Assembly (NCBI GenBank): GCA_009838765.1
Contig: VXQX01000096.1
Span: 1 to 62,792, forward strand
Direction: 5' to 3'
Length of the DNA: 62,792 nt
Source: Gemmatimonadales bacterium
Lineage (GTDB): Bacteria > Gemmatimonadota > Gemmatimonadetes > Palauibacterales > Palauibacteraceae
Shown here: positions 1 to 62,792 of the stretch, piece after piece
Layout of the letters: the number at the start of each line of letters is the position of its first letter
Position numbering within the stretch: position 1 is the first letter of the stretch
Position numbers and translations under genes: made by a program
The notes under the pieces: generated by a model
What the model was told of the DNA's origin: nothing
What the model saw: the letters and a program-made list of their open reading frames with translations, nothing else
The model's database searches: none

Positions 1-1048
1 GCGCCCGCCCGAACTCGTCAAAGGCGACCCCCGCATCGAGCGCCACGTCGGTGAAGTTCCCTTCCCCCAGATTCTCGTACAGGAAGTTCTGGTAGGTGTC
101 GTTCGCGATCGCCACATCCGGGAGGCCATCCCCGGTGAAGTCGTCGATGACGATGCCGAGCGATTTCCCGTCGGGATTCTCGAGCCCGGACTCGGTCGTC
201 ACGTCCCGGAAGCGCCGCGCGGGGGTTCGGTCCCGGGCACCGGGGGCCGAGGAGCCGCCGGTCCCCGCCGACGCCGGGTCGTTCCGCAGGAGGCGGCAGG
301 ACTCGCCGTTGTATTCCTCGGGGGTCGCGTAGGACTTGTTCACGCCGTCGCGGGTGAAGAAGAGGTCGGTCTCCGGCGTCCAGTCGACGTAGTTGCAGAC
401 GAGGAGGTCGAGCCAGCCGTCTCCGTCCGCGTCGAACCAGCCCGAAGCCGTGGACCAGGCGGGATCCGCCGCGCCCGGCGCGTTCCCCGCCGTGCCCGTC
501 TCCGCGGTCACGTCGGTGAATCGTCCTCCGTCGTTCCGGTACATCCGGTTGTCCCCGACCGCCGTCACGTAGAGGTCCGTATCCCCGTCCGCGTCGTAGT
601 CCGCCGCCGCCCCGCCCATCCCGTAGATGGGCCGATCGAGGCCGGCCTCGCGGGTGACGTCGCGGTACGTCCCGTCTCCGAGATTCCGCAGGAGCGCGGA
701 CCGGGCGCCCCGATCCTCCGCGCGTCCCTCCCAGCCGGTGCTGTTCACGAAGAACAGATCCGGCCAGCCGTCGCCGTCGTAGTCGAGGACGACGACGCCG
801 CTCCCCATCGTCTCGGGCATCCACTTTTCCCCGAAGGCGCCCGTTGCGTGGACGAAGTCGATCCCCGCCGCCGCCGTGACATCCGTGAAGCGGATCGAGG
901 TCGTCCCGTCGCTTCCCTGGCGCGCCGTGAAGCTCGGGCGCGTCTGCGTATAGGAGGGCGCCTCCGCGTCTTCCGGTTCGTCGGGACCGCAGGCCGTCGC
1001 CGCCGCGAGGAGGCAGATCGAAAGGGGTCCGGCACAGCGAGCGTTCAT
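1..1048 (-). CDS. CRTAC1/VCBS-repeat lipoprotein-like protein (C-terminus beyond window)
   Basis: The frame is open from ATG at 1048 to the window edge, giving 349 visible codons. It starts with a short hydrophobic signal ending ATACG, so Cys20 could be lipidated, although the lipobox is weak. Ca-binding FG-GAP/VCBS motifs follow: DYDGDGWPDLFF, DYDADGDTDLYV, DADGDGWLDLLV and DDFTGDGLPDVA. This is the pattern of CRTAC1-like beta-propellers, which usually end in an ASPIC/UnbV domain that would lie outside the window. The start overlaps the stop of the upstream cytochrome gene (ATGA), so the two are probably co-translated. A secreted or periplasmic location is inferred; the substrate is unknown. 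Confidence 0.8.
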   Translation of the reverse strand, partial: MNARCAGPLSICLLAAATACGPDEPEDAEAPSYTQTRPSFTARQGSDGTTSIRFTDVTAAAGIDFVHATGAFGEKWMPETMGSGVVVLDYDGDGWPDLFFVNSTGWEGRAEDRGARSALLRNLGDGTYRDVTREAGLDRPIYGMGGAAADYDADGDTDLYVTAVGDNRMYRNDGGRFTDVTAETGTAGNAPGAADPAWSTASGWFDADGDGWLDLLVCNYVDWTPETDLFFTRDGVNKSYATPEEYNGESCRLLRNDPASAGTGGSSAPGARDRTPARRFRDVTTESGLENPDGKSLGIVIDDFTGDGLPDVAIANDTYQNFLYENLGEGNFTDVALDAGVAFDEFGRA

Positions 1049-4000
1049 CGACCTCCGCCGCGGCCGGGTCGCGCGGGCCCCGCCGAACCCGCTGCGGGCG
1101 CCGGACCCGCCGAACTCCCGGCCTCCGATCGCGCGATCGGCCGCAGTTCGTGCGTGCGGATATCCTGTGCCATCAGGTTCACCCCGGGGTTCTCCGCTCT
1201 GTAGTCCCTCGTGACCGCCTGCGCCGCCTCGTCGATGCTGTAGCGCTGAAAAGCCGCCTGTCCCAGCGCCGCTTCCTCATCGCGGCCCAGCGCCTGCAGG
1301 CTCAGCATGCGGCTGTAGTGGGCCTGCCGGTGCTCCGGATCGATGGCCAGCGTCCGGTCGAACGCCTCGACCGCCGCCTCGTACCGGCGGTCAAGGTATC
1401 GTGTCCGTCCCAACTGGAACCAAGCCTCGCGATCCTCCGGAAAGGCGTCGAGCACCGCAAGGTACGCCGCCTCCGAGGCCCCGTACGTGCCGTCTTCCTG
1501 GTGCGCACCGCCCCATACCCACGCCACGCGCGGGTTGCCCGGTTCGATGGTTTCGGCCCGCTCGAGGTTGTCGAACGCGTCATCGAGGTTGCCGGCGATG
1601 AGCGCCATGCGGGCCAGGTTGAGCGGCCCGTCCACCCGGTCCGGGAAGAACTCCGCCACGCGCTCGAAGGGGCGCTCGGCGAGCCGATCGTTCCCCTCGC
1701 GGAGGAGCGCGATCCCGTAGTCGTTGTAGCGGACCCAGATCTCCTCGTCCTGCCCCTCGGTCGAGACCGGATCCACCCGGCCGCCCACCCCGATCGCGAC
1801 CTCGTCGCGGGCGATCTCGGTCACCGGCAGGTCCGGGACAGCGTCGAACTCCGCGAACCCCGCCGGGTTGGCCCCGAACGCGAATTCCGTGTACGCGCGG
1901 TCGAACTTGCGCCACAGGAGGCGCGCCCGCGCCGTCAGCGAACCCTCGGGAAGGTCGGGGGGCAGCGTGATCCGGTAGTGGGCGACGTCCGCGCTCCCGG
2001 GGCCGATCACGTTCACCGCGGCGGTCACGTGGATGTCCTGCGCGTTCCGCTTCTGGATGGGGCGCCCCTCGCGGTCGAGGATCACCGACTTGAAGAAGTG
2101 CGCCATCGGATCGAGGTGCCCGTCCGCGCCGATCTCGCCGCTGATCGCGATCCGCCGGCCCTCCGCGTCCACCAGTTCGAACTCGAGCCAGCCCTCGTTG
2201 GAGTCGTTCGTCCCGCCGGGGAAGGTGTGGCCCACGCCCTGGTTCCGGACCACGACCTCGAACATCACCGTCTCCCCCGGAGACACGCTCGGCGGCGAGA
2301 GATCGAGCCCCATCTCGGGGTCGTCGTCGGGACCCCGCCGGATGGCGAAGATGTCGACCCGCAGCTTCTCGTCCCGCAGGAACTCCTCGATGCGCCGGAT
2401 CGTCGCCGTGTCCCCCCGCAGGAACGGAAGCGCCGTGTTCACGGCCAGGAACCGGTGTGAGCGCACCATGCCGTCCTCGGCCGAGACGTCGCCGAGGGGC
2501 GCCTCCTCCGGCGGCATGTGGCAATCCTGGCACACGCGCGCGGCCGCGGGCAGGTAGAAGGTGCGCGACGCGTTCCGCGCCACCCCGCTGTCGTGCCACG
2601 CGTCGTACTCGTTCTGCCCCCGCAACCAACGGTAGTTATTCACGGGCTCGGTGAGGCTCACCTTGTGGCAGGTGGCGCAGAATTCCGACGTCGAATGCAC
2701 CGGCTTCAGGAGCTGCGCCATGTGGACGGAGGGCTTCGCCTTGAGCGCCGCGTCGTGCAGGTAGGCGCCGAGCGTGCCCGCCTCCGCGTCGGCGAACAGG
2801 TAGGGGTCCTCCTGTTCGTCGGCGATGTTGTAGTTGCCGTTGCCGGTGTTGTCGTGGATGCGGTCGATCGCGTGGCAGGCGAGACAGGTGAGCCCGGCCT
2901 GGGCCTCGACCGTGGCGGGGTCGATGGGCGCGTCCATGGCGCCGGCGAGCATGAGCGCGGGATCGTGGCACCCGCTGCACCACTTGCTCTTCACGCGCCC
3001 GGCCGCGTCCGGCTCGAGCCCGAACTCCCGCAGGTGCGCGATCACCTCCGGCCCCGCCTCCAGCGATCCCTCCCGCATGTCCTCGATCGTCGCCGTATAG
3101 AAGGGGTTGTTGAAGGAGGCGAAGCGGTGCGCGGACGTTGCCCACTGCGCCGTCACATCGGGGTGGCAGCGCACGCACTGGGTGGCGCCGATGAGTTCGT
3201 CCGCCGCGAACCCCCGCCGTTCCACCTCGGAGCGGACGCGCGCCGCGCGCTCCCGGGCCGCCTGCGCGGCGAGCTCTCCCGCTTCCGTGCGGGTGATGAT
3301 GCGGGATGGCAGATACGTCCCCGTGCTCGTCGTGGTCGCGGCCGGGAAGAACGGACTCTCGGGCGGCACGAGCCCGGTCGGGACGAAGTCCGCATCGACG
3401 AAGCGCGACACGTCGCGGTCGCGGCCTCCGGGTCCCTCGTTCAGACCCTGCGCGAGCGCGGCCTCGGCCTCCGGCGTGAGTTGCAACCCGCGGTGGGTGA
3501 AGCTGTGCCACGCGATGAGGACGAAGAGGACGGCGCCGGTGGCGAGCGCGAAGCGGCGCGCCCGTACGCCCGGGGGCCGGGCATAGCTCACGAGCCGGTG
3601 CCCGGCGTAGGCGGAGACGATGAGGACGGCGCTCCCCACGTGCGCCCACCACGCCCAGCTGTTCTCGCGGCTCGCCGCCGCGGTGAGGATGAAGAGTCCC
3701 GTGAGGACGAGGACGCCGCCCACGAGCCCCATCCCGATCCCCGTGAGAATCGAGGCGCGGTGCTTTCGCTTCCACACCGTCGGGAGGTGCGCCGCGAGGA
3801 ACCCGAACATGACCGCCGCCAGCAGCAGTCCCACGCCCGTGTGCGTGAGCACCATCGCCTGGAAGAGTTGCGGGAGCGAGTTCTCTCCCACCGCGAAAAA
3901 GTCGAGCCCCAGCCCGTCCGCAAGCCGGTTCGCGAGCAGGTAAAGCGTATTGGCCAGCATGAACACGGCGACCCCGAGCCCGAACCGCAGCCAGCCCCGC

Positions 4001-4164
4001 TGCCCCGTCCCCAGGATGGAGCGCAGCGCCGGCCGAGTGCGCCGCGCGGCCGCGCCCGAGTCGCCCGGCACACCGGCCTCGTCGACTCCGCCGGCGTCGT
4101 CCGCCGCACCGGATCGGGCCGCGTTCCGCGCCCCCTCCTCCGTCTCTCGCCCGCGTCCATTCAT
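1045..4164 (-). CDS. Membrane-anchored pentahaem c-type cytochrome with C-terminal TPRs
   Basis: About 1039 aa from the ATG at 4164. A GTG at 4272 and an ATG at 4221 are in frame, but the extra residues are Arg-rich and unconvincing. After a polar head there are about five membrane segments (residues 60-240). Five haem-binding motifs follow: CVRCH (C330), CSGCH (C396), CLACH (C427), CATCH (C496) and CQDCH (C545), the arrangement of the cytochrome c554-like multihaem fold. A beta-rich region and several TPR units (about residues 800-985) complete the protein. It probably passes electrons across or outside the cytoplasmic membrane; donor and acceptor are unknown. Its stop overlaps the start of the CRTAC1-like gene. 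Confidence 0.8.
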   Translation of the reverse strand: MNGRGRETEEGARNAARSGAADDAGGVDEAGVPGDSGAAARRTRPALRSILGTGQRGWLRFGLGVAVFMLANTLYLLANRLADGLGLDFFAVGENSLPQLFQAMVLTHTGVGLLLAAVMFGFLAAHLPTVWKRKHRASILTGIGMGLVGGVLVLTGLFILTAAASRENSWAWWAHVGSAVLIVSAYAGHRLVSYARPPGVRARRFALATGAVLFVLIAWHSFTHRGLQLTPEAEAALAQGLNEGPGGRDRDVSRFVDADFVPTGLVPPESPFFPAATTTSTGTYLPSRIITRTEAGELAAQAARERAARVRSEVERRGFAADELIGATQCVRCHPDVTAQWATSAHRFASFNNPFYTATIEDMREGSLEAGPEVIAHLREFGLEPDAAGRVKSKWCSGCHDPALMLAGAMDAPIDPATVEAQAGLTCLACHAIDRIHDNTGNGNYNIADEQEDPYLFADAEAGTLGAYLHDAALKAKPSVHMAQLLKPVHSTSEFCATCHKVSLTEPVNNYRWLRGQNEYDAWHDSGVARNASRTFYLPAAARVCQDCHMPPEEAPLGDVSAEDGMVRSHRFLAVNTALPFLRGDTATIRRIEEFLRDEKLRVDIFAIRRGPDDDPEMGLDLSPPSVSPGETVMFEVVVRNQGVGHTFPGGTNDSNEGWLEFELVDAEGRRIAISGEIGADGHLDPMAHFFKSVILDREGRPIQKRNAQDIHVTAAVNVIGPGSADVAHYRITLPPDLPEGSLTARARLLWRKFDRAYTEFAFGANPAGFAEFDAVPDLPVTEIARDEVAIGVGGRVDPVSTEGQDEEIWVRYNDYGIALLREGNDRLAERPFERVAEFFPDRVDGPLNLARMALIAGNLDDAFDNLERAETIEPGNPRVAWVWGGAHQEDGTYGASEAAYLAVLDAFPEDREAWFQLGRTRYLDRRYEAAVEAFDRTLAIDPEHRQAHYSRMLSLQALGRDEEAALGQAAFQRYSIDEAAQAVTRDYRAENPGVNLMAQDIRTHELRPIARSEAGSSAGPAPAAGSAGPARPGRGGGR

Positions 4165-4281
4165 GCCCCGAACGAAACCGCAACCGCCACGCCCGCGCAA
4201 CCAACACCGGCCGTTCCGCATATTCCGTCGCACAACTCGGACGCCTCGAGTCTCGCTTGGATCGATCCGCACATTCTAGTC

Positions 4282-4307
4282 GTTATCGTTCTTGAATGTT
4301 CGATAAC
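4282..4307. promoter_or_regulatory. Inverted repeat, candidate operator of the XRE-ImmA regulator
   Basis: GTTATCG (4282-4288) and CGATAAC (4301-4307) form a perfect 7-bp inverted repeat with a 12-nt spacer. It lies in the divergent region between the cytochrome gene and the XRE-ImmA gene and covers the predicted -35 box. Autoregulation by the adjacent HTH protein is inferred. Confidence 0.45.
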
Positions 4308-4320
4308 AGAACGGTAGATT
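4292..4320 (+). promoter_or_regulatory. Sigma70-like promoter of the XRE-ImmA/PIN/kinase module
   Basis: TTGAAT (4292-4297) and TAGATT (4315-4320) are separated by 17 bp, about 55 nt before the ATG at 4374. The -35 box lies inside the inverted repeat, so the HTH protein could repress by occlusion. Confidence 0.5.
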
Positions 4321-4373
4321 TGAACGGAGACGGCAAGGGTGAAGAGAGGGATTACTGACGAGGGGTGACGCGC

Positions 4374-5645
4374 ATGATCGACGCAGTGCGATTGGCGGAG
4401 CGACTCCGCGAGGCGCGCGGGGCGCACGGCCTGAGCCAGAAGGAAGTCGCCGAGGCGCTGGACGTGCCCCGCTCGGCGGTGAGCAAGATCGAGAGCGGCC
4501 GGCGCGCCGTCTCGACGTTGGAACTCACGAGAATGGCTGACCTGTACGCCCTCTCCGCCTCGTTCTTCCTCTCGGACGATGCGGAGCAGCGAAGCGAGGA
4601 CCTCGCCCATGTCCTCCTGCGTGCACTTCCCGAAACCCGGGAGGATCCGCACATCGCGCACGCCGTACGGTCCAGCGTGTTGCTGTGCCGGGACGGCGCT
4701 TCGCTGCGGCGACTTCTGGGTCGGATTGTCGAGCCGACGGTCCCGAACTACGCCGCCCGGACCGGATCCACGAGTGAAGCGATTCGGCAGGGAGAGGCCG
4801 TGGCCCGGGAGGAGCGGCGCCGCCTCGGGCTCGGCGATGTTCCAATCCGGAGCGTCGCCGGCCTCATCGGCGATCAGGGCATCTGGGCCGCAGCCACGGC
4901 CCTGCCCGACGGCCTGTCCGGGCTGTTCGTGAACCACTCGGATGTCGGTTTCGCCGTGCTGGTCAACCGGCGGCATGGCGAAGCTCGACGGCGATTCTCC
5001 TACGCGCACGAGTACGCACACGTCCTGTTCGACCGCGATCGCACGATCACGACGTCTCGCCGTGACAACGCGTCCGGGCGTCTGGAAACGAGAGCCAACG
5101 CCTTCGCGGCAGCATTTCTCATGCCGCCGGGCGGTGTCGCCGAGCAGCTGGAACGAATGGGAAAGGGACGCCCGAGCCGGAACGCCCAGGCCATCTTCGA
5201 TGTCGCCAACGATTCCGCGATCACGGCGGAGATCCGGACCCGGCCGGGATCCCAGCAGCTCACGTATGCGGACGTGGCCGTCCTGGCGCGACATTTCGGA
5301 GTCAGCTTCGAGGCGGCGGTTTGGCGGCTGAAGAGTCTGAAACACACGTCCGCATCCGAGTCCGCCGCGCTGATCGAGCAGAAGAACATTGGAAATCGGT
5401 ACATCCGGATGCTGGACCGGAGCCCGCACGACGGCGCTTGGGACCCGGACGCGCCCGAAGGCGTCTCCGCCCGCGGCGCGGGGTCCGGTCACGACCGGGA
5501 GCTGCGCGGCCAACTCCTCCGCCTGGCGATCGAGGCGTTCCGCCGGGAAGCGATCTCGCGCGGACGGCTGCTCGAGATCGGGCGGAGACTCGACATCGCC
5601 GGCGACGACATACTCGATGTCGCGATGGCCGCACGACCTTGTTGA
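4374..5645 (+). CDS. XRE-family HTH / ImmA-IrrE (M78) metallopeptidase regulator
   Basis: 423 aa from the ATG at 4374, which is preceded by GAGGGG at good spacing; an in-frame GTG at 4365 is an alternative. Residues about 5-60 form an XRE helix-turn-helix (LSQKEVAEALDVPRSAVSKIE). The centre carries HEYAH (H212-H216), the HExxH zinc motif of COG2856/ImmA peptidases, followed by ETRANAFAAAFLMP, the usual second part of that fold. ImmA-type proteins cleave or sense regulators, and XRE-COG2856 fusions often sit in toxin-antitoxin or mobile loci. The TGA overlaps the TTG proposed for the PIN gene, so it heads a three-gene unit. Its role as antitoxin or regulator is inferred from context. Confidence 0.85.
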   Translation: MIDAVRLAERLREARGAHGLSQKEVAEALDVPRSAVSKIESGRRAVSTLELTRMADLYALSASFFLSDDAEQRSEDLAHVLLRALPETREDPHIAHAVRSSVLLCRDGASLRRLLGRIVEPTVPNYAARTGSTSEAIRQGEAVAREERRRLGLGDVPIRSVAGLIGDQGIWAAATALPDGLSGLFVNHSDVGFAVLVNRRHGEARRRFSYAHEYAHVLFDRDRTITTSRRDNASGRLETRANAFAAAFLMPPGGVAEQLERMGKGRPSRNAQAIFDVANDSAITAEIRTRPGSQQLTYADVAVLARHFGVSFEAAVWRLKSLKHTSASESAALIEQKNIGNRYIRMLDRSPHDGAWDPDAPEGVSARGAGSGHDRELRGQLLRLAIEAFRREAISRGRLLEIGRRLDIAGDDILDVAMAARPC

Positions 5646-6235
5646 TTCGAGAGCCCCCGTTCTCGGGCGTGGTCGTGGCCGACACATGCGTTCTGGTGAA
5701 CTTCCTCCGCATCGACCGCATGGATCTGATCGGAACCCATCCGGATGCCTTCATGGCCACGGACCATGTGGCGGCCGAGATCACCGACCTCGCGCAGCTC
5801 GAGCGCTACGAAGACGCCCGCGGAGCGGGTTTCGTCGCGGAAGAGCACGTCACCGACCCGGCCGAGGTGGAGATCTTCCTTCGTCTCGAAGGGTCGGGAC
5901 GCCTCGGCGCGGGAGAGCGATCCGCCATCGCGGTCGCCTTGAATCGCGGCTACCGTCTCGCAACGGACGACAACAAGGCCATCAAGTGGGCGGCGCGGGA
6001 GGCGGCCGTGGCCACGCGGGAACTCCGTTTCGTCCGCACGGAAGACGTCGTGACGGAACTGATCCAGCACGGAGCGCTGACGATCGCGGCGGCCGACGAG
6101 ATGCTCGCCGACTGGGCGGCGAACCATCGTTTCAAGCTTGACTTATCGTCGTTCCGCACGCTGATGATCCGGGAACGCCCCGTGCCGTGGGTCACCGTTG
6201 ATCCGAATCGATACGCCCGCGTGTGTCCCTCGTGA
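5642..6235 (+). CDS. PIN-domain protein, probable ribonuclease toxin
   Basis: About 197 aa from a TTG at 5642 that overlaps the upstream TGA; GTG at 5669 is an alternative that starts right at the PIN fold. Acidic PIN residues are visible: VVADTC (first Asp), AAEITD (Glu), GAGERSA (Glu) and ATDDNK (C-terminal Asp). PIN proteins are Mg-dependent RNases, commonly toxins. The length and the GERSA motif resemble stand-alone PIN proteins paired with HTH partners rather than short VapCs. It is sandwiched by overlaps between the XRE-ImmA gene and the kinase-like gene, which implies translational coupling. Target RNA is unknown. Confidence 0.75.
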   Translation: MIREPPFSGVVVADTCVLVNFLRIDRMDLIGTHPDAFMATDHVAAEITDLAQLERYEDARGAGFVAEEHVTDPAEVEIFLRLEGSGRLGAGERSAIAVALNRGYRLATDDNKAIKWAAREAAVATRELRFVRTEDVVTELIQHGALTIAAADEMLADWAANHRFKLDLSSFRTLMIRERPVPWVTVDPNRYARVCPS

Positions 6236-7025
6236 GAGTGCTAGTCATCGCGGGTCGAACGGGGCTGGAAAAACAACGTTTGCGCGACGATATCTGCAGT
6301 TTGCGGGGCCCGAGATACCGTTCGTGAACGGCGACAAAATCGCCGCACTTCTGGATCCGGACGCTCCCCAGGCGGTCGCGCAGCGGGCGGGCAGGACTGC
6401 GCTGAAGCGGATGGGGTCGTACGTCGCGAGACGGACGGACTTCGCCTTCGAGACGACCCTCAGCGGCCGATCATACGCGCGCCGCCTCGAAGGGTGGCGC
6501 CGGCACGGATACCGGATCGGGTTGATCTACCTTCGACTGCCATCGGCAGACCATGTTGTGCGGAGGGTGGCGCAGCGCGTGAGCGAAGGGGGTCACGACA
6601 TTCCTGAGCCGGTCGCCCGCCGTCGGTTCGAACGAAGCTGGCACAATTTCGTCGAGTTGTACCGTCCCATTGCAGACGAATGGCAGGTCTACGACACTTC
6701 GAACCGGTCCCCGATCCTCGTCGCCGCCTCGGAGCGTAACGACATCCTGCCGCTCCTTCCCAGCGGGTGGCGCATCCGAGAGTCGCCTACCGCGGCGGAC
6801 GCAGACGGACGGGACCTCCCGGTTGACTTCGCGAGGAGAAGCGCCATGACGGAGGACAGGAGGCAGGCTCCGGACAGGTTCCCGGAGGGAGAACCTTCGA
6901 TCGAGAACGTGATGATCGCCTTGAAACAGGCGCGAGACGATGCCCTGGCGCGCGCAGCAGCCGTTCGGCGACGGGAATCCGAGGCCGCGCGCGCCGAGAA
7001 CGCATCGTCGACCGCCGAGAACTGA
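6232..7025 (+). CDS. Zeta-toxin-like P-loop kinase, apparent 1-nt deletion in the Walker A region
   Basis: From the GTG at 6232, which overlaps the PIN stop, the frame reads VRVLVIAG, the expected first strand. It then loses register: SNGAGKTTFARRYL continues one frame back. Restoring one base near 6253-6256 rebuilds GxNGAGKTT. After that come FVNGDKIA and a Thr-rich FETTLSG segment as in zeta/AAA_33 kinases, with the kinase ending near PLLPSGWRI (about 6770). The alternative in-frame ATG at 6198 gives a charged leader without beta-1 and is rejected. The gene may be disrupted, mis-sequenced or recoded. Zeta kinases phosphorylate UDP-sugars or other small molecules; the substrate here is unknown. 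Confidence 0.7.
6846..7025 (+). CDS. Possible internal-start small protein in frame with the kinase 3' end
   Basis: An ATG at 6846 is preceded by GAGGAGA at about 7 nt spacing and encodes 59 residues in the same frame as the kinase tail. The kinase fold appears complete before this point, and the tail (VMIALKQARDDALARAAAV) is charged and probably helical. It could be made separately, for example as an antitoxin or partner, or be just a C-terminal extension. This is an inference from the ribosome-binding site and domain boundary. Confidence 0.3.
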   Translation: MTEDRRQAPDRFPEGEPSIENVMIALKQARDDALARAAAVRRRESEAARAENASSTAEN

Positions 7026-7034
7026 TATGGAGCG

Positions 7035-7991
7035 ATGAGTACAGAAAACGTCGTCATCATTGGCTCGGGCCCCGCCGCCTGGACGGCGGCCATCTATGCG
7101 GCCCGGGCGAACCTGAATCCGCTCGTGTTCGAGGGTGCGGGGAGCCGCACCATGATCCCCGGTGGGCAGCTGATGTTCACAACTGATGTGGAGAACTATC
7201 CCGGCTTCCCCGAAGGGGTTAGCGGCATCGACATGATGTTGGACTTCAAGAAGCAGGCGCTGCGTTTCGACACGCGCGTGTTCACCGAGGACATCGTCGA
7301 GGTCGACTTCTCCAATCGACCCTTCCTGCTCCGTTCGTCAGGGGGTCAGGAGGTGCGCGCGGAGACCGTGATCGTGGCCACGGGGGCCAACGCGCGCTGG
7401 CTCGGCGTGCCGGGCGAGGAGCGGCTCGCGCAGAGTGGGGGTGGCGTGTCCGCGTGCGCCGTGTGCGACGGCGCCCTGCCCGTCTTCCGGGACCAGGTCC
7501 TCGCCGTCGTGGGAGGGGGCGACAGCGCGATGGAGGAGGCGCTCTACCTCACGAAGTTCGCGAGCGAGGTGCTGCTCATCCACCGCCGCGACGAACTGCG
7601 GGCGTCGCAGATCATGCAGGAGCGGGCCCTCGCCAGCGACAAGATCCGCTTCCTCTGGAACCGGACTGTGGAGGAGGTGTTCGGGGACGACGCGATCACC
7701 GGCCTCCGCCTGCGCGACACGGTGACGGGCGAGGCGTCGGAGGTCGAGGTGGGCGGGATGTTCGTGGCCATCGGCCACATCCCCAACACGGCGTTCCTGC
7801 AGGGCCAGGTCGACCTCAAGGAGAACGGCTACGTGGACATGCCCACCCCGTGGCGCACGGACACGAACGTGCCCGGCGTGTTCGCGGCGGGCGACGTCAT
7901 GGACGACTACTACCGGCAGGCCGTCTCGGCCGCGGGCACCGGCTGCATGGCCGCCCTCGACGCCGAACGCTTCCTCGCCCACAACGGGTAG
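7035..7991 (+). CDS. trxB: Thioredoxin-disulfide reductase
   Basis: 318 aa, normal length. The N-terminal FAD-binding [14 protein letters not shown] is followed by the redox-active CAVCDG (about residues 141-146). A second dinucleotide motif, [13 protein letters not shown], with HRRDELRAS binds NADPH. The C-terminal FAD loop is GVFAAGDV. It reduces thioredoxin with NADPH in the cytoplasm. The ATG at 7035 follows TATGGAGCG. It starts 9 nt after the kinase-like gene but is a housekeeping enzyme, so shared transcription may be incidental. Confidence 0.95.
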
Positions 7992-8006
7992 CCCGCGCCT
8001 CCGTCC

Positions 8007-8438
8007 TCACGCGCCGGGCATCCGGGTCGGGATGGGGTGGCGGCCGCTCCTGCGGTAGATCCTGAAATCGCCGTCCAGGGTGAGGACCACGCTCCCCGGG
8101 TGCTGTTCGGACATCCGGACGAGGCACGCATCCGCCAGGGACATCGGGACGTCGTCGTACTTCTTCATCACCTTCATCACCCGTGCGACCGCGGCGGCCT
8201 CGTCCGCCAGCCGGAACGACACATCGAGAACGCCCCGCTCGACGAGCGAGACCACGGCCTCCGGCGCTCCGGAGCCGAGACGCTGCGCGAGAAAGCACGC
8301 CTCGGCGATGACGGCTTCGCAGGTGAGGAACGGGGGTTCGACGCGGGCCCACTGTTCCCGTGCCCAGCGGTGATGCCCGTCCCGGGAGTTCAGGAAGGCG
8401 ATCAGCGGGCCCGTATCGAGAATGGTCCCCAGGTTCAC
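8007..8438 (-). CDS. VapC-type PIN-domain toxin (pair 1)
   Basis: 143 aa with PIN acidic residues in ILDTGPL (Asp), EAVIAEACF (Glu), LADACLV (Asp) and TLDGDF (Asp). VapC proteins are Mg-dependent RNases, often against tRNA or rRNA. Its ATG overlaps the stop of the upstream ribbon-helix-helix antitoxin (ATGA), the standard antitoxin-first order. It converges on trxB with only 15 nt between the stops and no visible terminator. Confidence 0.88.
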   Translation of the reverse strand: MNLGTILDTGPLIAFLNSRDGHHRWAREQWARVEPPFLTCEAVIAEACFLAQRLGSGAPEAVVSLVERGVLDVSFRLADEAAAVARVMKVMKKYDDVPMSLADACLVRMSEQHPGSVVLTLDGDFRIYRRSGRHPIPTRMPGA

Positions 8439-8674
8439 CGACCGAAGCCGCGCATGTAGTCCGGATTCGCCGACAGATCCTCGGGCCCCTGGAAGGCGCC
8501 GGCGAGCTCGGCGGCCCGGGACAGGGCGGAAACTGGTGGCGTGCTTCTCTCCGTTCGCAGGAAGACCTCGAGGGCCTCACGAATCAGCGCCGACCTGCTC
8601 ACTCCCCGCCGGCGCGCGGCCTCGGAGACCTCCCGAGCGAGGTGCCCCGGCATCTTCAGCGATACGGGCTTCAT
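8435..8674 (-). CDS. Ribbon-helix-helix antitoxin (pair 1)
   Basis: 79 aa from the ATG at 8674, which follows GAGAGAGGG. A longer frame exists upstream but would place the start inside the promoter. The N-terminus (VSLKMPGHLAREV, then RRRGVSRSALIREAL) is a CopG/RHH DNA-binding fold; the C-terminus (ANPDYMRGFG) would wrap the toxin. It overlaps the VapC start and is expected to repress its own promoter and neutralise the PIN RNase. Confidence 0.82.
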   Translation of the reverse strand: MKPVSLKMPGHLAREVSEAARRRGVSRSALIREALEVFLRTERSTPPVSALSRAAELAGAFQGPEDLSANPDYMRGFGR

Positions 8675-8710
8675 TCCAGCCCTCTCTCCCGTGTGTATTA
8701 CATACTTGCG

Positions 8711-8728
8711 TGCTACCGTAGTACAGCA
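8711..8728. promoter_or_regulatory. Candidate operator of RHH-VapC pair 1
   Basis: TGCT (8711-8714) pairs with AGCA (8725-8728) around the near-palindrome CTACCGTAG (8713-8721). It lies just downstream of the predicted -10 of the antitoxin promoter. A 7-bp direct repeat GTATTAC at 8695-8701 and 8733-8739 brackets it. Confidence 0.35.
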
Positions 8729-8732
8729 TTGA

Positions 8733-8761
8733 GTATTACGCGATGTGCGATGTGCCGTCAA
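8733..8761 (-). promoter_or_regulatory. Predicted promoter of RHH-VapC pair 1
   Basis: On the minus strand TTGACG (8761-8756) and TAATAC (8738-8733) are spaced by 17 bp, about 60 nt before the antitoxin start. The -35 box is close to consensus; the -10 is weaker. Confidence 0.45.
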
Positions 8762-8820
8762 TTCCAACTCGACGCGGCGGGGGGCATCCCGAGGCCCGGA
8801 TTACCGGAAGATGACCTGGA

Positions 8821-10350
8821 CTACCAGAATATGATGTAGAGGACGGCCGCTCCCGCGATCACGCCCCCGGCCCAGAGCCCGGCGCCCGGAGCGGGCGTCA
8901 GATCCACGCCGTCCGCGGCGCGCGGCAGCCGGCGCGGGGCATCGAGCGGCCGCGCGCGCGTCACGAGGACGATGTACGCGCTGATCGCGAGGAAGGTGAT
9001 CGCCATGTGGTGGAGGAACGCGACTTCCGGCAGCAGCCACAGGAGGAGGCCGTAGACCGGGATCCCGAGCACCATCCCGCCGAAGGCGGCGGCGGGCGGC
9101 GTGCGCGGCGCGAAGATGCCGAACAGGAACGCGGCCACGATCCCCGGTGAGATGAACCCCCAGAACATCTGGATGTACTCGAACACGCTCGGCGCGCGGG
9201 CCACGACCGGCGCCCACAGGCACGCCACCACGACGAGCACCCCCGTCGTCACCCGTCCCACCACCATGAGGCGCCGCGATGACGCCTCGGGCCGCAGGTG
9301 CCGCTTGTAGAGGTCCACGCTGAAGATCGTCGCCGCCGAGTTGAGCATCGAGTCGAGCGAACTCATCACGGCCCCGAACAGCGCCGCGAACATGATCCCC
9401 GTCAGCCCGACCGGGAGGAGTTCGCGCATCATCACCGGGTAGGCCTGGTCCGGGTTCGTCACCTGATCGGCGAACAGTTCCGCCGCCATGATCCCGGGAA
9501 AGATGATGATGAAGGGGATGAACAGCTTGATGAAGCCCGCGAGGAAGAGCCCCCGCTGCCCATCCGCCAGGCTGCGCGCCGCCAGCGTGCGCTGCGTGAT
9601 GAACTGGTTCAGTCCCCAGTAGAAGATGTTGGGGATCCACAGGCCCCCGATGAAGACCGCTGGCCACGGCATCTCCGGGTGGTTCCAGGGGAGGACCGTG
9701 TGGAGCTTTCCGTCCGCCGCCTCGAGGAAGGGGGTAATGCCGCCCATGGCCCGGAACCCCAGCACGGTCACGAGCACGCCGCCGAGGAGGAGCGCCACGC
9801 CCTGGAGGAGGTCTGACCACACGACGGCCTTCAGTCCGCCGTAGATCGTGTACCCGCCCGCAAGTACGCCGATGAGCCAGATGCCAGCCGACACGTCGAG
9901 GCCGAAGATCGACTCCAGGGCGAGCGCGCCCGAGTACAGCACGGTCGCGAGGGCCACGAGCACGTACGCCGCGAGGATGAACGCCGCCATCAGCGTGCGC
10001 GTGCGCACGTCGTACCGGAACTCGAGATACTCCGGGATGGTGTAGATCCCCGCCGCGAGGAACCGGGGGAGGAAAAAGAGTCCGACGAGGACGAGGGTGA
10101 CGGCCGCCATCCACTCGTAACTCGCGATCGCGAGGCCGATGTCGTAGCCGCGCCCCGCCATCCCCACGAAATGCTCGGTGGAAATGTTCGACGCGATGAG
10201 CGAGAAGCCGATCAGCCACCACGGGAGGTTACGTCCGGCGAGGAAGTAGCCTGCCGCGTCGCGCCGCCCGCGCGAGGCGTACAGCGACACCCCCATCACG
10301 AGCAGCAGAAACCCCGCGAACGCCGCGACGTCCAGGGGCCGAAAGTTCAT
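8821..10350 (-). CDS. Sodium:solute symporter (SSS/SLC5 family)
   Basis: 509 aa from the ATG at 10350; an in-frame upstream extension is Arg-rich and ignored. About 13 hydrophobic helices run through the protein. N-terminal FLAGRNLPWWLIGFSLIASN and GLNQFITQRTLAA match SGLT/vSGLT-type LeuT-fold transporters. It would import a sugar, polyol or related solute with Na+ across the inner membrane; the substrate cannot be read from sequence. The start overlaps the stop of a VapC gene (ATGA), an odd coupling of a transporter to a toxin. Confidence 0.88.
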   Translation of the reverse strand: MNFRPLDVAAFAGFLLLVMGVSLYASRGRRDAAGYFLAGRNLPWWLIGFSLIASNISTEHFVGMAGRGYDIGLAIASYEWMAAVTLVLVGLFFLPRFLAAGIYTIPEYLEFRYDVRTRTLMAAFILAAYVLVALATVLYSGALALESIFGLDVSAGIWLIGVLAGGYTIYGGLKAVVWSDLLQGVALLLGGVLVTVLGFRAMGGITPFLEAADGKLHTVLPWNHPEMPWPAVFIGGLWIPNIFYWGLNQFITQRTLAARSLADGQRGLFLAGFIKLFIPFIIIFPGIMAAELFADQVTNPDQAYPVMMRELLPVGLTGIMFAALFGAVMSSLDSMLNSAATIFSVDLYKRHLRPEASSRRLMVVGRVTTGVLVVVACLWAPVVARAPSVFEYIQMFWGFISPGIVAAFLFGIFAPRTPPAAAFGGMVLGIPVYGLLLWLLPEVAFLHHMAITFLAISAYIVLVTRARPLDAPRRLPRAADGVDLTPAPGAGLWAGGVIAGAAVLYIIFW

Positions 10351-10760
10351 TCCTGCGGGTAGGCAAACGGGTTGACAGTGTCCACTCCAAGTCGCTCGAA
10401 GTCGCGGACGTTGCGGGTAGCCACGGTCAGTCGGTTCACGGTGGCGACGGCGCCGATCAGCGCATCCTGCAGGAGCGTATCCGATGGCCCGTGCATGATC
10501 CGCGCCCATTCACGGAAGGCGGCCGCATCCACCGGGAGCACGTCGTACGTCGCAAGGACCTGGTCGAGCCACGCTTCCAGTTCTGCGGCCTTAGCCGGGT
10601 CCCGCTCGCGGGTAGTCTCGATTCCGGCCTGAACTTCGCCGATCGTGACCGCCGAAAGGCGCAGATCGGCGGCGGGAACGTCTCGAAACCACGACAGAAC
10701 TCCACCGTGCGGCCGGGGACGCCGCAACTCCGAAACGATGTTCGTGTCGAGCAGGAACAC
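10347..10760 (-). CDS. VapC-type PIN-domain toxin (pair 2, FitB-like)
   Basis: 137 aa. PIN motifs are LLDTNIVSEL (Asp), VTIGEVQAG (Glu), LLQDALIGA (Asp) and VATRNVRDFERLGV, the pattern of FitB-like VapCs. It is a predicted Mg-dependent RNase. It lies 4 nt after the Phd-like antitoxin gene, and its stop overlaps the symporter start, so all three may share a transcript. Confidence 0.9.
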   Translation of the reverse strand: MFLLDTNIVSELRRPRPHGGVLSWFRDVPAADLRLSAVTIGEVQAGIETTRERDPAKAAELEAWLDQVLATYDVLPVDAAAFREWARIMHGPSDTLLQDALIGAVATVNRLTVATRNVRDFERLGVDTVNPFAYPQE

Positions 10761-10764
10761 ACGG

Positions 10765-11025
10765 CTACTCGAATACGGGCGTCGCTCGCTGCCGCATTTT
10801 GCGGCGCGGCGGAACGAGGTTTTCCGTCCGGGCCTCGGGCGCGAGCAGCAACTCCTTCAGATTCGGCTTGGCCATCTTCTCCAGCCGCCTCCAATGGTCG
10901 ATGGGAACCAGGACCGCGGCTTCGACGCCGCGTTTCGTGACGACTTGCGGCCCTTGCGTCAACGCCGTCTCAAGGAGCGCGCTGAAGCGCGCCTTCGCTT
11001 CCTGAACCTGCCACGCGTTGCTCAT
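10765..11025 (-). CDS. Phd/YefM-family antitoxin (pair 2)
   Basis: 86 aa from the ATG at 11025, which follows AGAGGATCG. WQVQEAKARFSALLETAL and PQVVTKRGVEAAVLVP are the Phd/YefM signature; the Arg-rich C-terminus should bind the PIN toxin. An upstream in-frame extension runs through the operator region and is rejected. It is expected to autoregulate from the adjacent palindrome. Confidence 0.9.
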   Translation of the reverse strand: MSNAWQVQEAKARFSALLETALTQGPQVVTKRGVEAAVLVPIDHWRRLEKMAKPNLKELLLAPEARTENLVPPRRKMRQRATPVFE

Positions 11026-11058
11026 TCGATCCTCTCGAGCGTCTATCTGACTAGACAT

Positions 11059-11070
11059 CAGACTAGTCTG
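11059..11070. promoter_or_regulatory. Palindromic operator of the Phd-VapC pair
   Basis: CAGACTAGTCTG is a perfect 12-bp palindrome. A second related half-site TGACTAGACA lies immediately beside it at 11048-11057. It overlaps the predicted -10 box, as expected for antitoxin repression. Confidence 0.5.
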
Positions 11071-11088
11071 AATTCGTAGCGACGGCAA
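11060..11088 (-). promoter_or_regulatory. Predicted promoter of the Phd-VapC pair
   Basis: On the minus strand TTGCCG (11088-11083) and TAGTCT (11065-11060) are spaced by 17 bp, and the -10 lies within the palindrome. Both boxes are imperfect, so the call is tentative. Confidence 0.3.
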
Positions 11089-11110
11089 GGCCCCGGCGAC
11101 ACACCTGCCC

Positions 11111-11338
11111 CTAGGAACCGTCGTGAAGAACGCGTGAGAGCGCCTGTATCGCTTCTTCGCGCCGGCTCGCGGGCACGCGGAGGACCTTCGCGGCCGCCGT
11201 CGGCCCCCAGGACACCGGCGCGAACTCGCCCTCGACCCTGAAGGGGATGTCGCCGGCCTCGAGCGCGAGCCTCGCCGCGAGGAATTCGCTCTCGTCCCAC
11301 GCCTCGAATACGCGGACCATGTCGTCGCTCCGCGTCAT
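11111..11338 (-). CDS. DUF2007-like small protein
   Basis: 75 aa from the ATG at 11338, which overlaps the OsmC stop (ATGA). The pattern VRVFEAWDESEFLAARLALEAGDIP, here split as VRVFEAW and LAARLALEAGDIPF, is typical of DUF2007 (putative signal-transducing) proteins, which are short alpha/beta folds. Function is unknown. The coupling suggests it is made together with the OsmC-family protein. Confidence 0.65.
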   Translation of the reverse strand: MTRSDDMVRVFEAWDESEFLAARLALEAGDIPFRVEGEFAPVSWGPTAAAKVLRVPASRREEAIQALSRVLHDGS

Positions 11339-11805
11339 GAAGCGGCCGGCGCCTCTTCGATGTCGGCGGTCCATGTCACCTCGATCGCGCCCTCCAGGGA
11401 GCGAGCGGTGGGGCACTTCGCGCCGTGGCTGGCGAGGGCGCGGTCGACCGTCTCCCGGGCCTCGGCGGGGATGCGGAGCCGGTAGTGGACGACGATCTCC
11501 TCGAGCGTCGGCATGCGGTCGTGGAGGCGGTGGATCCCTTCCACGTCGGCGACGATGTCTTCGGGGGCCAGGCGGATGCCGCGCACTTCCAGTGCGCCGT
11601 TGAGCGTGCCCAACATTCAGGCTCCGGTCGCGGCCACCAGGTAGTCGACCGGGAGCGGCAGGTCCTTCGCATCGATCCGGTAGTGGGACTTGATGGGACC
11701 GTGGACGCCGAAGTCGATCTCGGTCCCCTCCTCGAGGCGGGCCCGGCGATGCACACCCTCGACCTTCTCGAGACGCGCGCGGGCGATGTAGAATGGCTGG
11801 GACAC
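11335..11805 (-). CDS. OsmC-family peroxiredoxin, candidate selenoprotein (in-frame UGA = Sec63)
   Basis: GTG at 11805 follows AGGGAGAG. The frame runs to an in-frame TGA at 11619-11617 and continues without loss of register to a TGA at 11335-11337, giving 156 aa if UGA is read as Sec. Before UGA it reads VDYLVAATGA and after it MLGTLNGALEVRGI, so UGA sits where OsmC proteins carry the peroxidatic Cys. The resolving Cys is present as KCPTARSL (C131); the 68-residue spacing fits the family pair near 60/125. A 7-bp hairpin with a GG-containing loop lies 19 nt after UGA. OsmC proteins reduce organic hydroperoxides. A nonsense mutation is the main alternative. Confidence 0.75.
11581..11619 (-). 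promoter_or_regulatory. Sec UGA codon and bacterial SECIS-like hairpin
   Basis: UGA occupies 11619-11617. GCGCACT (11597-11591) and AGTGCGC (11587-11581) form a perfect 7-bp stem with the loop GGA, or a 5-nt UGGAA loop with one fewer pair. The loop starts 26 nt after UGA. Distance, stem length and Gs in the apical loop all match the known bacterial SECIS consensus recognised by SelB. Confidence 0.7.
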
Positions 11806-11932
11806 GACGCTCTCCCTGTGGTTTCGGTTCCCCTGCGCGGGGGCTCCTTTACGGGCCCGCCTTCCCTGCCGCATTTTCGGGCGGCGAGATTCGGGGCGTG
11901 ACGCGCAAACGGAACGATCAAGAGCAACGAGC

Positions 11933-13750
11933 ATGACGTCAACCCGCGACGGGAGCCGATTCACGGCTGGAGCGACGGGCCGGATCCTGGCCGTGATCCT
12001 CATGGCGGGCGGGATCGCGGCCTGCGGGCGGGGCTCGGCCGAAACAGCGGCCGCCGTCCCGCCCAGCGACCTTTCGGTGCTCAGCGACCGCTTCTGGGAC
12101 GCCTATCTCTCCTGGAACCCGCTCCAGGCGACCTACCTGGGAGAGCACCGCCTCAGCGACCGCGTTCGCGACATCTCGCCCTCGGGCCGCAGCAATCGCC
12201 GTCGCGAGGTTCGCGCGCTCATGGACGCCCTCGCGGCCATCGACCTCGCGTCGCTGCCGCCCGGGAACCGGCTGACCCACCTCGCGCTCGACCATCAGCT
12301 CTCGGCGGAAGTCGCCGAGCAGACGTGCGATCTCGAGGTGTGGGTGGTGGATCACCGCGAGGGGTTCCAGCTCGACTTCCTCAACATCGTGGGCGCCCAG
12401 CCGCTCGAGACGCCGGTCGACGGCGAGCGCATGATCCGGCGCTGGAACGCGTTCGCAGACTACATCGACGACTACATCTCGAACCTCCGCACCGGCCTCG
12501 AGACGGGGCGGGTCGCGGCGCGCGCGTCGGTGAACCGGACGATCGTGCAGCTCGACGCCCTCCTCGAACGGCCGGTGGAGGAATGGCCGATCTACGCCCC
12601 GGCGGGGACGCGGCTCGATGCGTGGCCCGAGGGGACGCGCCACGACTTCCGGGCCGGCATCCGCGAGGCCGCCTCCGAGCGCATCCAGCCGGCCTACGCG
12701 AGACTCCGGGATTTTCTGCGCGACGAACTCTATCCGCACGCGCGCACGGGCGCGGCGGTCGGACTCTCCAGCCTGCCGGGCGGCAGCGCCTGCTATGAGG
12801 CGATGATCCGCACCTTCACGACGCTCGAACTGACGCCGGCCGAGATCCACGCCCAGGGTCTGGCGGAGCTGGAGAGGGTCCAGGGCGAGCTGCGCACGCT
12901 TGGAGAGGAAGTCCTCGGCGCCTCCGACCTGAAGGAGATTCAGCAGCGGCTGCGGTCGGACCCGGAGATGTTCTTCCGCTGGCCGGGGGAGATCGTGCAG
13001 ATGGCCGAGGAGGCCTACGCGCGGGCGGCTCTGGTCATGCCCGACTGGTTCGGCACGACGCCGCGGACGGAGATGGTGATCCGTCCGATCCCGCTGTACG
13101 AGGCGCCGCAGAGCCAACTCGCCTACTACCGGGAGCCGGCGCCGGATGGATCGCGCCCCGGCACGTATTACGTGAACACGTACCGGCCGGAGATCCGGCC
13201 GCGGTACCAGGCCGATGTCCTCAGCTTCCACGAGGCGATTCCGGGGCATCACCTCCAGACGGCCATCGCCCAGGAGGTCGCCGGACTGCCCGAGTTCCGC
13301 AAGCACCTCGGCTCGGTCGCCTTCGTCGAGGGGTGGGCGCTGTACGCGGAGCGCCTGGCCGACGAAATGGGGCTCTACGTGGACGGCCTGAGCCGCATCG
13401 GCCTCATCTCCTACGATGCGTGGCGGGCCAGCCGGCTCGTCGTCGATACCGGGATCCATGCCTTCGGCTGGACGCGGGAAGAGGCGATCGACTTCGTCCG
13501 CGAGAACACGCTGCTCGCCGAGGTGAACATCGAGAACGAGGTAGACCGCTACATCACGTCGCCCGCCCAGGCGCTCACCTACAAGCTGGGGCAGCTCGAG
13601 ATCTCCCGGCTGCGCTCCAGGGCGGAGGCGACGCTCGGGGAGGCGTTCTCCATCTCGGAGTTCCACGACCGGGTGCTGGAAAACGGCGCGCTGAGCCTGC
13701 CCGCGCTCAGCGACGCGATCGATAGCTGGCTCGCGGAGACCACCGGCTGA
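11933..13750 (+). CDS. DUF885 family putative metallo-carboxypeptidase lipoprotein
   Basis: 605 aa. An N-terminal hydrophobic stretch ending GGIAACG looks like a lipoprotein signal. The DUF885 hallmark HEAIPGHHLQ starts at H433 and supplies zinc-ligand candidates, with WALYAERLADEMG downstream. DUF885 proteins are M3/M2-like all-helical metallopeptidases of uncertain substrate. It is divergent from the OsmC-like gene with 127 nt between them. An envelope location is inferred. Confidence 0.88.
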   Translation: MTSTRDGSRFTAGATGRILAVILMAGGIAACGRGSAETAAAVPPSDLSVLSDRFWDAYLSWNPLQATYLGEHRLSDRVRDISPSGRSNRRREVRALMDALAAIDLASLPPGNRLTHLALDHQLSAEVAEQTCDLEVWVVDHREGFQLDFLNIVGAQPLETPVDGERMIRRWNAFADYIDDYISNLRTGLETGRVAARASVNRTIVQLDALLERPVEEWPIYAPAGTRLDAWPEGTRHDFRAGIREAASERIQPAYARLRDFLRDELYPHARTGAAVGLSSLPGGSACYEAMIRTFTTLELTPAEIHAQGLAELERVQGELRTLGEEVLGASDLKEIQQRLRSDPEMFFRWPGEIVQMAEEAYARAALVMPDWFGTTPRTEMVIRPIPLYEAPQSQLAYYREPAPDGSRPGTYYVNTYRPEIRPRYQADVLSFHEAIPGHHLQTAIAQEVAGLPEFRKHLGSVAFVEGWALYAERLADEMGLYVDGLSRIGLISYDAWRASRLVVDTGIHAFGWTREEAIDFVRENTLLAEVNIENEVDRYITSPAQALTYKLGQLEISRLRSRAEATLGEAFSISEFHDRVLENGALSLPALSDAIDSWLAETTG

Positions 13751-13825
13751 CGGACTCCATGACAGAGGCCCGGAGCGCGGCCGCCGCTTTGAGGGGGCGT
13801 TGATCCGTTACGGCACGTTCACGTC

Positions 13826-14884
13826 ATGCGCTCTCTCGGCAGGATTCCACGGCTTCGCCCCCGCCCGGAGACGGAGCCTCGCGGCTTCGCGCTGCCAGCG
13901 GTCATGCTCACGCTGTTGCTCGTCTCGCTCATGGCGGCCGGCGGCTTCTTCATCACCTGGATCAACGGTCAGGCCGCCCGCGCCTTCGCGCGTTCGACGG
14001 AGGCTTTCTACCTGGCCGAGAGCGGGCTCGCGACGGCGCTCGCGGTCGCCGAGATGCCGAACCCGTCCGTTCCTCCCGTCACGCTGGGCGCGGGAACGGC
14101 GACGGTCTCCTTCGAACCGCTCCTCGAGTTGCGGCCCGGAGAGGCCGTGTACCGCGTCGAATCCCTGGGGCGGGTCGTCTCCGGCGGCGCAACCTTCGAG
14201 CGCTCGGTGGGACAGCTCCTCTGGGTGGCGGGACCGCCGCGCGTCCCCGGGGCGCTGGTCCTCGTGGGGAGCGTCGGCGTTCTGCCCCCGATGGGGACGA
14301 TCACGGGGCTCGATGCGTTCGGTAGCGCCTGTCCGCAGCAGCCGTCGCCCGTCGCGGGCGTCGCCATCTGGGGCGGACCACCGCCGCCGCCCGACTCGCT
14401 GCTCACGATCTCGGGATCCCCGGCGGATCGCCGGATGGCGGCGGGGGTGTCCGTCACGGCGGAAACGGGGATCCGCTGGACGGAACTGCTCGCTTCCTGG
14501 GGCCCGCGTCCCGACGCGACCGTGCCGCCCGATCCGTGGCCGACGCCGCGAGCCGATTCGTCCTACACGCGGATTGCGGGATCGAGGACGCTCGGGGCGG
14601 GCTCCAGCGGGCGCGGCGCCCTCGTCGTGGAGGGCGACCTGACGCTCGAAGACGGGTTCGCCTGGAGGGGGCTCATCCTCGTGGGCGGCACGCTGACCCT
14701 GGACGGAGATGTCTCGGTCAGCGGGGCGGTGGGGAGCGGGCTCGCGGGTAGCGCGGGAGTGGCGGCGGACTTCGGCGGACATCGCGTCGATCTGCGGTTC
14801 AGCGCGTGCGCCGTCGCAGCGGCCGCCGAGCGACTCACGGCGCCGGCAGCGGCCATCCCCGGCACTTGGTACGAAGTCTGGTAG
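13826..14884 (+). CDS. PilX-like type IV pilus minor pilin / prepilin-type protein
   Basis: 352 aa. Residues 19-23 (RGFAL) form a prepilin peptidase site with cleavage after G20. A hydrophobic helix follows (LPAVMLTLLLVSLMAAGGFF), then the AFYLAESGL motif seen in PilX-type proteins. The rest is beta-rich and Gly-rich. It would be an inner-membrane pilin-like protein processed by PilD. No other pilus gene is nearby, so it is an orphan here. It converges on the hydrolase gene with 2 nt between the stops. Confidence 0.72.
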   Translation: MRSLGRIPRLRPRPETEPRGFALPAVMLTLLLVSLMAAGGFFITWINGQAARAFARSTEAFYLAESGLATALAVAEMPNPSVPPVTLGAGTATVSFEPLLELRPGEAVYRVESLGRVVSGGATFERSVGQLLWVAGPPRVPGALVLVGSVGVLPPMGTITGLDAFGSACPQQPSPVAGVAIWGGPPPPPDSLLTISGSPADRRMAAGVSVTAETGIRWTELLASWGPRPDATVPPDPWPTPRADSSYTRIAGSRTLGAGSSGRGALVVEGDLTLEDGFAWRGLILVGGTLTLDGDVSVSGAVGSGLAGSAGVAADFGGHRVDLRFSACAVAAAAERLTAPAAAIPGTWYEVW

Positions 14885-14886
14885 GG

Positions 14887-15684
14887 CTACAGGTGGTCGC
14901 CGACGAGGTCCGGGAGGCCGTCGGGATTGTCGACGTGCAGCCAGTGGCCGCCCGCGAGTTCGTGGAGGTGGACGCGGCCGTTCAGCGCCGCCGCCCGCAA
15001 TCGCGCGCGGTCGTCCGTCGAGAGGATGTCCGACTGCGCGGCCCGTACGACGTGAATCTCCGACGGGGGGACGGGGGTCTCGATGACGTCCCAGAGATCT
15101 CGCCTGAAGTAGTCGGCAAGCAGTTCTTCGGCCGCGTCGGGATCGAGGCGCCACCGGTAGCCGGCCTCGGCGAGGACGAGGTTTGTCGCCAGCCAGTGCG
15201 CGACGGGCGAGGCAAACCCTTCGCCCTCCACGGCGGCTACGGCATCACGTCTCTTCGTGAAGGGCCCCGGGTACCGGCGAATCACGCCCAGCAGCCGGGC
15301 GGCTCCGCCGCCGGGCGAGCGGCGGGAGGGCGACGCGTCGATCACCCATGCCTGGCTCGGCGCGCCGGCCGCCGCCACCATCAGCGCCACCTTGCCGCCG
15401 AACGAGTGCCCCAGGATCGCCTCGACGGGCCTTTCGAGCGACTCCGACAGTTCGAGCACGTCGTGCACGCACGCGGCGAGGGTGTGCGGCGGCTCGAAGC
15501 TCGGGGAGTGCCCGTGCAGCCTCAGGTCCACGAGCACGACGCCCCACCCGGGACGCCGGGCCACGAGCCGGCGGGCGAATGAAGCCCAGTTGCGGCCGGT
15601 CCCGTAGATGCCGTGCAGCACGTAGAGCCAGCGCCGGGAACCCGCCTCCGCGACGGTGTACTGATGCAGGAATGGTCGAGACAC
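14887..15684 (-). CDS. Alpha/beta hydrolase (YbfF/esterase-like)
   Basis: 265 aa from a GTG at 15684. LHGIYGTGRNW is the oxyanion-hole region, GHSFGGKVAL the nucleophile elbow (catalytic Ser), and GGHWLHVDNPDGL holds the catalytic His. The architecture matches soluble YbfF-like esterases and MenH-like enzymes. The men genes lie far away, so a MenH role cannot be assigned. Its start is only 20 nt from the divergent YheT-like gene. Confidence 0.85.
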   Translation of the reverse strand: MSRPFLHQYTVAEAGSRRWLYVLHGIYGTGRNWASFARRLVARRPGWGVVLVDLRLHGHSPSFEPPHTLAACVHDVLELSESLERPVEAILGHSFGGKVALMVAAAGAPSQAWVIDASPSRRSPGGGAARLLGVIRRYPGPFTKRRDAVAAVEGEGFASPVAHWLATNLVLAEAGYRWRLDPDAAEELLADYFRRDLWDVIETPVPPSEIHVVRAAQSDILSTDDRARLRAAALNGRVHLHELAGGHWLHVDNPDGLPDLVGDHL

Positions 15685-15704
15685 GGAACGAAAGGTAATG
15701 GATC

Positions 15705-16715
15705 TTGAATGATCTGTCGGCGTTCGAGCCGACGCGGGGACTCGGGAATCCTCACGTGCAGACCGTGGTGGGACGGATCGTCCGCCGGCGCTTCGAGCCG
15801 CGATACGACCGGGTTCGGCTCGACACGGATGATGGGGATTTCGTCGATCTCGACCTGTGGAGAGGCCCGGAAGCGCCCTCGGGTCTGTGCCTCCTTCTCC
15901 ACGGGCTCGAGGGCAGCGCGCGCTCGGGCTACATGGTGACGACGAGCGAGGCGCTGGCGGCCGCCGGCATCCAGGCGGTGGCGCTCAACTTCCGTTCGTG
16001 CAGCGGAGAGCCGAACCGTCTGCCGGGCGCCTACCACTCGGGTCGAACCGACGACATCGAGCGGGCGCTGGACTGGATGGCGGCGCGTTTCCCGGGTCTC
16101 CCGCGGACCGCGATCGGGTTCTCGCTGGGCGGGAACGCCCTGTTCAACCTGCTCGGACGGGCGGGCGGCGGCCGGGGTCTCGTCGCCGCGGCCGCCGTGT
16201 CGGTCCCCTACGACCTCGAATCCAGCGCCGCCGCCCTGCAGCGCGGGATGGGACGCGTGTACGGCCGGCGTTTCCTGCGCAGCCTGCGGGAGAAAGCGCG
16301 TGAGAAGGCCGCGAGGTTCCCCGACGTGGTGGGGCCCGGAGCGGCGAGGGCACGTACGATTCGCGAGTTCGACGACCGGCTCACGGCCCCGATTCACGGC
16401 TTTCGCGACGCCGCCGATTACTACGCGCGCTGCAGTGCGAAGCGTTTCGTGGACCCCGTGGACCTTCCCATGCTCCTCGTCCACGCGCGGGATGATCCGC
16501 TCGCCCCGGGGAGATCGGTGCCCGTCGACACGATCCTGCGACGCCCGAATCTCTCTCTGGCACTGACGGAGCGGGGAGGGCATCTCGGGTTCGTCGGCCG
16601 GGGACGCGGACCGGGGCCGGCCGACGCGCGAACCGGCTGGCTGGAAGCGACCGTTTCCCGCTACATCTCGCGGGCCACGCACCGGACAACGCATCCGGAT
16701 TCCGGAGTGTTTTAA
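15705..16715 (+). CDS. YheT-like alpha/beta hydrolase (COG0429)
   Basis: 336 aa from a TTG at 15705 preceded by AAAGGTAATG; no ATG fits as well. GNPHVQTV near the N-terminus, LLHGLEGSARSGY, NFRSCSGEPN and the elbow GFSLGGNALF (Ser) are hallmarks of the YheT/ABHD1-3 family. The C-terminal GGHLGFVG holds the catalytic His. Substrate unknown, probably esters or lipids. Confidence 0.88.
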   Translation: MNDLSAFEPTRGLGNPHVQTVVGRIVRRRFEPRYDRVRLDTDDGDFVDLDLWRGPEAPSGLCLLLHGLEGSARSGYMVTTSEALAAAGIQAVALNFRSCSGEPNRLPGAYHSGRTDDIERALDWMAARFPGLPRTAIGFSLGGNALFNLLGRAGGGRGLVAAAAVSVPYDLESSAAALQRGMGRVYGRRFLRSLREKAREKAARFPDVVGPGAARARTIREFDDRLTAPIHGFRDAADYYARCSAKRFVDPVDLPMLLVHARDDPLAPGRSVPVDTILRRPNLSLALTERGGHLGFVGRGRGPGPADARTGWLEATVSRYISRATHRTTHPDSGVF

Positions 16716-16763
16716 GTGATTTGTACGACTGTTTTCGGCAGCCTTCAGGATGGGAGTCTCTTC

Positions 16764-19163
16764 ATGCGCGGATTTTCACGAGTTGCGGTCCTTGCGGCCG
16801 CCTTCGCCTGCCTGGCCACGCCGGTCACGGGACAGGGCTTCGGACGCGGCCCGGCGGTCGCGGTTTCGTCCGGCCAGGTCCTCATCGCCGAGAGCGGCGG
16901 CCCGACGTCCACGGGAGCCGTCTACGTCTACGAGCGGGGACCGGATGGATGGGCCGTCTCCGCGGAACTCGCGCCCTATGCGGCGGAAGAGGGCGGCCGG
17001 TTCGGGATTTCGCTCGCCGTCGATGGCGACCGCATGCTCGTCGGCTCGCCCGGAGCGGCGCACGTGTTCGAGCGGAGCGACGGAGGTTGGGAGGAAGTCG
17101 CGACGCTGAGGCCGGCCGAGCTGGCCGAGGGTTACGTCTTCGGCGCCGCCGGCGCGATCGCCGGCGACCTCGCGCTCGTGTCGGCGCAGGGTCAGGGGAG
17201 CCGCCGGGGGCCGGGAGCCGCCGGCCGCGTCTACTTCTTCGAGTGGGACGGCTCCGCCTGGAACGAAGCCGGATCCGTCGCGTCCCCCGAGGCTGGCGAT
17301 GGCGACGGCTTCGGCGCGGCCATGATCACGGATGGCCGGGTCGCGGCGATCGGCGCTCCGGGGACCGCCGTGGGTAACGCGAACCGCGCCGGCGCGGTCT
17401 TCTTCTTCACGCGGGCCGATGACGGCACGTGGACGGCGGCGCCGGAACCGCTCACTGCGGCGGAAGCGGGCGAGAACGGAGGCTTCGGGAGCGTCCTGTA
17501 CGGCGAGGACACCGACGACGGCTTCCGGCTCGTGGTCGGAGCCCCGGGCGCGGGGGGCGTGGGCATCGCCTACACCTTCACGCCCGATGGCGATGCCTGG
17601 AGGCCCGAAGGTCGGCTCTATCCGCCGGTCGTAGCCGGGGGCGGCCGGTCCTTCGGCGGCAACTTCGCCAACGCCTTTGCGGCCGTGGACGGAGAGATCT
17701 GGATCGGCGGGTCCGGCTCCGGCGCGGGCCGCGAGGGGCGGGTGCTTCGCTACTCGACCGACCCCGAAGCCGGAGTCGAGTTCGCGGGCGCCGTCTCGGC
17801 TTCGAACCGGACCGGCGGCGACGGATTCGGCGGCAGCATCGCGGCGCAGGGTGACGTCGCCGTGGTCGCCGCGAGCCGCAAGGACTACGGGATGGGGACG
17901 GCCTACATCTTCGAGCGGCGGGGCGACGAGTGGGTCGAAACCGCCGAGGTGTGGAGCGACGCGAAGAACTACGCGGCGATCAACGGGCACGAAGTGGGCT
18001 GCGAGGAGGGCCTCTCGGCCGACTTCGACTGCAGCGAGGTGAACATCCTCTCCTTCATGCCCGTGCAGTCGCTCGGGGCGAGCCGCGGCGTGCGGGTCAA
18101 CGACGTGTGGGGCTGGACCGATCCGCAGACAGGACGCGAGTACGCCCTCGTGGGGCTCACCGACCAGGCTTCCTTCATCGATATCACGGACGCGCAGAAC
18201 CCCCGCTACATCGGGCGTCTTCCCATGACGGAGGGCGCGCGCGGCAGCGTGTGGCGCGACATCAAGGTCTTCAGGGACCACGCCTTCATCGTTTCCGATG
18301 GGGCCGGCGACCACGGGATGCAGGTGTTCGACCTCGCCCGTCTCCGTGATGTGGGGAACGATCCGGTCACCTTCGAGGCGGACGCCCACTACGACGGGAT
18401 CGCCTCGGCGCACAACATCGTGATCAACGAGGCGACGGGCTTCGCCTACAGCGTGGGGTCGAGCGGAGGGGGCGAGACGTGCGGCGGCGGCCTCCACATG
18501 ATCGACATCAACGAGCCCACGGAGCCGAGCTTTGTCGGCTGCTTCGGGCACGAGGGCACCGGGCGCCGCGGCACCGGGTACTCGCACGACGCGCTCTGCC
18601 TGATCTATGACGGGCCGGACCGCGAGCACGCCGGCAAGGAGATCTGCTTCGGGTCCAACGAGACCCATGTCTCGATCGCGGACGTCACCGACAAGGAGAA
18701 CCCGATCCCGCTGTCGACGGCCACGTACGCCAACGTCGCCTACGCACACCAGGGCTGGGTGACGGAGGATCACCGTTTCTTCTACCTGGGAGATGAGCTG
18801 GACGAGCTGAGGACGCAGTTCTCGGGCACGCGCACGATGATCTTCGACATCACCGATCTCGACGACCCCGTCCTCGTCAAGGAGCACTTCGGCGAGTCCA
18901 CGGCGAGCGACCACAACATGTACGTGCTCGACGACCTGCTCTATCAGTCGAACTACAACAGCGGACTGCGGATCCTCGACGTGAGCGACCCCGAGAATCC
19001 GACCGAGGTCGGTTTCCTCGACACCGTGCCGTACGCCGAGGGGCCGTCGATGGGCGGCTCGTGGAGCAACTATCCGTACTTCGCGAGCGGGACGATCATC
19101 GTGACGAGCGGGAGCGAGGGCCTGTTCATGGTGAAGTACCAGAAGCCGGAACTCGTTCCGTGA
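16764..19163 (+). CDS. Choice-of-anchor B family secreted beta-propeller protein (copy 1)
   Basis: 799 aa from the ATG at 16764, which follows AGGATGGGAG; an upstream in-frame GTG is less likely. A signal peptide ends near TPVTGQG. The N-terminal half carries repeated FG-GAP-like blades (FGISLAVDGDRMLVGSPG). The C-terminal half has LVIVD-type repeats and the conserved VGSSGGGETCGGGLHMIDI and AYAHQGWVTEDHRF blocks of choice-of-anchor B proteins. It is secreted, and a binding or structural role is inferred. It is clearly paralogous to the protein encoded at 22234-24693. Its stop shares a base with the next start. Confidence 0.85.
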   Translation: MRGFSRVAVLAAAFACLATPVTGQGFGRGPAVAVSSGQVLIAESGGPTSTGAVYVYERGPDGWAVSAELAPYAAEEGGRFGISLAVDGDRMLVGSPGAAHVFERSDGGWEEVATLRPAELAEGYVFGAAGAIAGDLALVSAQGQGSRRGPGAAGRVYFFEWDGSAWNEAGSVASPEAGDGDGFGAAMITDGRVAAIGAPGTAVGNANRAGAVFFFTRADDGTWTAAPEPLTAAEAGENGGFGSVLYGEDTDDGFRLVVGAPGAGGVGIAYTFTPDGDAWRPEGRLYPPVVAGGGRSFGGNFANAFAAVDGEIWIGGSGSGAGREGRVLRYSTDPEAGVEFAGAVSASNRTGGDGFGGSIAAQGDVAVVAASRKDYGMGTAYIFERRGDEWVETAEVWSDAKNYAAINGHEVGCEEGLSADFDCSEVNILSFMPVQSLGASRGVRVNDVWGWTDPQTGREYALVGLTDQASFIDITDAQNPRYIGRLPMTEGARGSVWRDIKVFRDHAFIVSDGAGDHGMQVFDLARLRDVGNDPVTFEADAHYDGIASAHNIVINEATGFAYSVGSSGGGETCGGGLHMIDINEPTEPSFVGCFGHEGTGRRGTGYSHDALCLIYDGPDREHAGKEICFGSNETHVSIADVTDKENPIPLSTATYANVAYAHQGWVTEDHRFFYLGDELDELRTQFSGTRTMIFDITDLDDPVLVKEHFGESTASDHNMYVLDDLLYQSNYNSGLRILDVSDPENPTEVGFLDTVPYAEGPSMGGSWSNYPYFASGTIIVTSGSEGLFMVKYQKPELVP

Positions 19164-20272
19164 TGGAGAGAATCGCGAGCTTCACGCGGGGCGGCCTCCT
19201 CGCGCTGGCGTTGGCCGGACTGCTGGCGGTTCGGGCCGCCGCGGCGGGAGGCGTGCCCGCCCCCTCCGCGGAGGGTCCGTTCCTCTACGTGGCGAACCAG
19301 GAGGCGGCGGCCGTGACCGTCATCGACCTCGAGACCCACGACGTCGTCGAGATCATCGACCTCGAGGCCATGGGGTACGGGGCGAACGCGAAGCCGCACC
19401 ACGTCGCGGTCGAGCCGGACGGGTCGTTCTGGTACGTGTCCCTGATCGCGGCGAACCGGGTACTCAAGTTCGACCGCGACAACGAACTCGTCGCTTCCGT
19501 CGAGTTCGAGCGGCCGGGCCTCCTCGCGCTCCACCCCTCGGAGCCGTGGCTCTTCGTGGGGCGGTCGATGGCCGCGGTCAACCCGCCCCAGCGCATCGGC
19601 CGCATCGACCGGATGTCGATGGACGTCGAGGAATACGACGTCTTCATCCCGCGTCCGCACGCGCTGCTGGCGAGCCCCGACGGCGGGTGGGTCTACGCGG
19701 GCAGCCTCGGCGAGAACTCCGTCGTCACGGTCGAAGCCGAGAGCGGAGATGCCGAGCTGCTGAGGCTTCCCGGCTCCGGGGCGATGCCGCACGTCCTCGT
19801 GCAGTACGCGATTTCCCCGGATGGCGGAACGCTCGTCGCGACGGCCGAGATGACGGCCAAGCTTCTCGTATTCGACGTCACGGAGCCGGTGGCGCCGAAG
19901 CTCCTGGGGGAGCTGGACGTGGGGGCGCGCCCGTGGCACCCGAGCTGGTCGGCGGACGGACGCTGGATCTGGTTCGGCAACCTGGGCGCGAACGAGGTCA
20001 CGCTCGTCGACACCTCCGACTGGTCCGTGGCCGCCGTGATCCGCGGCGAAGGCCTCGCCGAACCGCACGGCAGCGTGCTCTCGCCGGACGGCTCCCGGCT
20101 CTACGTGGCGAACCGGAACGAGACGGGCTCCTATGCGTCGTCGGACCGGATGGGATACGACGCGCCCGGCGGCACGGTCGTCGTCATCGACACCGCGACC
20201 CGCGAGATCATCGACATCATCGAGACGCCGCCCTACGCGTCGGGCATCGGTCTCGCTTCCAGCCCGCGCTGA
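19163..20272 (+). CDS. YVTN-family beta-propeller secreted protein
   Basis: 369 aa from the ATG at 19163 (TGATG overlap with the upstream stop). A signal peptide ends around RAAAAGG. Repeated blades such as FLYVANQEAAAVTVIDLET, WVYAGSLGENSVVTVEAE and RLYVANRNE match YVTN/NHL-like seven-bladed propellers. It probably acts outside the cytoplasm; ligand unknown. Tight coupling to copy 1 of the choice-of-anchor B protein suggests a joint function. Confidence 0.82.
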   Translation: MERIASFTRGGLLALALAGLLAVRAAAAGGVPAPSAEGPFLYVANQEAAAVTVIDLETHDVVEIIDLEAMGYGANAKPHHVAVEPDGSFWYVSLIAANRVLKFDRDNELVASVEFERPGLLALHPSEPWLFVGRSMAAVNPPQRIGRIDRMSMDVEEYDVFIPRPHALLASPDGGWVYAGSLGENSVVTVEAESGDAELLRLPGSGAMPHVLVQYAISPDGGTLVATAEMTAKLLVFDVTEPVAPKLLGELDVGARPWHPSWSADGRWIWFGNLGANEVTLVDTSDWSVAAVIRGEGLAEPHGSVLSPDGSRLYVANRNETGSYASSDRMGYDAPGGTVVVIDTATREIIDIIETPPYASGIGLASSPR

Positions 20273-20285
20273 GGACCCCGGCGAC

Positions 20286-22208
20286 GTGAGCCGCATGGCC
20301 GGACTTCGGAGCCGGCGGGCCGCACCGGGGACGCTGACCGCTGTGCTCCTCGCGGCGGGATGCGCATCGGGCGGCACCGGTCCAGGGGAGTTGTCGCCGG
20401 AGCGCGCAGCCGGCGCGGCACCCGGATTCGTCCGCGCCGTCACTCCTTTTCCGGTGTTCGACGAGTCCGGAAACGCGTACGAAATCCCCTTCCTCGGCGG
20501 CTTCAACGTGCCCCGTCCGCAGTGGGTGGACATCGACGGAGACGGCGACCTCGACCTCTTCGTGCAGGAGAGGACGAACCGCCTGATGTTCTTCGAGCGC
20601 GAGGACACGCCCGATGGACGGCGCCACACCTGGCGGCCGGACGCGTACTCGGATCTCGAGGTCGGAGAGTGGTTCCGTTTCGTGGATGTCGACGCGGACG
20701 GCGACCGGGACCTCCTTGCCGAGTCCCCCTTCAGCTACATGAAGCTCTATCGGAACACGGGCACGGCGGGCGGGGCCGTATTCGAACTCATCGCGGACAC
20801 TCTCCGCGACACGCGGGGAGAAGCGATCTTCTCGGATCGCCAGAACATCCCCAACGCGGCGGACATCGACTGCGATGGCCGCCTCGACCTCTTCATCGGC
20901 CGCCTCGTGGGGACGGTCACGCGCTACGAGGCGACGGGCGCGATCGGAGAGAACGCCGCGCCCTTCCGGCACATCACGGACCGCTTCGAGGACATCGAGA
21001 TCGTCGCCGACCCCGCGGCGGCCGGGGGCGTGCCACCCTTCGACGGCGAGGACGCCGACGGGCCCTTCCCCACCCTGCACGGGGCGAACACGATGGCGCT
21101 CGCCGACTACGACGCGGACGGCGATACGGACATGTTCTGGGGCGACTTCTTCGAGGCCGGGCTTCTGCTGATCGAGAACGCGGGCTCCTGCGAGGCTCCG
21201 AACCTTCGCGTGGAGCCGCGTCCCTTCCCCCTCGACGACCCGATCCGGACGAGCGGCTACAACGCTCCGACCTTCGGCGACTACGACGGCGACGGCGATC
21301 TCGACCTGCTCATGGGCGTGCTCGGCGGCGCGTACAACGCGAACACGACGACCGCCGACAACCTCATGCTCTTCTCGCAGGAGTCCGACGGCGGCTTCGA
21401 GCTGCGGACGCGACGCTTCATCTCGCAGATCGATGTGGGCAGCGAGAGCGTGGCCTCCCTCGTGGACCTCGACGGCGACGGCGACCTCGACCTCCTGCTC
21501 GGCAACAAGATCGATCCCGGGGACCTGTCGAACTCGCGCGTCGTCCTGTTCGAGAACGAAGGGAGCGCGACGCGCCCGGTCTTCCGCCGGACGGGCGAGT
21601 TCGAACTGCCGGGCGCCTACCACAATGCGCCGGCCTTCGGCGACCTTGACGCGGACGGCGACCTCGACCTGCTGCTCGGCACGTGGCGCGACGAGATCCG
21701 CTACGTGCGGAACGAGGGGTCGGTCATGGAACCGCGCCTCGCGCTGGTGGACTCGGCGTTCGTCGAGATCACGCGCGGGAGCAACGCGACGCCCGCCCTC
21801 GGCGACCTCGACGGGGATGGAGACCTCGACCTCATGATCGGAGAGTCGTCGGGGGCGCTGAACTACTACGAGAACGTGGGCTCCGCCTCGGAACCGAGCT
21901 TCGACTTCGTGAGCGATCAATACGCGGAGATTGACATCGGCCGGCGAAGCTTCCCCAAGCTTCTCGACCACGACGGAGACGGCGACCTCGACCTCATCGT
22001 CGGCACCGAGTCCGACGGGATCCGTTACTTCCGAAACGATGGGACTCCCGCGGCCCCGAACTTCGTCGAGTCCGACGGCGGGTTCCCCGCCGCGGAGGAT
22101 CTGCCGCTGTTCTCGACTCCGGAGTTCGGGGACCTGGACGGAGACGGCGACCTCGACCTCGTCGTCGGCGCCGCCGGGGGCGGCCTCTATTACTTCGAAC
22201 GACGTTGA
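20286..22208 (+). CDS. VCBS/FG-GAP repeat lipoprotein
   Basis: 640 aa from a GTG at 20286; an ATG at 20295 is an alternative. LTAVLLAAGC is a good lipobox. About ten Ca-binding DxDGDGDLDL motifs recur, including DIDGDGDLDLF, DYDGDGDLDLLMG, DLDGDGDLDLLLG and DHDGDGDLDLIVG, each followed by a YYEN/RNEG strand. This is an integrin-alpha-like beta-propeller on the outer surface or in the periplasm. Its ligand is unknown. It sits between the YVTN protein and the second choice-of-anchor B protein, all co-oriented. Confidence 0.85.
   Translation: MSRMAGLRSRRAAPGTLTAVLLAAGCASGGTGPGELSPERAAGAAPGFVRAVTPFPVFDESGNAYEIPFLGGFNVPRPQWVDIDGDGDLDLFVQERTNRLMFFEREDTPDGRRHTWRPDAYSDLEVGEWFRFVDVDADGDRDLLAESPFSYMKLYRNTGTAGGAVFELIADTLRDTRGEAIFSDRQNIPNAADIDCDGRLDLFIGRLVGTVTRYEATGAIGENAAPFRHITDRFEDIEIVADPAAAGGVPPFDGEDADGPFPTLHGANTMALADYDADGDTDMFWGDFFEAGLLLIENAGSCEAPNLRVEPRPFPLDDPIRTSGYNAPTFGDYDGDGDLDLLMGVLGGAYNANTTTADNLMLFSQESDGGFELRTRRFISQIDVGSESVASLVDLDGDGDLDLLLGNKIDPGDLSNSRVVLFENEGSATRPVFRRTGEFELPGAYHNAPAFGDLDADGDLDLLLGTWRDEIRYVRNEGSVMEPRLALVDSAFVEITRGSNATPALGDLDGDGDLDLMIGESSGALNYYENVGSASEPSFDFVSDQYAEIDIGRRSFPKLLDHDGDGDLDLIVGTESDGIRYFRNDGTPAAPNFVESDGGFPAAEDLPLFSTPEFGDLDGDGDLDLVVGAAGGGLYYFERR
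20530..22190 (+). repeat. Tandem-like Ca-binding motif repeats within the VCBS gene
   Basis: GAC-rich 27-30 nt units encoding D-x-D-G-D-G-D-L-D recur near 20530, 20690, 20865, 21110, 21285, 21470, 21650, 21810, 21970 and 22135, about 160-185 nt apart. Near-identical unit sequences with divergent spacers reflect protein repeats, not a CRISPR. Confidence 0.75.
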
Positions 22209-22233
22209 ATCCTGCAGAAAAAGGATGTAACCG

Positions 22234-24693
22234 ATGAATAGAACGCGGACCTTCTTCGCCGCAGCCGCCTGCGGCCTGACGTTCATGCCTGCGGCCGAGG
22301 CCCAGGAATTCGGCGGCACGGTGGTGCTCCACGAGGGAACCATCATCGTCAGCGAGCCCATCGATCCGAGTGCCGCAGCGGCCGAGTCGGCGCCGCGCGC
22401 GCTGTACCTGTACGAACCCGGCGAGGGAGGCTGGGCGCCTGCCGGGACGCTTCGCGCCCCCGAGCATGACGGTCCCGACTACTTCGGTCGCTTCGTCCTC
22501 GCGGACGGCGAACGGCTGCTCGTGGGGGCCACGGCCCTCGACCAGGACGGCGACGGCCAGAGCGACGGCAGCGTGCTCATCTTCCGCGAGACCCCAAACG
22601 GCTGGGAGTTCGAGCGCCACCTGCGCCCCGGCAGCGTGCCGCTCGGATCTTCGTTCGGTCGCTTCGCGGCGCTCGGGGGCGACCTCCTCGTCGTGACGGC
22701 CCTGGGCTACGAGGGGACCGGCGGCGCCTGGGTGTTCGAACGCGGCGCCGACGGCGAATGGCTCGAGCAGGGCATCCTGACGCCATCGGATCCCGATCCG
22801 CAGCAGGAGTTTTTCGGATGGGGCGTGCATACGGACGGCGAGCGTGTGATCGTCGGCGCCTTCGCCGGCCCGCAGCTTCCCGGCGCCGCGTACGTGTTCG
22901 GGCGCGACGAGAGCGGCGCCTGGGTGCAGGAGGGGCGGCTGGGGCTCACGGGCGACGAGGCCCAGCCCGGAGGCGCGATCGCGGTCGATCGCGCACCGAC
23001 CATCTCGGTCGGCGTCGACGGAGACCACGCGATGCTGGGCCTCCCCGGTCTGGACCAGGGCGCGGGCGCGGTTCTCCTGTACGAGCGGCAGTCATCGGGC
23101 GACTGGGTGCAGGGCGGATCGCTCGCGGCGTTCGACCGCCAGCCGGGCGCCGGCTTCGGGGCATCCTTCACCGCGCACGAAGGAGAGCTCTGGATCGCCG
23201 CCCCCGGCGCGGACGTGTTCGGCGCCCTCTACGCCTTCGCTTGGGATGCCGACACGCGGCGTTTCGGCTCGGCGACCAAGATCAATGCGGGGGCGGGCAC
23301 CGATGCGGGCGACGGGTTCGGTATCTCCGTCTCCACGGCCGGCGAGCTGGCGGTCGTCGGACAGCCGTGGGACGATGGGTCGATGGGGTCGGCGGTCGTG
23401 CTCGAGCGCCGGGACGGGCGATGGGCCGAGACCGCGAAGATCTTCATCCCCGAGGAGCGCCGCCCGCTGGCGACGCTCGCCGACGTCGAGTGCGGCGACG
23501 ACGGCATGGCCGACCAGTTCGCCTGCGATCGAGTGGACGTGATCTCGTTTCTGCCTCTGGACCGGATCGGGGGGACGGATCGCGGCATCGAGACGAACGA
23601 CGTGTGGGGGTGGACGGATCCGCAGACGGGCCGCGAATACGCGATCGTCGGCCGCACGGACGGCACGGCGTTCATCGACGTCTCCGACCCGGAAGCGCCC
23701 GCGTATCTGGGCAGTCTTCCCAAGACGCCCGGGTCGATCACCAATTCCTGGCGCGACATCAAGGTGTATGCGGACCACGCGTTCGTCGTCGCCGACGGCG
23801 CGGGCCGGCACGGGATGCAGGTGTTCGACCTCACCCGGCTCCGCGATGTGCGCAACGCGCCGCTGGAGTTCGACGCCGATGCCCTGTACGACGGGATCGC
23901 AAGCTCCCACAACATCGTGATCAACGAAGAGACCGGCACGGCGTACGCCGTCGGTTCGAGCGGCGGCGGTGAGACGTGCGGCGGCGGACTCCACATGATC
24001 GACATCAGCGAGCCGAAGGATCCCCGCTTCATCGGCTGCTTCGCGGATGACGGGACGCGCTACCAGGGCAGGGGGTATACGCACGACGCGCAGTGCGTCA
24101 ACTACCGAGGACCCGATGCGGAACACGTCGGCAAGGAGATCTGCTTCGGGGCCAACGAGAGGTACCTCTCGATCGCCGATGTAACGGACCCGGAGAATCC
24201 GGTTTCGCTCGCAACTCAGGACTACGCGGCCGTCGCGTATGCACACCAGGGCTGGCTCACCGAAGACCACCGCTACTTCTACCAGAACGACGAGCTCGAC
24301 GAGATGACCTCCGTCGGCACGGCTCAGGAGGCGGGGACCGAGCCCGACATGCGGGGCACGCGCACGCTCGTCTGGGATGTATCGGACCTCGATGATCCGG
24401 TGTTGGTCAAGGAACACTTCGGGGAGACGTTCACGATCGACCACAACCTCTACATCGTGGGCGACCTCATGTACCAGTCGAACTACGTGAGCGGGCTGCG
24501 CGTGCTCGACATCAGCGACCGGGAGAACCCCCGCGAGGTGGGCTTCTTCGACACCGTGCCGTGGGACGAGTCCGTCACCTTCGACGGCTCGTGGTCGAAC
24601 TACCCGTTCTTCGCGAGCGGGACGATCGTCGTGTCGAGCGGCAAGGAGGGCGTGTTCTTCCTGAAGTACCGCCGGCCGGAACTGGTGCCCTGA
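22234..24693 (+). CDS. Choice-of-anchor B family secreted beta-propeller protein (copy 2)
   Basis: 819 aa; the ATG follows AAAAGGATG. The signal peptide ends at EAQEFG. Domain order repeats that of copy 1: FG-GAP-like blades (residues about 30-400), then the block with ETNDVWGWTDPQTGREYAIV, VGSSGGGETCGGGLHMIDI, AYAHQGWLTEDHRYFY and QSNYVSGLRVLDISD. It lacks an obvious C-terminal sorting signal. The two copies flank the YVTN and VCBS genes, so the cluster probably arose by local duplication. Function is unknown beyond secretion. Confidence 0.85.
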   Translation: MNRTRTFFAAAACGLTFMPAAEAQEFGGTVVLHEGTIIVSEPIDPSAAAAESAPRALYLYEPGEGGWAPAGTLRAPEHDGPDYFGRFVLADGERLLVGATALDQDGDGQSDGSVLIFRETPNGWEFERHLRPGSVPLGSSFGRFAALGGDLLVVTALGYEGTGGAWVFERGADGEWLEQGILTPSDPDPQQEFFGWGVHTDGERVIVGAFAGPQLPGAAYVFGRDESGAWVQEGRLGLTGDEAQPGGAIAVDRAPTISVGVDGDHAMLGLPGLDQGAGAVLLYERQSSGDWVQGGSLAAFDRQPGAGFGASFTAHEGELWIAAPGADVFGALYAFAWDADTRRFGSATKINAGAGTDAGDGFGISVSTAGELAVVGQPWDDGSMGSAVVLERRDGRWAETAKIFIPEERRPLATLADVECGDDGMADQFACDRVDVISFLPLDRIGGTDRGIETNDVWGWTDPQTGREYAIVGRTDGTAFIDVSDPEAPAYLGSLPKTPGSITNSWRDIKVYADHAFVVADGAGRHGMQVFDLTRLRDVRNAPLEFDADALYDGIASSHNIVINEETGTAYAVGSSGGGETCGGGLHMIDISEPKDPRFIGCFADDGTRYQGRGYTHDAQCVNYRGPDAEHVGKEICFGANERYLSIADVTDPENPVSLATQDYAAVAYAHQGWLTEDHRYFYQNDELDEMTSVGTAQEAGTEPDMRGTRTLVWDVSDLDDPVLVKEHFGETFTIDHNLYIVGDLMYQSNYVSGLRVLDISDRENPREVGFFDTVPWDESVTFDGSWSNYPFFASGTIVVSSGKEGVFFLKYRRPELVP

Positions 24694-25910
24694 GACGCCC
24701 GGGTCGCCCGTCCGCGACGGCCGCCCGGCTGCTGACGGCGCGGGCGCTCGCGCTCCTGGCGGGGGTAGCGGGCTGGGGATGCTCGGATGGCACGGGCCCC
24801 TCCCCGGCTCCGCCACCGCCACCACCGCCGCCGGAGCCCGCAGCCTTCGAACTGGCGGCGAACGAGGTGCTGACCGGACTCTCGCAGCCGGTCTTCCTCG
24901 CCGCCCCGCCGGGCGACGCCAGACTCTTCGTCGTCGAGCAGACGGGCCGCATCCGCATCGCGAGCGAGGACGGACAACTCCTCGATGACCCTTTCCTCGA
25001 CCTTTCGGGCCGCGTCGGCACGGCGCCCGAAGGCGGCCTCCTTACGATGGCCTTCCACCCGCGCTACACGGACAACGGCCAGGTCTTCGTCTACTACACC
25101 GACACCGGTGACGACACGGTCGTGGAGCGCTACACGGTTTCGGGGGATCCCGACCGCCTCGACCCGGGTTCGGCGAAGCGGGTCTTCGCGCTCACCCAGC
25201 GCCGCCGGAACCATAACGGCGGGATGCTGCAGTTCGGACCCGACGGCATGCTGTACATCTTTCTCGGTGATGAGGGCGGAGCGGGCGATCCGTTCGGCAA
25301 TGGACAGAATCCGGAGACGCTGCACGGTTCGATCCTCCGCATCGACGTGGACGGGGGCGATCCGTATGCGATCCCGGATGACAACCCCTTCGTCGGAGAA
25401 GAGGGCGCCCGGGGCGAGATCTGGGCCATCGGCGTCCGGAATCCGTGGCGCTCCACCTTCGACTTCTCTGACAACATCCTCTACGTGGCGGACGTGGGCC
25501 AGAACGAACGCGAGGAGATCAACGCGGTGCCGGCGGGCGAGGCGGGCGTGAACTACGGCTGGAGCACGATGGAGGGATCCGCCTGTTATGGGAGTTCCGG
25601 GTGCGACATGTCGGGTCTCACGCTGCCCGTCGTCGAGTACGTCCACGACGGCAACGTCTGCTCGGTGACCGGAGGATACGTCTACCGAGGCTCACAGCTC
25701 CCCGAGGTTGCGGGGCACTATTTCTACTCGGATTTCTGCACCGGATTTCTGCGGAGCTTCCGGTTCGAAGGCGGACAGGTGACCGACGAGCAACGCTGGA
25801 ACGCGGGAAGCCTCGGGGCGGTGTCGTCGTTTGGCGTCGACGGCGCCGGCGAACTCTACGTCGTGAACCTCAACGGTTCCGTGTACCGCCTGGAGCGCCG
25901 CCAGCCGTAG
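24690..25910 (+). CDS. PQQ-dependent aldose sugar dehydrogenase-like (YliI/GSDH) secreted protein
   Basis: About 406 aa. No ATG, GTG or TTG precedes the signal in frame; a CTG at 24690 overlapping the upstream TGA is the best start, but this is unproven. A hydrophobic signal ends at GWGCSDG, possibly lipidated, and is followed by a Pro-rich linker. FLAAPPGDARLFVVEQTGRI, TMAFHPRYTDNGQVFVYYT, RNHNGGMLQFGPDGMLY and EIWAIGVRNPWRSTFD are the GSDH propeller signature, with the His used for hydride transfer in the family. It would oxidise sugars with PQQ in the periplasm. Confidence 0.8.
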   Translation: MRRPGRPSATAARLLTARALALLAGVAGWGCSDGTGPSPAPPPPPPPPEPAAFELAANEVLTGLSQPVFLAAPPGDARLFVVEQTGRIRIASEDGQLLDDPFLDLSGRVGTAPEGGLLTMAFHPRYTDNGQVFVYYTDTGDDTVVERYTVSGDPDRLDPGSAKRVFALTQRRRNHNGGMLQFGPDGMLYIFLGDEGGAGDPFGNGQNPETLHGSILRIDVDGGDPYAIPDDNPFVGEEGARGEIWAIGVRNPWRSTFDFSDNILYVADVGQNEREEINAVPAGEAGVNYGWSTMEGSACYGSSGCDMSGLTLPVVEYVHDGNVCSVTGGYVYRGSQLPEVAGHYFYSDFCTGFLRSFRFEGGQVTDEQRWNAGSLGAVSSFGVDGAGELYVVNLNGSVYRLERRQP

Positions 25911-25934
25911 CAGGCCGCGGCAGTGGCCCCGCGG

Positions 25935-25961
25935 CGGGCCGCGCTGAGCGCTGACGGCCCG
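25935..25961. terminator. Hairpin between convergent genes
   Basis: CGGGCCG (25935-25941) and CGGCCCG (25955-25961) form a 7-bp stem with a 13-nt loop between the stops of the sugar dehydrogenase and the outer-membrane barrel gene. No U-tract is present, so function as a terminator is tentative. Confidence 0.35.
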
Positions 25962-25967
25962 GCGCGC

Positions 25968-26753
25968 TCACACTCTGAATGTCACGCCCACCTGAAAGAG
26001 CAGAAAGTCGACATCGGAGGCGATGGGTGAGAACGAACTCCCGCCGAGGCCGTCCTCGACGATGCTCCCGGGCACCAGGTATTCCGTGCGGCCGTGCCTC
26101 CGGTACTGGGCCTCGAGTTTCAACACTATCGGCTTGGCGGACCGGTTGACCGGGATCGCGAGCCCGCCGCCGAGGCCGTACGCCGGCCGCACGTCGTCGA
26201 AGTTCACCGTCGTCCCGTCATAGGGCGATTCGTGCAGATCCCAACCGCGCTCGACGGAGCTGACCGTGAAGAAGTAGCCGAGCCCGACGAAGCCGTTCAC
26301 GTAAGGATGCACGGGACCGTACGGAAGCCGGATCTCGGGGCCGAGTCCCAGGTAGCCGATGTTGTTCTGCGTGACGATGTCGGTCAGGATGCGGTCGGTC
26401 GCCGCGAATACGGGGACGCCAAGCGTCTCCGACCCGTACTCGACGAAGCCGGCTTCGAACCGGACCCGGAAGGCGGGAGAGTCCTCGAAGCCGAGCAGGG
26501 CCGTGAACGCCCCCCCGAAACCGTCATTGACGAACGAACCGAATTGCCCCCGCGGCGACATCACGGACAAGGTGCCGCCCAGATCCCACTGCGTGCCGTT
26601 TCCGCGCGCAGAGGGCTCCCCGGGCGGCTGGCCGGGGATCTGTCCGCCGGGCACCTGCGCCGCGACATCCGCGGGCGCCATGACGCCCAGCGCCATCAGC
26701 ACGGCGAGTCCGGCCCCGAACACGCTGCGACTCGGCATCCGCGTACGCATCAT
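25968..26753 (-). CDS. Outer-membrane beta-barrel protein
   Basis: 261 aa from the ATG at 26753, which follows AAGGAG. The signal peptide ends at ADVAAQ. A short Pro-rich linker is followed by alternating amphipathic strands (GGTLSVMSPRGQFGSF, AFRVRFEAGFVEYG, PYVNGFVGLGYFF). It ends FQVGVTFRV, a typical BAM-recognised last strand. The size and layout fit an OmpW/OmpX-like barrel of 8 strands. Function unknown. Confidence 0.75.
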   Translation of the reverse strand: MMRTRMPSRSVFGAGLAVLMALGVMAPADVAAQVPGGQIPGQPPGEPSARGNGTQWDLGGTLSVMSPRGQFGSFVNDGFGGAFTALLGFEDSPAFRVRFEAGFVEYGSETLGVPVFAATDRILTDIVTQNNIGYLGLGPEIRLPYGPVHPYVNGFVGLGYFFTVSSVERGWDLHESPYDGTTVNFDDVRPAYGLGGGLAIPVNRSAKPIVLKLEAQYRRHGRTEYLVPGSIVEDGLGGSSFSPIASDVDFLLFQVGVTFRV

Positions 26754-26850
26754 CTGTCCCGCTCCTTCCCGCGTCTCCATGGCGTCCGGTCCGTCGCCCG
26801 GCGCCGGACTGTCTCTCGTCGTCCCGTAGACGGCCGCACTCCGGAAACCG

Positions 26851-27654
26851 TCACAGCGTAATCTCGCCGGCAAGGTAGAGCGCCGCACGGCCGGCGATCG
26901 TCACGCGGTCCCCGAGGTGCCGACAGATGAGGGTACCGCCGCGGGCGCTGATCTGCCGCGCCTCGAGCGGCGCCCCGCCGCGACCGAGCCGCTCGGCCCA
27001 GTAGGGGGCCAGCGTGCAGTGGGCCGAGCCCGTAACCGGATCTTCCGGCACGCCGACGCTGGGCGCAAAGAAGCGGGACACAAAATCCGCGCTCACTCCA
27101 GGCGCGCTCACGATGATCCCGAGCCGGTCCAGTCCGCGCAGCCGGGCGAAGTCCGGCTTCAGCTTCCGGACGTCGTCCTCGGCCTCGAGGATGACGAGAT
27201 AGTCCCGGTCCGAAGCCAGAGCCTCCGCGGGTTCCGCTCCCAGCCCCTCGACCAGGGCGCGAGGGGCCTCGCGCGACACCGCCGGACGCGCCGGAAAATC
27301 CATCACGAGCAGATCCTCCTCGCCCCGTTCCACGATGAGTTCGCCGCTTCTCGTCTCGAAGCGCACGCTCTCGCGGCCCGGCGCCAGCCTCTCGAAGATG
27401 ACCCAGGCGGAAGCCAGGGTCGCGTGTCCGCACAGGTCGACCTCGGAGACGGGCGTGAACCAGCGGAGCCCGAACCCGTCCCCTTCGCTCGCGCCGTCGT
27501 AAACGAAGAACGCGGTCTCCGAGAGATTGTTCTCCGCCGCGATCTTCTGCAGGACGTCGTCGTCGAGCCACGCCTCGAGCGGACAGACGGCCGCCGGATT
27601 GCCCTCGAAGGGCCGGTCCGAGAAGGCGTCGAGCTGATACAGCGGGATCTTCAT
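26851..27654 (-). CDS. PhzF family isomerase/epimerase-like protein
   Basis: 267 aa. The N-terminal YQLDAFSDRPFEGNPAAVC and the catalytic-Glu segment NNLSETAFFV, followed by LRWFTPVSEVDLCGHATLA, define the PhzF superfamily (diaminopimelate epimerase fold). The C-terminal EDPVTGSAHCTLAPYW repeats the family pattern. There is no phenazine cluster here, so the substrate is unknown. It is divergent from the EVE gene; the 258-nt region between them shows no gene or convincing promoter. Confidence 0.92.
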   Translation of the reverse strand: MKIPLYQLDAFSDRPFEGNPAAVCPLEAWLDDDVLQKIAAENNLSETAFFVYDGASEGDGFGLRWFTPVSEVDLCGHATLASAWVIFERLAPGRESVRFETRSGELIVERGEEDLLVMDFPARPAVSREAPRALVEGLGAEPAEALASDRDYLVILEAEDDVRKLKPDFARLRGLDRLGIIVSAPGVSADFVSRFFAPSVGVPEDPVTGSAHCTLAPYWAERLGRGGAPLEARQISARGGTLICRHLGDRVTIAGRAALYLAGEITL

Positions 27655-27912
27655 GCGTTCTCCGTGCGACGTGAAATCGGCGGTCCACGCAAACTAGTGT
27701 CGTCCCGTCCTCGTCGCTCCTCGTCCCGGAGGGGCCTCCGCCGAGCGCACCACGACTCCCGGCTTCGACGCGGGACTCTTTCCATGGGCCGCCGCCCCAC
27801 TTCCGGAGCGCGGGGTTCACCGTACACGGCTGCGCCGGTAGATTCGGGCTATCCGCGCGGAACGTCCGCGCGCCGTCCGGATGCGGGAAGAAACGAAGGG
27901 GAAAGGCGCGAC

Positions 27913-28386
27913 ATGCCGATTGAAATCACGGGATACTGGCTGGCCAAGACCGAGCCCCACGTGTACTCGATCGACGACCTCGCCCTGGATGGCGAGACGG
28001 AATGGGACGGCGTGCGGAATTACCAGGTCCGGAACTTCATGCGCGACCGGATGAATCCGGGCGAGAAGGTCCTCATCTATCATTCCAACACTCGGGTGCT
28101 CGGCGTGTACGGGGTGGCGGAAGTCGCGGGTCCGGCGCACCCGGACTCCACCCAGTTCGACTCCGACAGCCACTACTTCGACCCGAAGTCCAGCCGGGAG
28201 AATCCCCGCTGGTGGTGCCCGGATTTCCGCTACGTGGAGACCTTCGGGACGCCGGTGACGCGGCAGATGATGAAAGAAACCGCCGGCCTCGAGACTATCA
28301 ATGTCATGAAAAGGGGCATGCGACTCTCGGTCATGCCGGTGACGGAGGAGGAGTTCGAGATCATCCTCCGCCTCGGACGCGGTTAG
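27913..28386 (+). CDS. EVE domain (PUA-like) protein
   Basis: 157 aa from the ATG at 27913, which follows AAGGGGAAAGG. YWLAKTEPHVYSIDDL, WDGVRNYQVRNFMRDRM and KVLIYHSNT are classic EVE-domain motifs, and WWCPDFRYVETF forms the pocket side. EVE proteins bind modified bases in DNA or RNA. No restriction gene is adjacent. The LemA gene follows after 18 nt. Confidence 0.93.
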   Translation: MPIEITGYWLAKTEPHVYSIDDLALDGETEWDGVRNYQVRNFMRDRMNPGEKVLIYHSNTRVLGVYGVAEVAGPAHPDSTQFDSDSHYFDPKSSRENPRWWCPDFRYVETFGTPVTRQMMKETAGLETINVMKRGMRLSVMPVTEEEFEIILRLGRG

Positions 28387-28404
28387 GGGAAACAGAGGCA
28401 GGTC

Positions 28405-28953
28405 ATGTTGTGGTTCCTGGTCATACTCGCGGCGGTCTTCTTCATCATCATCGGCATGTACAACAGTCTCGTGCGGTTGCGCGTACGCGTGAACGGCGCC
28501 TGGGCCGACATCGATGTCCAGCTCAAGCGCCGCTGGGATCTCATCCCCAATCTCATGGAAACGGTGGAGGCCTCCGCGGGTCACGAACGCGAGACGCTCG
28601 AGGCCGTGGTCGAGGCGAGGAACCGGGCCATGGGGGCGCGGGGGCCCGCCGAAGCGGGTGCGGCGGAGGGCACGCTCGCGGGGGCGCTCGGGAGGCTCTT
28701 TGCGCTCTCCGAAGCCTATCCCCAGCTGCGGGCGGTGGAGGCGTTCACGGAGTTTCAGCGCTCCCTCGATGAGATCGAGGAGGCTGTGCGGAACGCGCGA
28801 CGCTACTACAACGCCGTCGTCCGGGACTACAACACGAAGATGCAGGTCTTCCCGACGAACCTGCTCGCGGGGCCGTTCGGCCACGCACGCCGGGAGTTTT
28901 TCTCGCTCGACGACGAGCGGCAGCGCGAGGGGCCGCGGGTGGCGTTTTCGTGA
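28405..28953 (+). CDS. LemA family protein
   Basis: 182 aa. One N-terminal membrane helix (FLVILAAVFFIIIGMYNSLV) is followed by WADIDVQLKRRWDLIPNLME and YPQLRAVEAFTEFQ, the LemA signature, and by a helical coil ending in YYNAVVRDYNTKMQ. LemA proteins are membrane-anchored four-helix bundles of unknown role, usually paired with DUF2207 or TPM-domain proteins as here. The stop overlaps the next start (GTGA). Confidence 0.93.
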   Translation: MLWFLVILAAVFFIIIGMYNSLVRLRVRVNGAWADIDVQLKRRWDLIPNLMETVEASAGHERETLEAVVEARNRAMGARGPAEAGAAEGTLAGALGRLFALSEAYPQLRAVEAFTEFQRSLDEIEEAVRNARRYYNAVVRDYNTKMQVFPTNLLAGPFGHARREFFSLDDERQREGPRVAFS

Positions 28954-30749
28954 AGCTTCGGCGTCCGCGACGAGCCGCGGAGGCGCTGGCCCGAGCCGTC
29001 ATCCCGGCAGGCGCCGTGGCCGGCGCGCTCTGTCTCTTCCTCTCGCCCGCCGCCGCGCAGGAGCGCTCCTGGCGCATCGAGGACTTCCACGCCGACATCC
29101 GGGTGCCGGAGCACGGAACCATCGAGGTGACCGAAACGATCCGCGCCCGGTTCGATGGAAGCTACAACGGCATCTACCGGACGATTTCCGTCGAGCACCG
29201 GAACCACGGGTTCCGCTACAGGCTGCGCGTTTCGGTGAATGCGGCGACGGACGCGGACGGGAATCCGCTGCGCTACGAATCGAAGCGCGACGGGGACTAC
29301 CTGAACACGAGGATCTGGATACCCGGCGCGGTCGACGCGGTGCGCACGGTCCGACTCTCCTACGGCGTGACGAACGGGCTCCGCTTCTTCGAGGCGGATG
29401 AAGGAGCGGACGGAATCGTCGAGGCCTACGACGAACTGTACTGGAACGTGACGGGGACCGAATGGCCGGTCCCGATCGAGACGGCGAGCGCGACCGTGAG
29501 GCTGCCGCCGGCAGTCGGGGGCGTGCGCGCCCACGCCTTCACGGGGGGGTACGGCGCGACGGGACGGGACGCGACGGTCGATGTCACGGGCACGCGGGTC
29601 GACGTGCGAACCCACCGGCCGCTCGGCTTCCGGGAAGGCCTGACGATCGGGGTCGGATGGGATGCCGGCGTCGTCCGGCGGCCCACGGCGATCGACCGCG
29701 CCGGCGGGTACCTGCTCGACAACTGGCCGCTCTTCCTTCCCTTCTTCGTGCTCGCCTTCATGTACCGGCGCTGGAACGAGCGGGGGCGCGATCCCGAAAT
29801 CGGCTCGATCGAGCCACGCTACGAGCCGCCGGGCGATCTGACGCCCGCCGAGGTCGGCGTCATCGTCGACAACCGGGCCGACCTGCGCGACATCACGGCG
29901 ACGTTGATCGACCTCGCCGTCCGGGGGCACCTGACGATCGAGGAACGTGAGGAGAAGCGCCACCTGGGGCTGGTGACGGGCAAGGACTACCTCTTCCAGC
30001 GACGCGACATCCCGGACGACCGCCTGGCCCCGCACGAGAGGGCGCTGCTGCGGGCCGTGTTCGAGGGGCGAAACAGCCGCCGGCTGTCGGACCTCAAGGA
30101 CCGCTTCTACAAGGACCTCCCGGAACTGAAGTCGAAGTTGCTGGCGACGCTCATCGAGCACGGCGTGTACGCGGAATCGCCGACCATCGTCGCCGGGAAG
30201 TACGTGGGTCTGGGGTTCCTGGTCGGCATCGTGATCTTTTTCGGCGGGCTGCTCGCCCAGGCCGTGCTCCCGCTGGCGATGGCGGCCGTGCTTGGGGCTG
30301 CCATCGCCTCCGCGCTCGTCATCGTGGTCTTCGGAGTCTTCATGCCGGCGCGCACGAAGGAAGGGACGGAACTGCTGCGGCAGGTGAAGGGGTTCGAGGA
30401 ATTCCTCACACGCGTCGAATCCGACCGCTACAGGCGGGAGATCACGGGTCCGGAGATGTTCGAGAAGTGTCTTCCGTACGCCATGGCGCTCGGCGTCGCG
30501 GGGCAGTGGGCGCGGGCCTTCCGGGACCTGTATCGCGAACCCCCGGACTGGTATCATGGGCAGGCTCTCTCGACGTTCAACTCTCACATCCTCGTCTCGA
30601 ACCTGAACAGCATGTCCGCGGAGACGCACAGCGTGATGCAGTCCGCGCCGCGCAGCGCCCAGGGATCGAGCTTCTCCGGAGGCGGGATCTCCGGGGGCGG
30701 CGGGTTCTCGGGCGGCGGCTTCGGCGGAGGTGGAGGAGGCGCATTCTGA
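28950..30749 (+). CDS. DUF2207 membrane protein
   Basis: 599 aa from a GTG at 28950. A signal peptide ends PAAAQERS. The periplasmic DUF2207 domain follows (IEDFHADIRVPEHGTIEVT, FDGSYNGIYRTI). A membrane helix near residue 262 (FLPFFVLAFMYRRW), a cytoplasmic winged region (LTPAEVGVIVDNRADLRDI) and two more helices lead to a Gly/Ser-rich tail (SGGGFSGGGFGGGGGG). The LemA/DUF2207 pair is widely conserved; the role is unknown, perhaps in the envelope. Confidence 0.9.
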   Translation: MKLRRPRRAAEALARAVIPAGAVAGALCLFLSPAAAQERSWRIEDFHADIRVPEHGTIEVTETIRARFDGSYNGIYRTISVEHRNHGFRYRLRVSVNAATDADGNPLRYESKRDGDYLNTRIWIPGAVDAVRTVRLSYGVTNGLRFFEADEGADGIVEAYDELYWNVTGTEWPVPIETASATVRLPPAVGGVRAHAFTGGYGATGRDATVDVTGTRVDVRTHRPLGFREGLTIGVGWDAGVVRRPTAIDRAGGYLLDNWPLFLPFFVLAFMYRRWNERGRDPEIGSIEPRYEPPGDLTPAEVGVIVDNRADLRDITATLIDLAVRGHLTIEEREEKRHLGLVTGKDYLFQRRDIPDDRLAPHERALLRAVFEGRNSRRLSDLKDRFYKDLPELKSKLLATLIEHGVYAESPTIVAGKYVGLGFLVGIVIFFGGLLAQAVLPLAMAAVLGAAIASALVIVVFGVFMPARTKEGTELLRQVKGFEEFLTRVESDRYRREITGPEMFEKCLPYAMALGVAGQWARAFRDLYREPPDWYHGQALSTFNSHILVSNLNSMSAETHSVMQSAPRSAQGSSFSGGGISGGGGFSGGGFGGGGGGAF

Positions 30750-30750
30750 C

Positions 30751-31233
30751 ATGACTTCCAGCATGAAGGTTTCGGTCGGCGACCGCGTGCAGCCGTTCAA
30801 GCTGCCCTACGAAGCCGGAGAAACGATCGACCTGGGGGACCACCTCGGCCGCGACCGGATCGTGCTCCTCTTCTTCCCTCTCGCCTTCACCTCGGTCTGC
30901 ACGGCGGAGATGTGCCGGCTCCGGGATGAGTGGAGCGCCTACGCGTCGCTCGACGCCATCGTGTTCGCGATCTCCGTGGACAGCCCCTTCGTCACGTCCC
31001 GTTTTCGGGCCGAGGAGAGCATCCCGTTCCCCATCCTCTCCGACTTCAACCGTACGGTTTCGCGTGACTGGGGCGTGCTGTACGAGGAGTTTCACGGGTT
31101 CCGGGGCGTCTCCAAGCGGTCGGCGTTCGTGATCGGAAGGGACGGCCGGGTGGCGTACGCGTGGGTGTCGGAGGACGCGGGCGTGGAGCCGGACTACGAG
31201 GGACTCCTGCAAGCGGTCGCCGACGCGCCCTGA
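30751..31233 (+). CDS. Peroxiredoxin (AhpC/TSA family, AhpE/PrxQ-like)
   Basis: 160 aa from the ATG at 30751, 1 nt after the previous stop. The active site is FFPLAFTSVCTAEMC: C50 is the peroxidatic Cys in the PxxxTxxC context and C55, five residues later, may resolve it as in PrxQ. KRSAFVIGRDGRVAYAWV is the usual C-terminal strand. It reduces peroxides with thiols in the cytoplasm; thioredoxin from the trxB system is a plausible reductant. Confidence 0.92.
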   Translation: MTSSMKVSVGDRVQPFKLPYEAGETIDLGDHLGRDRIVLLFFPLAFTSVCTAEMCRLRDEWSAYASLDAIVFAISVDSPFVTSRFRAEESIPFPILSDFNRTVSRDWGVLYEEFHGFRGVSKRSAFVIGRDGRVAYAWVSEDAGVEPDYEGLLQAVADAP

Positions 31234-31268
31234 GGACGGAGACGAACAGCAGCCACGGAGATGATCCG

Positions 31269-31613
31269 ATGTCGATACCGCTCGCGCAGCAGCAGTGCAT
31301 CCCCTGTCGAGGCGGCGTGCCACCCCTGGAGGGAGCGGCCCTCGAAGAGCTTGCGGAACAACTCGGGGCCGACTGGCGGGTGGTGGACGGCCACCACCTC
31401 GAGAAGGAGTACCGCTTTCCGGACTTCGCGACGGCGCTCGACTTCGTGAATCGCGTGGGCGGGATGGCGGAGGAGCAGAACCATCACCCGGACCTGTTCC
31501 TCGCCTGGGGGCGGGTCGTCGTTCGGATCTGGACGCACAAGATCGACGGGCTCACGGAGAGTGACTTCGTGTTCGCGGCGAAGGCGGAGACGCTGCACCG
31601 ACCGCGGGCGTGA
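31269..31613 (+). CDS. phhB: 4a-hydroxytetrahydrobiopterin dehydratase (PCD/DCoH)
   Basis: 114 aa from the ATG at 31269 with GGAGATGATCCG before it. EEQNHHPDLFLAWGRVVVRI followed by WTHKIDGLTESD holds the catalytic His residues of pterin-4a-carbinolamine dehydratases. An N-terminal CIPCRGG pair of Cys is unremarkable in bacterial members. It recycles a pterin cofactor; no aromatic amino acid hydroxylase is nearby. The stop overlaps the next start (GTGA). Confidence 0.93.
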   Translation: MSIPLAQQQCIPCRGGVPPLEGAALEELAEQLGADWRVVDGHHLEKEYRFPDFATALDFVNRVGGMAEEQNHHPDLFLAWGRVVVRIWTHKIDGLTESDFVFAAKAETLHRPRA

Positions 31614-32848
31614 ACCGCACGATGTCCTCGAGGGTCTCGGCAGAGCGGCGGACTCCCGAGCGCCGAATCGGCGTGCATCGCGGCGCCGACCCGGGGCCGC
31701 TCGTGCTCTGTATCGCCGCGCTGCACGGCAACGAACCGGCGGGGATGATCGCGCTCGAGCGCGTCTTCGCCGAGCTGTCCCGGATCGGGCTTCCCATGCG
31801 GGGCGATCTCGTGGGTCTGTGCGGCAACCTCCAGGCGCTGGGTGTCGGCACGCGATTCGTCGACGAGGACCTTAACCGCGTGTGGCAGCGCGAGCGCGTG
31901 GACGCGGTGCTGGAATCGCTGAGTCCGGATGGGTCGTCCGGGGACGGGGACCGGGTTCCGATGGTGGGGAGCGCGGAACTGGCGGAACAGCGGGATCTGC
32001 TCGCGGCCATTCGAGAGGAGAGTCGGCGGGCAAGGGGTGCGATTCACGTGCTGGACCTGCACACGACCTCCTCCGAGAGCGCTCCCTTCTCGACCGTCGG
32101 GGACACGCTCCAGAACCGGGAACTGGCGCTCCGACTGCCCGTCCCGCTCGTCCTCGGCCTGGAAGAGCAGATCGACGGCGCGATGCTCCAGTACTTCGAC
32201 CGCCTCGGGTGGCGCAGCATCGGCATCGAAGGAGGGCAGCACGCGGCGGAGTCCTCGGTCGAGGCGCACGAGGACGTAGTGTGGATCATGCTGGAGGCGC
32301 TGGGGCTGATCGAGGCGGCGAGCTCGTCCGCCCGGAAAGACCGTCGCGTGCGCCTCGCCCGGCAGGCGGAGGGTCTGCCGCGCGTCGTCGACGTCCGCCA
32401 CAGGCACGTCGTGTCCGAAGCGGACGGGTTCCGGATGCACCCGGGGTTCCGGAACTTCGATCCGGTGCAGGCCGGAGACGAAGTGGGGACGGACCGGGCC
32501 GGGCCGGTGCGGGCGGCCTTCGCCGGGCGCCTCTTTCTCCCGCTCTATCAGCGACAGGGCGACGATGGATTCTTCATCGTCCGCCGACTCGCTCCCGCAT
32601 GGCTCGCCGTCTCGCGCCTGTTGCGGGTGTCGGGCGCGGATCGCGTGGCTCCCTGGCTTCCGGGCGTACAGCCGCACCCCGCGCGGAGCGACGCCGTCGT
32701 CGTGGCACGCTGGGCCCGCAACCGGGGGGTGATCGGGCTCCTCCACCTCATGGGGTTCACCGCCCGTGGCGAGAGCGGCGGGGCGGTGATGGTGCGACGC
32801 CAGGAAGGACCCGCCCGCCAGCCGGAGTCTGCGTCCAGGGACGGTTAG
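31610..32848 (+). CDS. Succinylglutamate desuccinylase/aspartoacylase family protein
   Basis: 412 aa from a GTG at 31610; ATG at 31622 is an alternative. ALHGNEPAGMIAL supplies zinc-binding His and Glu, and VLDLHTTSSESAPF the second His, as in M14-type AstE/AspA enzymes. FVDEDLNRVW is a conserved substrate loop. The family removes acyl groups from N-acyl amino acids. No ast genes are present, so the true substrate is unknown. The C-terminal half (about residue 250 on) is a beta-rich extension. Confidence 0.85.
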   Translation: MNRTMSSRVSAERRTPERRIGVHRGADPGPLVLCIAALHGNEPAGMIALERVFAELSRIGLPMRGDLVGLCGNLQALGVGTRFVDEDLNRVWQRERVDAVLESLSPDGSSGDGDRVPMVGSAELAEQRDLLAAIREESRRARGAIHVLDLHTTSSESAPFSTVGDTLQNRELALRLPVPLVLGLEEQIDGAMLQYFDRLGWRSIGIEGGQHAAESSVEAHEDVVWIMLEALGLIEAASSSARKDRRVRLARQAEGLPRVVDVRHRHVVSEADGFRMHPGFRNFDPVQAGDEVGTDRAGPVRAAFAGRLFLPLYQRQGDDGFFIVRRLAPAWLAVSRLLRVSGADRVAPWLPGVQPHPARSDAVVVARWARNRGVIGLLHLMGFTARGESGGAVMVRRQEGPARQPESASRDG

Positions 32849-32852
32849 TGTC

Positions 32853-35800
32853 GTGGCTCGTCGCCGACCCCGCCTCGGAAGCCGCGCCGCCGCGGTCGCG
32901 CTCGCGGGCGCCGCCGTGTGGGTGGGCGCGTGCGGAACGGAGGTCACGCCGGCCGAGCCCCGGGAAAACCGGAGTCCGGTGGCAGTGGACGCCCTTCCCG
33001 ACATCGACGTGCGGCTCGGGCATCCGGCGGTTATCGACGCGGCCTCCTGGTTCCGGGATCCGGACGGCGATGCGCTGACTTTCGCGGCGAAGTCCCTCGA
33101 CGCCGGCGTGGCCCGCGTGACGGTTGCCGGAGATCGGGTGTCGGTGGAAGGCGTCGCGCCGGGGTCTACAGCGGTGGAGGTGACGGCCCGCGACGGCGGC
33201 GGGCTCTCGGTCGCGCAGCGCTTCGAGGCGACGGTCGGGGCCGGCATCGCGCTCTCCCCGGGCGTGGCGCAGGCGCGGGAGGGCGGCATCGCGCGCATCG
33301 AACTCGTGCTCGACGAGCCCGCAGCGTCGTCGCTGGCCGTGCGCTATTCCCTCGGCGTGGATGACACGCAGCTGACGGCTGACGCCGATTCGGCGGACGT
33401 AAGGGACGCGGGTGAGGGTGAGGTCGAGGTCCCGGCGGGAGCGACCGGCGCCGTCATCGAGATCCGCATCACCGACGACGATGAGATCGAGCCGCCCCGG
33501 GAGGTTCTCACTCTTTCGCTTGAACGACCCGCGACCGGAAGCGGTTTCGTGCTCGCCCCCCGTTCGAGCGCCGCGGTGGTCATCCGCGAGGGGGTGTGCG
33601 ACCGGACGGCGGCCGTGCGCGACGCGATCGTGCGCGGCGTCCGGGCCGACGACTGCACCGCCCCCGACGGCCAGGCCCTGGCCGAACTGCGTTCTCTGAG
33701 GATCAGGCGACCGGAGTCGGGCATCGAGGCCGGAACCGGAGCTGTCCTCGGCAACCTCCGCGCCGCCGACCTGAGCGCTCTTTCGGGCCTGGAGTGGCTC
33801 TCACTCCAGGACTACAGGCTTGCAGCCCTTCCGGCCCAGGCCTTTTCCGACCTCTCCAGTCTGGAGGTGCTCAATCTCGCGGGAAACCTGCTCGCCGACC
33901 TGCCACCGGGCGTGTTCGCGGGCCTCCGCGGGCTCGAATGGCTCTCCCTGGTCGACAACCGGCTGCGGGCGCTTCCGGCGGGCGCATTCGGCGATCTCGC
34001 CGGCCTGCGGGAACTGTTTCTGCAGGACAACGAACTGCGCTCGCTGCCGCCGGGCGCCCTGACAGGCCTTCGGAGCCTGGAACGGCTGACCCTGGGGGGA
34101 AACGAGGCCGCCTTCGCCTTCCCCGTGCGGCTCGTCCGAACGGACCACGAGGACCCGACGGCTCCGGGGCCCGCCACGATCGAGGCCCGAATTCTGGAAG
34201 GCGCGCCCTTTGACGTCCGGCTCCCCCTTCTCGCCCATGGGGGGACGCTCTCGGTCGACTCGGTGCTGGTGCGAGCGGGCACCACGTCGAGCCACGCCGT
34301 GACGCTCACTCCCGGCGACGCCGCCGATTCCCCGATCTCCGTCACCGTCGGCACGGAAGAGGCGCTTGCCGAAGCCTGCGCGGATCGTTGCGACGGTTTC
34401 GACCTCGTGGCGGGGGACCCGCTCGTCGTGTCCAACCCGGCTTCGGTCACGATGTCCGTGCCCCATGCGTATCTCACGCAGGCTGCCCAGGACCGGGAAG
34501 GCGGCGTACCGCTGGTGGCGGACCGGCGCGCCCTCCTTCGCGTCTTCGCGACCGCCGACGAGGTCAACGGCTTCCGGCCGGAAGCTACCGCGACCTTCTT
34601 CCACGACGGAGCGGAGACGTACCGGACGGCGCTGGAACCTCCGGCCGGGGGGATTCCGCTCGCTGTGGACGAGAGCCGGCTCGAAAGGTCCTTCAACGCC
34701 GTCATACCGGGCGAGGTTCTGCAGCCGGGCGTGAGCATGGTCGTGGAACTCGATGCGGACGGCGCGCTCCCCGGGACCTCCTCGAGCCGGTCCCGGTTCC
34801 CGGCGGAGGGCCGGTACGACATGGAGGTCCGGCGGATGCCCCCGCTGCGCGTGACACTGGTGCCCGTGCAGTACCACTCGGAAGAAAACCGGGACGTGAA
34901 TCCGCTCGTCGCGGCGTTCGCGGGCGAACTCGCGGCAGCGGCCATGGGGGCGGGCTCGGCCGCGGGTCGGAGCGTCCTGCGTTATGCCCGCACGGTCCTG
35001 CCGCTCGGCGACCTGCACCTGGCGCTCCGCGAACCCTACCGCACGTGGGCCGACACCTCGGAGGCGGGAGTCGCCGGCCTCATCCGCGAGATCGAATTGC
35101 TTCGGCTGATGGAGGCGGAGGACCCCCGGGAGCACTACAGCGGGATTTTCGGAGTTCCGCGGCCGCGCTCGCGGCACCCGGACGCGTACTGGATCGACGG
35201 CCTCGGGATGCTGGGCGGTCGAAGCTCCCTCACGGCCTCACACGGTCCGGACGGCCTGCGGCAGCGGACGGGCCGTCTCCGCCTCGTGTTCGCGCACGAG
35301 TTGGGGCACAACTTCGGGCGCCCGCACACGCCCTGCGACGAGCCCGTCACGGACCCGGGGGCGGTGGATCCCGACTATCCGTGGCAGGACGGCCGTATCG
35401 GAGTGTGGGGATACGACTTCGGGGATCGTGGCAGCGACGGTGGCAGCGACCGGCCGGCTCGGGGGCATCTGTTCAATCCGGAGGGATACCGGGATCTGAT
35501 GTCCTACTGCTATCCCCAATGGATCAGCGATTACAGCTTCACAAGGATGCTGGAGTTCCGCCTCGCGCGGGACGGAAGTGCCGGCATCTCGGCGTTCGCA
35601 CACGCGGAGGATCGCGGAGCCGAGCGGGGCGACATGCTCCTTCTATGGGGAGGGGCCGACGCCGGCCAACCGCGGCTGGAACCCGCCTTCGTTTATCCGG
35701 CTGCCTCGCACTTTCCCTCGTCGGCCGGCCCGTACCGTCTGTCAGGCCGCGATGCGGCGGGACGGATCCTGTTCTCGCTCAGCTTCACACCGACTTCGGT

Positions 35801-36077
35801 CGCTCACGGGATGGGTGAAGACCACCGCGCATTCGCCTTTGCGATCCCCTTCGACCCCGTCTGGGCGGAGACGCTGGATGTCCTCACGCTCGTCGGCCCG
35901 GCGGGGTCCGTCTCGGTGGACCGGGCTCGCGGGGGCCGCGCCGCGCTCGTCATCGACCGCGCCACCGGACGCGTCCGCACGATCGTCCGCGGCGAACCCG
36001 GCACGGCGGTGCCGACCGAGGCAGGAGACGAGACCGGACTCCGAATCCTGCACGGCCTCCCCCGTCAACCGGGCTGA
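32853..36077 (+). CDS. Large lipoprotein metzincin with Calx-beta-like and LRR modules
   Basis: 1074 aa from a GTG at 32853. The signal ends WVGACG (lipobox-like). Residues about 40-130 form a cadherin/Ig-like domain (ASWFRDPDGDALTF), 130-250 a Calx-beta-like domain (ITDDDEIEPPREVLTLSL), and about 285-425 leucine-rich repeats (LEWLSLVDNRLRALPAGAF). The catalytic domain carries HELGHNFGRPH (H815, H819, H825), a metzincin HExxHxxGxxH, with a Met-turn DLMSYCYPQW near M883. It should be a zinc endopeptidase tethered to the envelope. The LRR part may choose the substrate. The substrate is unknown. Confidence 0.82.
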   Translation: MARRRPRLGSRAAAVALAGAAVWVGACGTEVTPAEPRENRSPVAVDALPDIDVRLGHPAVIDAASWFRDPDGDALTFAAKSLDAGVARVTVAGDRVSVEGVAPGSTAVEVTARDGGGLSVAQRFEATVGAGIALSPGVAQAREGGIARIELVLDEPAASSLAVRYSLGVDDTQLTADADSADVRDAGEGEVEVPAGATGAVIEIRITDDDEIEPPREVLTLSLERPATGSGFVLAPRSSAAVVIREGVCDRTAAVRDAIVRGVRADDCTAPDGQALAELRSLRIRRPESGIEAGTGAVLGNLRAADLSALSGLEWLSLQDYRLAALPAQAFSDLSSLEVLNLAGNLLADLPPGVFAGLRGLEWLSLVDNRLRALPAGAFGDLAGLRELFLQDNELRSLPPGALTGLRSLERLTLGGNEAAFAFPVRLVRTDHEDPTAPGPATIEARILEGAPFDVRLPLLAHGGTLSVDSVLVRAGTTSSHAVTLTPGDAADSPISVTVGTEEALAEACADRCDGFDLVAGDPLVVSNPASVTMSVPHAYLTQAAQDREGGVPLVADRRALLRVFATADEVNGFRPEATATFFHDGAETYRTALEPPAGGIPLAVDESRLERSFNAVIPGEVLQPGVSMVVELDADGALPGTSSSRSRFPAEGRYDMEVRRMPPLRVTLVPVQYHSEENRDVNPLVAAFAGELAAAAMGAGSAAGRSVLRYARTVLPLGDLHLALREPYRTWADTSEAGVAGLIREIELLRLMEAEDPREHYSGIFGVPRPRSRHPDAYWIDGLGMLGGRSSLTASHGPDGLRQRTGRLRLVFAHELGHNFGRPHTPCDEPVTDPGAVDPDYPWQDGRIGVWGYDFGDRGSDGGSDRPARGHLFNPEGYRDLMSYCYPQWISDYSFTRMLEFRLARDGSAGISAFAHAEDRGAERGDMLLLWGGADAGQPRLEPAFVYPAASHFPSSAGPYRLSGRDAAGRILFSLSFTPTSVAHGMGEDHRAFAFAIPFDPVWAETLDVLTLVGPAGSVSVDRARGGRAALVIDRATGRVRTIVRGEPGTAVPTEAGDETGLRILHGLPRQPG

Positions 36078-36103
36078 GCGGCCGCCCGCATCCCTTTGCC
36101 AGT

Positions 36104-36121
36104 GCGACCCGCGGCGGTCGC
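36104..36121. terminator. Hairpin between convergent genes
   Basis: GCGACC (36104-36109) and GGTCGC (36116-36121) form a 6-bp stem with a 6-nt loop between the metzincin stop and the aminotransferase stop. There is no U-tract; a terminator role is tentative. Confidence 0.3.
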
Positions 36122-36134
36122 CCGCCCCGTCCGC

Positions 36135-37304
36135 CTACGCGAATGTAGCCAGCACCCTGCGGAGGGCGTCGATGTCGCGCGGTTCGTTATAGACGTTCGG
36201 CGAAACGCGCAGGGCGTCGCCGCGCAGGGAGGCGTAGACTCGGGCCTCGGCGAGGCGGGCGTCCAGCTCGGCGAGGTCGCAGCCGGCCGGCAGGCGCACG
36301 CCGAGGATGTTTCCGGTCCGCCACTCGTCGTCCTCGATCGCCCAGCCGCGGACGCGCAGGTCATCGGCGAGGCCGGACAGCAGCGCGCGGCAATAATCGA
36401 GGATGCGGGCGGGGTCCCAGCGGAGGATCAGGTCGAGCGCCTCTACGAGCATCGGGATGAGGATGAAATTGGACGTCTGTCCCACGTCGTAGCGTGCCGC
36501 CCCGTCCCGGTAGTCGTCCGTATAGTCGACGAGCCCCTGAAAATCCTCGGAACCGCGGCGCGAGATCCACGTTTCCTCAAGCGGCGTGCCGTCGTCGAAC
36601 CGCGGACCGTAATAGCCGAAGGCGGTCGAATAGGGCCCCAGGAGCCACTTGTACCCGACGGTGATCAATGCGTCGGGCCGAAACCGTTCTACATCGAACG
36701 GCACGGCGCCGATGGACTGCGAGCCGTCGATGACGATGGCGGCGCCCACTTCGCGCGCCCGCTCCCCCGCCGCCTCGAGGTCGATCCGGGTTCCGTCCGT
36801 CCAGTGGCCGTGCGGGAGGGCGACGACGGCGGTCTCCGGTCCGATCGCCTCGAGCAGCCGCTCGTTCCAGAGCGCGGCGGAGGGGGGCGGCCCGGGCCGG
36901 TCCACGGTTCGGACCTCACAGCCGTGGGTCGCCGCCCGGCGCCGCCAGGCGTAGACATTGCTCGGGAACTGCTCGCCGAGGACGACGATGTTCTGTCCCG
37001 GCTCGAGCGGGAGGTTCCGGGCCGCCACTTCGATGCCGTAGGACGCGGAAGGCGCGAGCGCGATCCGTTCCGGCGGCGCGTTGACGAGGCGCCCGAAGCG
37101 GTCCCGGGCGCGGTCGCAGCCCGTAAAGAACCGCTCGCTCGGGAAGGGGGTCGGCGAGCACTTGCGGCGGATTCCCTCCACCCCCGCCTCCGCGACCGAG
37201 CGCGGGAGCGGCCCGAGATAGGCGCAGTTGAGGAGGTGTTCGCCCTCGTCGAGCGCGAACCGGCGCTTCTGGCAGCCGAGTGCCGTATTCGGTCGTTCCA
37301 TCAT
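36135..37304 (-). CDS. Class V aminotransferase-fold PLP enzyme
   Basis: 389 aa; the first ATG at 37304 overlaps the menE stop (ATGA). Cofactor motifs are ALPHGHWTDGTRIDLE, VIDGSQSIGAVPFDV (PLP Asp) and TVGYKWLLGPYST (Schiff-base Lys). The fold resembles isopenicillin-N-epimerase/cysteine-desulfurase-like proteins. The C-terminal active-site Cys loop of desulfurases was not recognised, so desulfurase activity is doubtful. Its place at the end of the men chain suggests co-expression, not necessarily a menaquinone role. Confidence 0.85.
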   Translation of the reverse strand: MMERPNTALGCQKRRFALDEGEHLLNCAYLGPLPRSVAEAGVEGIRRKCSPTPFPSERFFTGCDRARDRFGRLVNAPPERIALAPSASYGIEVAARNLPLEPGQNIVVLGEQFPSNVYAWRRRAATHGCEVRTVDRPGPPPSAALWNERLLEAIGPETAVVALPHGHWTDGTRIDLEAAGERAREVGAAIVIDGSQSIGAVPFDVERFRPDALITVGYKWLLGPYSTAFGYYGPRFDDGTPLEETWISRRGSEDFQGLVDYTDDYRDGAARYDVGQTSNFILIPMLVEALDLILRWDPARILDYCRALLSGLADDLRVRGWAIEDDEWRTGNILGVRLPAGCDLAELDARLAEARVYASLRGDALRVSPNVYNEPRDIDALRRVLATFA

Positions 37305-38794
37305 CCGCCTCTCAGGTCGGTCCTCAGTTTGGCGCGGTCCACCTTGCCGGTCGCCGTCCGCGGGAGGCGGTCCAGTACCTCCCAGCGGCGGGGCACCCGC
37401 GGACCCGACAGCCGTTCGCGACACCACGCGTCGAGTCGGGCGGGGAGGTCGGGATCTCCCCCGGCGACGACCGCGACCACAACCTGCCCCCACCGGCCGT
37501 CCGGCATGCCGATGACGGCGGCTTCGCCGACGTCGGGGTGGGCGTGGAGCACGGCCTCCACCTGGGCCGGGTCGACGTTCGCTCCTCCGCTCACGATCCG
37601 GTCGCGCAGCCGACCCGTCACCGCCAGGCGGCCCCGCGCGTCGAGGTGCCCGAGGTCGCCGGTCGCGAACCAGCCGACGGGGGGCCGCACGGGCTCTCCG
37701 ACGTATCCCCGGAACAGCGTGTCGCCGCGCACCTCGATGTGGCCCGGGGCTGGCGCGCCGGGCGGCCGCGCGGGCGCATCGCCGGACGGGCGGATCCGCA
37801 CTTCGACGCCGGTCAGCGGGACGCCGGCCGACCGGTCCCCGGCGCGCACCTCCGCCGGCGTGGCCGTGGTGACCTGCGACCCCGCCTCGGTCAAGCCGTA
37901 CGTCAGCGCGATCGGCCACCCCGCGGACAGGGCCCGCTCCGCCAGGTCCGGCGGGGTCGCCGCGCCACCCAGCACGGCGGCGCGCAGCGAGCCCGGCGGC
38001 CGGGCGCCGGCGGCCAGCAGCCCGTGCAGCATGGCCGGCACGAGCGAGACGTGCGTCACGGCAAGTTCGCCGAGCGCCCGGGCGACGGAGGCGGCGTCGA
38101 ACCGCGGCCCCGCCAGCGCGACCGTGGCGCCGGCGGCGGCCGCCCGCAGCGGCACGGCGAGCCCCCCGACGTGCGCCCAGGCGAGCGTCGCGAGCCACCG
38201 GTCGCCCGCACCGAACCCGAGACGCTCGTTTGCGGCGATGGCGTTCGCGCGCAGCGATCGCCATTCGTGGACGACGAAGCGGGGCAGGCCTTCGGTTCCG
38301 GACGTGGGGAGGATGGCGCCGATCCCGGCGAGGTCCGTCCGTGCCGGGGGCGCCGAAGGCGGGGTGAGATCCGCCCCGGCGGGTTCGCGCAGATGAAGGG
38401 CGATCTCCCCGATCCCCGAAACCGTGAGCGCCCGGGATCTCCACCCGGACGTCGGCCACGCCTCGGTCCTTCCCGTGAGGGCGGCGGCGGGTGCGAGTGA
38501 CGCGATGAAGGCATCTCTTTCAGGCGGCGTCCACTCCGCGTGCGCGGGCGCGAGCACCCGCGTGCCCCCCGGGGCGGCGTCCGGCGCGATCGCGGCAAGG
38601 GCGGCCACACCGGCCGGGTCCAGCGGGAACTGGTGCGCGACGATGGCTCCCGCTCCCACGCCCTCTTCCTCAAGGATCGCGGCCACCGCGCCGCCTGCGG
38701 TGCGGATCTCCGCGGCGGACCATGCCCGGTCGCGTGACACGAGCGAGAAGGACGACGAGGGGACGGGAGTCGCCGGTTCGTTCACCACAGGCAT
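37301..38794 (-). CDS. menE: o-Succinylbenzoate-CoA ligase-like adenylating enzyme
   Basis: 497 aa from the ATG at 38794; GTG at 38785 would give a tight GTGA overlap instead. The AMP-binding core reads ILPTSGTEGLPRFVVHEW, then TYGLTEAGSQ, GWFATGDLGHLDARGRL and the Lys motif PRTATGKVDRAKL. The N-terminal part is Ala-rich and weakly conserved. MenE activates o-succinylbenzoate for ring closure by MenB. Context beside menA, menB, menD and menF supports the name. It overlaps menA by 13 nt. Confidence 0.9.
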   Translation of the reverse strand: MPVVNEPATPVPSSSFSLVSRDRAWSAAEIRTAGGAVAAILEEEGVGAGAIVAHQFPLDPAGVAALAAIAPDAAPGGTRVLAPAHAEWTPPERDAFIASLAPAAALTGRTEAWPTSGWRSRALTVSGIGEIALHLREPAGADLTPPSAPPARTDLAGIGAILPTSGTEGLPRFVVHEWRSLRANAIAANERLGFGAGDRWLATLAWAHVGGLAVPLRAAAAGATVALAGPRFDAASVARALGELAVTHVSLVPAMLHGLLAAGARPPGSLRAAVLGGAATPPDLAERALSAGWPIALTYGLTEAGSQVTTATPAEVRAGDRSAGVPLTGVEVRIRPSGDAPARPPGAPAPGHIEVRGDTLFRGYVGEPVRPPVGWFATGDLGHLDARGRLAVTGRLRDRIVSGGANVDPAQVEAVLHAHPDVGEAAVIGMPDGRWGQVVVAVVAGGDPDLPARLDAWCRERLSGPRVPRRWEVLDRLPRTATGKVDRAKLRTDLRGG

Positions 38795-39675
38795 CCGACC
38801 GCGAACAGGAGGCCGTAGGCCCCGGCCGTCCGCGCCGTGGCGGCGAGCGCGGAGTTCAGCGTGCGCGGGTCCTCGTACGTCCACACCACCCGTAGCGGAG
38901 CGGCCGCGAGCAGCACCGCTACCGACGCGAGCAGCGTCCCCGGCGGCCACCACTCCGCCCCGACGCCGATGGGCGGTACCGCGATGGCGACGACGACGAG
39001 CAGCGAATACTGGACCCGCGTCGCGGACGGACCGATCCGCACGGCCAGAGTGCGCTTGCCGGCCGCGGCGTCCGTCGCCATGTCGCGCAGGTTGTTCACC
39101 ACCAGGATCGCCGTTGCGAGCGCGCCCGCGCCGAACCCCGCGAGGAGCGCCTCGGGCTCCCAGCGGGAGAGCTGCACGTAATACGTGCCGGCCACCGCAA
39201 CCGGGCCGAACAGGACGAACACGGCCAGGTCGCCCAGCCCGTGGTAGCCGTACGGCCACGGCCCGCCCGTGTAGCAGACCGCCAGCACGATCGCGCCCAC
39301 ACCGATCCACACGACCGGCCACCCCCCCACGAGGACGAGATAGCTGCCGACCGCGATGGCGAGCGCGAACGAGACCGCCGCCCCGAGCCGGACGGCGGCC
39401 GCGGTCAGCAGACCGGCCTGCGTGACCCGCGGCGTGCCGAGCCGGTCGGCCGTGTCGGCCCCGCGCGCAAAATCGGAATAGTCGTTCGCGAAGTTCGTGC
39501 CGGTCTGAATCAGGAGCGAGGCCACGAGCGCCGCGAGAAAGGGCGCGGCGGCGAAACCGCCGTCATGCCAGGCCAACCCGCCGCCCGCGAGCACGGGCCC
39601 CACCGCGGCCGGCAGCGTGCGCAGGCGCGCGCCGGCGATCCACGCGCCCGGGCTGCCGGGCGTTAGGGCCGCCAA
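38782..39675 (-). CDS. menA: 1,4-dihydroxy-2-naphthoate polyprenyltransferase
   Basis: About 297 aa from a TTG at 39675, the only plausible in-frame start near the menB end; it overlaps menB by 13 nt. The first Asp-rich motif is [15 protein letters not shown] and the second [19 protein letters not shown], both diagnostic of UbiA/MenA prenyltransferases. About nine membrane helices follow. It joins DHNA to a polyprenyl chain in the inner membrane; the polyprenyl diphosphate may come from the synthase at 61241-62227. Confidence 0.92.
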
Positions 39676-40523
39676 GGATACTGTCTGAAGTTCGGCGCGC
39701 GCTTCTCGAGAAAAGCGTTCTTCCCCTCCTGACCTTCCTCGGTCATGTAGAAGAGCATCGTCGCGTGGCCCGCGAGTTCCTGGAGCCCGGCCTGCCCGTC
39801 GCAGTCCGCGTTCATCGCCGCCTTCAGGCACCGGATCGCGAGCGGGCTCTTCCCGAGGATTTCACGCGCCCACTCGATCCCCTCCGCCTCCATCCGCGCC
39901 AGCGGCACGACCTTGTTCACGAGCCCCATCCGCTCGGCTTCCTCCGCTCCGTACTGCCGGCACAGATACCAGATCTCGCGCGCCTTCTTCTGGCCCACCG
40001 ACCGCGCCAGGTACGAGGAACCGAATCCTCCGTCGAAGCTCCCCACCTTCGGCCCCGTCTGCCCGAACACGGCGTTGTCCGCCGCGATCGTGAGGTCGCA
40101 CACCACGTGCAGCACGTGCCCGCCGCCGATCGCATACCCGGCGACGAGCGCGATGACGGGCTTCGGCATCGAGCGGATGAGACGTTGGAGCTCGAGGACG
40201 TTGAGGCGCGCGACGCCGTCCTTCCCCACGTATCCGGCCGTCCCGCGCACGCGCTGGTCGCCGCCGGAGCAGAAGGCCCACTTTCCGTCCCTCGAAGGTC
40301 CGTTCCCGGTGAGGAGGACGACACCGATCTCCTCGTCATCGCGTGCGTCCTGAAACGCCTCGTACATCTCGAACAGCGTGTCGGGACGGAACGCGTTGCG
40401 AACTTCGGGCCGGTTGAAGGCGATGCGGGCGATCCCGTCGCTCTTGTGATAGGTGATGTCCCGGTATTCGCCGGCCGGCTCCCAGTCGACGCCGCCTTCG
40501 GGGGGCGAGAAGGTCTCTGCCAT
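39663..40523 (-). CDS. menB: 1,4-dihydroxy-2-naphthoyl-CoA synthase
   Basis: 286 aa from the ATG at 40523 with GAGGGAGAA upstream. Crotonase-fold motifs are [14 protein letters not shown] and [18 protein letters not shown] (oxyanion holes). [19 protein letters not shown] is the MenB-specific segment, and the C-terminus ends NFRQYPWRP. It closes the naphthoquinol ring from o-succinylbenzoyl-CoA. It lies 13 nt after menD. Confidence 0.96.
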
Positions 40524-40536
40524 CGCGGGTTCTCCC

Positions 40537-42300
40537 TCAGATCTCGCGGCGCGCCGCCTCCTTCGCGCTTTCGATCGCGGCGGAGCGCTGCTGCCAGTTG
40601 TGTTCACGCTCGATGCACGCCTCCGTGAGGCGGAGGCCTCGACCGTCCGATTCCGGGCCCGGGGCCTCCACGGCCTCCCGCAGTTCGGCAATCGACGAGA
40701 CGAGACGGTGCGGGATTCCGGCGGCGGCGGCAACCGCGCCCAGATCGACGGACTGGGGCATGACCACATAGGGGGTGAAGGGCGGATCGTACTCGCGGAT
40801 CGGCAGCATGTGGAAGATGCCGCCGCCGCGGTTCTGGATGACGACCAGGTGAAGCGAGCTGGCGGGCGAGCGATCGACGAGCAGCGCCCCCACATCGTGC
40901 AGCAGCGTGAGGTCTCCGATGAGCGCCGCCGACGGCCGACCGCAGGCGGCCGCGGCGCCGAGCGCGGCGCTCACGTTGCCGTCGATCCCGCTCGCGCCTC
41001 GAAGGCCGAGGGGGCGCAGCGGTCGATCCGTCGCCCGCGTGAAGGCGTCGACATCGCGAATCGGCATCGAGTTGCCGATCAACCAGAGCGTTCCTGCCGG
41101 GAGGCCCTCCGCCATGGCGTTCGCAACAGCGCCCTCGAACCACGCCTCCGCCAGCGACGGCTCGATGGCGAGCCGCGCCGCGCGGTTCGTCGCCCGCCAC
41201 CGCCCGAGCCAGGCCTCCCCCGCCTCTCCGGAGTCGGCCGCAGCCGCACGCTCGAGCGTCGCGACGGGATCGCCGGTCAGCGGTCGCGCGTTCGTGGCGA
41301 GGTGATCGCGCCAGAGGTGGGTCGCGTCGAGGAGGACCTGGGTCGCGTCCGCGTGCCGCTTCAGGTAGCGACAGACGGCGGCGGAGGTCGGAGCGCGTCC
41401 GACGCGAACGACCAGATCCGGGTGCAGCGCCGCGGCGACTTCGTCCGCACGGAGCGAGAGGTCGGCGGCGCCCAACGTCCAGCGCTCCGCGCCCGGGCCG
41501 AAACGGGCACCGGAGAGCGGATCGGCGATGAGCGGGGCGCGGACCCGGGCCGCCAGCGTCAGGGCCGCCCGGCCGACCTCGGACCGGTGGTTGGGACCGC
41601 AGACGATGACCGGTCGCCGGGCGCGCTGAAGCAGGACGGCCAGTTCATCACCAGTCCCCGCCGGCGGGGTTTCGGGCCCCTCGCCGGGAAGCGCGGCTTC
41701 GGGGAGGCGCGGTTCCAGACCGGGGGGCACGTCGCCCGGCACCCGAACCGGCTCCAGCGGCTTCGCGAACTGAACGTTCAGGTGCACCGGTCCCGCGGGG
41801 GGTCCCAGCGCCGCGCGCCACGCGGCCTCCACCGCGGCTCCCAGGCGGGCGAGCCCCGCCGCGGTCGGTGCCGGAAGCGCGAGGTCGACGGACCAGCGAG
41901 GGTAGCGGCCGAAGAGATCCCGCTGGTCGATCGTCTGGTTCGCATCCGTGCCCCTCAGCGCCGCCGGCCGATCCGCCGTCAACGCGAGAAGGGGGACCTC
42001 GCTCTGGCTTGCCTCCACCACGGCCGGAAAGAGATTGGCCGCGGCGGTACCGGACGTCGTGACGACCACCGCCGGCCGTCCGCTCGCCGCGCCCGCGCCC
42101 AGAGCGAAGAAGGCGGCGCTCCGTTCATCCACGTGAGCGTGAAGGGTGAACCGGTCGTCCGCGGCCAACGCTTCCACCAGGGGGGCCGAGCGGGATCCGG
42201 AACCGATGCAGACGTGCGACACTCCGCGGCGGGCGAGGCCGTCGATGAGCGCCCGCGCCCACAGCGCGTTCCGATTGGGCGCGGCCGGAGTCCGGCTCAC
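40537..42300 (-). CDS. menD: SEPHCHC synthase (MenD)
   Basis: 587 aa from a GTG at 42300 overlapping the menF stop. The ThDP-dependent fold shows [15 protein letters not shown] with [13 protein letters not shown] at the N-terminus, [32 protein letters not shown], and [13 protein letters not shown] with [12 protein letters not shown] for ThDP/Mg binding. It condenses isochorismate with 2-oxoglutarate. Ordering after menF makes the early menaquinone pathway a coupled unit. Confidence 0.95.
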
Positions 42301-43730
42301 CGCATCCGCGCGACACCGAGCGCCGCGAGCATCGTCTGCAGCTTGACTCGGGTCTCGTCCCATTCCGCCGGAGCCCGGGAGTCGCTCACGAGGCCCGCAG
42401 CGGCGTAGAGCCGGAGGAGCGGACCCCTGGCTACGCCGCCGCGCAACGCGGGGGCGAATTCCCCGTTGCCGTCCTCGTCGAACCAGCCGACGGGACCCGC
42501 GTACCAGCCGCGACTCTCGGTCTCGTGCGCGCGAATGATGTCGAGCGCGCCGGCGCGAGGATCGCCGCACACGGCCGCGGTAGGATGGAGCGCATCCACC
42601 AGCGACAGGATGTGCGTGCCGGACCGGGTCTCCGCCTCGAGGTCCGTGCGCAGGTGCTGGATTCGCGGCAGGCGCAGGAGGGCGGGCTTCGGGACCGCTC
42701 CGATCCGGACACCGACCTGACGCAGCCGCTCGACGATGTCCTCGACCACGACGAGGTGTTCCTCCCGGTTCTTGCGGCTGTCGAGCAGTTGGCGGCCAAG
42801 CCAGGCGTCCGACGCCGGATCGGCGCCGCGCGGCGTCGACCCCCCGACCGCCATCGTGCGAAAACGCCGCCCGCGCAGCGAACCGATCAACTCGGGGGCG
42901 GCGCCGACGAGGAAGCGGTCGCGCGCGAACTGCATCAGGTAGAGGTGCGCGAGCGGGTTCGCCGTGCGCAGCGCCGTGAGAACGGCGGCAGAGTCCGGCA
43001 GTCTCCCGAGCGTGATATCGATGGACCGCGCGAGGACGACCTTTCGAACCCGACCGGACCGGATCTCCTCGAGGATTTCGTCGACGGCGCGCTGCCATTG
43101 AGGGCGATCGAGCAGTTCCTCGATTGCGGTCGCGGACGGGACCGGCCCCGGTGCCGCCCCCTGACGCTCGAGCCTCGCCAGTTGCTCGCGCGTACGCGTC
43201 GCGCGCCGGCGGAGCCGATCGATCGCCTGATCCCGCAAGGTGCCGGCCGAGAAGCGGCGCGTCACCGTCAGCCACGCGCCACGCTCGTCCGCCTCCACTT
43301 CGTAGGCCGGCAGCACGAAGCGCGCCCCCGGAAACACCTCCCAGAAGCCCGGCTCCCGATCCGCGCGGCGCGCGGGGTCGAAGGCGAAGCCGCCGTGCAT
43401 CCGCGGCCTCCGCGCGTCTCCGTCCAGGTCGAGGACCCACGATTCCGCGAACAGTTTCGCCGCGCGCTCCCGCGTCCAGACGATGAGGTCGCCGGGAGCG
43501 GGCCCCGGCGCACCTTCCCTGCTGTCGATCTCCGCGGCGGCGCCGGCGTGCGCGATCCAGCGCGGACCGCTCTGCCAGAAGCCGCGTACGCCTACCGACG
43601 GCGAGGCGAGCACCGCTTCGGGCTCGATGCTCGGCAAACGCAACGTCACGCTGGCAAAATAACCCGCGCCGCGCGCCGCCTCGAGCGCCTCCTCCGCCCG
43701 CCTCCCCCGGGACCGCCGCGATCCCTTCAA
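42297..43730 (-). CDS. menF: Isochorismate synthase
   Basis: 477 aa from a TTG at 43730, directly after the TAG of the receptor gene; a GTG at 43649 is a possible later start. The chorismate-binding domain shows VRKVVLARSIDITL, FLVGAAPELIGSLRGRRFRT, AVGGSTPRGAD, the HLRTDLEAETRSG segment, LHPTAAVCGDPRAGAL and GPVGWFDEDGNGEF. It makes isochorismate for MenD. The first approximately 150 residues are less conserved, as usual in MenF. Confidence 0.93.
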   Translation of the reverse strand: MKGSRRSRGRRAEEALEAARGAGYFASVTLRLPSIEPEAVLASPSVGVRGFWQSGPRWIAHAGAAAEIDSREGAPGPAPGDLIVWTRERAAKLFAESWVLDLDGDARRPRMHGGFAFDPARRADREPGFWEVFPGARFVLPAYEVEADERGAWLTVTRRFSAGTLRDQAIDRLRRRATRTREQLARLERQGAAPGPVPSATAIEELLDRPQWQRAVDEILEEIRSGRVRKVVLARSIDITLGRLPDSAAVLTALRTANPLAHLYLMQFARDRFLVGAAPELIGSLRGRRFRTMAVGGSTPRGADPASDAWLGRQLLDSRKNREEHLVVVEDIVERLRQVGVRIGAVPKPALLRLPRIQHLRTDLEAETRSGTHILSLVDALHPTAAVCGDPRAGALDIIRAHETESRGWYAGPVGWFDEDGNGEFAPALRGGVARGPLLRLYAAAGLVSDSRAPAEWDETRVKLQTMLAALGVARMR

Positions 43731-45812
43731 CTAGAAGAGCCGGAACTGGAGGCGCAGCAGGCGGCCGGGCTGCGGCAGTCCGCACTGATCGAACACCGTC
43801 GCGTCCGCGAGGTTGTCCAGCGACAGCGACGTCTGGAGCGTCCGGAAGGGCCCACTGACGGTAAACTCCCGACTCACGACGAGGTCGACCCGGGCCGTCG
43901 GGTCGAGGGCGACATCGGCGTCGAGATCCGGATCGACGCAGTACTGGCGTCCGATCGCCTCCACCGCGGCCCGCGCCCGGAAACCCGCCGGAAGCGGACC
44001 CTCCACGTGCGCTCCCGCTGCGATCTCCGGCTGATACTCCGCACGGAGCCCGCGGCCCTCGAACCGCCGGTCCGTGACGTTCACGTCCTGCCACGTCAGG
44101 TCGCCCCCCACGGAGACACCCCCCCACCGCGCGACGCCGAGCAACTCGATCCCCGCCGCGTCCACGCGACGCCGGTTCTCTCGGCGGAACCTCCCGTCCC
44201 CGAGCCCCGTGCGCACGATCGCGTTCGAGAAACTCTGGACGAAGAGCACGGCCTGCGCCTCGACCTCCGCCCCGAACGCCTCCACCGTCCCGGTGACGCC
44301 GCCCTCCGCCGCGCGCAGGATCTCCGGCGCGAGTTCGGGGTTGGGGACGAAGCGGCCGAGCGCGCCGGAATAGAGTTCCCGCAACGACGGAAAACGGACG
44401 CGGCGGCTCGCCCCCAGGTGGAAGCGAACCCGCGGCCCGATCTGCGCGGACCCCCCGATGCGCGCGCCCCAGTCGTCGATCGTCGCGCGCGCTTCCCGAC
44501 CTCCGGTCTCCGGCGTGCTGCCCTGATCCCAACTCGCCCCCAGGCTGACGCGGGCGCCCGACCAGAACCCCGCACCGGGACCCGCCAGCGGCAACTCGAC
44601 CTCGCCGCCGAAGCTGAACAGGCGCTGGCGAAAAGTGGACTCTCCGCCGGGCGCGAGACGCTCCACGTGGCGGGTCTCGGCCACCGTAAGCGCCGTCCGC
44701 ACGACCCCTTCGCCGAGTTCATGGTCGGACAGGCCGCGGAAGGTGAGCGTGCGGTCGTCCGCGAACTCCTGCCCCGTAACTTTCTCGTAGGACAGCGTCT
44801 CGAACTCGTCGATCTGCGCGTCGCCCGCGTCGACCCCGATGCTGACCTCGAAGTCTCCCGTACCGAAGGGCGTGCGACCCCACCCGGTTCCGGCCGAGAC
44901 CGTGCCCACGGCCCGCTTCGTCTCCGGCATCCGCCAGCGTCGCGGGCTCATCACGTGGAGCTCCGGCGGGACCCCCCTCTCGGCGCGATACCCGAAGGCG
45001 GACATGGAGACCCAGGCGCCGCCTTCGGATTCGGCCCGGCCGGTGAAGAAGGCGCTCACATGGTCGAGATCGCTGTTCAGACGGCGGTTCCGGTCGGTCG
45101 CGGCCGGCTGTTCCACGCCGCCGGGAAGGGGTACGCCATCGCGCGTCCGATAAGCGCCCCCCGCCTGCACGGACACGCCGCCGTCCCCCGAACTCCACGT
45201 GCGTCCGAGTCGCACGCCGCCGAAGGCCGCGCCGGTCGCGTCCATGCCGCCCTGCAGCCCGTTGAGCCGCCGGTCCGCGTCCACGCTCCCGTGTCCGATT
45301 TCGATCGAGACTACGCCGCCGAGAACGTTGGGACCGTGGAGGACCGAGGAGCTGCCCCGGAAGAGCTGGATCTCACGCGCCGCGTCGACCGGAATGAGCG
45401 AAAGGTCCGTTCGCGCGTCCCAGCCCAGGGTCAGCGGCACCCCGTCGACGAGCACCGCGAGCTGGCGCGACTCGGTCCCTCTCAGCGTCGGCTGGGCCTC
45501 GCCGCGCGAGTTCTCCCGCACCTGCAGGAACGGAATCTCGCGCAGCGCCTCGGCGAGGAGCGGGACGGCAGCCACGCGCGGCGTCTGAAGGCTGAGGCGC
45601 ACCGCGCTCGCGCCCGAGGCGCTGGCCACCGGCCGCAGCGCCTCGATGCGAAGCTCGCGAAGCCGGAACGACACCGTATCCCGGGATACCGTGTCCGGCA
45701 CCTGCGCGGCGACGCCGTCAGCCGCCGGAAGACATGCCAATGCGGCGAGTAGCCGCCACGCGCCACGCCGCGCGAACCGCCGCTCGAACTTCCCTTCCAA
45801 CCTCCGTGTCAT
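43731..45812 (-). CDS. TonB-dependent outer-membrane receptor
   Basis: 693 aa; the ATG overlaps the lnt stop (ATGA). A signal peptide ends GVAAQVPD. The plug domain contains LLAEALREIPFLQVREN, PTLRGTESRQLAVLVDGVPL and EIQLFRGSSSVLHGPNVLGG, followed by a 22-strand-type barrel ending LLRLQFRLF. It imports a siderophore, cobalamin or other ligand with TonB energy; the ligand is unknown. Its position between lnt and menF, near hemL, is unusual. Confidence 0.9.
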   Translation of the reverse strand: MTRRLEGKFERRFARRGAWRLLAALACLPAADGVAAQVPDTVSRDTVSFRLRELRIEALRPVASASGASAVRLSLQTPRVAAVPLLAEALREIPFLQVRENSRGEAQPTLRGTESRQLAVLVDGVPLTLGWDARTDLSLIPVDAAREIQLFRGSSSVLHGPNVLGGVVSIEIGHGSVDADRRLNGLQGGMDATGAAFGGVRLGRTWSSGDGGVSVQAGGAYRTRDGVPLPGGVEQPAATDRNRRLNSDLDHVSAFFTGRAESEGGAWVSMSAFGYRAERGVPPELHVMSPRRWRMPETKRAVGTVSAGTGWGRTPFGTGDFEVSIGVDAGDAQIDEFETLSYEKVTGQEFADDRTLTFRGLSDHELGEGVVRTALTVAETRHVERLAPGGESTFRQRLFSFGGEVELPLAGPGAGFWSGARVSLGASWDQGSTPETGGREARATIDDWGARIGGSAQIGPRVRFHLGASRRVRFPSLRELYSGALGRFVPNPELAPEILRAAEGGVTGTVEAFGAEVEAQAVLFVQSFSNAIVRTGLGDGRFRRENRRRVDAAGIELLGVARWGGVSVGGDLTWQDVNVTDRRFEGRGLRAEYQPEIAAGAHVEGPLPAGFRARAAVEAIGRQYCVDPDLDADVALDPTARVDLVVSREFTVSGPFRTLQTSLSLDNLADATVFDQCGLPQPGRLLRLQFRLF

Positions 45813-47476
45813 GCGCTCCCGCTCGTCCGCTCCACCGTCTCTCCCGAAGCATCGCGCGGCGCACGGCCGCGTCCGGTGCGATCCTTCAGGAAAGACGCGC
45901 CAAGGGCAAGAAGCGCTGCCACCGCGGCCAGCGTTCCCACGACATCGCCGAAACGCACGTACACGGTCAACCCATCCGTCGTCGACACATCCGCGACGAA
46001 GGACGCGGGCTCGAAGAGGTCGGTGCGGTGCGACACGCGCCCCAACGGATCCACGATCTTGGAGATCCCCGTGTTTCCGGAGCGCGCCGCTCCCATCCGC
46101 GTCTCGATGGAACGCATGACGAGGTGGGCGGGGTGCTGCCACAGGGCGCTCGAACGGCTCCACCACGCGTCGCGGCCGAACCAGGAGTCGTTCGTGATGT
46201 TGACGAGGAAGTCCGCGCCGTTTCGGCGGTAGTGCCGCGCCAGGGGGGAGAAGATCGACTCGTAGCAGATCATCGTCCCGTACGTCGCGCTCCCATCCTC
46301 CGTGGCGATCCCGATCGGGGCCTGCCACTCGCCGACGCCGAAGTTCCCCCCCGCGTAGGGGATGGCCTGGAACCATTCGGGGGGCATGAACGGCACCCGC
46401 TCCACGAACGGCACGAGAAAGCGCTTGTCGTAGCGGTTGACGACGCCCTCTCCGGGGCGCAGGTGGAAGGCGGAGTTGAACGACTGGTACTCCGCGTCGC
46501 CGAGGTCGTCCGCCCCGCGCCCTCCGACCGCCACCTCGGCGTCGAGCGCCTCGGCGATCCCCTCGGCCCAGGCGCGCGCCTCCCGCCACCCGGCATAGGG
46601 ATAGGAGGGAAGCGGATCGAAGATGCGGGCCCCGAGCATCGTTTCGGGGAAGATCACGAGGTCCATGCGCTCCCGACCCGGCCAGGTGGAGATGAGCGTC
46701 GCCGTCGACCGGAAGGCGCTGTCGGTCGACGCGGCGCCATCCGTGTTGCGCAGGTGCTGCGGGACGCTGGGCTGGACGACCCCGACCCGGGCCGCGGGAC
46801 GCACGGCCAGCGTCTGCCAGCGCGCCGCCGAATAGGCGATGGGAACGGCGAGCACGAGCAGGAACCCGACCGCCGGCCGCCGCAACGCCCGCCACCCCGC
46901 GGTCCGGTACGCGAGGAAACCCGACGCGACCAGGGCGTTCGCGAGCGCGAGCCAGAAGGAAAGCCCGCGCGAACCCACGAGATCGGCCGCGCCCACGAGG
47001 ATGGGATAGGCCGAGAGCGTGTCGCCGAGCTGCATCCAGGGGAAGGAGACGTCGAGGAGGTGGGCCCGCAGCACCTCTCCGGCGGTCCAGAAAACCGGGA
47101 AGACGAGATGGAGCGGCCACCCGAGGCGGGCCCGCGCCAGGTGGATCCCCCCCGCAACCCACGACATGAAGGTCGCGAGGATGAGGATCGGGGCGAGGAA
47201 GGCGAAGAACGCCCACCACGTGTAGAAGACGAGCGCCACGAGGAGCCAGTACAGGACGAGCGTGTAGTAGACGAGCCCGAAGATAAATCCCCCCTTGCGG
47301 GCCTGCCTTCGGCCCTCCGCCGTCGTCGGGAGTCCCTCGAGCCAGATGATGAAGGGGACGAGCGCCACGAAGGACGTCACGAGGAGATGGAACGGCGGGT
47401 GCGCGAGCCCCATCAACACCCCGCCGAGGAGGAGGGGCGCGGCCCGCTCGGGGACGATCCGCGTCCGCCAGTTCAA
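45809..47476 (-). CDS. lnt: Apolipoprotein N-acyltransferase
   Basis: 555 aa from a TTG at 47476 with AGGAGGGTG just before it, overlapping the hemL stop (TTGA). N-terminal membrane helices (LGGVLMGLAHPPFHLL, SFVALVPFIIWLEG) precede the nitrilase domain. Catalytic residues are seen in IFPETM (Glu), YDKRFLVPFVERVPF (Lys) and MICYESIF (Cys). NGADFLVNITNDSWFG is conserved. It adds the third acyl chain to lipoproteins; many lipoproteins in this window would be substrates. Confidence 0.95.
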   Translation of the reverse strand: MNWRTRIVPERAAPLLLGGVLMGLAHPPFHLLVTSFVALVPFIIWLEGLPTTAEGRRQARKGGFIFGLVYYTLVLYWLLVALVFYTWWAFFAFLAPILILATFMSWVAGGIHLARARLGWPLHLVFPVFWTAGEVLRAHLLDVSFPWMQLGDTLSAYPILVGAADLVGSRGLSFWLALANALVASGFLAYRTAGWRALRRPAVGFLLVLAVPIAYSAARWQTLAVRPAARVGVVQPSVPQHLRNTDGAASTDSAFRSTATLISTWPGRERMDLVIFPETMLGARIFDPLPSYPYAGWREARAWAEGIAEALDAEVAVGGRGADDLGDAEYQSFNSAFHLRPGEGVVNRYDKRFLVPFVERVPFMPPEWFQAIPYAGGNFGVGEWQAPIGIATEDGSATYGTMICYESIFSPLARHYRRNGADFLVNITNDSWFGRDAWWSRSSALWQHPAHLVMRSIETRMGAARSGNTGISKIVDPLGRVSHRTDLFEPASFVADVSTTDGLTVYVRFGDVVGTLAAVAALLALGASFLKDRTGRGRAPRDASGETVERTSGSA

Positions 47477-48810
47477 CCCGCACCCTCCTGCGCCGCATCC
47501 GGTTCCGCATCCAGCGCCGCGTCCAGCGCGTCGCCCACCACTTCGAGCGTTTCGGCCAAATCCCCGTCGGTGTGCGCGGCGGAGAGGAAGCCCGCCTCGA
47601 AGGCGGAGGGGGCGAAGAAGACGCTGCGCTCGAAGCACGCCCGGTAGTAGCGGGCGAAGAAGTCCGTGTCCGCGCGCCGCGCGTCATCGAAGTCGAACAC
47701 GGGGCCGTCGGCGAAGAAGACGCCCCACATCGAGCCCAGCGCGGTCCCGCAGGCCGGGATGCCGCGGGCGCTCGCAGCGGTCAGAATGCCGTCCACGAGC
47801 ACCGCCGCGCGCCGCTCCAGACCGGCGAACGGGTCCGTCCGCTCGAGTTCGTCGAGCTGGGCGATACCGGCGGCCATGCCGAGCGGGTTCCCGGACAGCG
47901 TCCCGGCCTGATACACGTCCCCTTCCGGGGCCATCCGCCGCATCAGATCGCGGGGGCCCGCGTAGGCTGCGACCGGCAGCCCCGCGCCGAGGACTTTTCC
48001 GAGCGCGACGAGGTCGGCAGCGACACCGTAGCGCTCCTGGGCGCCACCCCGCGCGACCCGGAACCCGGTCATGACTTCGTCGAAGATGAGGAGCGCCCCG
48101 GCCCGGTCGCAGCAGTCGCGGAGGCCCTTCAGAAAGCCCTCGCGGGGCGGGATGAGGCCTGCGTTGCCCGCCACCGGCTCGACGATGATGGCCGCGAGCC
48201 TGGGGCCGTGTTCCGCAAACACCGCGGCCACCGCCTCGAGGTCGTTGTAGGGCACGGTCAGCGTCAGGCCGGAGGTCGCTTCCGGCACGCCCGGCGAATC
48301 CGGGAGAGACAACGTGGCGACGCCCGATCCGGCCACGACGAGGAAGGCGTCCGCGTGGCCGTGATAGCAGCCCGCGAACTTCAGGATCAGATCGCGGCCC
48401 GTCGCGGCCCGGGCGAGCCGCACGGCGGACATCGTGGCTTCGGTGCCGCTGTTTACGAAGCGTACCATCTCGACGCCGGGCACCCAGGCGGCGACGCGCT
48501 CGGCGAGTTCGACCTCGCGCGCCTGGCAGGCCCCGAAGCTCATCCCTTCGCGGGCCGCGCGCGTCACTGCCTCGACGACGGGCGGGGCGGCGTGCCCGAG
48601 GATGAGCGGCCCCCAGGAGAGGACGTAGTCGAGATAGCCGCGACCGGCCTCGTCGAAGATCCGTGCGCCCTCGCCGCGGGCGGCGAACAGCGGATCCAAA
48701 CCGACGGCGCCGAAGGCCCGCACCGGCGAACTCACGCCACCCGGCATCACGTCGCGCGCGCGCCGAATCCAGTCGGAGGCGGCGGACGGACGGAGAGGAC
48801 CGCGGCTCAC
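47473..48810 (-). CDS. hemL: Glutamate-1-semialdehyde 2,1-aminomutase
   Basis: 445 aa from a GTG at 48810 overlapping the rimO stop. PLP motifs include RFVNSGTEATMSAVRLARA, KFAGCYHGHADAFLV, LLIFDEVMTGFRVA and the Schiff-base Lys in VALGKVLGAGLPVAAYAG. AGTLSGNPLGMAAG is also typical. It makes 5-aminolevulinate for haem, which the c-type cytochrome in this window needs. It is flanked by overlaps on both sides. Confidence 0.96.
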   Translation of the reverse strand: MSRGPLRPSAASDWIRRARDVMPGGVSSPVRAFGAVGLDPLFAARGEGARIFDEAGRGYLDYVLSWGPLILGHAAPPVVEAVTRAAREGMSFGACQAREVELAERVAAWVPGVEMVRFVNSGTEATMSAVRLARAATGRDLILKFAGCYHGHADAFLVVAGSGVATLSLPDSPGVPEATSGLTLTVPYNDLEAVAAVFAEHGPRLAAIIVEPVAGNAGLIPPREGFLKGLRDCCDRAGALLIFDEVMTGFRVARGGAQERYGVAADLVALGKVLGAGLPVAAYAGPRDLMRRMAPEGDVYQAGTLSGNPLGMAAGIAQLDELERTDPFAGLERRAAVLVDGILTAASARGIPACGTALGSMWGVFFADGPVFDFDDARRADTDFFARYYRACFERSVFFAPSAFEAGFLSAAHTDGDLAETLEVVGDALDAALDAEPDAAQEGAG

Positions 48811-50258
48811 CGGCCCCAGGCGCTGTCGAGCCCCAGGACGGGGAGCCCTCGCCCCGGCGGGAGGGCCGGGGATGGCGCCGCCCCACGCCGCCCGGACGCC
48901 CGGCGCACGACATCCCGGACGCGCCCCGCGAGGTCGAAGTCGGCGGCGCGATCGATCTCGACCCGCACCAGCGAGCCGGGCACGAGGCCGCTCCCGCCCA
49001 CGAGCACGGTCACGCCATCCACGTCGTCCGCCTGGCTCTCGACCCGGCCGAGGTGCGCCGCGGCGGGAGGGTCCTCGTAGAGGAGTTCGAGCGTCGGGTC
49101 GTCCGGGGCCGCGGGCGCATCCACGACGGCGACGCGTTCCCGGCCCACCTCCCCGGAGAGCCGCTCGCGGCTCACGGCCCGCTGGACCTCGAGCACCTCC
49201 TCGAGGCGGTCCCGCGCCAGGTCCGCGGGGACGAAGCTCTCCTCCATCGCGGCCGCGCGCGTCCCCTCCTGCGGCGAGAATGCGAACGCTCCGAGCCGGT
49301 CGAACGGTACCTCATCGAGGAAATCCACGAGTTCGCGGAACTCCGTGTCCGTCTCGCCCGGGAACCCCACGAGCACCGTCGTTCTAAGCGTCAGTTCGGG
49401 GATCGTCTCCCTCAGCCAGGCGACCTTCGACCGCAGCGTCGCGGCCCGCTCCGGCCGGCGCATGCGGTGGAGCACCGTGTCGCTCGCGTGCTGGATCGGC
49501 ATGTCGATGTACGAGAGGAGCCGCGCCTCCGACGCCATCAGTTCGATGAGCGGTTCGCGCAGGCCCGCGGAGTAGATATACAGGAGGCGGAACCACGGGA
49601 TCGACGTCTCGCGCAGCAGCGCCTCCACGAGCGTCGCGATGTCCGTCCCGTCCCGCCGCTCCCGACCCCAATGCGCAAGGTCCTGCGCTACAAGATTCAC
49701 TTCCACGGCGCCCTGCGCTTCGAGGCGCTGCGCCTCGGCGACGAGACGCTCCAGGTCGAAGGAACGGTGCTTCCCCCGCCAGAGAGGGATCGCGCAGAAG
49801 GCGCACCCGTGATCGCATCCCTCGCTCACCTTGAGGTAGCGGACGTGGCGCGCCCCGACGGGGATCCGTTCCCCCGGGTGCACGCCCCCGGCGGGCGCCG
49901 CGCCCGGAAGAAGTCCGCGCTCGCGCAACTCCGGCACGAGGCGGTCGAGGTCCCGCAGCCCGAGCAGGAGGTCGACCTCCGGCAGCGACTCCGCCATCTC
50001 TTCCCGGTAGCGCTCCACCATGCACCCGACCGCCACGACGCCGCGGCACGTCCCTTCGCGCTTCAGCCGCTCCGCCTCGAGGATCGTCTCGATCGACTCT
50101 TCCTTCGCGGCGTCGATGAACGCGCACGTGTTGACGAGGATGACCTCCGCTTCATCCACGTCGGTGGGCTCGGCCCCGTGGCCGACGAGTTCGGCGAGCA
50201 TGCGCTCGGAGTCGACGGTGTTCTTGTCGCAACCGAGGCTGATGAGTCCTAGTCGCAT
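48807..50258 (-). CDS. rimO: Ribosomal protein S12 methylthiotransferase
   Basis: 483 aa. The N-terminal MTTase domain has Cys in SLGCDKNTVDSERM, NTCAFIDAAKEESI and AVGCMVERY. The radical-SAM motif is CDHGCAFCAIP, and a TRAM domain closes the protein with an extra Pro/Arg tail. It thiomethylates an Asp of S12. The start lies inside the 3' end of the lolA-like gene (10-nt overlap). Confidence 0.96.
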   Translation of the reverse strand: MRLGLISLGCDKNTVDSERMLAELVGHGAEPTDVDEAEVILVNTCAFIDAAKEESIETILEAERLKREGTCRGVVAVGCMVERYREEMAESLPEVDLLLGLRDLDRLVPELRERGLLPGAAPAGGVHPGERIPVGARHVRYLKVSEGCDHGCAFCAIPLWRGKHRSFDLERLVAEAQRLEAQGAVEVNLVAQDLAHWGRERRDGTDIATLVEALLRETSIPWFRLLYIYSAGLREPLIELMASEARLLSYIDMPIQHASDTVLHRMRRPERAATLRSKVAWLRETIPELTLRTTVLVGFPGETDTEFRELVDFLDEVPFDRLGAFAFSPQEGTRAAAMEESFVPADLARDRLEEVLEVQRAVSRERLSGEVGRERVAVVDAPAAPDDPTLELLYEDPPAAAHLGRVESQADDVDGVTVLVGGSGLVPGSLVRVEIDRAADFDLAGRVRDVVRRASGRRGAAPSPALPPGRGLPVLGLDSAWGR

Positions 50259-51226
50259 CGCACGTCGTCGGGAAAGACCGGCACCCCCTCCGGGGGCGCG
50301 TACTCGAAGAGGGCCGGGTCGATCCGGGCCTCGGGCTCGAGCGGAGTCAGGGTCACCGTGCGGAGGGTCCGGTTCTCCTCGCGGATGCGGAAGCGGCGCA
50401 CGTGGCTGTCGGAAACGCCGATCCAGAGGCGGACCTCCACGTATCTCGCCGGGAGTTCCCTGGGCGTGAGCAACACGATGCGCGTCTTCACGCCGCCGAC
50501 CTCTCCGATACCTTCATCGACCGCGTCGTAGCTCGTCCGCGCCTGCGAGAGCAGTCGTCCGAGGATGTCGACCGAGCCGATCTCCGCGCCCTCCTCGAGA
50601 CGCGAGACCACGACCTGGTCGTGGAGCGAGGGCTCGTAGAGCCACAGGCAGGCACCGTCCGCCACGTAGATGTCGCCGGGCGGTTCATCGAAGTCCATGC
50701 GGAACCGGTTCCGTCCCGCCTGATACCAGGTTCCGCGGCCCTCGCGGGTGCGGCCGAGGAGCGGATTCTCGATGCGCTGGGCGAAGGCCGCCTTGAGACG
50801 GTCGAGCTTGGCATGGGCCGAGTGCGCAAGGGCAAGGAGCGAGTCCACATCCACGCGCTCGGGTTCGCCGTCCGCGCGCCCGGGCGCTTCGCCCACCGGC
50901 CGGGATCCGTCCGGGTCCGAGGCCTCCGGGGCCGGGGCGGGAGGCGGATCTTGACCAGGCACCGTGCCCGCCGCGTGGTCGGCCTCTTCGATGCGCGGCT
51001 CGCCCTGCCCCGCGGGAGTATCCTCCGTGGCGGCCGAATCTCCGGCGGCCGTGGCTCGTGGCGGAGCGTCGCGCGGACCGAACTCGGCTTCGAGTCGCGC
51101 TCGTGCCTCGGCGACCTCCGCGGAATCCGCGGCGAAGCACGCCGGCATGACGGCGCACGCGACGGCTCCGGCCGCGAGAATGCCGATGCCCCCCGAACGA
51201 GGCGGCCGCGGGCGGACGGGCCTCAC
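50249..51226 (-). CDS. lolA: LolA-like outer-membrane lipoprotein carrier protein
   Basis: 325 aa from a GTG at 51226 overlapping the ftsK stop. A signal sequence ends near CAVMPACFAADS. A Pro/Ala/Glu-rich, probably disordered linker of about 100 residues follows, longer than in typical LolA (about 200 aa total). The LolA domain starts at LAHSAHAKLDRLKAAFAQ and contains GTWYQAGRNRFRMDFDEP and CLWLYEPSLHDQVVV. It carries lipoproteins across the periplasm. Neighbouring lnt supports the assignment. Confidence 0.82.
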   Translation of the reverse strand: MRPVRPRPPRSGGIGILAAGAVACAVMPACFAADSAEVAEARARLEAEFGPRDAPPRATAAGDSAATEDTPAGQGEPRIEEADHAAGTVPGQDPPPAPAPEASDPDGSRPVGEAPGRADGEPERVDVDSLLALAHSAHAKLDRLKAAFAQRIENPLLGRTREGRGTWYQAGRNRFRMDFDEPPGDIYVADGACLWLYEPSLHDQVVVSRLEEGAEIGSVDILGRLLSQARTSYDAVDEGIGEVGGVKTRIVLLTPRELPARYVEVRLWIGVSDSHVRRFRIREENRTLRTVTLTPLEPEARIDPALFEYAPPEGVPVFPDDVRCD

Positions 51227-53520
51227 GGTTCGTCGCCGTCTCCGCCGTCCAGATCGGCAAGCGTCGCGAGCACCTCCCGCGGCTTGGATCCGTCCGCGGG
51301 TCCCACAATCCCGGCCGCGTGCAACTGGTCGACGATCCGCGCCGCGCGTCCGTATCCGATCTTGAGCCGACGCTGGAGCAGGCTGGTCGACCCCGCGGCG
51401 TGCGAGATCACGATCTCGGCGGCCTGCCGGAACAGCGGGTCGCGATCCTCGGCACCTTCCTCCGAGACCCGCGACCCTCCCTCCTCCTCCTCCAGTTCCT
51501 TCAGCAGGTCGAGGATATCGCGCTCCGAAGCGGCTTCCTCCTCGGCCTTGTCGGTCATCTCGGCCTCGGCACGCGCCTCCGCCTGCTCCCGATACCAGTC
51601 GAGGAGGCGTTCCGTCTCCTCTGATGAGATATAGGCGCCCTGAATGCGGACGGGGTCGGACTCTCCGGGCGGAAGGAACAGCATGTCCCCGTTCCCGAGC
51701 AGGCTCTCGGCGCCGTTCTGATCGAGGATCGTGCGGCTGTCGATCTTCGACGCGACCCGGAATGCGATTCGGCTCGGGATGTTCGCCTTGATGAGGCCGG
51801 TGAGGACGTTGACCGAGGGGCGCTGCGTGGCGAGCACGAGGTGGATCCCCACGGCCCGGGCCTTCTGGGCCAGCATGGCGAGCGGCGTCTCCACCTCGGA
51901 CTGGACCGTCATCATGAGGTCCGCCAGTTCGTCGATGACGAGGACGATGTAGGGCAGCGGACCCTCGTCGTAGAGCGCCGGCTCGTCCATCACGCCGCGC
52001 TTCGGGAGGAAGACCTCGCGCCCGCGCGCGATCCGGCCGTTGAACTCCGCGACGTTGCGGCATCCGTTCGCGGAGAGCAGGCCGAAACGGCGCTTCATCT
52101 CGTAGACGGCCCACTTGAGGACGGACGCGGCCTCTTCGTTGTCCGTGATGACGGGGTGGCGGAGGTGCGGCAGATCCTGGTAGACGGACAACTCCACCAT
52201 CTTCGGATCCACCATCAGGAGGCGGAGTTCGGCCGGCGTGTACCGGCACACGAGGCTCGTGATGAGGGCGTTGATGCACACCGACTTGCCGGACCCCGTC
52301 TGGCCCGCGATGAGGAGGTGCGGCATTCGGGTCAGGTCCGCGCACGTCGGCTTGCCGGAGAGGTCGCGTCCGAGCGCGAGCGGGAGCGTGTGGCGTCCGC
52401 GCCGATACGATGGGCTCTCGAGGATCTCGCGCACGAGCACCATCTCCGAAGCCGGGTTGGGCACCTCGACGCCGACGGCACCCTTACCGGGAATCGGCGC
52501 CACGATCCGGACGGACGGCGCCTTGAGGGCGAGCGCGATGTCGTCGGCGCGGGCCGAGATCTGTCCCACCTTCACGCCCGGCGCCGGGACGACCTCGAAC
52601 TGCGTAACGACGGGGCCGGTGGTCCAGCCGCCGATCTCACCGGCCACGCGGAAGGTGGCGAGCTTCTCGATGAGGATCTCGCCGAGGCGGTCGAGGTCGC
52701 GCACGCCGAGGCCGCTGCCCTGCCCCACGGGCGCGTCGAACAGTTGAAGGGGCGGAACCGCCGAGGAACCCGGATCGCCGGCCTCCTCGAGTTCCGGGAC
52801 GGACGGTGCCTCCTCCTCCGGCGCCGGGACCGGCTCGGGCGGCCCGCTCGCCCGTTTCGCGGGCGTCCGCTTCTTCGGGGCGCGACCCCGTCCGGCCACC
52901 GCCTTCGCCTTCGCTTCGCCCGGCGGATCGGGCTCTGCGGCAGCCCGCGGGCGACGGGAGGCGCGCACGGCGCCGACGAAGGAGCGGCCGATGCCGAGGG
53001 CGCCGCCGCCGGCGGCCGCGAATCCGCGAGCGAGCGAGCGCCCCCCCGCCGTCGCGGCGCGGGTCAGCGACCACCTCATGGTGACGAACAGCGTGAGCAG
53101 GAGGACGCCCGCGGCGAGGAGCACGCCGCCCAGGTGGCCGAACACCCGCGCAAGGGCGGCCCCGGCGGTCGCGCCCAGCCAGCCGATGTCGCCCCCGCCC
53201 GCCGCTCCCGGCCCCGCGATGAGCCAGTACAGCGACGGGAGGACCGTCAGTAGCACCACTGCGAGGATGGACCAGCGGAGGGCCCGGGTCGGTTTGCCCC
53301 AGCCGAGGAAATGCAGGCCCCACATGAACGCCGGAATCGCGAGGACCGGCGAAAGCACGCCGACAGCCCGCCGGAGGTTGCCGTGAAGCAGTTCCCCGGC
53401 CGGCCCGATCCAGTTGGACCCGCCGGCGAATGCGGGAGAGAGCAGCGCGAACGCCACCAGGAGGCCAAGCACGATCAGCGCGACGCCCAGCACCTCGCGC
53501 CGTTGCCGTTCATCCACCAT
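51223..53520 (-). CDS. ftsK: DNA translocase FtsK/SpoIIIE
   Basis: 765 aa from the ATG at 53520, with GGGGAGGA at good spacing; GTG at 53523 is an alternative. Four N-terminal membrane helices are followed by a basic Pro/Ala linker. The motor has LLIAGQTGSGKSVCINALI (Walker A) and YIVLVIDELADLMMT (Walker B). A C-terminal gamma winged helix (LLQRRLKIGYGRAARIVDQL) reads KOPS-type DNA. It pumps chromosomes at the division septum. It opens the long chain that runs to the class V aminotransferase. Confidence 0.96.
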   Translation of the reverse strand: MVDERQRREVLGVALIVLGLLVAFALLSPAFAGGSNWIGPAGELLHGNLRRAVGVLSPVLAIPAFMWGLHFLGWGKPTRALRWSILAVVLLTVLPSLYWLIAGPGAAGGGDIGWLGATAGAALARVFGHLGGVLLAAGVLLLTLFVTMRWSLTRAATAGGRSLARGFAAAGGGALGIGRSFVGAVRASRRPRAAAEPDPPGEAKAKAVAGRGRAPKKRTPAKRASGPPEPVPAPEEEAPSVPELEEAGDPGSSAVPPLQLFDAPVGQGSGLGVRDLDRLGEILIEKLATFRVAGEIGGWTTGPVVTQFEVVPAPGVKVGQISARADDIALALKAPSVRIVAPIPGKGAVGVEVPNPASEMVLVREILESPSYRRGRHTLPLALGRDLSGKPTCADLTRMPHLLIAGQTGSGKSVCINALITSLVCRYTPAELRLLMVDPKMVELSVYQDLPHLRHPVITDNEEAASVLKWAVYEMKRRFGLLSANGCRNVAEFNGRIARGREVFLPKRGVMDEPALYDEGPLPYIVLVIDELADLMMTVQSEVETPLAMLAQKARAVGIHLVLATQRPSVNVLTGLIKANIPSRIAFRVASKIDSRTILDQNGAESLLGNGDMLFLPPGESDPVRIQGAYISSEETERLLDWYREQAEARAEAEMTDKAEEEAASERDILDLLKELEEEEGGSRVSEEGAEDRDPLFRQAAEIVISHAAGSTSLLQRRLKIGYGRAARIVDQLHAAGIVGPADGSKPREVLATLADLDGGDGDEP

Positions 53521-53689
53521 CACGCATCCTCCCCGCCCCGACAGCCGCCGAGGCCGCCGTCCCGACGGACCGGCGCGACCTCGAGATCATCCGGCCCTGC
53601 GCAAACCGCCAGATCCGCGCTCCGGCCACCCTGCAAGATGGCCCACGCACCACGCGTCGTCCATGCTCGCGCGCGCGGGCGATCGCCGC

Positions 53690-55033
<1,344 letters not shown>

Positions 55034-55049
55034 GCGTCCGGCCGCAGCT

Positions 55050-55544
55050 TCAGTCGGGCTCGATACGGAAGAGCAGCGCGCCATACTCCACCGGCTCGGC
55101 GTTCTCGACCGCGATCTCCCGCACGACGCCCGCGACGTCCGATTGCAGCTCGTTCATGAGCTTCATCGCTTCGAGGATGCAGAGTGTCTGGCCTGCCGCC
55201 ACCCGGTCCCCCACGGCTACGAAGGGGTCGGCGCCGGCCGCGGGCGCCCGGTAGAAGGTGCCGACCATGGGCGAGAGCACCTCGAACAGCCCGGACGCGG
55301 GCTCGGTCTCCGCCGGTGGGGAGGCGGGGGCGGCGGAGCCCTGAGCGACCTCGACGCTGCCGGACGCCGCCGGAGACACGGCCGCCGCCGCAGGCACGGC
55401 CGCGGCGGCCGCCAGGCGCGGGGACTTCCGGATCCTGACCCGGGTCGGGTCTCCCGTGTCCGAGCCCACAAGCTCGATGTCGAGGCCGTCCACGCCCGAG
55501 TCCTCGACCAACTCGATGAGTCCCTTCAGCCAGTCCAAGTCCAT
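55050..55544 (-). CDS. accB: Biotin carboxyl carrier protein of acetyl-CoA carboxylase
   Basis: 164 aa. An N-terminal acidic helix region is joined by an Ala/Pro-rich linker (residues about 45-85) to the biotinyl domain. The biotin Lys is in [16 protein letters not shown]. It carries CO2 between AccC and the carboxyltransferase. It starts 2 nt after efp and ends 16 nt before accC. Confidence 0.96.
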
Positions 55545-55546
55545 GG

Positions 55547-56110
55547 TCAGGTTACCCGCGTGATGTACTTGTTCTCCGTCCTGTCGACGCGCACCACGTC
55601 GCCGGTCTCGAGGAAGAGCGGCACCTGGATCACGGCTCCGGCCGCCAGCCGGGCGGGCTTCGTTCCGCCCTGGGCCGTGTCCCCCCGCACTCCGGGGTCC
55701 GTCTCGACGATCTCCAACTCGACGAACTGCGGCAGTTCGATCGCGAGCACGACGCCATCACGGTTAAGGCTCTGGCACTCCATGTTCTCCTCCAGATACT
55801 GGAGCTGGTCCTCCCCGATCTGATCTTCCGACATCGGAATCTGCTCGAAGGTTTCCATGTTCATGAAGTAGTACAGGTGGCCGTCCGTGTACGTGTACTG
55901 AACGGGCCGCCGTTCCAGGCGCACCTCCCTGACCTTCTCGCCGGCGCGGAAGGTCTTGTCGATCACGCCTCCCTCCATCACGTCCTTCAGCTTCGTGCGG
56001 ACGAAGGCCCCGCCCTTTCCCGGCTTGACGTGCTGGAAGTAGGTGATCGAGTAGAGGGTGCCGTTGAGTTCAATCGTCATCCCTCTACGAAAATCCGAAG
56101 TATCTGCCAT
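55547..56110 (-). CDS. efp: Elongation factor P
   Basis: 187 aa. The N-terminal KOW-like domain holds the modifiable Lys in [14 protein letters not shown], followed by OB-fold domains ending in [21 protein letters not shown] relieves stalling at poly-Pro, useful given the Pro-rich proteins here. The Lys-modification enzyme is not in this window. Confidence 0.97.
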
Positions 56111-56123
56111 GGTACCCGTGCTG

Positions 56124-57209
56124 CTAGAGCTGGACGAGGGCGCGTGGAAGGCGGGTCAGCGTGCGGGCACCGGCCTCCCCGATCCGCACATCGTCCTCGA
56201 TGCGCACGCCGCCGCGACCGGGAAGATACAAGCCCGGTTCCACTGTCACCACGTTTCCCCGCGCGAGGATGTCGTCGGAGCGGGACGAGAGGCTGGGGCC
56301 CTCGTGCACGTCGAGTCCGATCCCGTGTCCCGTGCTGTGGCCGAAGAAGGCGTCCATGTCGTGGCGCGCGAACGTCGCCCGCACGGCCCCGTCCACATCC
56401 CGGCACGCGACCCCGTTTCCGACCGTCTCGCGCGCCTTCGTCTGCGCTTCGAGCACCTGCTCGTGAAGCACCGTCTGCCAGGGCTCCGGCGTCCCCCGCA
56501 CCAGGGTGCGCGTGAGGTCGCTGCAGTAACCGTCCACGCGAGCGCCGAAGTCGATGAGGAGGAGATCTCCGGGTTCGACGCGCCGGCCCGTGGGTGTCGC
56601 GTGCGGAAGCGCGGAGCGTTCTCCCGCCGCGACGATGGGGTCGAAGGGGAGCGGGTCCGAGCCTCCGCGGCGGAGTTCCATCTCGAGCGCGGTCGCGATC
56701 TCGCGCTCGCTCGGTGCGGCAGACCACTCCATGCTCGACAGCAGCCGATTGAACGCACCCTCCGCCACCGCGACCGCCTGTTCGATGGCCTCCATCTCGT
56801 CGCGCGTCTTCACCCGCCGCAGCGTCCCGATGATATCGCGGAGCGGGACGAGAACGATAGTCGGGAGCATGCCGCGGAGGGACTCGTGGTCGGCGACCGT
56901 GAGGCTCTCGGCTTCGAACGCGATGGGGCCCGCGGCGTCCGCCACCACCTCGGCAACGCCGCGGATCCACCCGGCGCGGCCGATATGCGTGCGGATCGGA
57001 TCCGCCACCTCGAAGGCCGCCTGCTCCTCGTAGCGAAAGTCGGTGACGAGCACGGGCGGACCCTCGAGGGGGATCCACAGGGCCCCGGCGGAACCCGTGA
57101 ACCCGCTCAGGTAGCGGACGCTGGATCGAGCGGTGACGAGGACCGACCGGCGCCCGGCGGCCGTCGTCGTCGCTTCAAGCCGACCGCGCCGCGTTCCCGG
57201 CGGCGTCAC
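56124..57209 (-). CDS. Xaa-Pro aminopeptidase-like M24 peptidase
   Basis: 361 aa from a GTG at 57209 overlapping the aroQ stop. The N-terminal creatinase-like half (RYLSGFTGSAGALW) leads to the pita-bread domain. Metal ligands are in LIDFGARVDGYCSDLTRT (two Asp), GHSTGHGIGLDVHEGP (His), NVVTVEPGLYLPG (Glu) and GGVRIEDDVRI (Glu). It removes N-terminal residues before Pro. Neighbouring efp is also Pro-linked, a common gene pairing. Confidence 0.92.
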   Translation of the reverse strand: MTPPGTRRGRLEATTTAAGRRSVLVTARSSVRYLSGFTGSAGALWIPLEGPPVLVTDFRYEEQAAFEVADPIRTHIGRAGWIRGVAEVVADAAGPIAFEAESLTVADHESLRGMLPTIVLVPLRDIIGTLRRVKTRDEMEAIEQAVAVAEGAFNRLLSSMEWSAAPSEREIATALEMELRRGGSDPLPFDPIVAAGERSALPHATPTGRRVEPGDLLLIDFGARVDGYCSDLTRTLVRGTPEPWQTVLHEQVLEAQTKARETVGNGVACRDVDGAVRATFARHDMDAFFGHSTGHGIGLDVHEGPSLSSRSDDILARGNVVTVEPGLYLPGRGGVRIEDDVRIGEAGARTLTRLPRALVQL

Positions 57210-57706
57210 TCCGCTCCCGCCCCGACGCTCCCGCGAAGATGCCCGACGAGCGCATCGAGGCCGAACAGGTAGCTGGAGGCGCGGAATCCGGCGATGACGC
57301 CGATCGCGAGATCGGAGAGGAGCGACGTGTGCCGGAACGACTCGCGGGCGAACACATTGGAAAGGTGAACCTCGACGAAGGGACGGCCGGAGCCCGCGAG
57401 GGCGTCGCGGAGCGCCACGCTCGTGTGGGTCAGGGCGGCCGCGTTCACGAGCCACGCATGTACCGAGCCCGTGTTCGCCTGCACCCAGTCCACGATCTCG
57501 CCTTCATCATTGGACTGGAAGAACACGAGCGAGACATCGTCCGCGCCCGCCCGCTCGCGGAGGAGCGACTCGATCTCGGCCAGTGTTTGCGTACCGTAAT
57601 GGTGCGGTTCACGGCGCCCGAGGAGGTTGAGGTTCGGCCCGTTCAAAACGCCGATGCGGATGGGCTCGCGCACCCGCTCAGTCCGGGCTCGCGGGAGCTT
57701 CGCCAT
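57206..57706 (-). CDS. aroQ: 3-dehydroquinate dehydratase, type II
   Basis: 166 aa. RIGVLNGPNLNLLGRREPHHYG contains the catalytic Tyr; here it is seen as NLNLLGRREPHHYG. FFQSNDEGEIVDWV matches the SNxEG loop with Asp where His or Ser is usual. ALTHTSVALRDAL and VEVHLSNVFARE complete the active site. It works in the shikimate pathway, which feeds chorismate to menF. The first approximately 15 residues may be untranslated if an internal start is used. Confidence 0.94.
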   Translation of the reverse strand: MAKLPRARTERVREPIRIGVLNGPNLNLLGRREPHHYGTQTLAEIESLLRERAGADDVSLVFFQSNDEGEIVDWVQANTGSVHAWLVNAAALTHTSVALRDALAGSGRPFVEVHLSNVFARESFRHTSLLSDLAIGVIAGFRASSYLFGLDALVGHLRGSVGAGAE

Positions 57707-58442
57707 CGAGGATCCGGCGAAGCTGTTCGCCGATCGACTCCTCGATGGCGGCCGGGTCCGCCGACTCCGCCCCGGCCTCCGCCGGCGGGACGCCCCCCGG
57801 CGCCGGACTCGGGGCGGGTGCAGCCCGACCGGATGGCTCTCCGTCCGCCTCGTGCGCGCGGCGACGCATCTCCGCCAGCGCGGTGGCGAGATCGGCGTTG
57901 TCCGGGTCGCGGGCGAGCATCTGTTCGTATACGCCGATCGCGCGGCTGAACAGGCCCTGGCTTGCGTAGAGCCCGGCCAGTGTCGTGGTTTCGATGCCTT
58001 TCGGCGGCACGGGGGGGCCGTCCCTCGCGCCGCCCCCCGGAGCGGGCCCGGCGTCCGCTACATCGCTCCGCCACGCGTCCTCGAGCGCGACCAGCCAGTC
58101 GTCCGCCGAAGCGGCGCCGCTGGAACGGCCCGTCTCGACGCGCTCGACGCCCAGCGCCATGCAGGCGAGAGGATTCGCCGGATCGAGCGAGAGGATGTGT
58201 TCGAACTCGACCCGTGCGACCTCGTCGCGGCCGAGTTCGAGGAGCACGCGGGCGTGGAGCAGGCGCGCGTCCAGATAGTACGGGTGTTCCTCCAGGCCAT
58301 CCCGGATCACATCCAGGGCGCGTTCGTGCTCACCCGCTTGCCGGTAGAGGTCGGCGAGGCGCACGAACGTGTGGGTCCGGGGCTCCAGCTCGGCGCGGCG
58401 CAGGAGTTGTTCGATCTCCACGGTGCGGTCTTCGACGGCCAC
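57678..58442 (-). CDS. TPR-repeat protein heading the aroQ-acc operon
   Basis: 254 aa from a GTG at 58442; a more upstream start would lie before the predicted transcript start. TPR units are visible at HTFVRLADLYRQAGEHERAL, HARVLLELGRDEVARVEF and GLYASQGLFSRAIGVYEQML. Ala/Pro-rich linkers follow. No catalytic motif is seen. It overlaps aroQ by 29 nt. Probably a scaffolding protein; role unknown. Confidence 0.7.
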   Translation of the reverse strand: MAVEDRTVEIEQLLRRAELEPRTHTFVRLADLYRQAGEHERALDVIRDGLEEHPYYLDARLLHARVLLELGRDEVARVEFEHILSLDPANPLACMALGVERVETGRSSGAASADDWLVALEDAWRSDVADAGPAPGGGARDGPPVPPKGIETTTLAGLYASQGLFSRAIGVYEQMLARDPDNADLATALAEMRRRAHEADGEPSGRAAPAPSPAPGGVPPAEAGAESADPAAIEESIGEQLRRILDGEAPASPD

Positions 58443-58498
58443 AGGTTTCGCAGGGCATGAACAGGGGCGGGTCCGGGCCTTGCGACCCGGTCTCCGGC

Positions 58499-58528
58499 AA
58501 CATACCGACCGTTTTTTTCGGTTGTCAA
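58499..58528 (-). promoter_or_regulatory. Strong sigma70-like promoter of the TPR-aroQ-pepP-efp-acc operon
   Basis: On the minus strand TTGACA (58528-58523) and TATGTT (58504-58499) are spaced by 18 bp that include an A-tract. Transcription would start near 58492, about 50 nt before the GTG. Confidence 0.65.
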
Positions 58529-58566
58529 CGAACACCGCGGGAATGCGGCGCAGCTCCCGCCATTCG

Positions 58567-58595
58567 TTGCCCGCAACGCTGGCCCGGCATACGTT
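58567..58595 (+). promoter_or_regulatory. Predicted promoter of the PpiD/SurA-like gene
   Basis: TTGCCC (58567-58572) and TACGTT (58590-58595) with 17-bp spacing lie about 130 nt before the foldase start and face away from the operon promoter. The boxes are only moderate matches. Confidence 0.35.
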
Positions 58596-58727
58596 TTCGA
58601 CCGATCACGGGACCAGCGGCGCGCGGCGGAGTTCTTCCACGACCTGCCGGGGCGCTGGCGTTTCCGGCCCCGGCGCGGCCGCGTTCGGGCGACTCGATTC
58701 AAGACGACAAGGTGGGTTCGGCGTCTC

Positions 58728-60569
58728 ATGTTCATGCGGAAGATGCGCGGCAGCGCGAGCCTCGTGATGGGCATCATGGCCGCGGCCTTCGTGGGCTGGC
58801 TGGTGTTCGACGGGATCAACGCGATGCAGGGAGGGAACCTCGGCGGGCAGATCAACCCCGTCGTGGGGCAGGTCGGAGGACAGGACATCCGCTACAACGA
58901 GTGGAATATCTTCCTCCAGAACCAGCTTGCGGTGAGCCGCGCGGGCGACCGCGGCATGACGGACGAGGATGTGCGCGTCGTGACCGAACGGGCGTGGGAG
59001 AGCCTGATCAGCGCCACCCTGATCCAGGCGGAGCTGGACCGGCTCGGCGTCAGCGTGACCGATGCGGAGGTTCGGCAGGCGTTCTTTACGCAGCCACCGC
59101 AAGAGATGTTGAGCTATCCCGGGTTTCAGACGGACGGGCAGTTCGACATCGACAAGTACCGCCGGTTCTTCACGGATCCGGCAACGGATGAGACGCAGCT
59201 GCTGCAGATCGAGGGCTACTACCGCTCGATCCTTCCGCGCGCGAAGCTGCAGACGCTCGTCCAGAGCGGCATCTACGTATCCGAGGAAGAGGCGTGGCGG
59301 TTCTATCGCGACACGAACGAACAGGCGCGCGTCCGCTTCGTGCGGATCGACCCGGCGCTGACCGTGGCGGACTCGCAGGTCTCGGTGTCGGAGGACGAAA
59401 TCCGCCAGGTCTACGATGAACGCGTGGACGAGCTCATCCGGCCCGCCAGCGCCCGCGTGAACATGGTCAGCATCTCGCTCCGACCCTCCGTCGCCGATTC
59501 CACCGCCGCCCGCGAACGGGCCGCCTCTCTCGCGGACCGCGTACGGGGGGGCGAGGACTTCGCCGAGGTGGCGATGGCGGAGTCCGCGGACTCCATCTCC
59601 GGCGTGGAGGGAGGCTTCATGGGCAAGCGTCCGATGAGCGCCTTCGATCCGCGGCTGACCGAGGCGGCCGCGGACGCCCCCCTCGGACAGGTCACGGATC
59701 CGGTCGAGACGCCGTTCGGACTGCACGTCCTGCAGGTCGACGAGCGGACGGCGGACTCACTGGCGCTGCGCCAGATCTACGTCCCGTTCGAGATTTCCGG
59801 CGCGACCGAGGATTCGGTGTTCACGCTCCTCGACGACCTCGAGGATCTTGCCCTGCGCACGGATCTCACGACGGCCGCCGACTCGCTGGGCGTGACGGTT
59901 CGCACCGATGTGCAGTTGCTGGAGGGCGTGGACTTCATTCCGGGCGCCGGCCAGCTCGGGGTGGCAAGGGAATGGGCCCTCGGCCCCGAGAGCGAGATCG
60001 GCGACCTGTCCGATTCGTTCGAGAATCCGGCAGGCTTTCATCTGGTCGAGCTCCTGGGACGGCGGGACGAGAGCACCATTCCGTTCGAGGAAGCCGGGAT
60101 CGGGATTCGCGCGGAGCTGCTCGTGGAGAAGAAGAAGGAACGGGCCGCGGAGTTGGCCGGCGGCCTGCTCGACGCGGTCGCGGCCGGGAGTTCTCTCGAC
60201 GAGGCGGCGGAGGAACTCGGTTGGTCGGTCGAAGAGACCGTTTCATTCCGCCGGGGCGATTTCGTCCCGGGACTCGGCCAGGGCACGGAGGCGGTCGGCT
60301 TCGGATTCGGAGCCGATGCCGGCGAGCTCAGCGGCGCCCTCGATGCCGGGGATGCGGTGGCTGTCGTGGAGGTTCTCGAGCGCGACGAGGCTACGCGCGA
60401 AGGGTTCGAGGAGGTCCGGGACGCCGTGGTGGGGCAGCTGGGCTTCGAGCGTTCCCAGCAGTACGTGCAGAAGTGGCTGGCGGCGCTTCGCGAAGACACG
60501 GTCGTCGAGGATCACCGGGAGAGGCTCCTGCTGCAGCAGGATGCCCAGCCCATGATCCCGGGCTTCTGA
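58728..60569 (+). CDS. PpiD/SurA-like periplasmic peptidyl-prolyl isomerase
   Basis: 613 aa. One N-terminal membrane anchor (LVMGIMAAAFVGWLVFDGI) precedes a SurA_N-like domain (INPVVGQVGGQDIRYNEW). The parvulin domain is at about residues 240-345 (GGEDFAEVAMAESADSIS, VTDPVETPFGLHVLQV). A second, degenerate parvulin-like region fills the C-terminus. It would assist folding of outer-membrane or secreted proteins, anchored on the periplasmic side of the inner membrane. Confidence 0.9.
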   Translation: MFMRKMRGSASLVMGIMAAAFVGWLVFDGINAMQGGNLGGQINPVVGQVGGQDIRYNEWNIFLQNQLAVSRAGDRGMTDEDVRVVTERAWESLISATLIQAELDRLGVSVTDAEVRQAFFTQPPQEMLSYPGFQTDGQFDIDKYRRFFTDPATDETQLLQIEGYYRSILPRAKLQTLVQSGIYVSEEEAWRFYRDTNEQARVRFVRIDPALTVADSQVSVSEDEIRQVYDERVDELIRPASARVNMVSISLRPSVADSTAARERAASLADRVRGGEDFAEVAMAESADSISGVEGGFMGKRPMSAFDPRLTEAAADAPLGQVTDPVETPFGLHVLQVDERTADSLALRQIYVPFEISGATEDSVFTLLDDLEDLALRTDLTTAADSLGVTVRTDVQLLEGVDFIPGAGQLGVAREWALGPESEIGDLSDSFENPAGFHLVELLGRRDESTIPFEEAGIGIRAELLVEKKKERAAELAGGLLDAVAAGSSLDEAAEELGWSVEETVSFRRGDFVPGLGQGTEAVGFGFGADAGELSGALDAGDAVAVVEVLERDEATREGFEEVRDAVVGQLGFERSQQYVQKWLAALREDTVVEDHRERLLLQQDAQPMIPGF

Positions 60570-60601
60570 CCCGACCTCCGATCCCGAGCCGACGACGACC
60601 C

Positions 60602-60643
60602 GCCGGGCGAACGGCCCGGCGCGCCCTCCCGGGCCCCGGGCGC
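60602..60643. terminator. Two GC-rich hairpins between convergent genes
   Basis: GCCGGGC/GCCCGGC (60602-60608 with 60614-60620, loop GAACG) is a perfect 7-bp stem. It is followed by GCGCCC/GGGCGC (60621-60626 with 60638-60643). They separate the foldase and tatA stops. No U-tract follows. Confidence 0.4.
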
Positions 60644-60673
60644 ACCCCTCCGGCCCCGCCGGGTTCTGGCTGG

Positions 60674-60916
60674 CTAGTTCTCCGTATTCGCGGGGCGAGC
60701 CTGTGCGGTCTCCTGGGTGGCGGAGGCGGTCGATGGAGGCGCGGTGTCCCCCGTGATCTCGGCCCGCACGTCGCCCTCGACCTCCTTGATCGAGCCCTTG
60801 AACTCCCGGATTCCACGGCCCAGGGAACTCCCGATCTCGGGAAGCCGCTTCGCGCCGAAGAGGAGCAGGATAGCGAGGAATACGAGCAACAACTCCCATG
60901 GGCTCAGACCGAACAT
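60674..60916 (-). CDS. tatA: Sec-independent translocase protein TatA
   Basis: 80 aa. A single N-terminal helix (LSPWELLLVFLAILLLFGA) is followed by KRLPEIGSSLGRGIREFKG, the TatA/E amphipathic helix. An acidic, disordered tail follows. It forms the twin-arginine translocation pore; tatC is not in the window. Confidence 0.95.
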   Translation of the reverse strand: MFGLSPWELLLVFLAILLLFGAKRLPEIGSSLGRGIREFKGSIKEVEGDVRAEITGDTAPPSTASATQETAQARPANTEN

Positions 60917-60955
60917 CTCAAACTCCTTGGTTGTGGCTCACCGCCCGCGTCCCGG

Positions 60956-61237
60956 CTAAAGAAGCGACCGGGCGAACCAGGCGACGAGCACGACCCCGAC
61001 GACGCTCAACACGTTCAGGCGCAGGACGATCGGCCCCAGCGTAAACGCGAGCACCTTGAGATCGAATGCAAGCGGCTGCAGTGAGGCCGCGACCGTTGTG
61101 ATGAAGAACTGACGCGCCGCTGACGGGGGCAACGTAACCGCCGCGAGTTCGGTGAGCAGCCCCCCGAGCACGAATCCCCCCGCGATGATGAGGACCAGGC
61201 GTATCGGGGAACGATGGCGTCGGCTTCCGAAATTCAT
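60956..61237 (-). CDS. DUF4321-like small membrane protein
   Basis: 93 aa. Two hydrophobic helices (LVLIIAGGFVLGGLLTELA and LNVLSVVGVVLVAWFARSL) bracket a conserved LAFDLKVLAFTLGPIVLRL segment, the pattern of DUF4321. It lies between the prenyl synthase and tatA. Function unknown. Confidence 0.7.
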   Translation of the reverse strand: MNFGSRRHRSPIRLVLIIAGGFVLGGLLTELAAVTLPPSAARQFFITTVAASLQPLAFDLKVLAFTLGPIVLRLNVLSVVGVVLVAWFARSLL

Positions 61238-61240
61238 TCG

Positions 61241-62227
61241 CTACCGTACTCTCTCGACGACGTAGTCCACTGCGAGGCTCAGCGCCTCGAGGCACGGACT
61301 CGTCGGCAGGCGCCGGAGTTGGTCCCGTGCCCGGTCCGCCCGCGACCGCGCCTCCTCGCGAGCCGTCTCCACGCCTCCGTGCGCTTCGACGAGGTCCACG
61401 ATCTCCTGCACGGCTTCGGGAGAGGGCTCCGGGTCCGCGAAGAGCCCTTCGACAGCGCGCCTCTCCCCCCATTCCATCTTGGGCAGAGCGGCGATCAGGG
61501 GCAACGTCACCTTGTGTTCCTGCAGGTCCTGCCCGCGCGGCTTGCCCATCACTCGAGATGACGACGAATAGTCGAGCAGATCGTCGACGATCTGGAACGC
61601 CATCCCCAGGTGATGTCCGTACGCGCGGAGGGCGTCCCGGTGCTGCGGCGCTCCCGAAAGGGTCCCGAGTTCGCACGCCGCGGACATCAGAGACGCCGTC
61701 TTGTGTTCGCACAGCCTCTCGTAGTCCTCGCGGGTGAAGTCGAGCCCATCGTGGAGGACGAGCTGCCGCATTTCGCCGATCGTCATGCGGTTCGCCGTGT
61801 CGGCGAGGAGGGCGACCTGCTCGAGCTTGCCGAGCGCGACGACCTCGATGACCGCGCGCGAATAGAGGTAGTCTCCGGCGATGATCGCGACCTGATGCGT
61901 CCAGCGGTGGTTGACGGTGGGCCGGCCTCGTCGCCTCGCGGAGTGATCGACCGCATCATCATGCACGAGGGTCGCGACATGCAGCAGTTCGACGATGGCT
62001 CCCAGCTTTACGGCATCCGGGGAGGGGCGCCCTCCCACGCCATCCGCAAGGAGGAGCAGGGTGGGCCGAAGGAGCTTCCCGGACCGCGCAAACAGGTAGT
62101 CGCCCACCTCGTCGAGGGCTTCGAATCCCGATGGCGCCATCCCGCGGAGCTCGCGCTCGACGGCGAGGAGCCGATCCGCTACGGGCAGACGGACTTGTTC
62201 CAGATCGATGGCGGTGGTCGGGAGCAT
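61241..62227 (-). CDS. Polyprenyl diphosphate synthase
   Basis: 328 aa from the ATG at 62227; GAGGAGG sits only 2 nt before it, so a start at 62254 is possible. The first Asp-rich motif is VHDDAVDHSARRRGRP (DDxxD) and the second FQIVDDLLDYSS. The His-rich chain-length region and GKLLRPTLLLLA match trans-prenyl synthases. It would make the side chain for menaquinone (menA) or other isoprenoids. Confidence 0.93.
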   Translation of the reverse strand: MLPTTAIDLEQVRLPVADRLLAVERELRGMAPSGFEALDEVGDYLFARSGKLLRPTLLLLADGVGGRPSPDAVKLGAIVELLHVATLVHDDAVDHSARRRGRPTVNHRWTHQVAIIAGDYLYSRAVIEVVALGKLEQVALLADTANRMTIGEMRQLVLHDGLDFTREDYERLCEHKTASLMSAACELGTLSGAPQHRDALRAYGHHLGMAFQIVDDLLDYSSSSRVMGKPRGQDLQEHKVTLPLIAALPKMEWGERRAVEGLFADPEPSPEAVQEIVDLVEAHGGVETAREEARSRADRARDQLRRLPTSPCLEALSLAVDYVVERVR

Positions 62228-62291
62228 AACCTCCTCGGCGCGCAAGCCGCGCATGAAGTGCACGGGAATGTCGGGAGCCCCGCGAAGAATG

Positions 62292-62792
62292 TCAAAACCG
62301 CCCGGAGCGCAGGCCGCCCGCACCGAAACCGCCCTGGCCGTCCTGCGACTGCTGGTCGTAGTCGAACCTGAGATCGGGCGCGTCCTGGAGGCTGACGCTC
62401 ATCTGGAAGATGAAGTTCCCGTTCGGCGAGCGGGCGAACATGAAGGTCGCGATCCAACGGTGCAGGGCGCGGTCGAGCGTGATCAGGTGCTCGCCGAATT
62501 CCTTGTGGGTGAGGTTGTACGTCGTGCGCCAGGCGAGGCGCCAGTTCGGTGTCGGATTGAGGGAGAGGACCGCGTTGAGCGACTGCCGGTCCTGCGAACT
62601 CTGATCCTCCCGACCGCGCTGAAGCGAATAGGTCAACGCAAGCGTCCACGGCCCGCCGGCCCGCAGACCGGGGTCCCCCGGATCCGGATTCTCGTCGAAA
62701 CTCTGGAGCCGATACCGGGAGTCGGCCGCATTCCGCAGGCGGCTCTGGGGATCGGCCCCACCCCACGCACTAATAAACAACAGACGCTGCCG
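62292..62792 (-). CDS. LptD-like outer-membrane protein, C-terminal fragment (5' end beyond window)
   Basis: 167 codons are open to the window edge. Strands such as WRLAWRTTYNLTHKEFGEHL and LHRWIATFMFARSPNGNFIF, with the end strand VSLQDAPDLRFDYD, resemble the C-terminal barrel of LPS-assembly LptD proteins of Bacteroidota/Gemmatimonadota type. A Gly-rich tail ends SGRF. It lies 64 nt before the prenyl synthase. Identification rests on a short part. Confidence 0.6.
   Translation of the reverse strand, partial: RQRLLFISAWGGADPQSRLRNAADSRYRLQSFDENPDPGDPGLRAGGPWTLALTYSLQRGREDQSSQDRQSLNAVLSLNPTPNWRLAWRTTYNLTHKEFGEHLITLDRALHRWIATFMFARSPNGNFIFQMSVSLQDAPDLRFDYDQQSQDGQGGFGAGGLRSGRF

What the first reader, a model, noticed from the sequence alone, without database searches (positions are those of the whole stretch)
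11335..11805. Candidate selenoprotein OsmC: UGA at the peroxidatic Cys with a SECIS hairpin
Two adjacent half-genes are in the same frame, separated by one UGA. The UGA falls exactly where OsmC proteins have their peroxidatic Cys (after VDYLVAATG and before LGTLNGAL), and the resolving Cys (KCPTARS) is retained. A perfect 7-bp stem with a GG-containing loop starts 19 nt after UGA. Both the distance and the structure fit bacterial SECIS rules. OsmC-like selenoproteins are, to my knowledge, rare and mainly reported from metagenomes. Automated annotation would split or truncate it.
Basis: partly seen in the sequence, partly recalled or inferred. Interest (0 to 1): 0.9.

Follow-up and report, generated by a model that had tools for sequence, protein, structure and literature searches.

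The report
Selenocysteine-containing OsmC peroxidase gene
What looks like two broken half-genes is very probably one intact gene for a small OsmC-type antioxidant protein, in which a stop codon is read as selenocysteine; the kind was already known, but this widespread branch of it appears to exist almost only in the selenium form.

Summary
Window 11335-11805 (minus) encodes one OsmC-domain protein (PF02566) with an in-frame TGA at codon 63, the catalytic-Cys position. The second Cys (C131) is intact, and a 7-bp GGA-loop hairpin starts 19 nt downstream. The genome, from the same genus as Candidatus Palauibacter (Gemmatimonadota), carries selA, selB, selD (itself with an in-frame TGA) and tRNA-Sec. 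Relatives occur in 115 of 395 Gemmatimonadota genomes (each with at least one TGA copy) and 34 of 350 Chloroflexota genomes (32 with TGA, one TGG, one fragment). No Cys member of the clade was seen; only distant ordinary OsmC genes have Cys. The hairpin is the strongest evidence: 63 of 69 distinct sequences keep all seven pairs (at most 5.5 expected under synonymous shuffling), and a silent Ala-codon base covaries with a downstream amino-acid change. The selenoprotein reading is about 95% likely; peroxidase chemistry is inferred from family and fold. OsmC-like selenoproteins have been in print since 2005 and NCBIfam has a model (NF041052), but this protein scores far below its cut-off and lacks the published UxxT motif. 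It is therefore a broad new subfamily of a known kind.

The parts
11335..11805 (-). Whole CDS of the Sec-containing OsmC-like protein, GTG start to TGA stop, 156 aa including Sec63
   Evidence: frame kept across the UGA in the 92 TGA-bearing loci read; dN/dS 0.06-0.36 downstream of the UGA in six pairs
11617..11619 (-). In-frame UGA = Sec63, aligned with the first (catalytic) Cys of OsmC/Ohr
11581..11597 (-). bSECIS hairpin: 7-bp stem, GGA triloop, loop 26 nt after the UGA
11413..11415 (-). Codon for Cys131, the predicted resolving Cys (KCPTARS)
   Evidence: invariant in alignments A1, A4 and A6; aligns with the CPV motif of 1ukk
11810..11817 (-). Purine-rich probable ribosome-binding site (agggagag) upstream of the GTG
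   Evidence: read from the sequence; not tested

Best explanation
This is one intact selenoprotein gene. During translation SelB carries Sec-tRNA(Sec) to UGA63, guided by the hairpin that begins 19 nt downstream, and the ribosome goes on to a 156-residue OsmC-fold protein (insertion: inferred from comparative evidence, not measured). The selenolate of Sec63 would attack an organic or lipid hydroperoxide; the resulting selenenic acid would be resolved by Cys131 as a Se-S bond, to be reduced by a dithiol such as dihydrolipoamide (all chemistry inferred from OsmC/Ohr). Its likely role is hydroperoxide defence in an uncultured marine or sponge-associated Gemmatimonadota bacterium (host and role inferred).
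For: Complete Sec machinery in the same genome: selB 370.5 bits, selA 490.6 bits, selD 369.7 bits with its own TGA at GAG*ACK, tRNA-Sec 79.7 bits with anticodon TCA. TGA conserved across two phyla: all 115 gene-bearing Gemmatimonadota genomes have a match with exactly one TGA (110 in the printed rows, three more, G110 and G280), as do 32 of 34 Chloroflexota genomes (second TGAs are terminators). Co-occurrence: 112 of 115 gene-bearing genomes match selB at E 1e-60 against 171 of 280 without the gene; of the three exceptions, G121 has two partial selB-like matches on different contigs plus selA, and G159 has selA. SECIS: 63 of 69 perfect stems against 5.5, 0.9 and 1.7 expected; 31 two-sided change cells against 9.5 and covariation score 0.263 against 0.154, sd 0.009, both 0 of 500 shuffles. 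The Ala codon and the codon across the stem pair as GCG-GCG 34, GCA-GTG 24, GCC-GGG 7, GCG-GTG 2 and unpaired GCC-GCC 2 of 69. Fold model pLDDT 96.2; Foldseek's best PDB hits include E. coli OsmC and many Ohr structures; Sec63 and Cys131 align with the two motif cysteines of 1ukk.
Against: No expression, Se-labelling or mass-spectrometry data. The window hairpin alone is not significant, and in several relatives it is not the minimum-energy fold of the isolated strand (L022, L025, L107, L123, L139, L064, L068). Only one of the seven stem pairs changes on both sides; the counts of such pairs (1) and of further pair types (7) are no higher than in shuffles (482 and 329 of 500 reach them). Six of 69 sequences lack the exact stem: L074 and L065 have 6 of 7 pairs, L134 and L136 show a shifted longer stem, L064 and L068 have only 2 of 7. 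In the small Cys-OsmC control, two of five had a 7-bp stem elsewhere nearby, so stems as such are common in this GC-rich DNA. Genome G211 has the gene but neither selA nor a selB over cut-off; it is an 830-contig draft at 88% completeness. One copy (L135, G698) has TGG at the site, and three Chloroflexota copies (G646:C793, G476:C146, G514:C29) look broken outside the site. The invariant acid near Sec63 is Asp, not the Glu that I recall for Ohr/OsmC.
Confidence: 0.95

Rival explanations
1. Same selenoprotein, but not a hydroperoxide reductase: Sec63 serves another redox job (disulfide or persulfide chemistry, electrophile detoxification).
For: Only fold and two active-site positions are shared with characterised OsmC/Ohr; identity to the 50 listed PDB matches is 10-22%. 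Neighbouring genes differ between the window, L030, L049 and L032, so context does not confirm a peroxide role.
Against: OsmC/Ohr fold and both reactive positions are kept.
Confidence: 0.2
2. A pseudogene or recent nonsense mutation.
For: An in-frame stop splits the ORF.
Against: Same TGA codon across two phyla, with no TAA or TAG reported in the printed rows; downstream dN/dS 0.06-0.36; Cys131 invariant in 57 sequences.
Confidence: 0.01
3. Two separate products: the 5' ORF stops at UGA and the 3' half restarts at the ATG that follows.
For: The codon after UGA in the window is ATG, and the ORF finder starts the 3' half there.
Against: That codon is ATG in 31 of 69 distinct sequences and a Leu codon (CTN or TTG) in 38; both halves together make one OsmC fold; the hairpin pattern and selB co-occurrence would be unexplained.
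Confidence: 0.01
4. Genome-wide recoding of UGA to Trp, Gly or Cys instead of Sec insertion.
For: G698 has TGG (Trp) at the site.
Against: UGA still ends genes in the window (DUF885, PIN and this gene itself; 3 of 6 checked); tRNA-Sec and selB are present; the site aligns with Cys, not Trp.
Confidence: 0.01

Closest known systems
OsmC-like selenoprotein of the Sargasso Sea and GOS surveys (PMC1088965, PMC2398784; passages seen)
   Same: OsmC domain (COG1765 / PF02566) counted as a selenoprotein family, with a predicted bacterial SECIS (figure legend, PMC1088965)
   Different: Published motif UxxT; here U-M/L-L-G-T (UxxxT) in clade A, U-L-T-G-T or U-L-A-G-T in most of clade B, U-M-Y-G-T in most of clade C. 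The published sequences (3 in the Sargasso table, 5 in the GOS table) could not be compared directly.
NCBIfam NF041052 OsmC_like_Se, 'OsmC-related (seleno)protein'
   Same: OsmC fold; the model's title allows a Sec or Cys form; weak similarity
   Different: The window protein scores 22.6 bits against a cut-off of 95 and five relatives 14.7-23.8; 0 of 101 phylum genomes exceed the cut-off
OsmC / Ohr thiol peroxidases (PDB 1nye, 1qwi, 1n2f, 1ukk, 6ebg)
   Same: Fold (query TM-scores 0.65-0.72) and both reactive positions (shown by alignment for 1ukk)
   Different: Catalytic Cys replaced by Sec; 15-21% identity in these entries; Asp54 in the helix before Sec63

Membership tests
OsmC/Ohr superfamily (PF02566) | Profile match over the gathering score | tested here: met
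   49.6 bits against 27.5; five relatives 39.5-60.1
OsmC/Ohr superfamily (PF02566) | OsmC fold | tested here: met
   AlphaFold2 pLDDT 96.2; Foldseek E 3.3e-9 to 2onf, with OsmC/Ohr entries through the 50 listed
OsmC/Ohr superfamily (PF02566) | Two reactive Cys (first replaced by Sec), the second in a CPV-type motif | tested here: met
   U63 and C131 invariant in A6 and aligned with the 1ukk motifs
OsmC/Ohr superfamily (PF02566) | Conserved catalytic Arg and Glu | tested here: inconclusive
   R20 is at least 90% conserved and D54 invariant; their places in the active site were not measured, and the Arg/Glu rule is recalled
OsmC/Ohr superfamily (PF02566) | Thiol- or lipoyl-dependent hydroperoxide reductase activity | not testable with these tools
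   needs enzymology
Bacterial selenoproteins | In-frame UGA at a Cys position, conserved in relatives | tested here: met
Bacterial selenoproteins | selA, selB, selC and selD in the genome | tested here: met
Bacterial selenoproteins | bSECIS: 3-9 nt loop, 4-16 bp stem, G in the first two loop positions, 16-37 nt from the UGA, MFE at or below -7.5 | tested here: met
   3-nt GGA loop, 7 bp, 26 nt; the 45-nt window fold that holds the stem has MFE -17.1 (row L040); rules from PMC13188914 (passages)
Bacterial selenoproteins | Sec present in the protein | not testable with these tools
   needs 75Se labelling or mass spectrometry
NCBIfam NF041052 OsmC_like_Se | Score over the curated cut-off of 95 bits | tested here: not met
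   22.6 bits; five relatives 14.7-23.8
Published OsmC-like selenoprotein (UxxT) | UxxT redox motif | tested here: not met
   U-M-L-G-T in the window; other motifs; the published sequences themselves were not seen

The most novel reading that the evidence does not exclude
An ancient OsmC clade spread over Gemmatimonadota and Chloroflexota that uses selenocysteine almost without exception and has no Cys orthologue, often kept as two Sec paralogues in one genome. Search methods that rely on Sec/Cys pairs would tend to miss it. The enzyme may need the selenol for a reaction that its Cys cousins do not perform.
Probability: 0.5. Interest if true: 0.6.

Novelty: new member of a known kind. Interest (0 to 1): 0.5.

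Why it matters
It turns a split gene that mechanical ORF calling breaks in two into a family of probable selenoenzymes found in over a quarter of the Gemmatimonadota genomes sampled (115 of 395). It suggests that OsmC selenoproteins are not a rarity of ocean surveys. [quoted passage not shown] a clade with no Cys orthologue seen so far goes against that pattern and offers a test of why Sec is kept. The hairpin, with a silent base that tracks a downstream amino-acid change, is a clean natural example of a bacterial SECIS under selection inside a coding region.

Tried and rejected
Rfam at gathering thresholds found nothing in the window. phmmer of the single sequence against the PDB found nothing; the family profile found OsmC entries.

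A 'double Sec' idea (five Chloroflexota rows with 2 TGA) was rejected: the second TGA is the terminator. The Gammaproteobacteria origin of L026 was rejected as probable misbinning: its contig length equals that of G085:C33 (26470), and G085 has another clade A copy (C136); L026 was left out of the hairpin counts and tree, where L041 stands for the same contig in the counts. Gene neighbourhood gave no functional clue. The tRNA-Leu call at 21585-21680 lies antisense to an FG-GAP-repeat gene and is taken as spurious. Cys-OsmC control hairpins: only 5 of 13 control loci were caught by my motif search; they had 2-4 of 7 pairs at the same place, but two of the five had a 7-bp stem elsewhere, so this control is small and weak. 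The tree has very long branches flagged by the program; clades A, B and C hold together at 92/95, short of the 95 mark, and the joining with Cys L100/L101 is not firm.

Limits: print only part of their match lists, so second copies beyond the print were not all seen. The 92 loci read for the hairpin were chosen among rows with TGA and include the same contig fetched twice; counts on 69 are of distinct sequences. The genome-contig scan was one call. The accessions named in the reviews could not be compared. The public annotation of this gene was not checked.

Full report
What is there. On the minus strand, 11805-11335, one frame runs from a GTG (with agggagag upstream) to a TGA and is interrupted by a single TGA at 11619-11617. 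Read through, it is a 156-residue protein that passes the OsmC gathering score (49.6 bits). The internal UGA is codon 63, and the second cysteine (C131, KCPTARS) is present. The hairpin GCGCACU-GGA-AGUGCGC lies at 11597-11581, 19 nt after the UGA.

Is it more than chance? From the window alone the hairpin is unconvincing: z-scores of -1.1, -1.8 and -1.2 for three fragments, and a 2-10% chance of a perfect stem under synonymous recoding. The proof is comparative. The first scan of one genome for each of 84,980 species returned 11 loci, all with a stop at the same place, TGA in each. A profile search of 395 Gemmatimonadota genomes found a match in 115 at E 1e-12; every printed row had exactly one TGA, and these rows cover 110 of the 115 genomes. 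Three more (G279, G299, G348) appear with one TGA, and G110 and G280; in these two the TGA is at the same site in gene fragments, G110's being split between two contigs there. A profile of the second clade matched 117 of the same 395 genomes at E 1e-10, again with one TGA in every printed row. Its two extra genomes, G207 and G330, hold distant ordinary OsmC genes with TGC at the site. Both long lists were cut by the tool.

A second phylum. In 350 genomes of the phylum of L032 (a SAR202 Chloroflexota bin), 34 had a match at E 1e-10. Of 38 printed rows, 35 had a TGA inside, from 32 genomes; five of these rows printed two, the second being the terminator. Of the three rows without a stop, one (G514) begins downstream of the site with no OsmC-like sequence in frame before it, one is the downstream part of a frameshifted copy (G646:C793) and one (G698) has TGG at the site and a 5' end that looks damaged. 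G476:C146 also looks frameshifted after the site.

The RNA signal. The 48 nt from UGA onward were taken from 92 loci chosen among rows with TGA, 69 distinct, and aligned without gaps. Sixty-three of 69 keep all seven pairs of the stem; keeping each protein but drawing synonymous codons at random gives 5.5 (window codon usage), 0.9 (uniform) or 1.7 (G/C-ending favoured). The named structure scores 96.7% paired cells against 91.6% and covariation 0.263 against 0.154 (sd 0.009), both 0 of 500 shuffles; sliding the partner strand by 1-3 columns drops pairing to 18-68%. Two of the five measures do not stand out (pairs with two-sided change 1; further pair types 7), because all two-sided change sits in one pair (GC 34, AU 24, CG 7, GU 2). 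That pair joins the silent third base of an Ala codon to the second base of the codon across the loop: over the 69 sequences GCG-GCG 34, GCA-GTG 24, GCC-GGG 7, GCG-GTG 2 and, unpaired, GCC-GCC 2. GCA is a rare Ala codon here (5 of 189 Ala codons in three window genes). Among the 50 clade A loci, codons 7-12 after UGA, which form the hairpin, are nearly frozen at silent sites apart from the Glu codon in the loop, while neighbours vary (some of these loci are the same contig fetched twice). Six sequences depart: L074 and L065 (6 of 7), L134 and L136 (shifted longer stem), L064 and L068 (2 of 7, possibly a different hairpin closer to the UGA). In several more, the isolated strand prefers another fold. 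All rules of the bSECIS model quoted in PMC13188914 (passages seen) are met by the window sequence. Relatedness of the sequences inflates every such count.

The machinery. The window's genome (3.6 Mb, 96 contigs, 95% complete) holds selB (370.5 bits), selA (490.6 bits), selD (369.7 bits) and tRNA-Sec (79.7 bits; ARAGORN: tRNA-SeC, anticodon tca). SelD itself carries a TGA in its active-site loop (GAG*ACK), a known selenoprotein position (recalled). Across the 395 genomes, 112 of 115 with the gene match selB at E 1e-60 against 171 of 280 without it (Fisher p 5e-16; genomes are related, so p overstates). Of the three exceptions G121 has two partial selB-like matches on different contigs and selA, G159 has selA, and only G211 (830 contigs, 88% complete) shows neither selA nor selB over cut-off. 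All seven Chloroflexota genomes checked have selA and selB over cut-off. UGA still terminates ordinary genes (3 of 6 window genes checked, this one included), so this is not a recoded genome. Substitution patterns are those of one gene on both sides of the UGA: dN/dS upstream 0.09-0.30 (five of six pairs calculable), downstream 0.06-0.36 (six pairs).

What the protein is. The family profile finds OsmC structures in the PDB, and in the alignment with 1ukk Sec63 and Cys131 fall on the two motif cysteines. AlphaFold2 on an alignment of 57 window and locus sequences gives pLDDT 96.2, pTM 0.88; Foldseek's best matches are OsmC and Ohr proteins, including E. coli OsmC (1nye, 1qwi) and Ohr entries with dihydrolipoamide (6ebg, 6ebd). 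The model was made with Cys in place of Sec. The proposed catalytic cycle (selenolate, selenenic acid, Se-S bond with Cys131, reduction by a dithiol) is inference from that family.

Relatives and novelty. The host is placed by L023, a Candidatus Palauibacter denitrificans contig that matches G259, listed as same genus. A tree of 74 proteins puts clade A (window), clade B and clade C (Chloroflexota, U-M-Y-G-T) together (92/95), apart from a further Sec group (clade D, 4 rows) that nests with Cys OsmC proteins; long branches limit what can be said about deeper order. The window's own genome also carries a clade B copy with TGA (C54:38140-38583) and an ordinary OsmC with no stop (C43:90356-90685). 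OsmC-like selenoproteins are in print: 3 sequences in the Sargasso Sea table and 5 in the GOS table, motif UxxT (PMC1088965, PMC2398784; passages seen), and they are listed in two reviews (PMC13188914, PMC9312934; passages seen). NCBIfam has NF041052, but the window protein scores 22.6 against 95 and 0 of 101 phylum genomes exceed the cut-off. Searches for 'OsmC' with 'selenoprotein' gave 6 and 7 papers, of which four were opened at passages; 'Gemmatimonad' with 'selenocysteine' gave 19 and 'selenoproteins' with 'Chloroflexi', 'SECIS' and 'metagenome' gave 2, both seen as listings only. The Palauibacterales paper (PMC10469786, found) contains 'selen' only in an author name in its reference list. 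In these searches I found nothing describing this clade, but the library lacks most subscription papers, and I could not test whether the accessions cited in the reviews belong to it. I therefore call it a new member of a known kind.

Noticed in passing
L063 (G000:C54:38140-38583, minus): A second Sec-OsmC paralogue (clade B) in the same genome, 34% identical to the window protein, with all seven stem pairs at the same place, one of them G-U.
   Followed up: yes
L142, L143, L144, L145 (other Gemmatimonadota genomes): A separate OsmC group with an in-frame TGA (GA/GS-U-T/M-SMT), nesting with Cys OsmC proteins in the tree: a likely independent Sec form, below the NF041052 cut-off.
   Followed up: partly
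L011 (G000:C43:6923-7849, minus): SelD of this genome is itself a candidate selenoprotein, with TGA in the GAG*ACK loop.
   Followed up: partly
L135 (G698:C49): The only clade member seen without TGA at the site: TGG (Trp) and an apparently disrupted 5' end, in a genome with selA and selB. Possibly a decaying copy or a sequence error.
   Followed up: partly
L064 and L068: Two clade B genes lack the usual stem but could form GGGC-GGA-GCCC with its loop about 18 nt from the UGA: a possible relocated SECIS (sequences).
   Followed up: no
window 10347-11088 (minus): A PhdYeFM antitoxin and PIN-domain gene, a probable toxin-antitoxin pair, shortly downstream of the OsmC gene.
   Followed up: no
window 21585-21680 (minus): ARAGORN tRNA-Leu (aag) call antisense to an FG-GAP-repeat gene; probably spurious.
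   Followed up: partly
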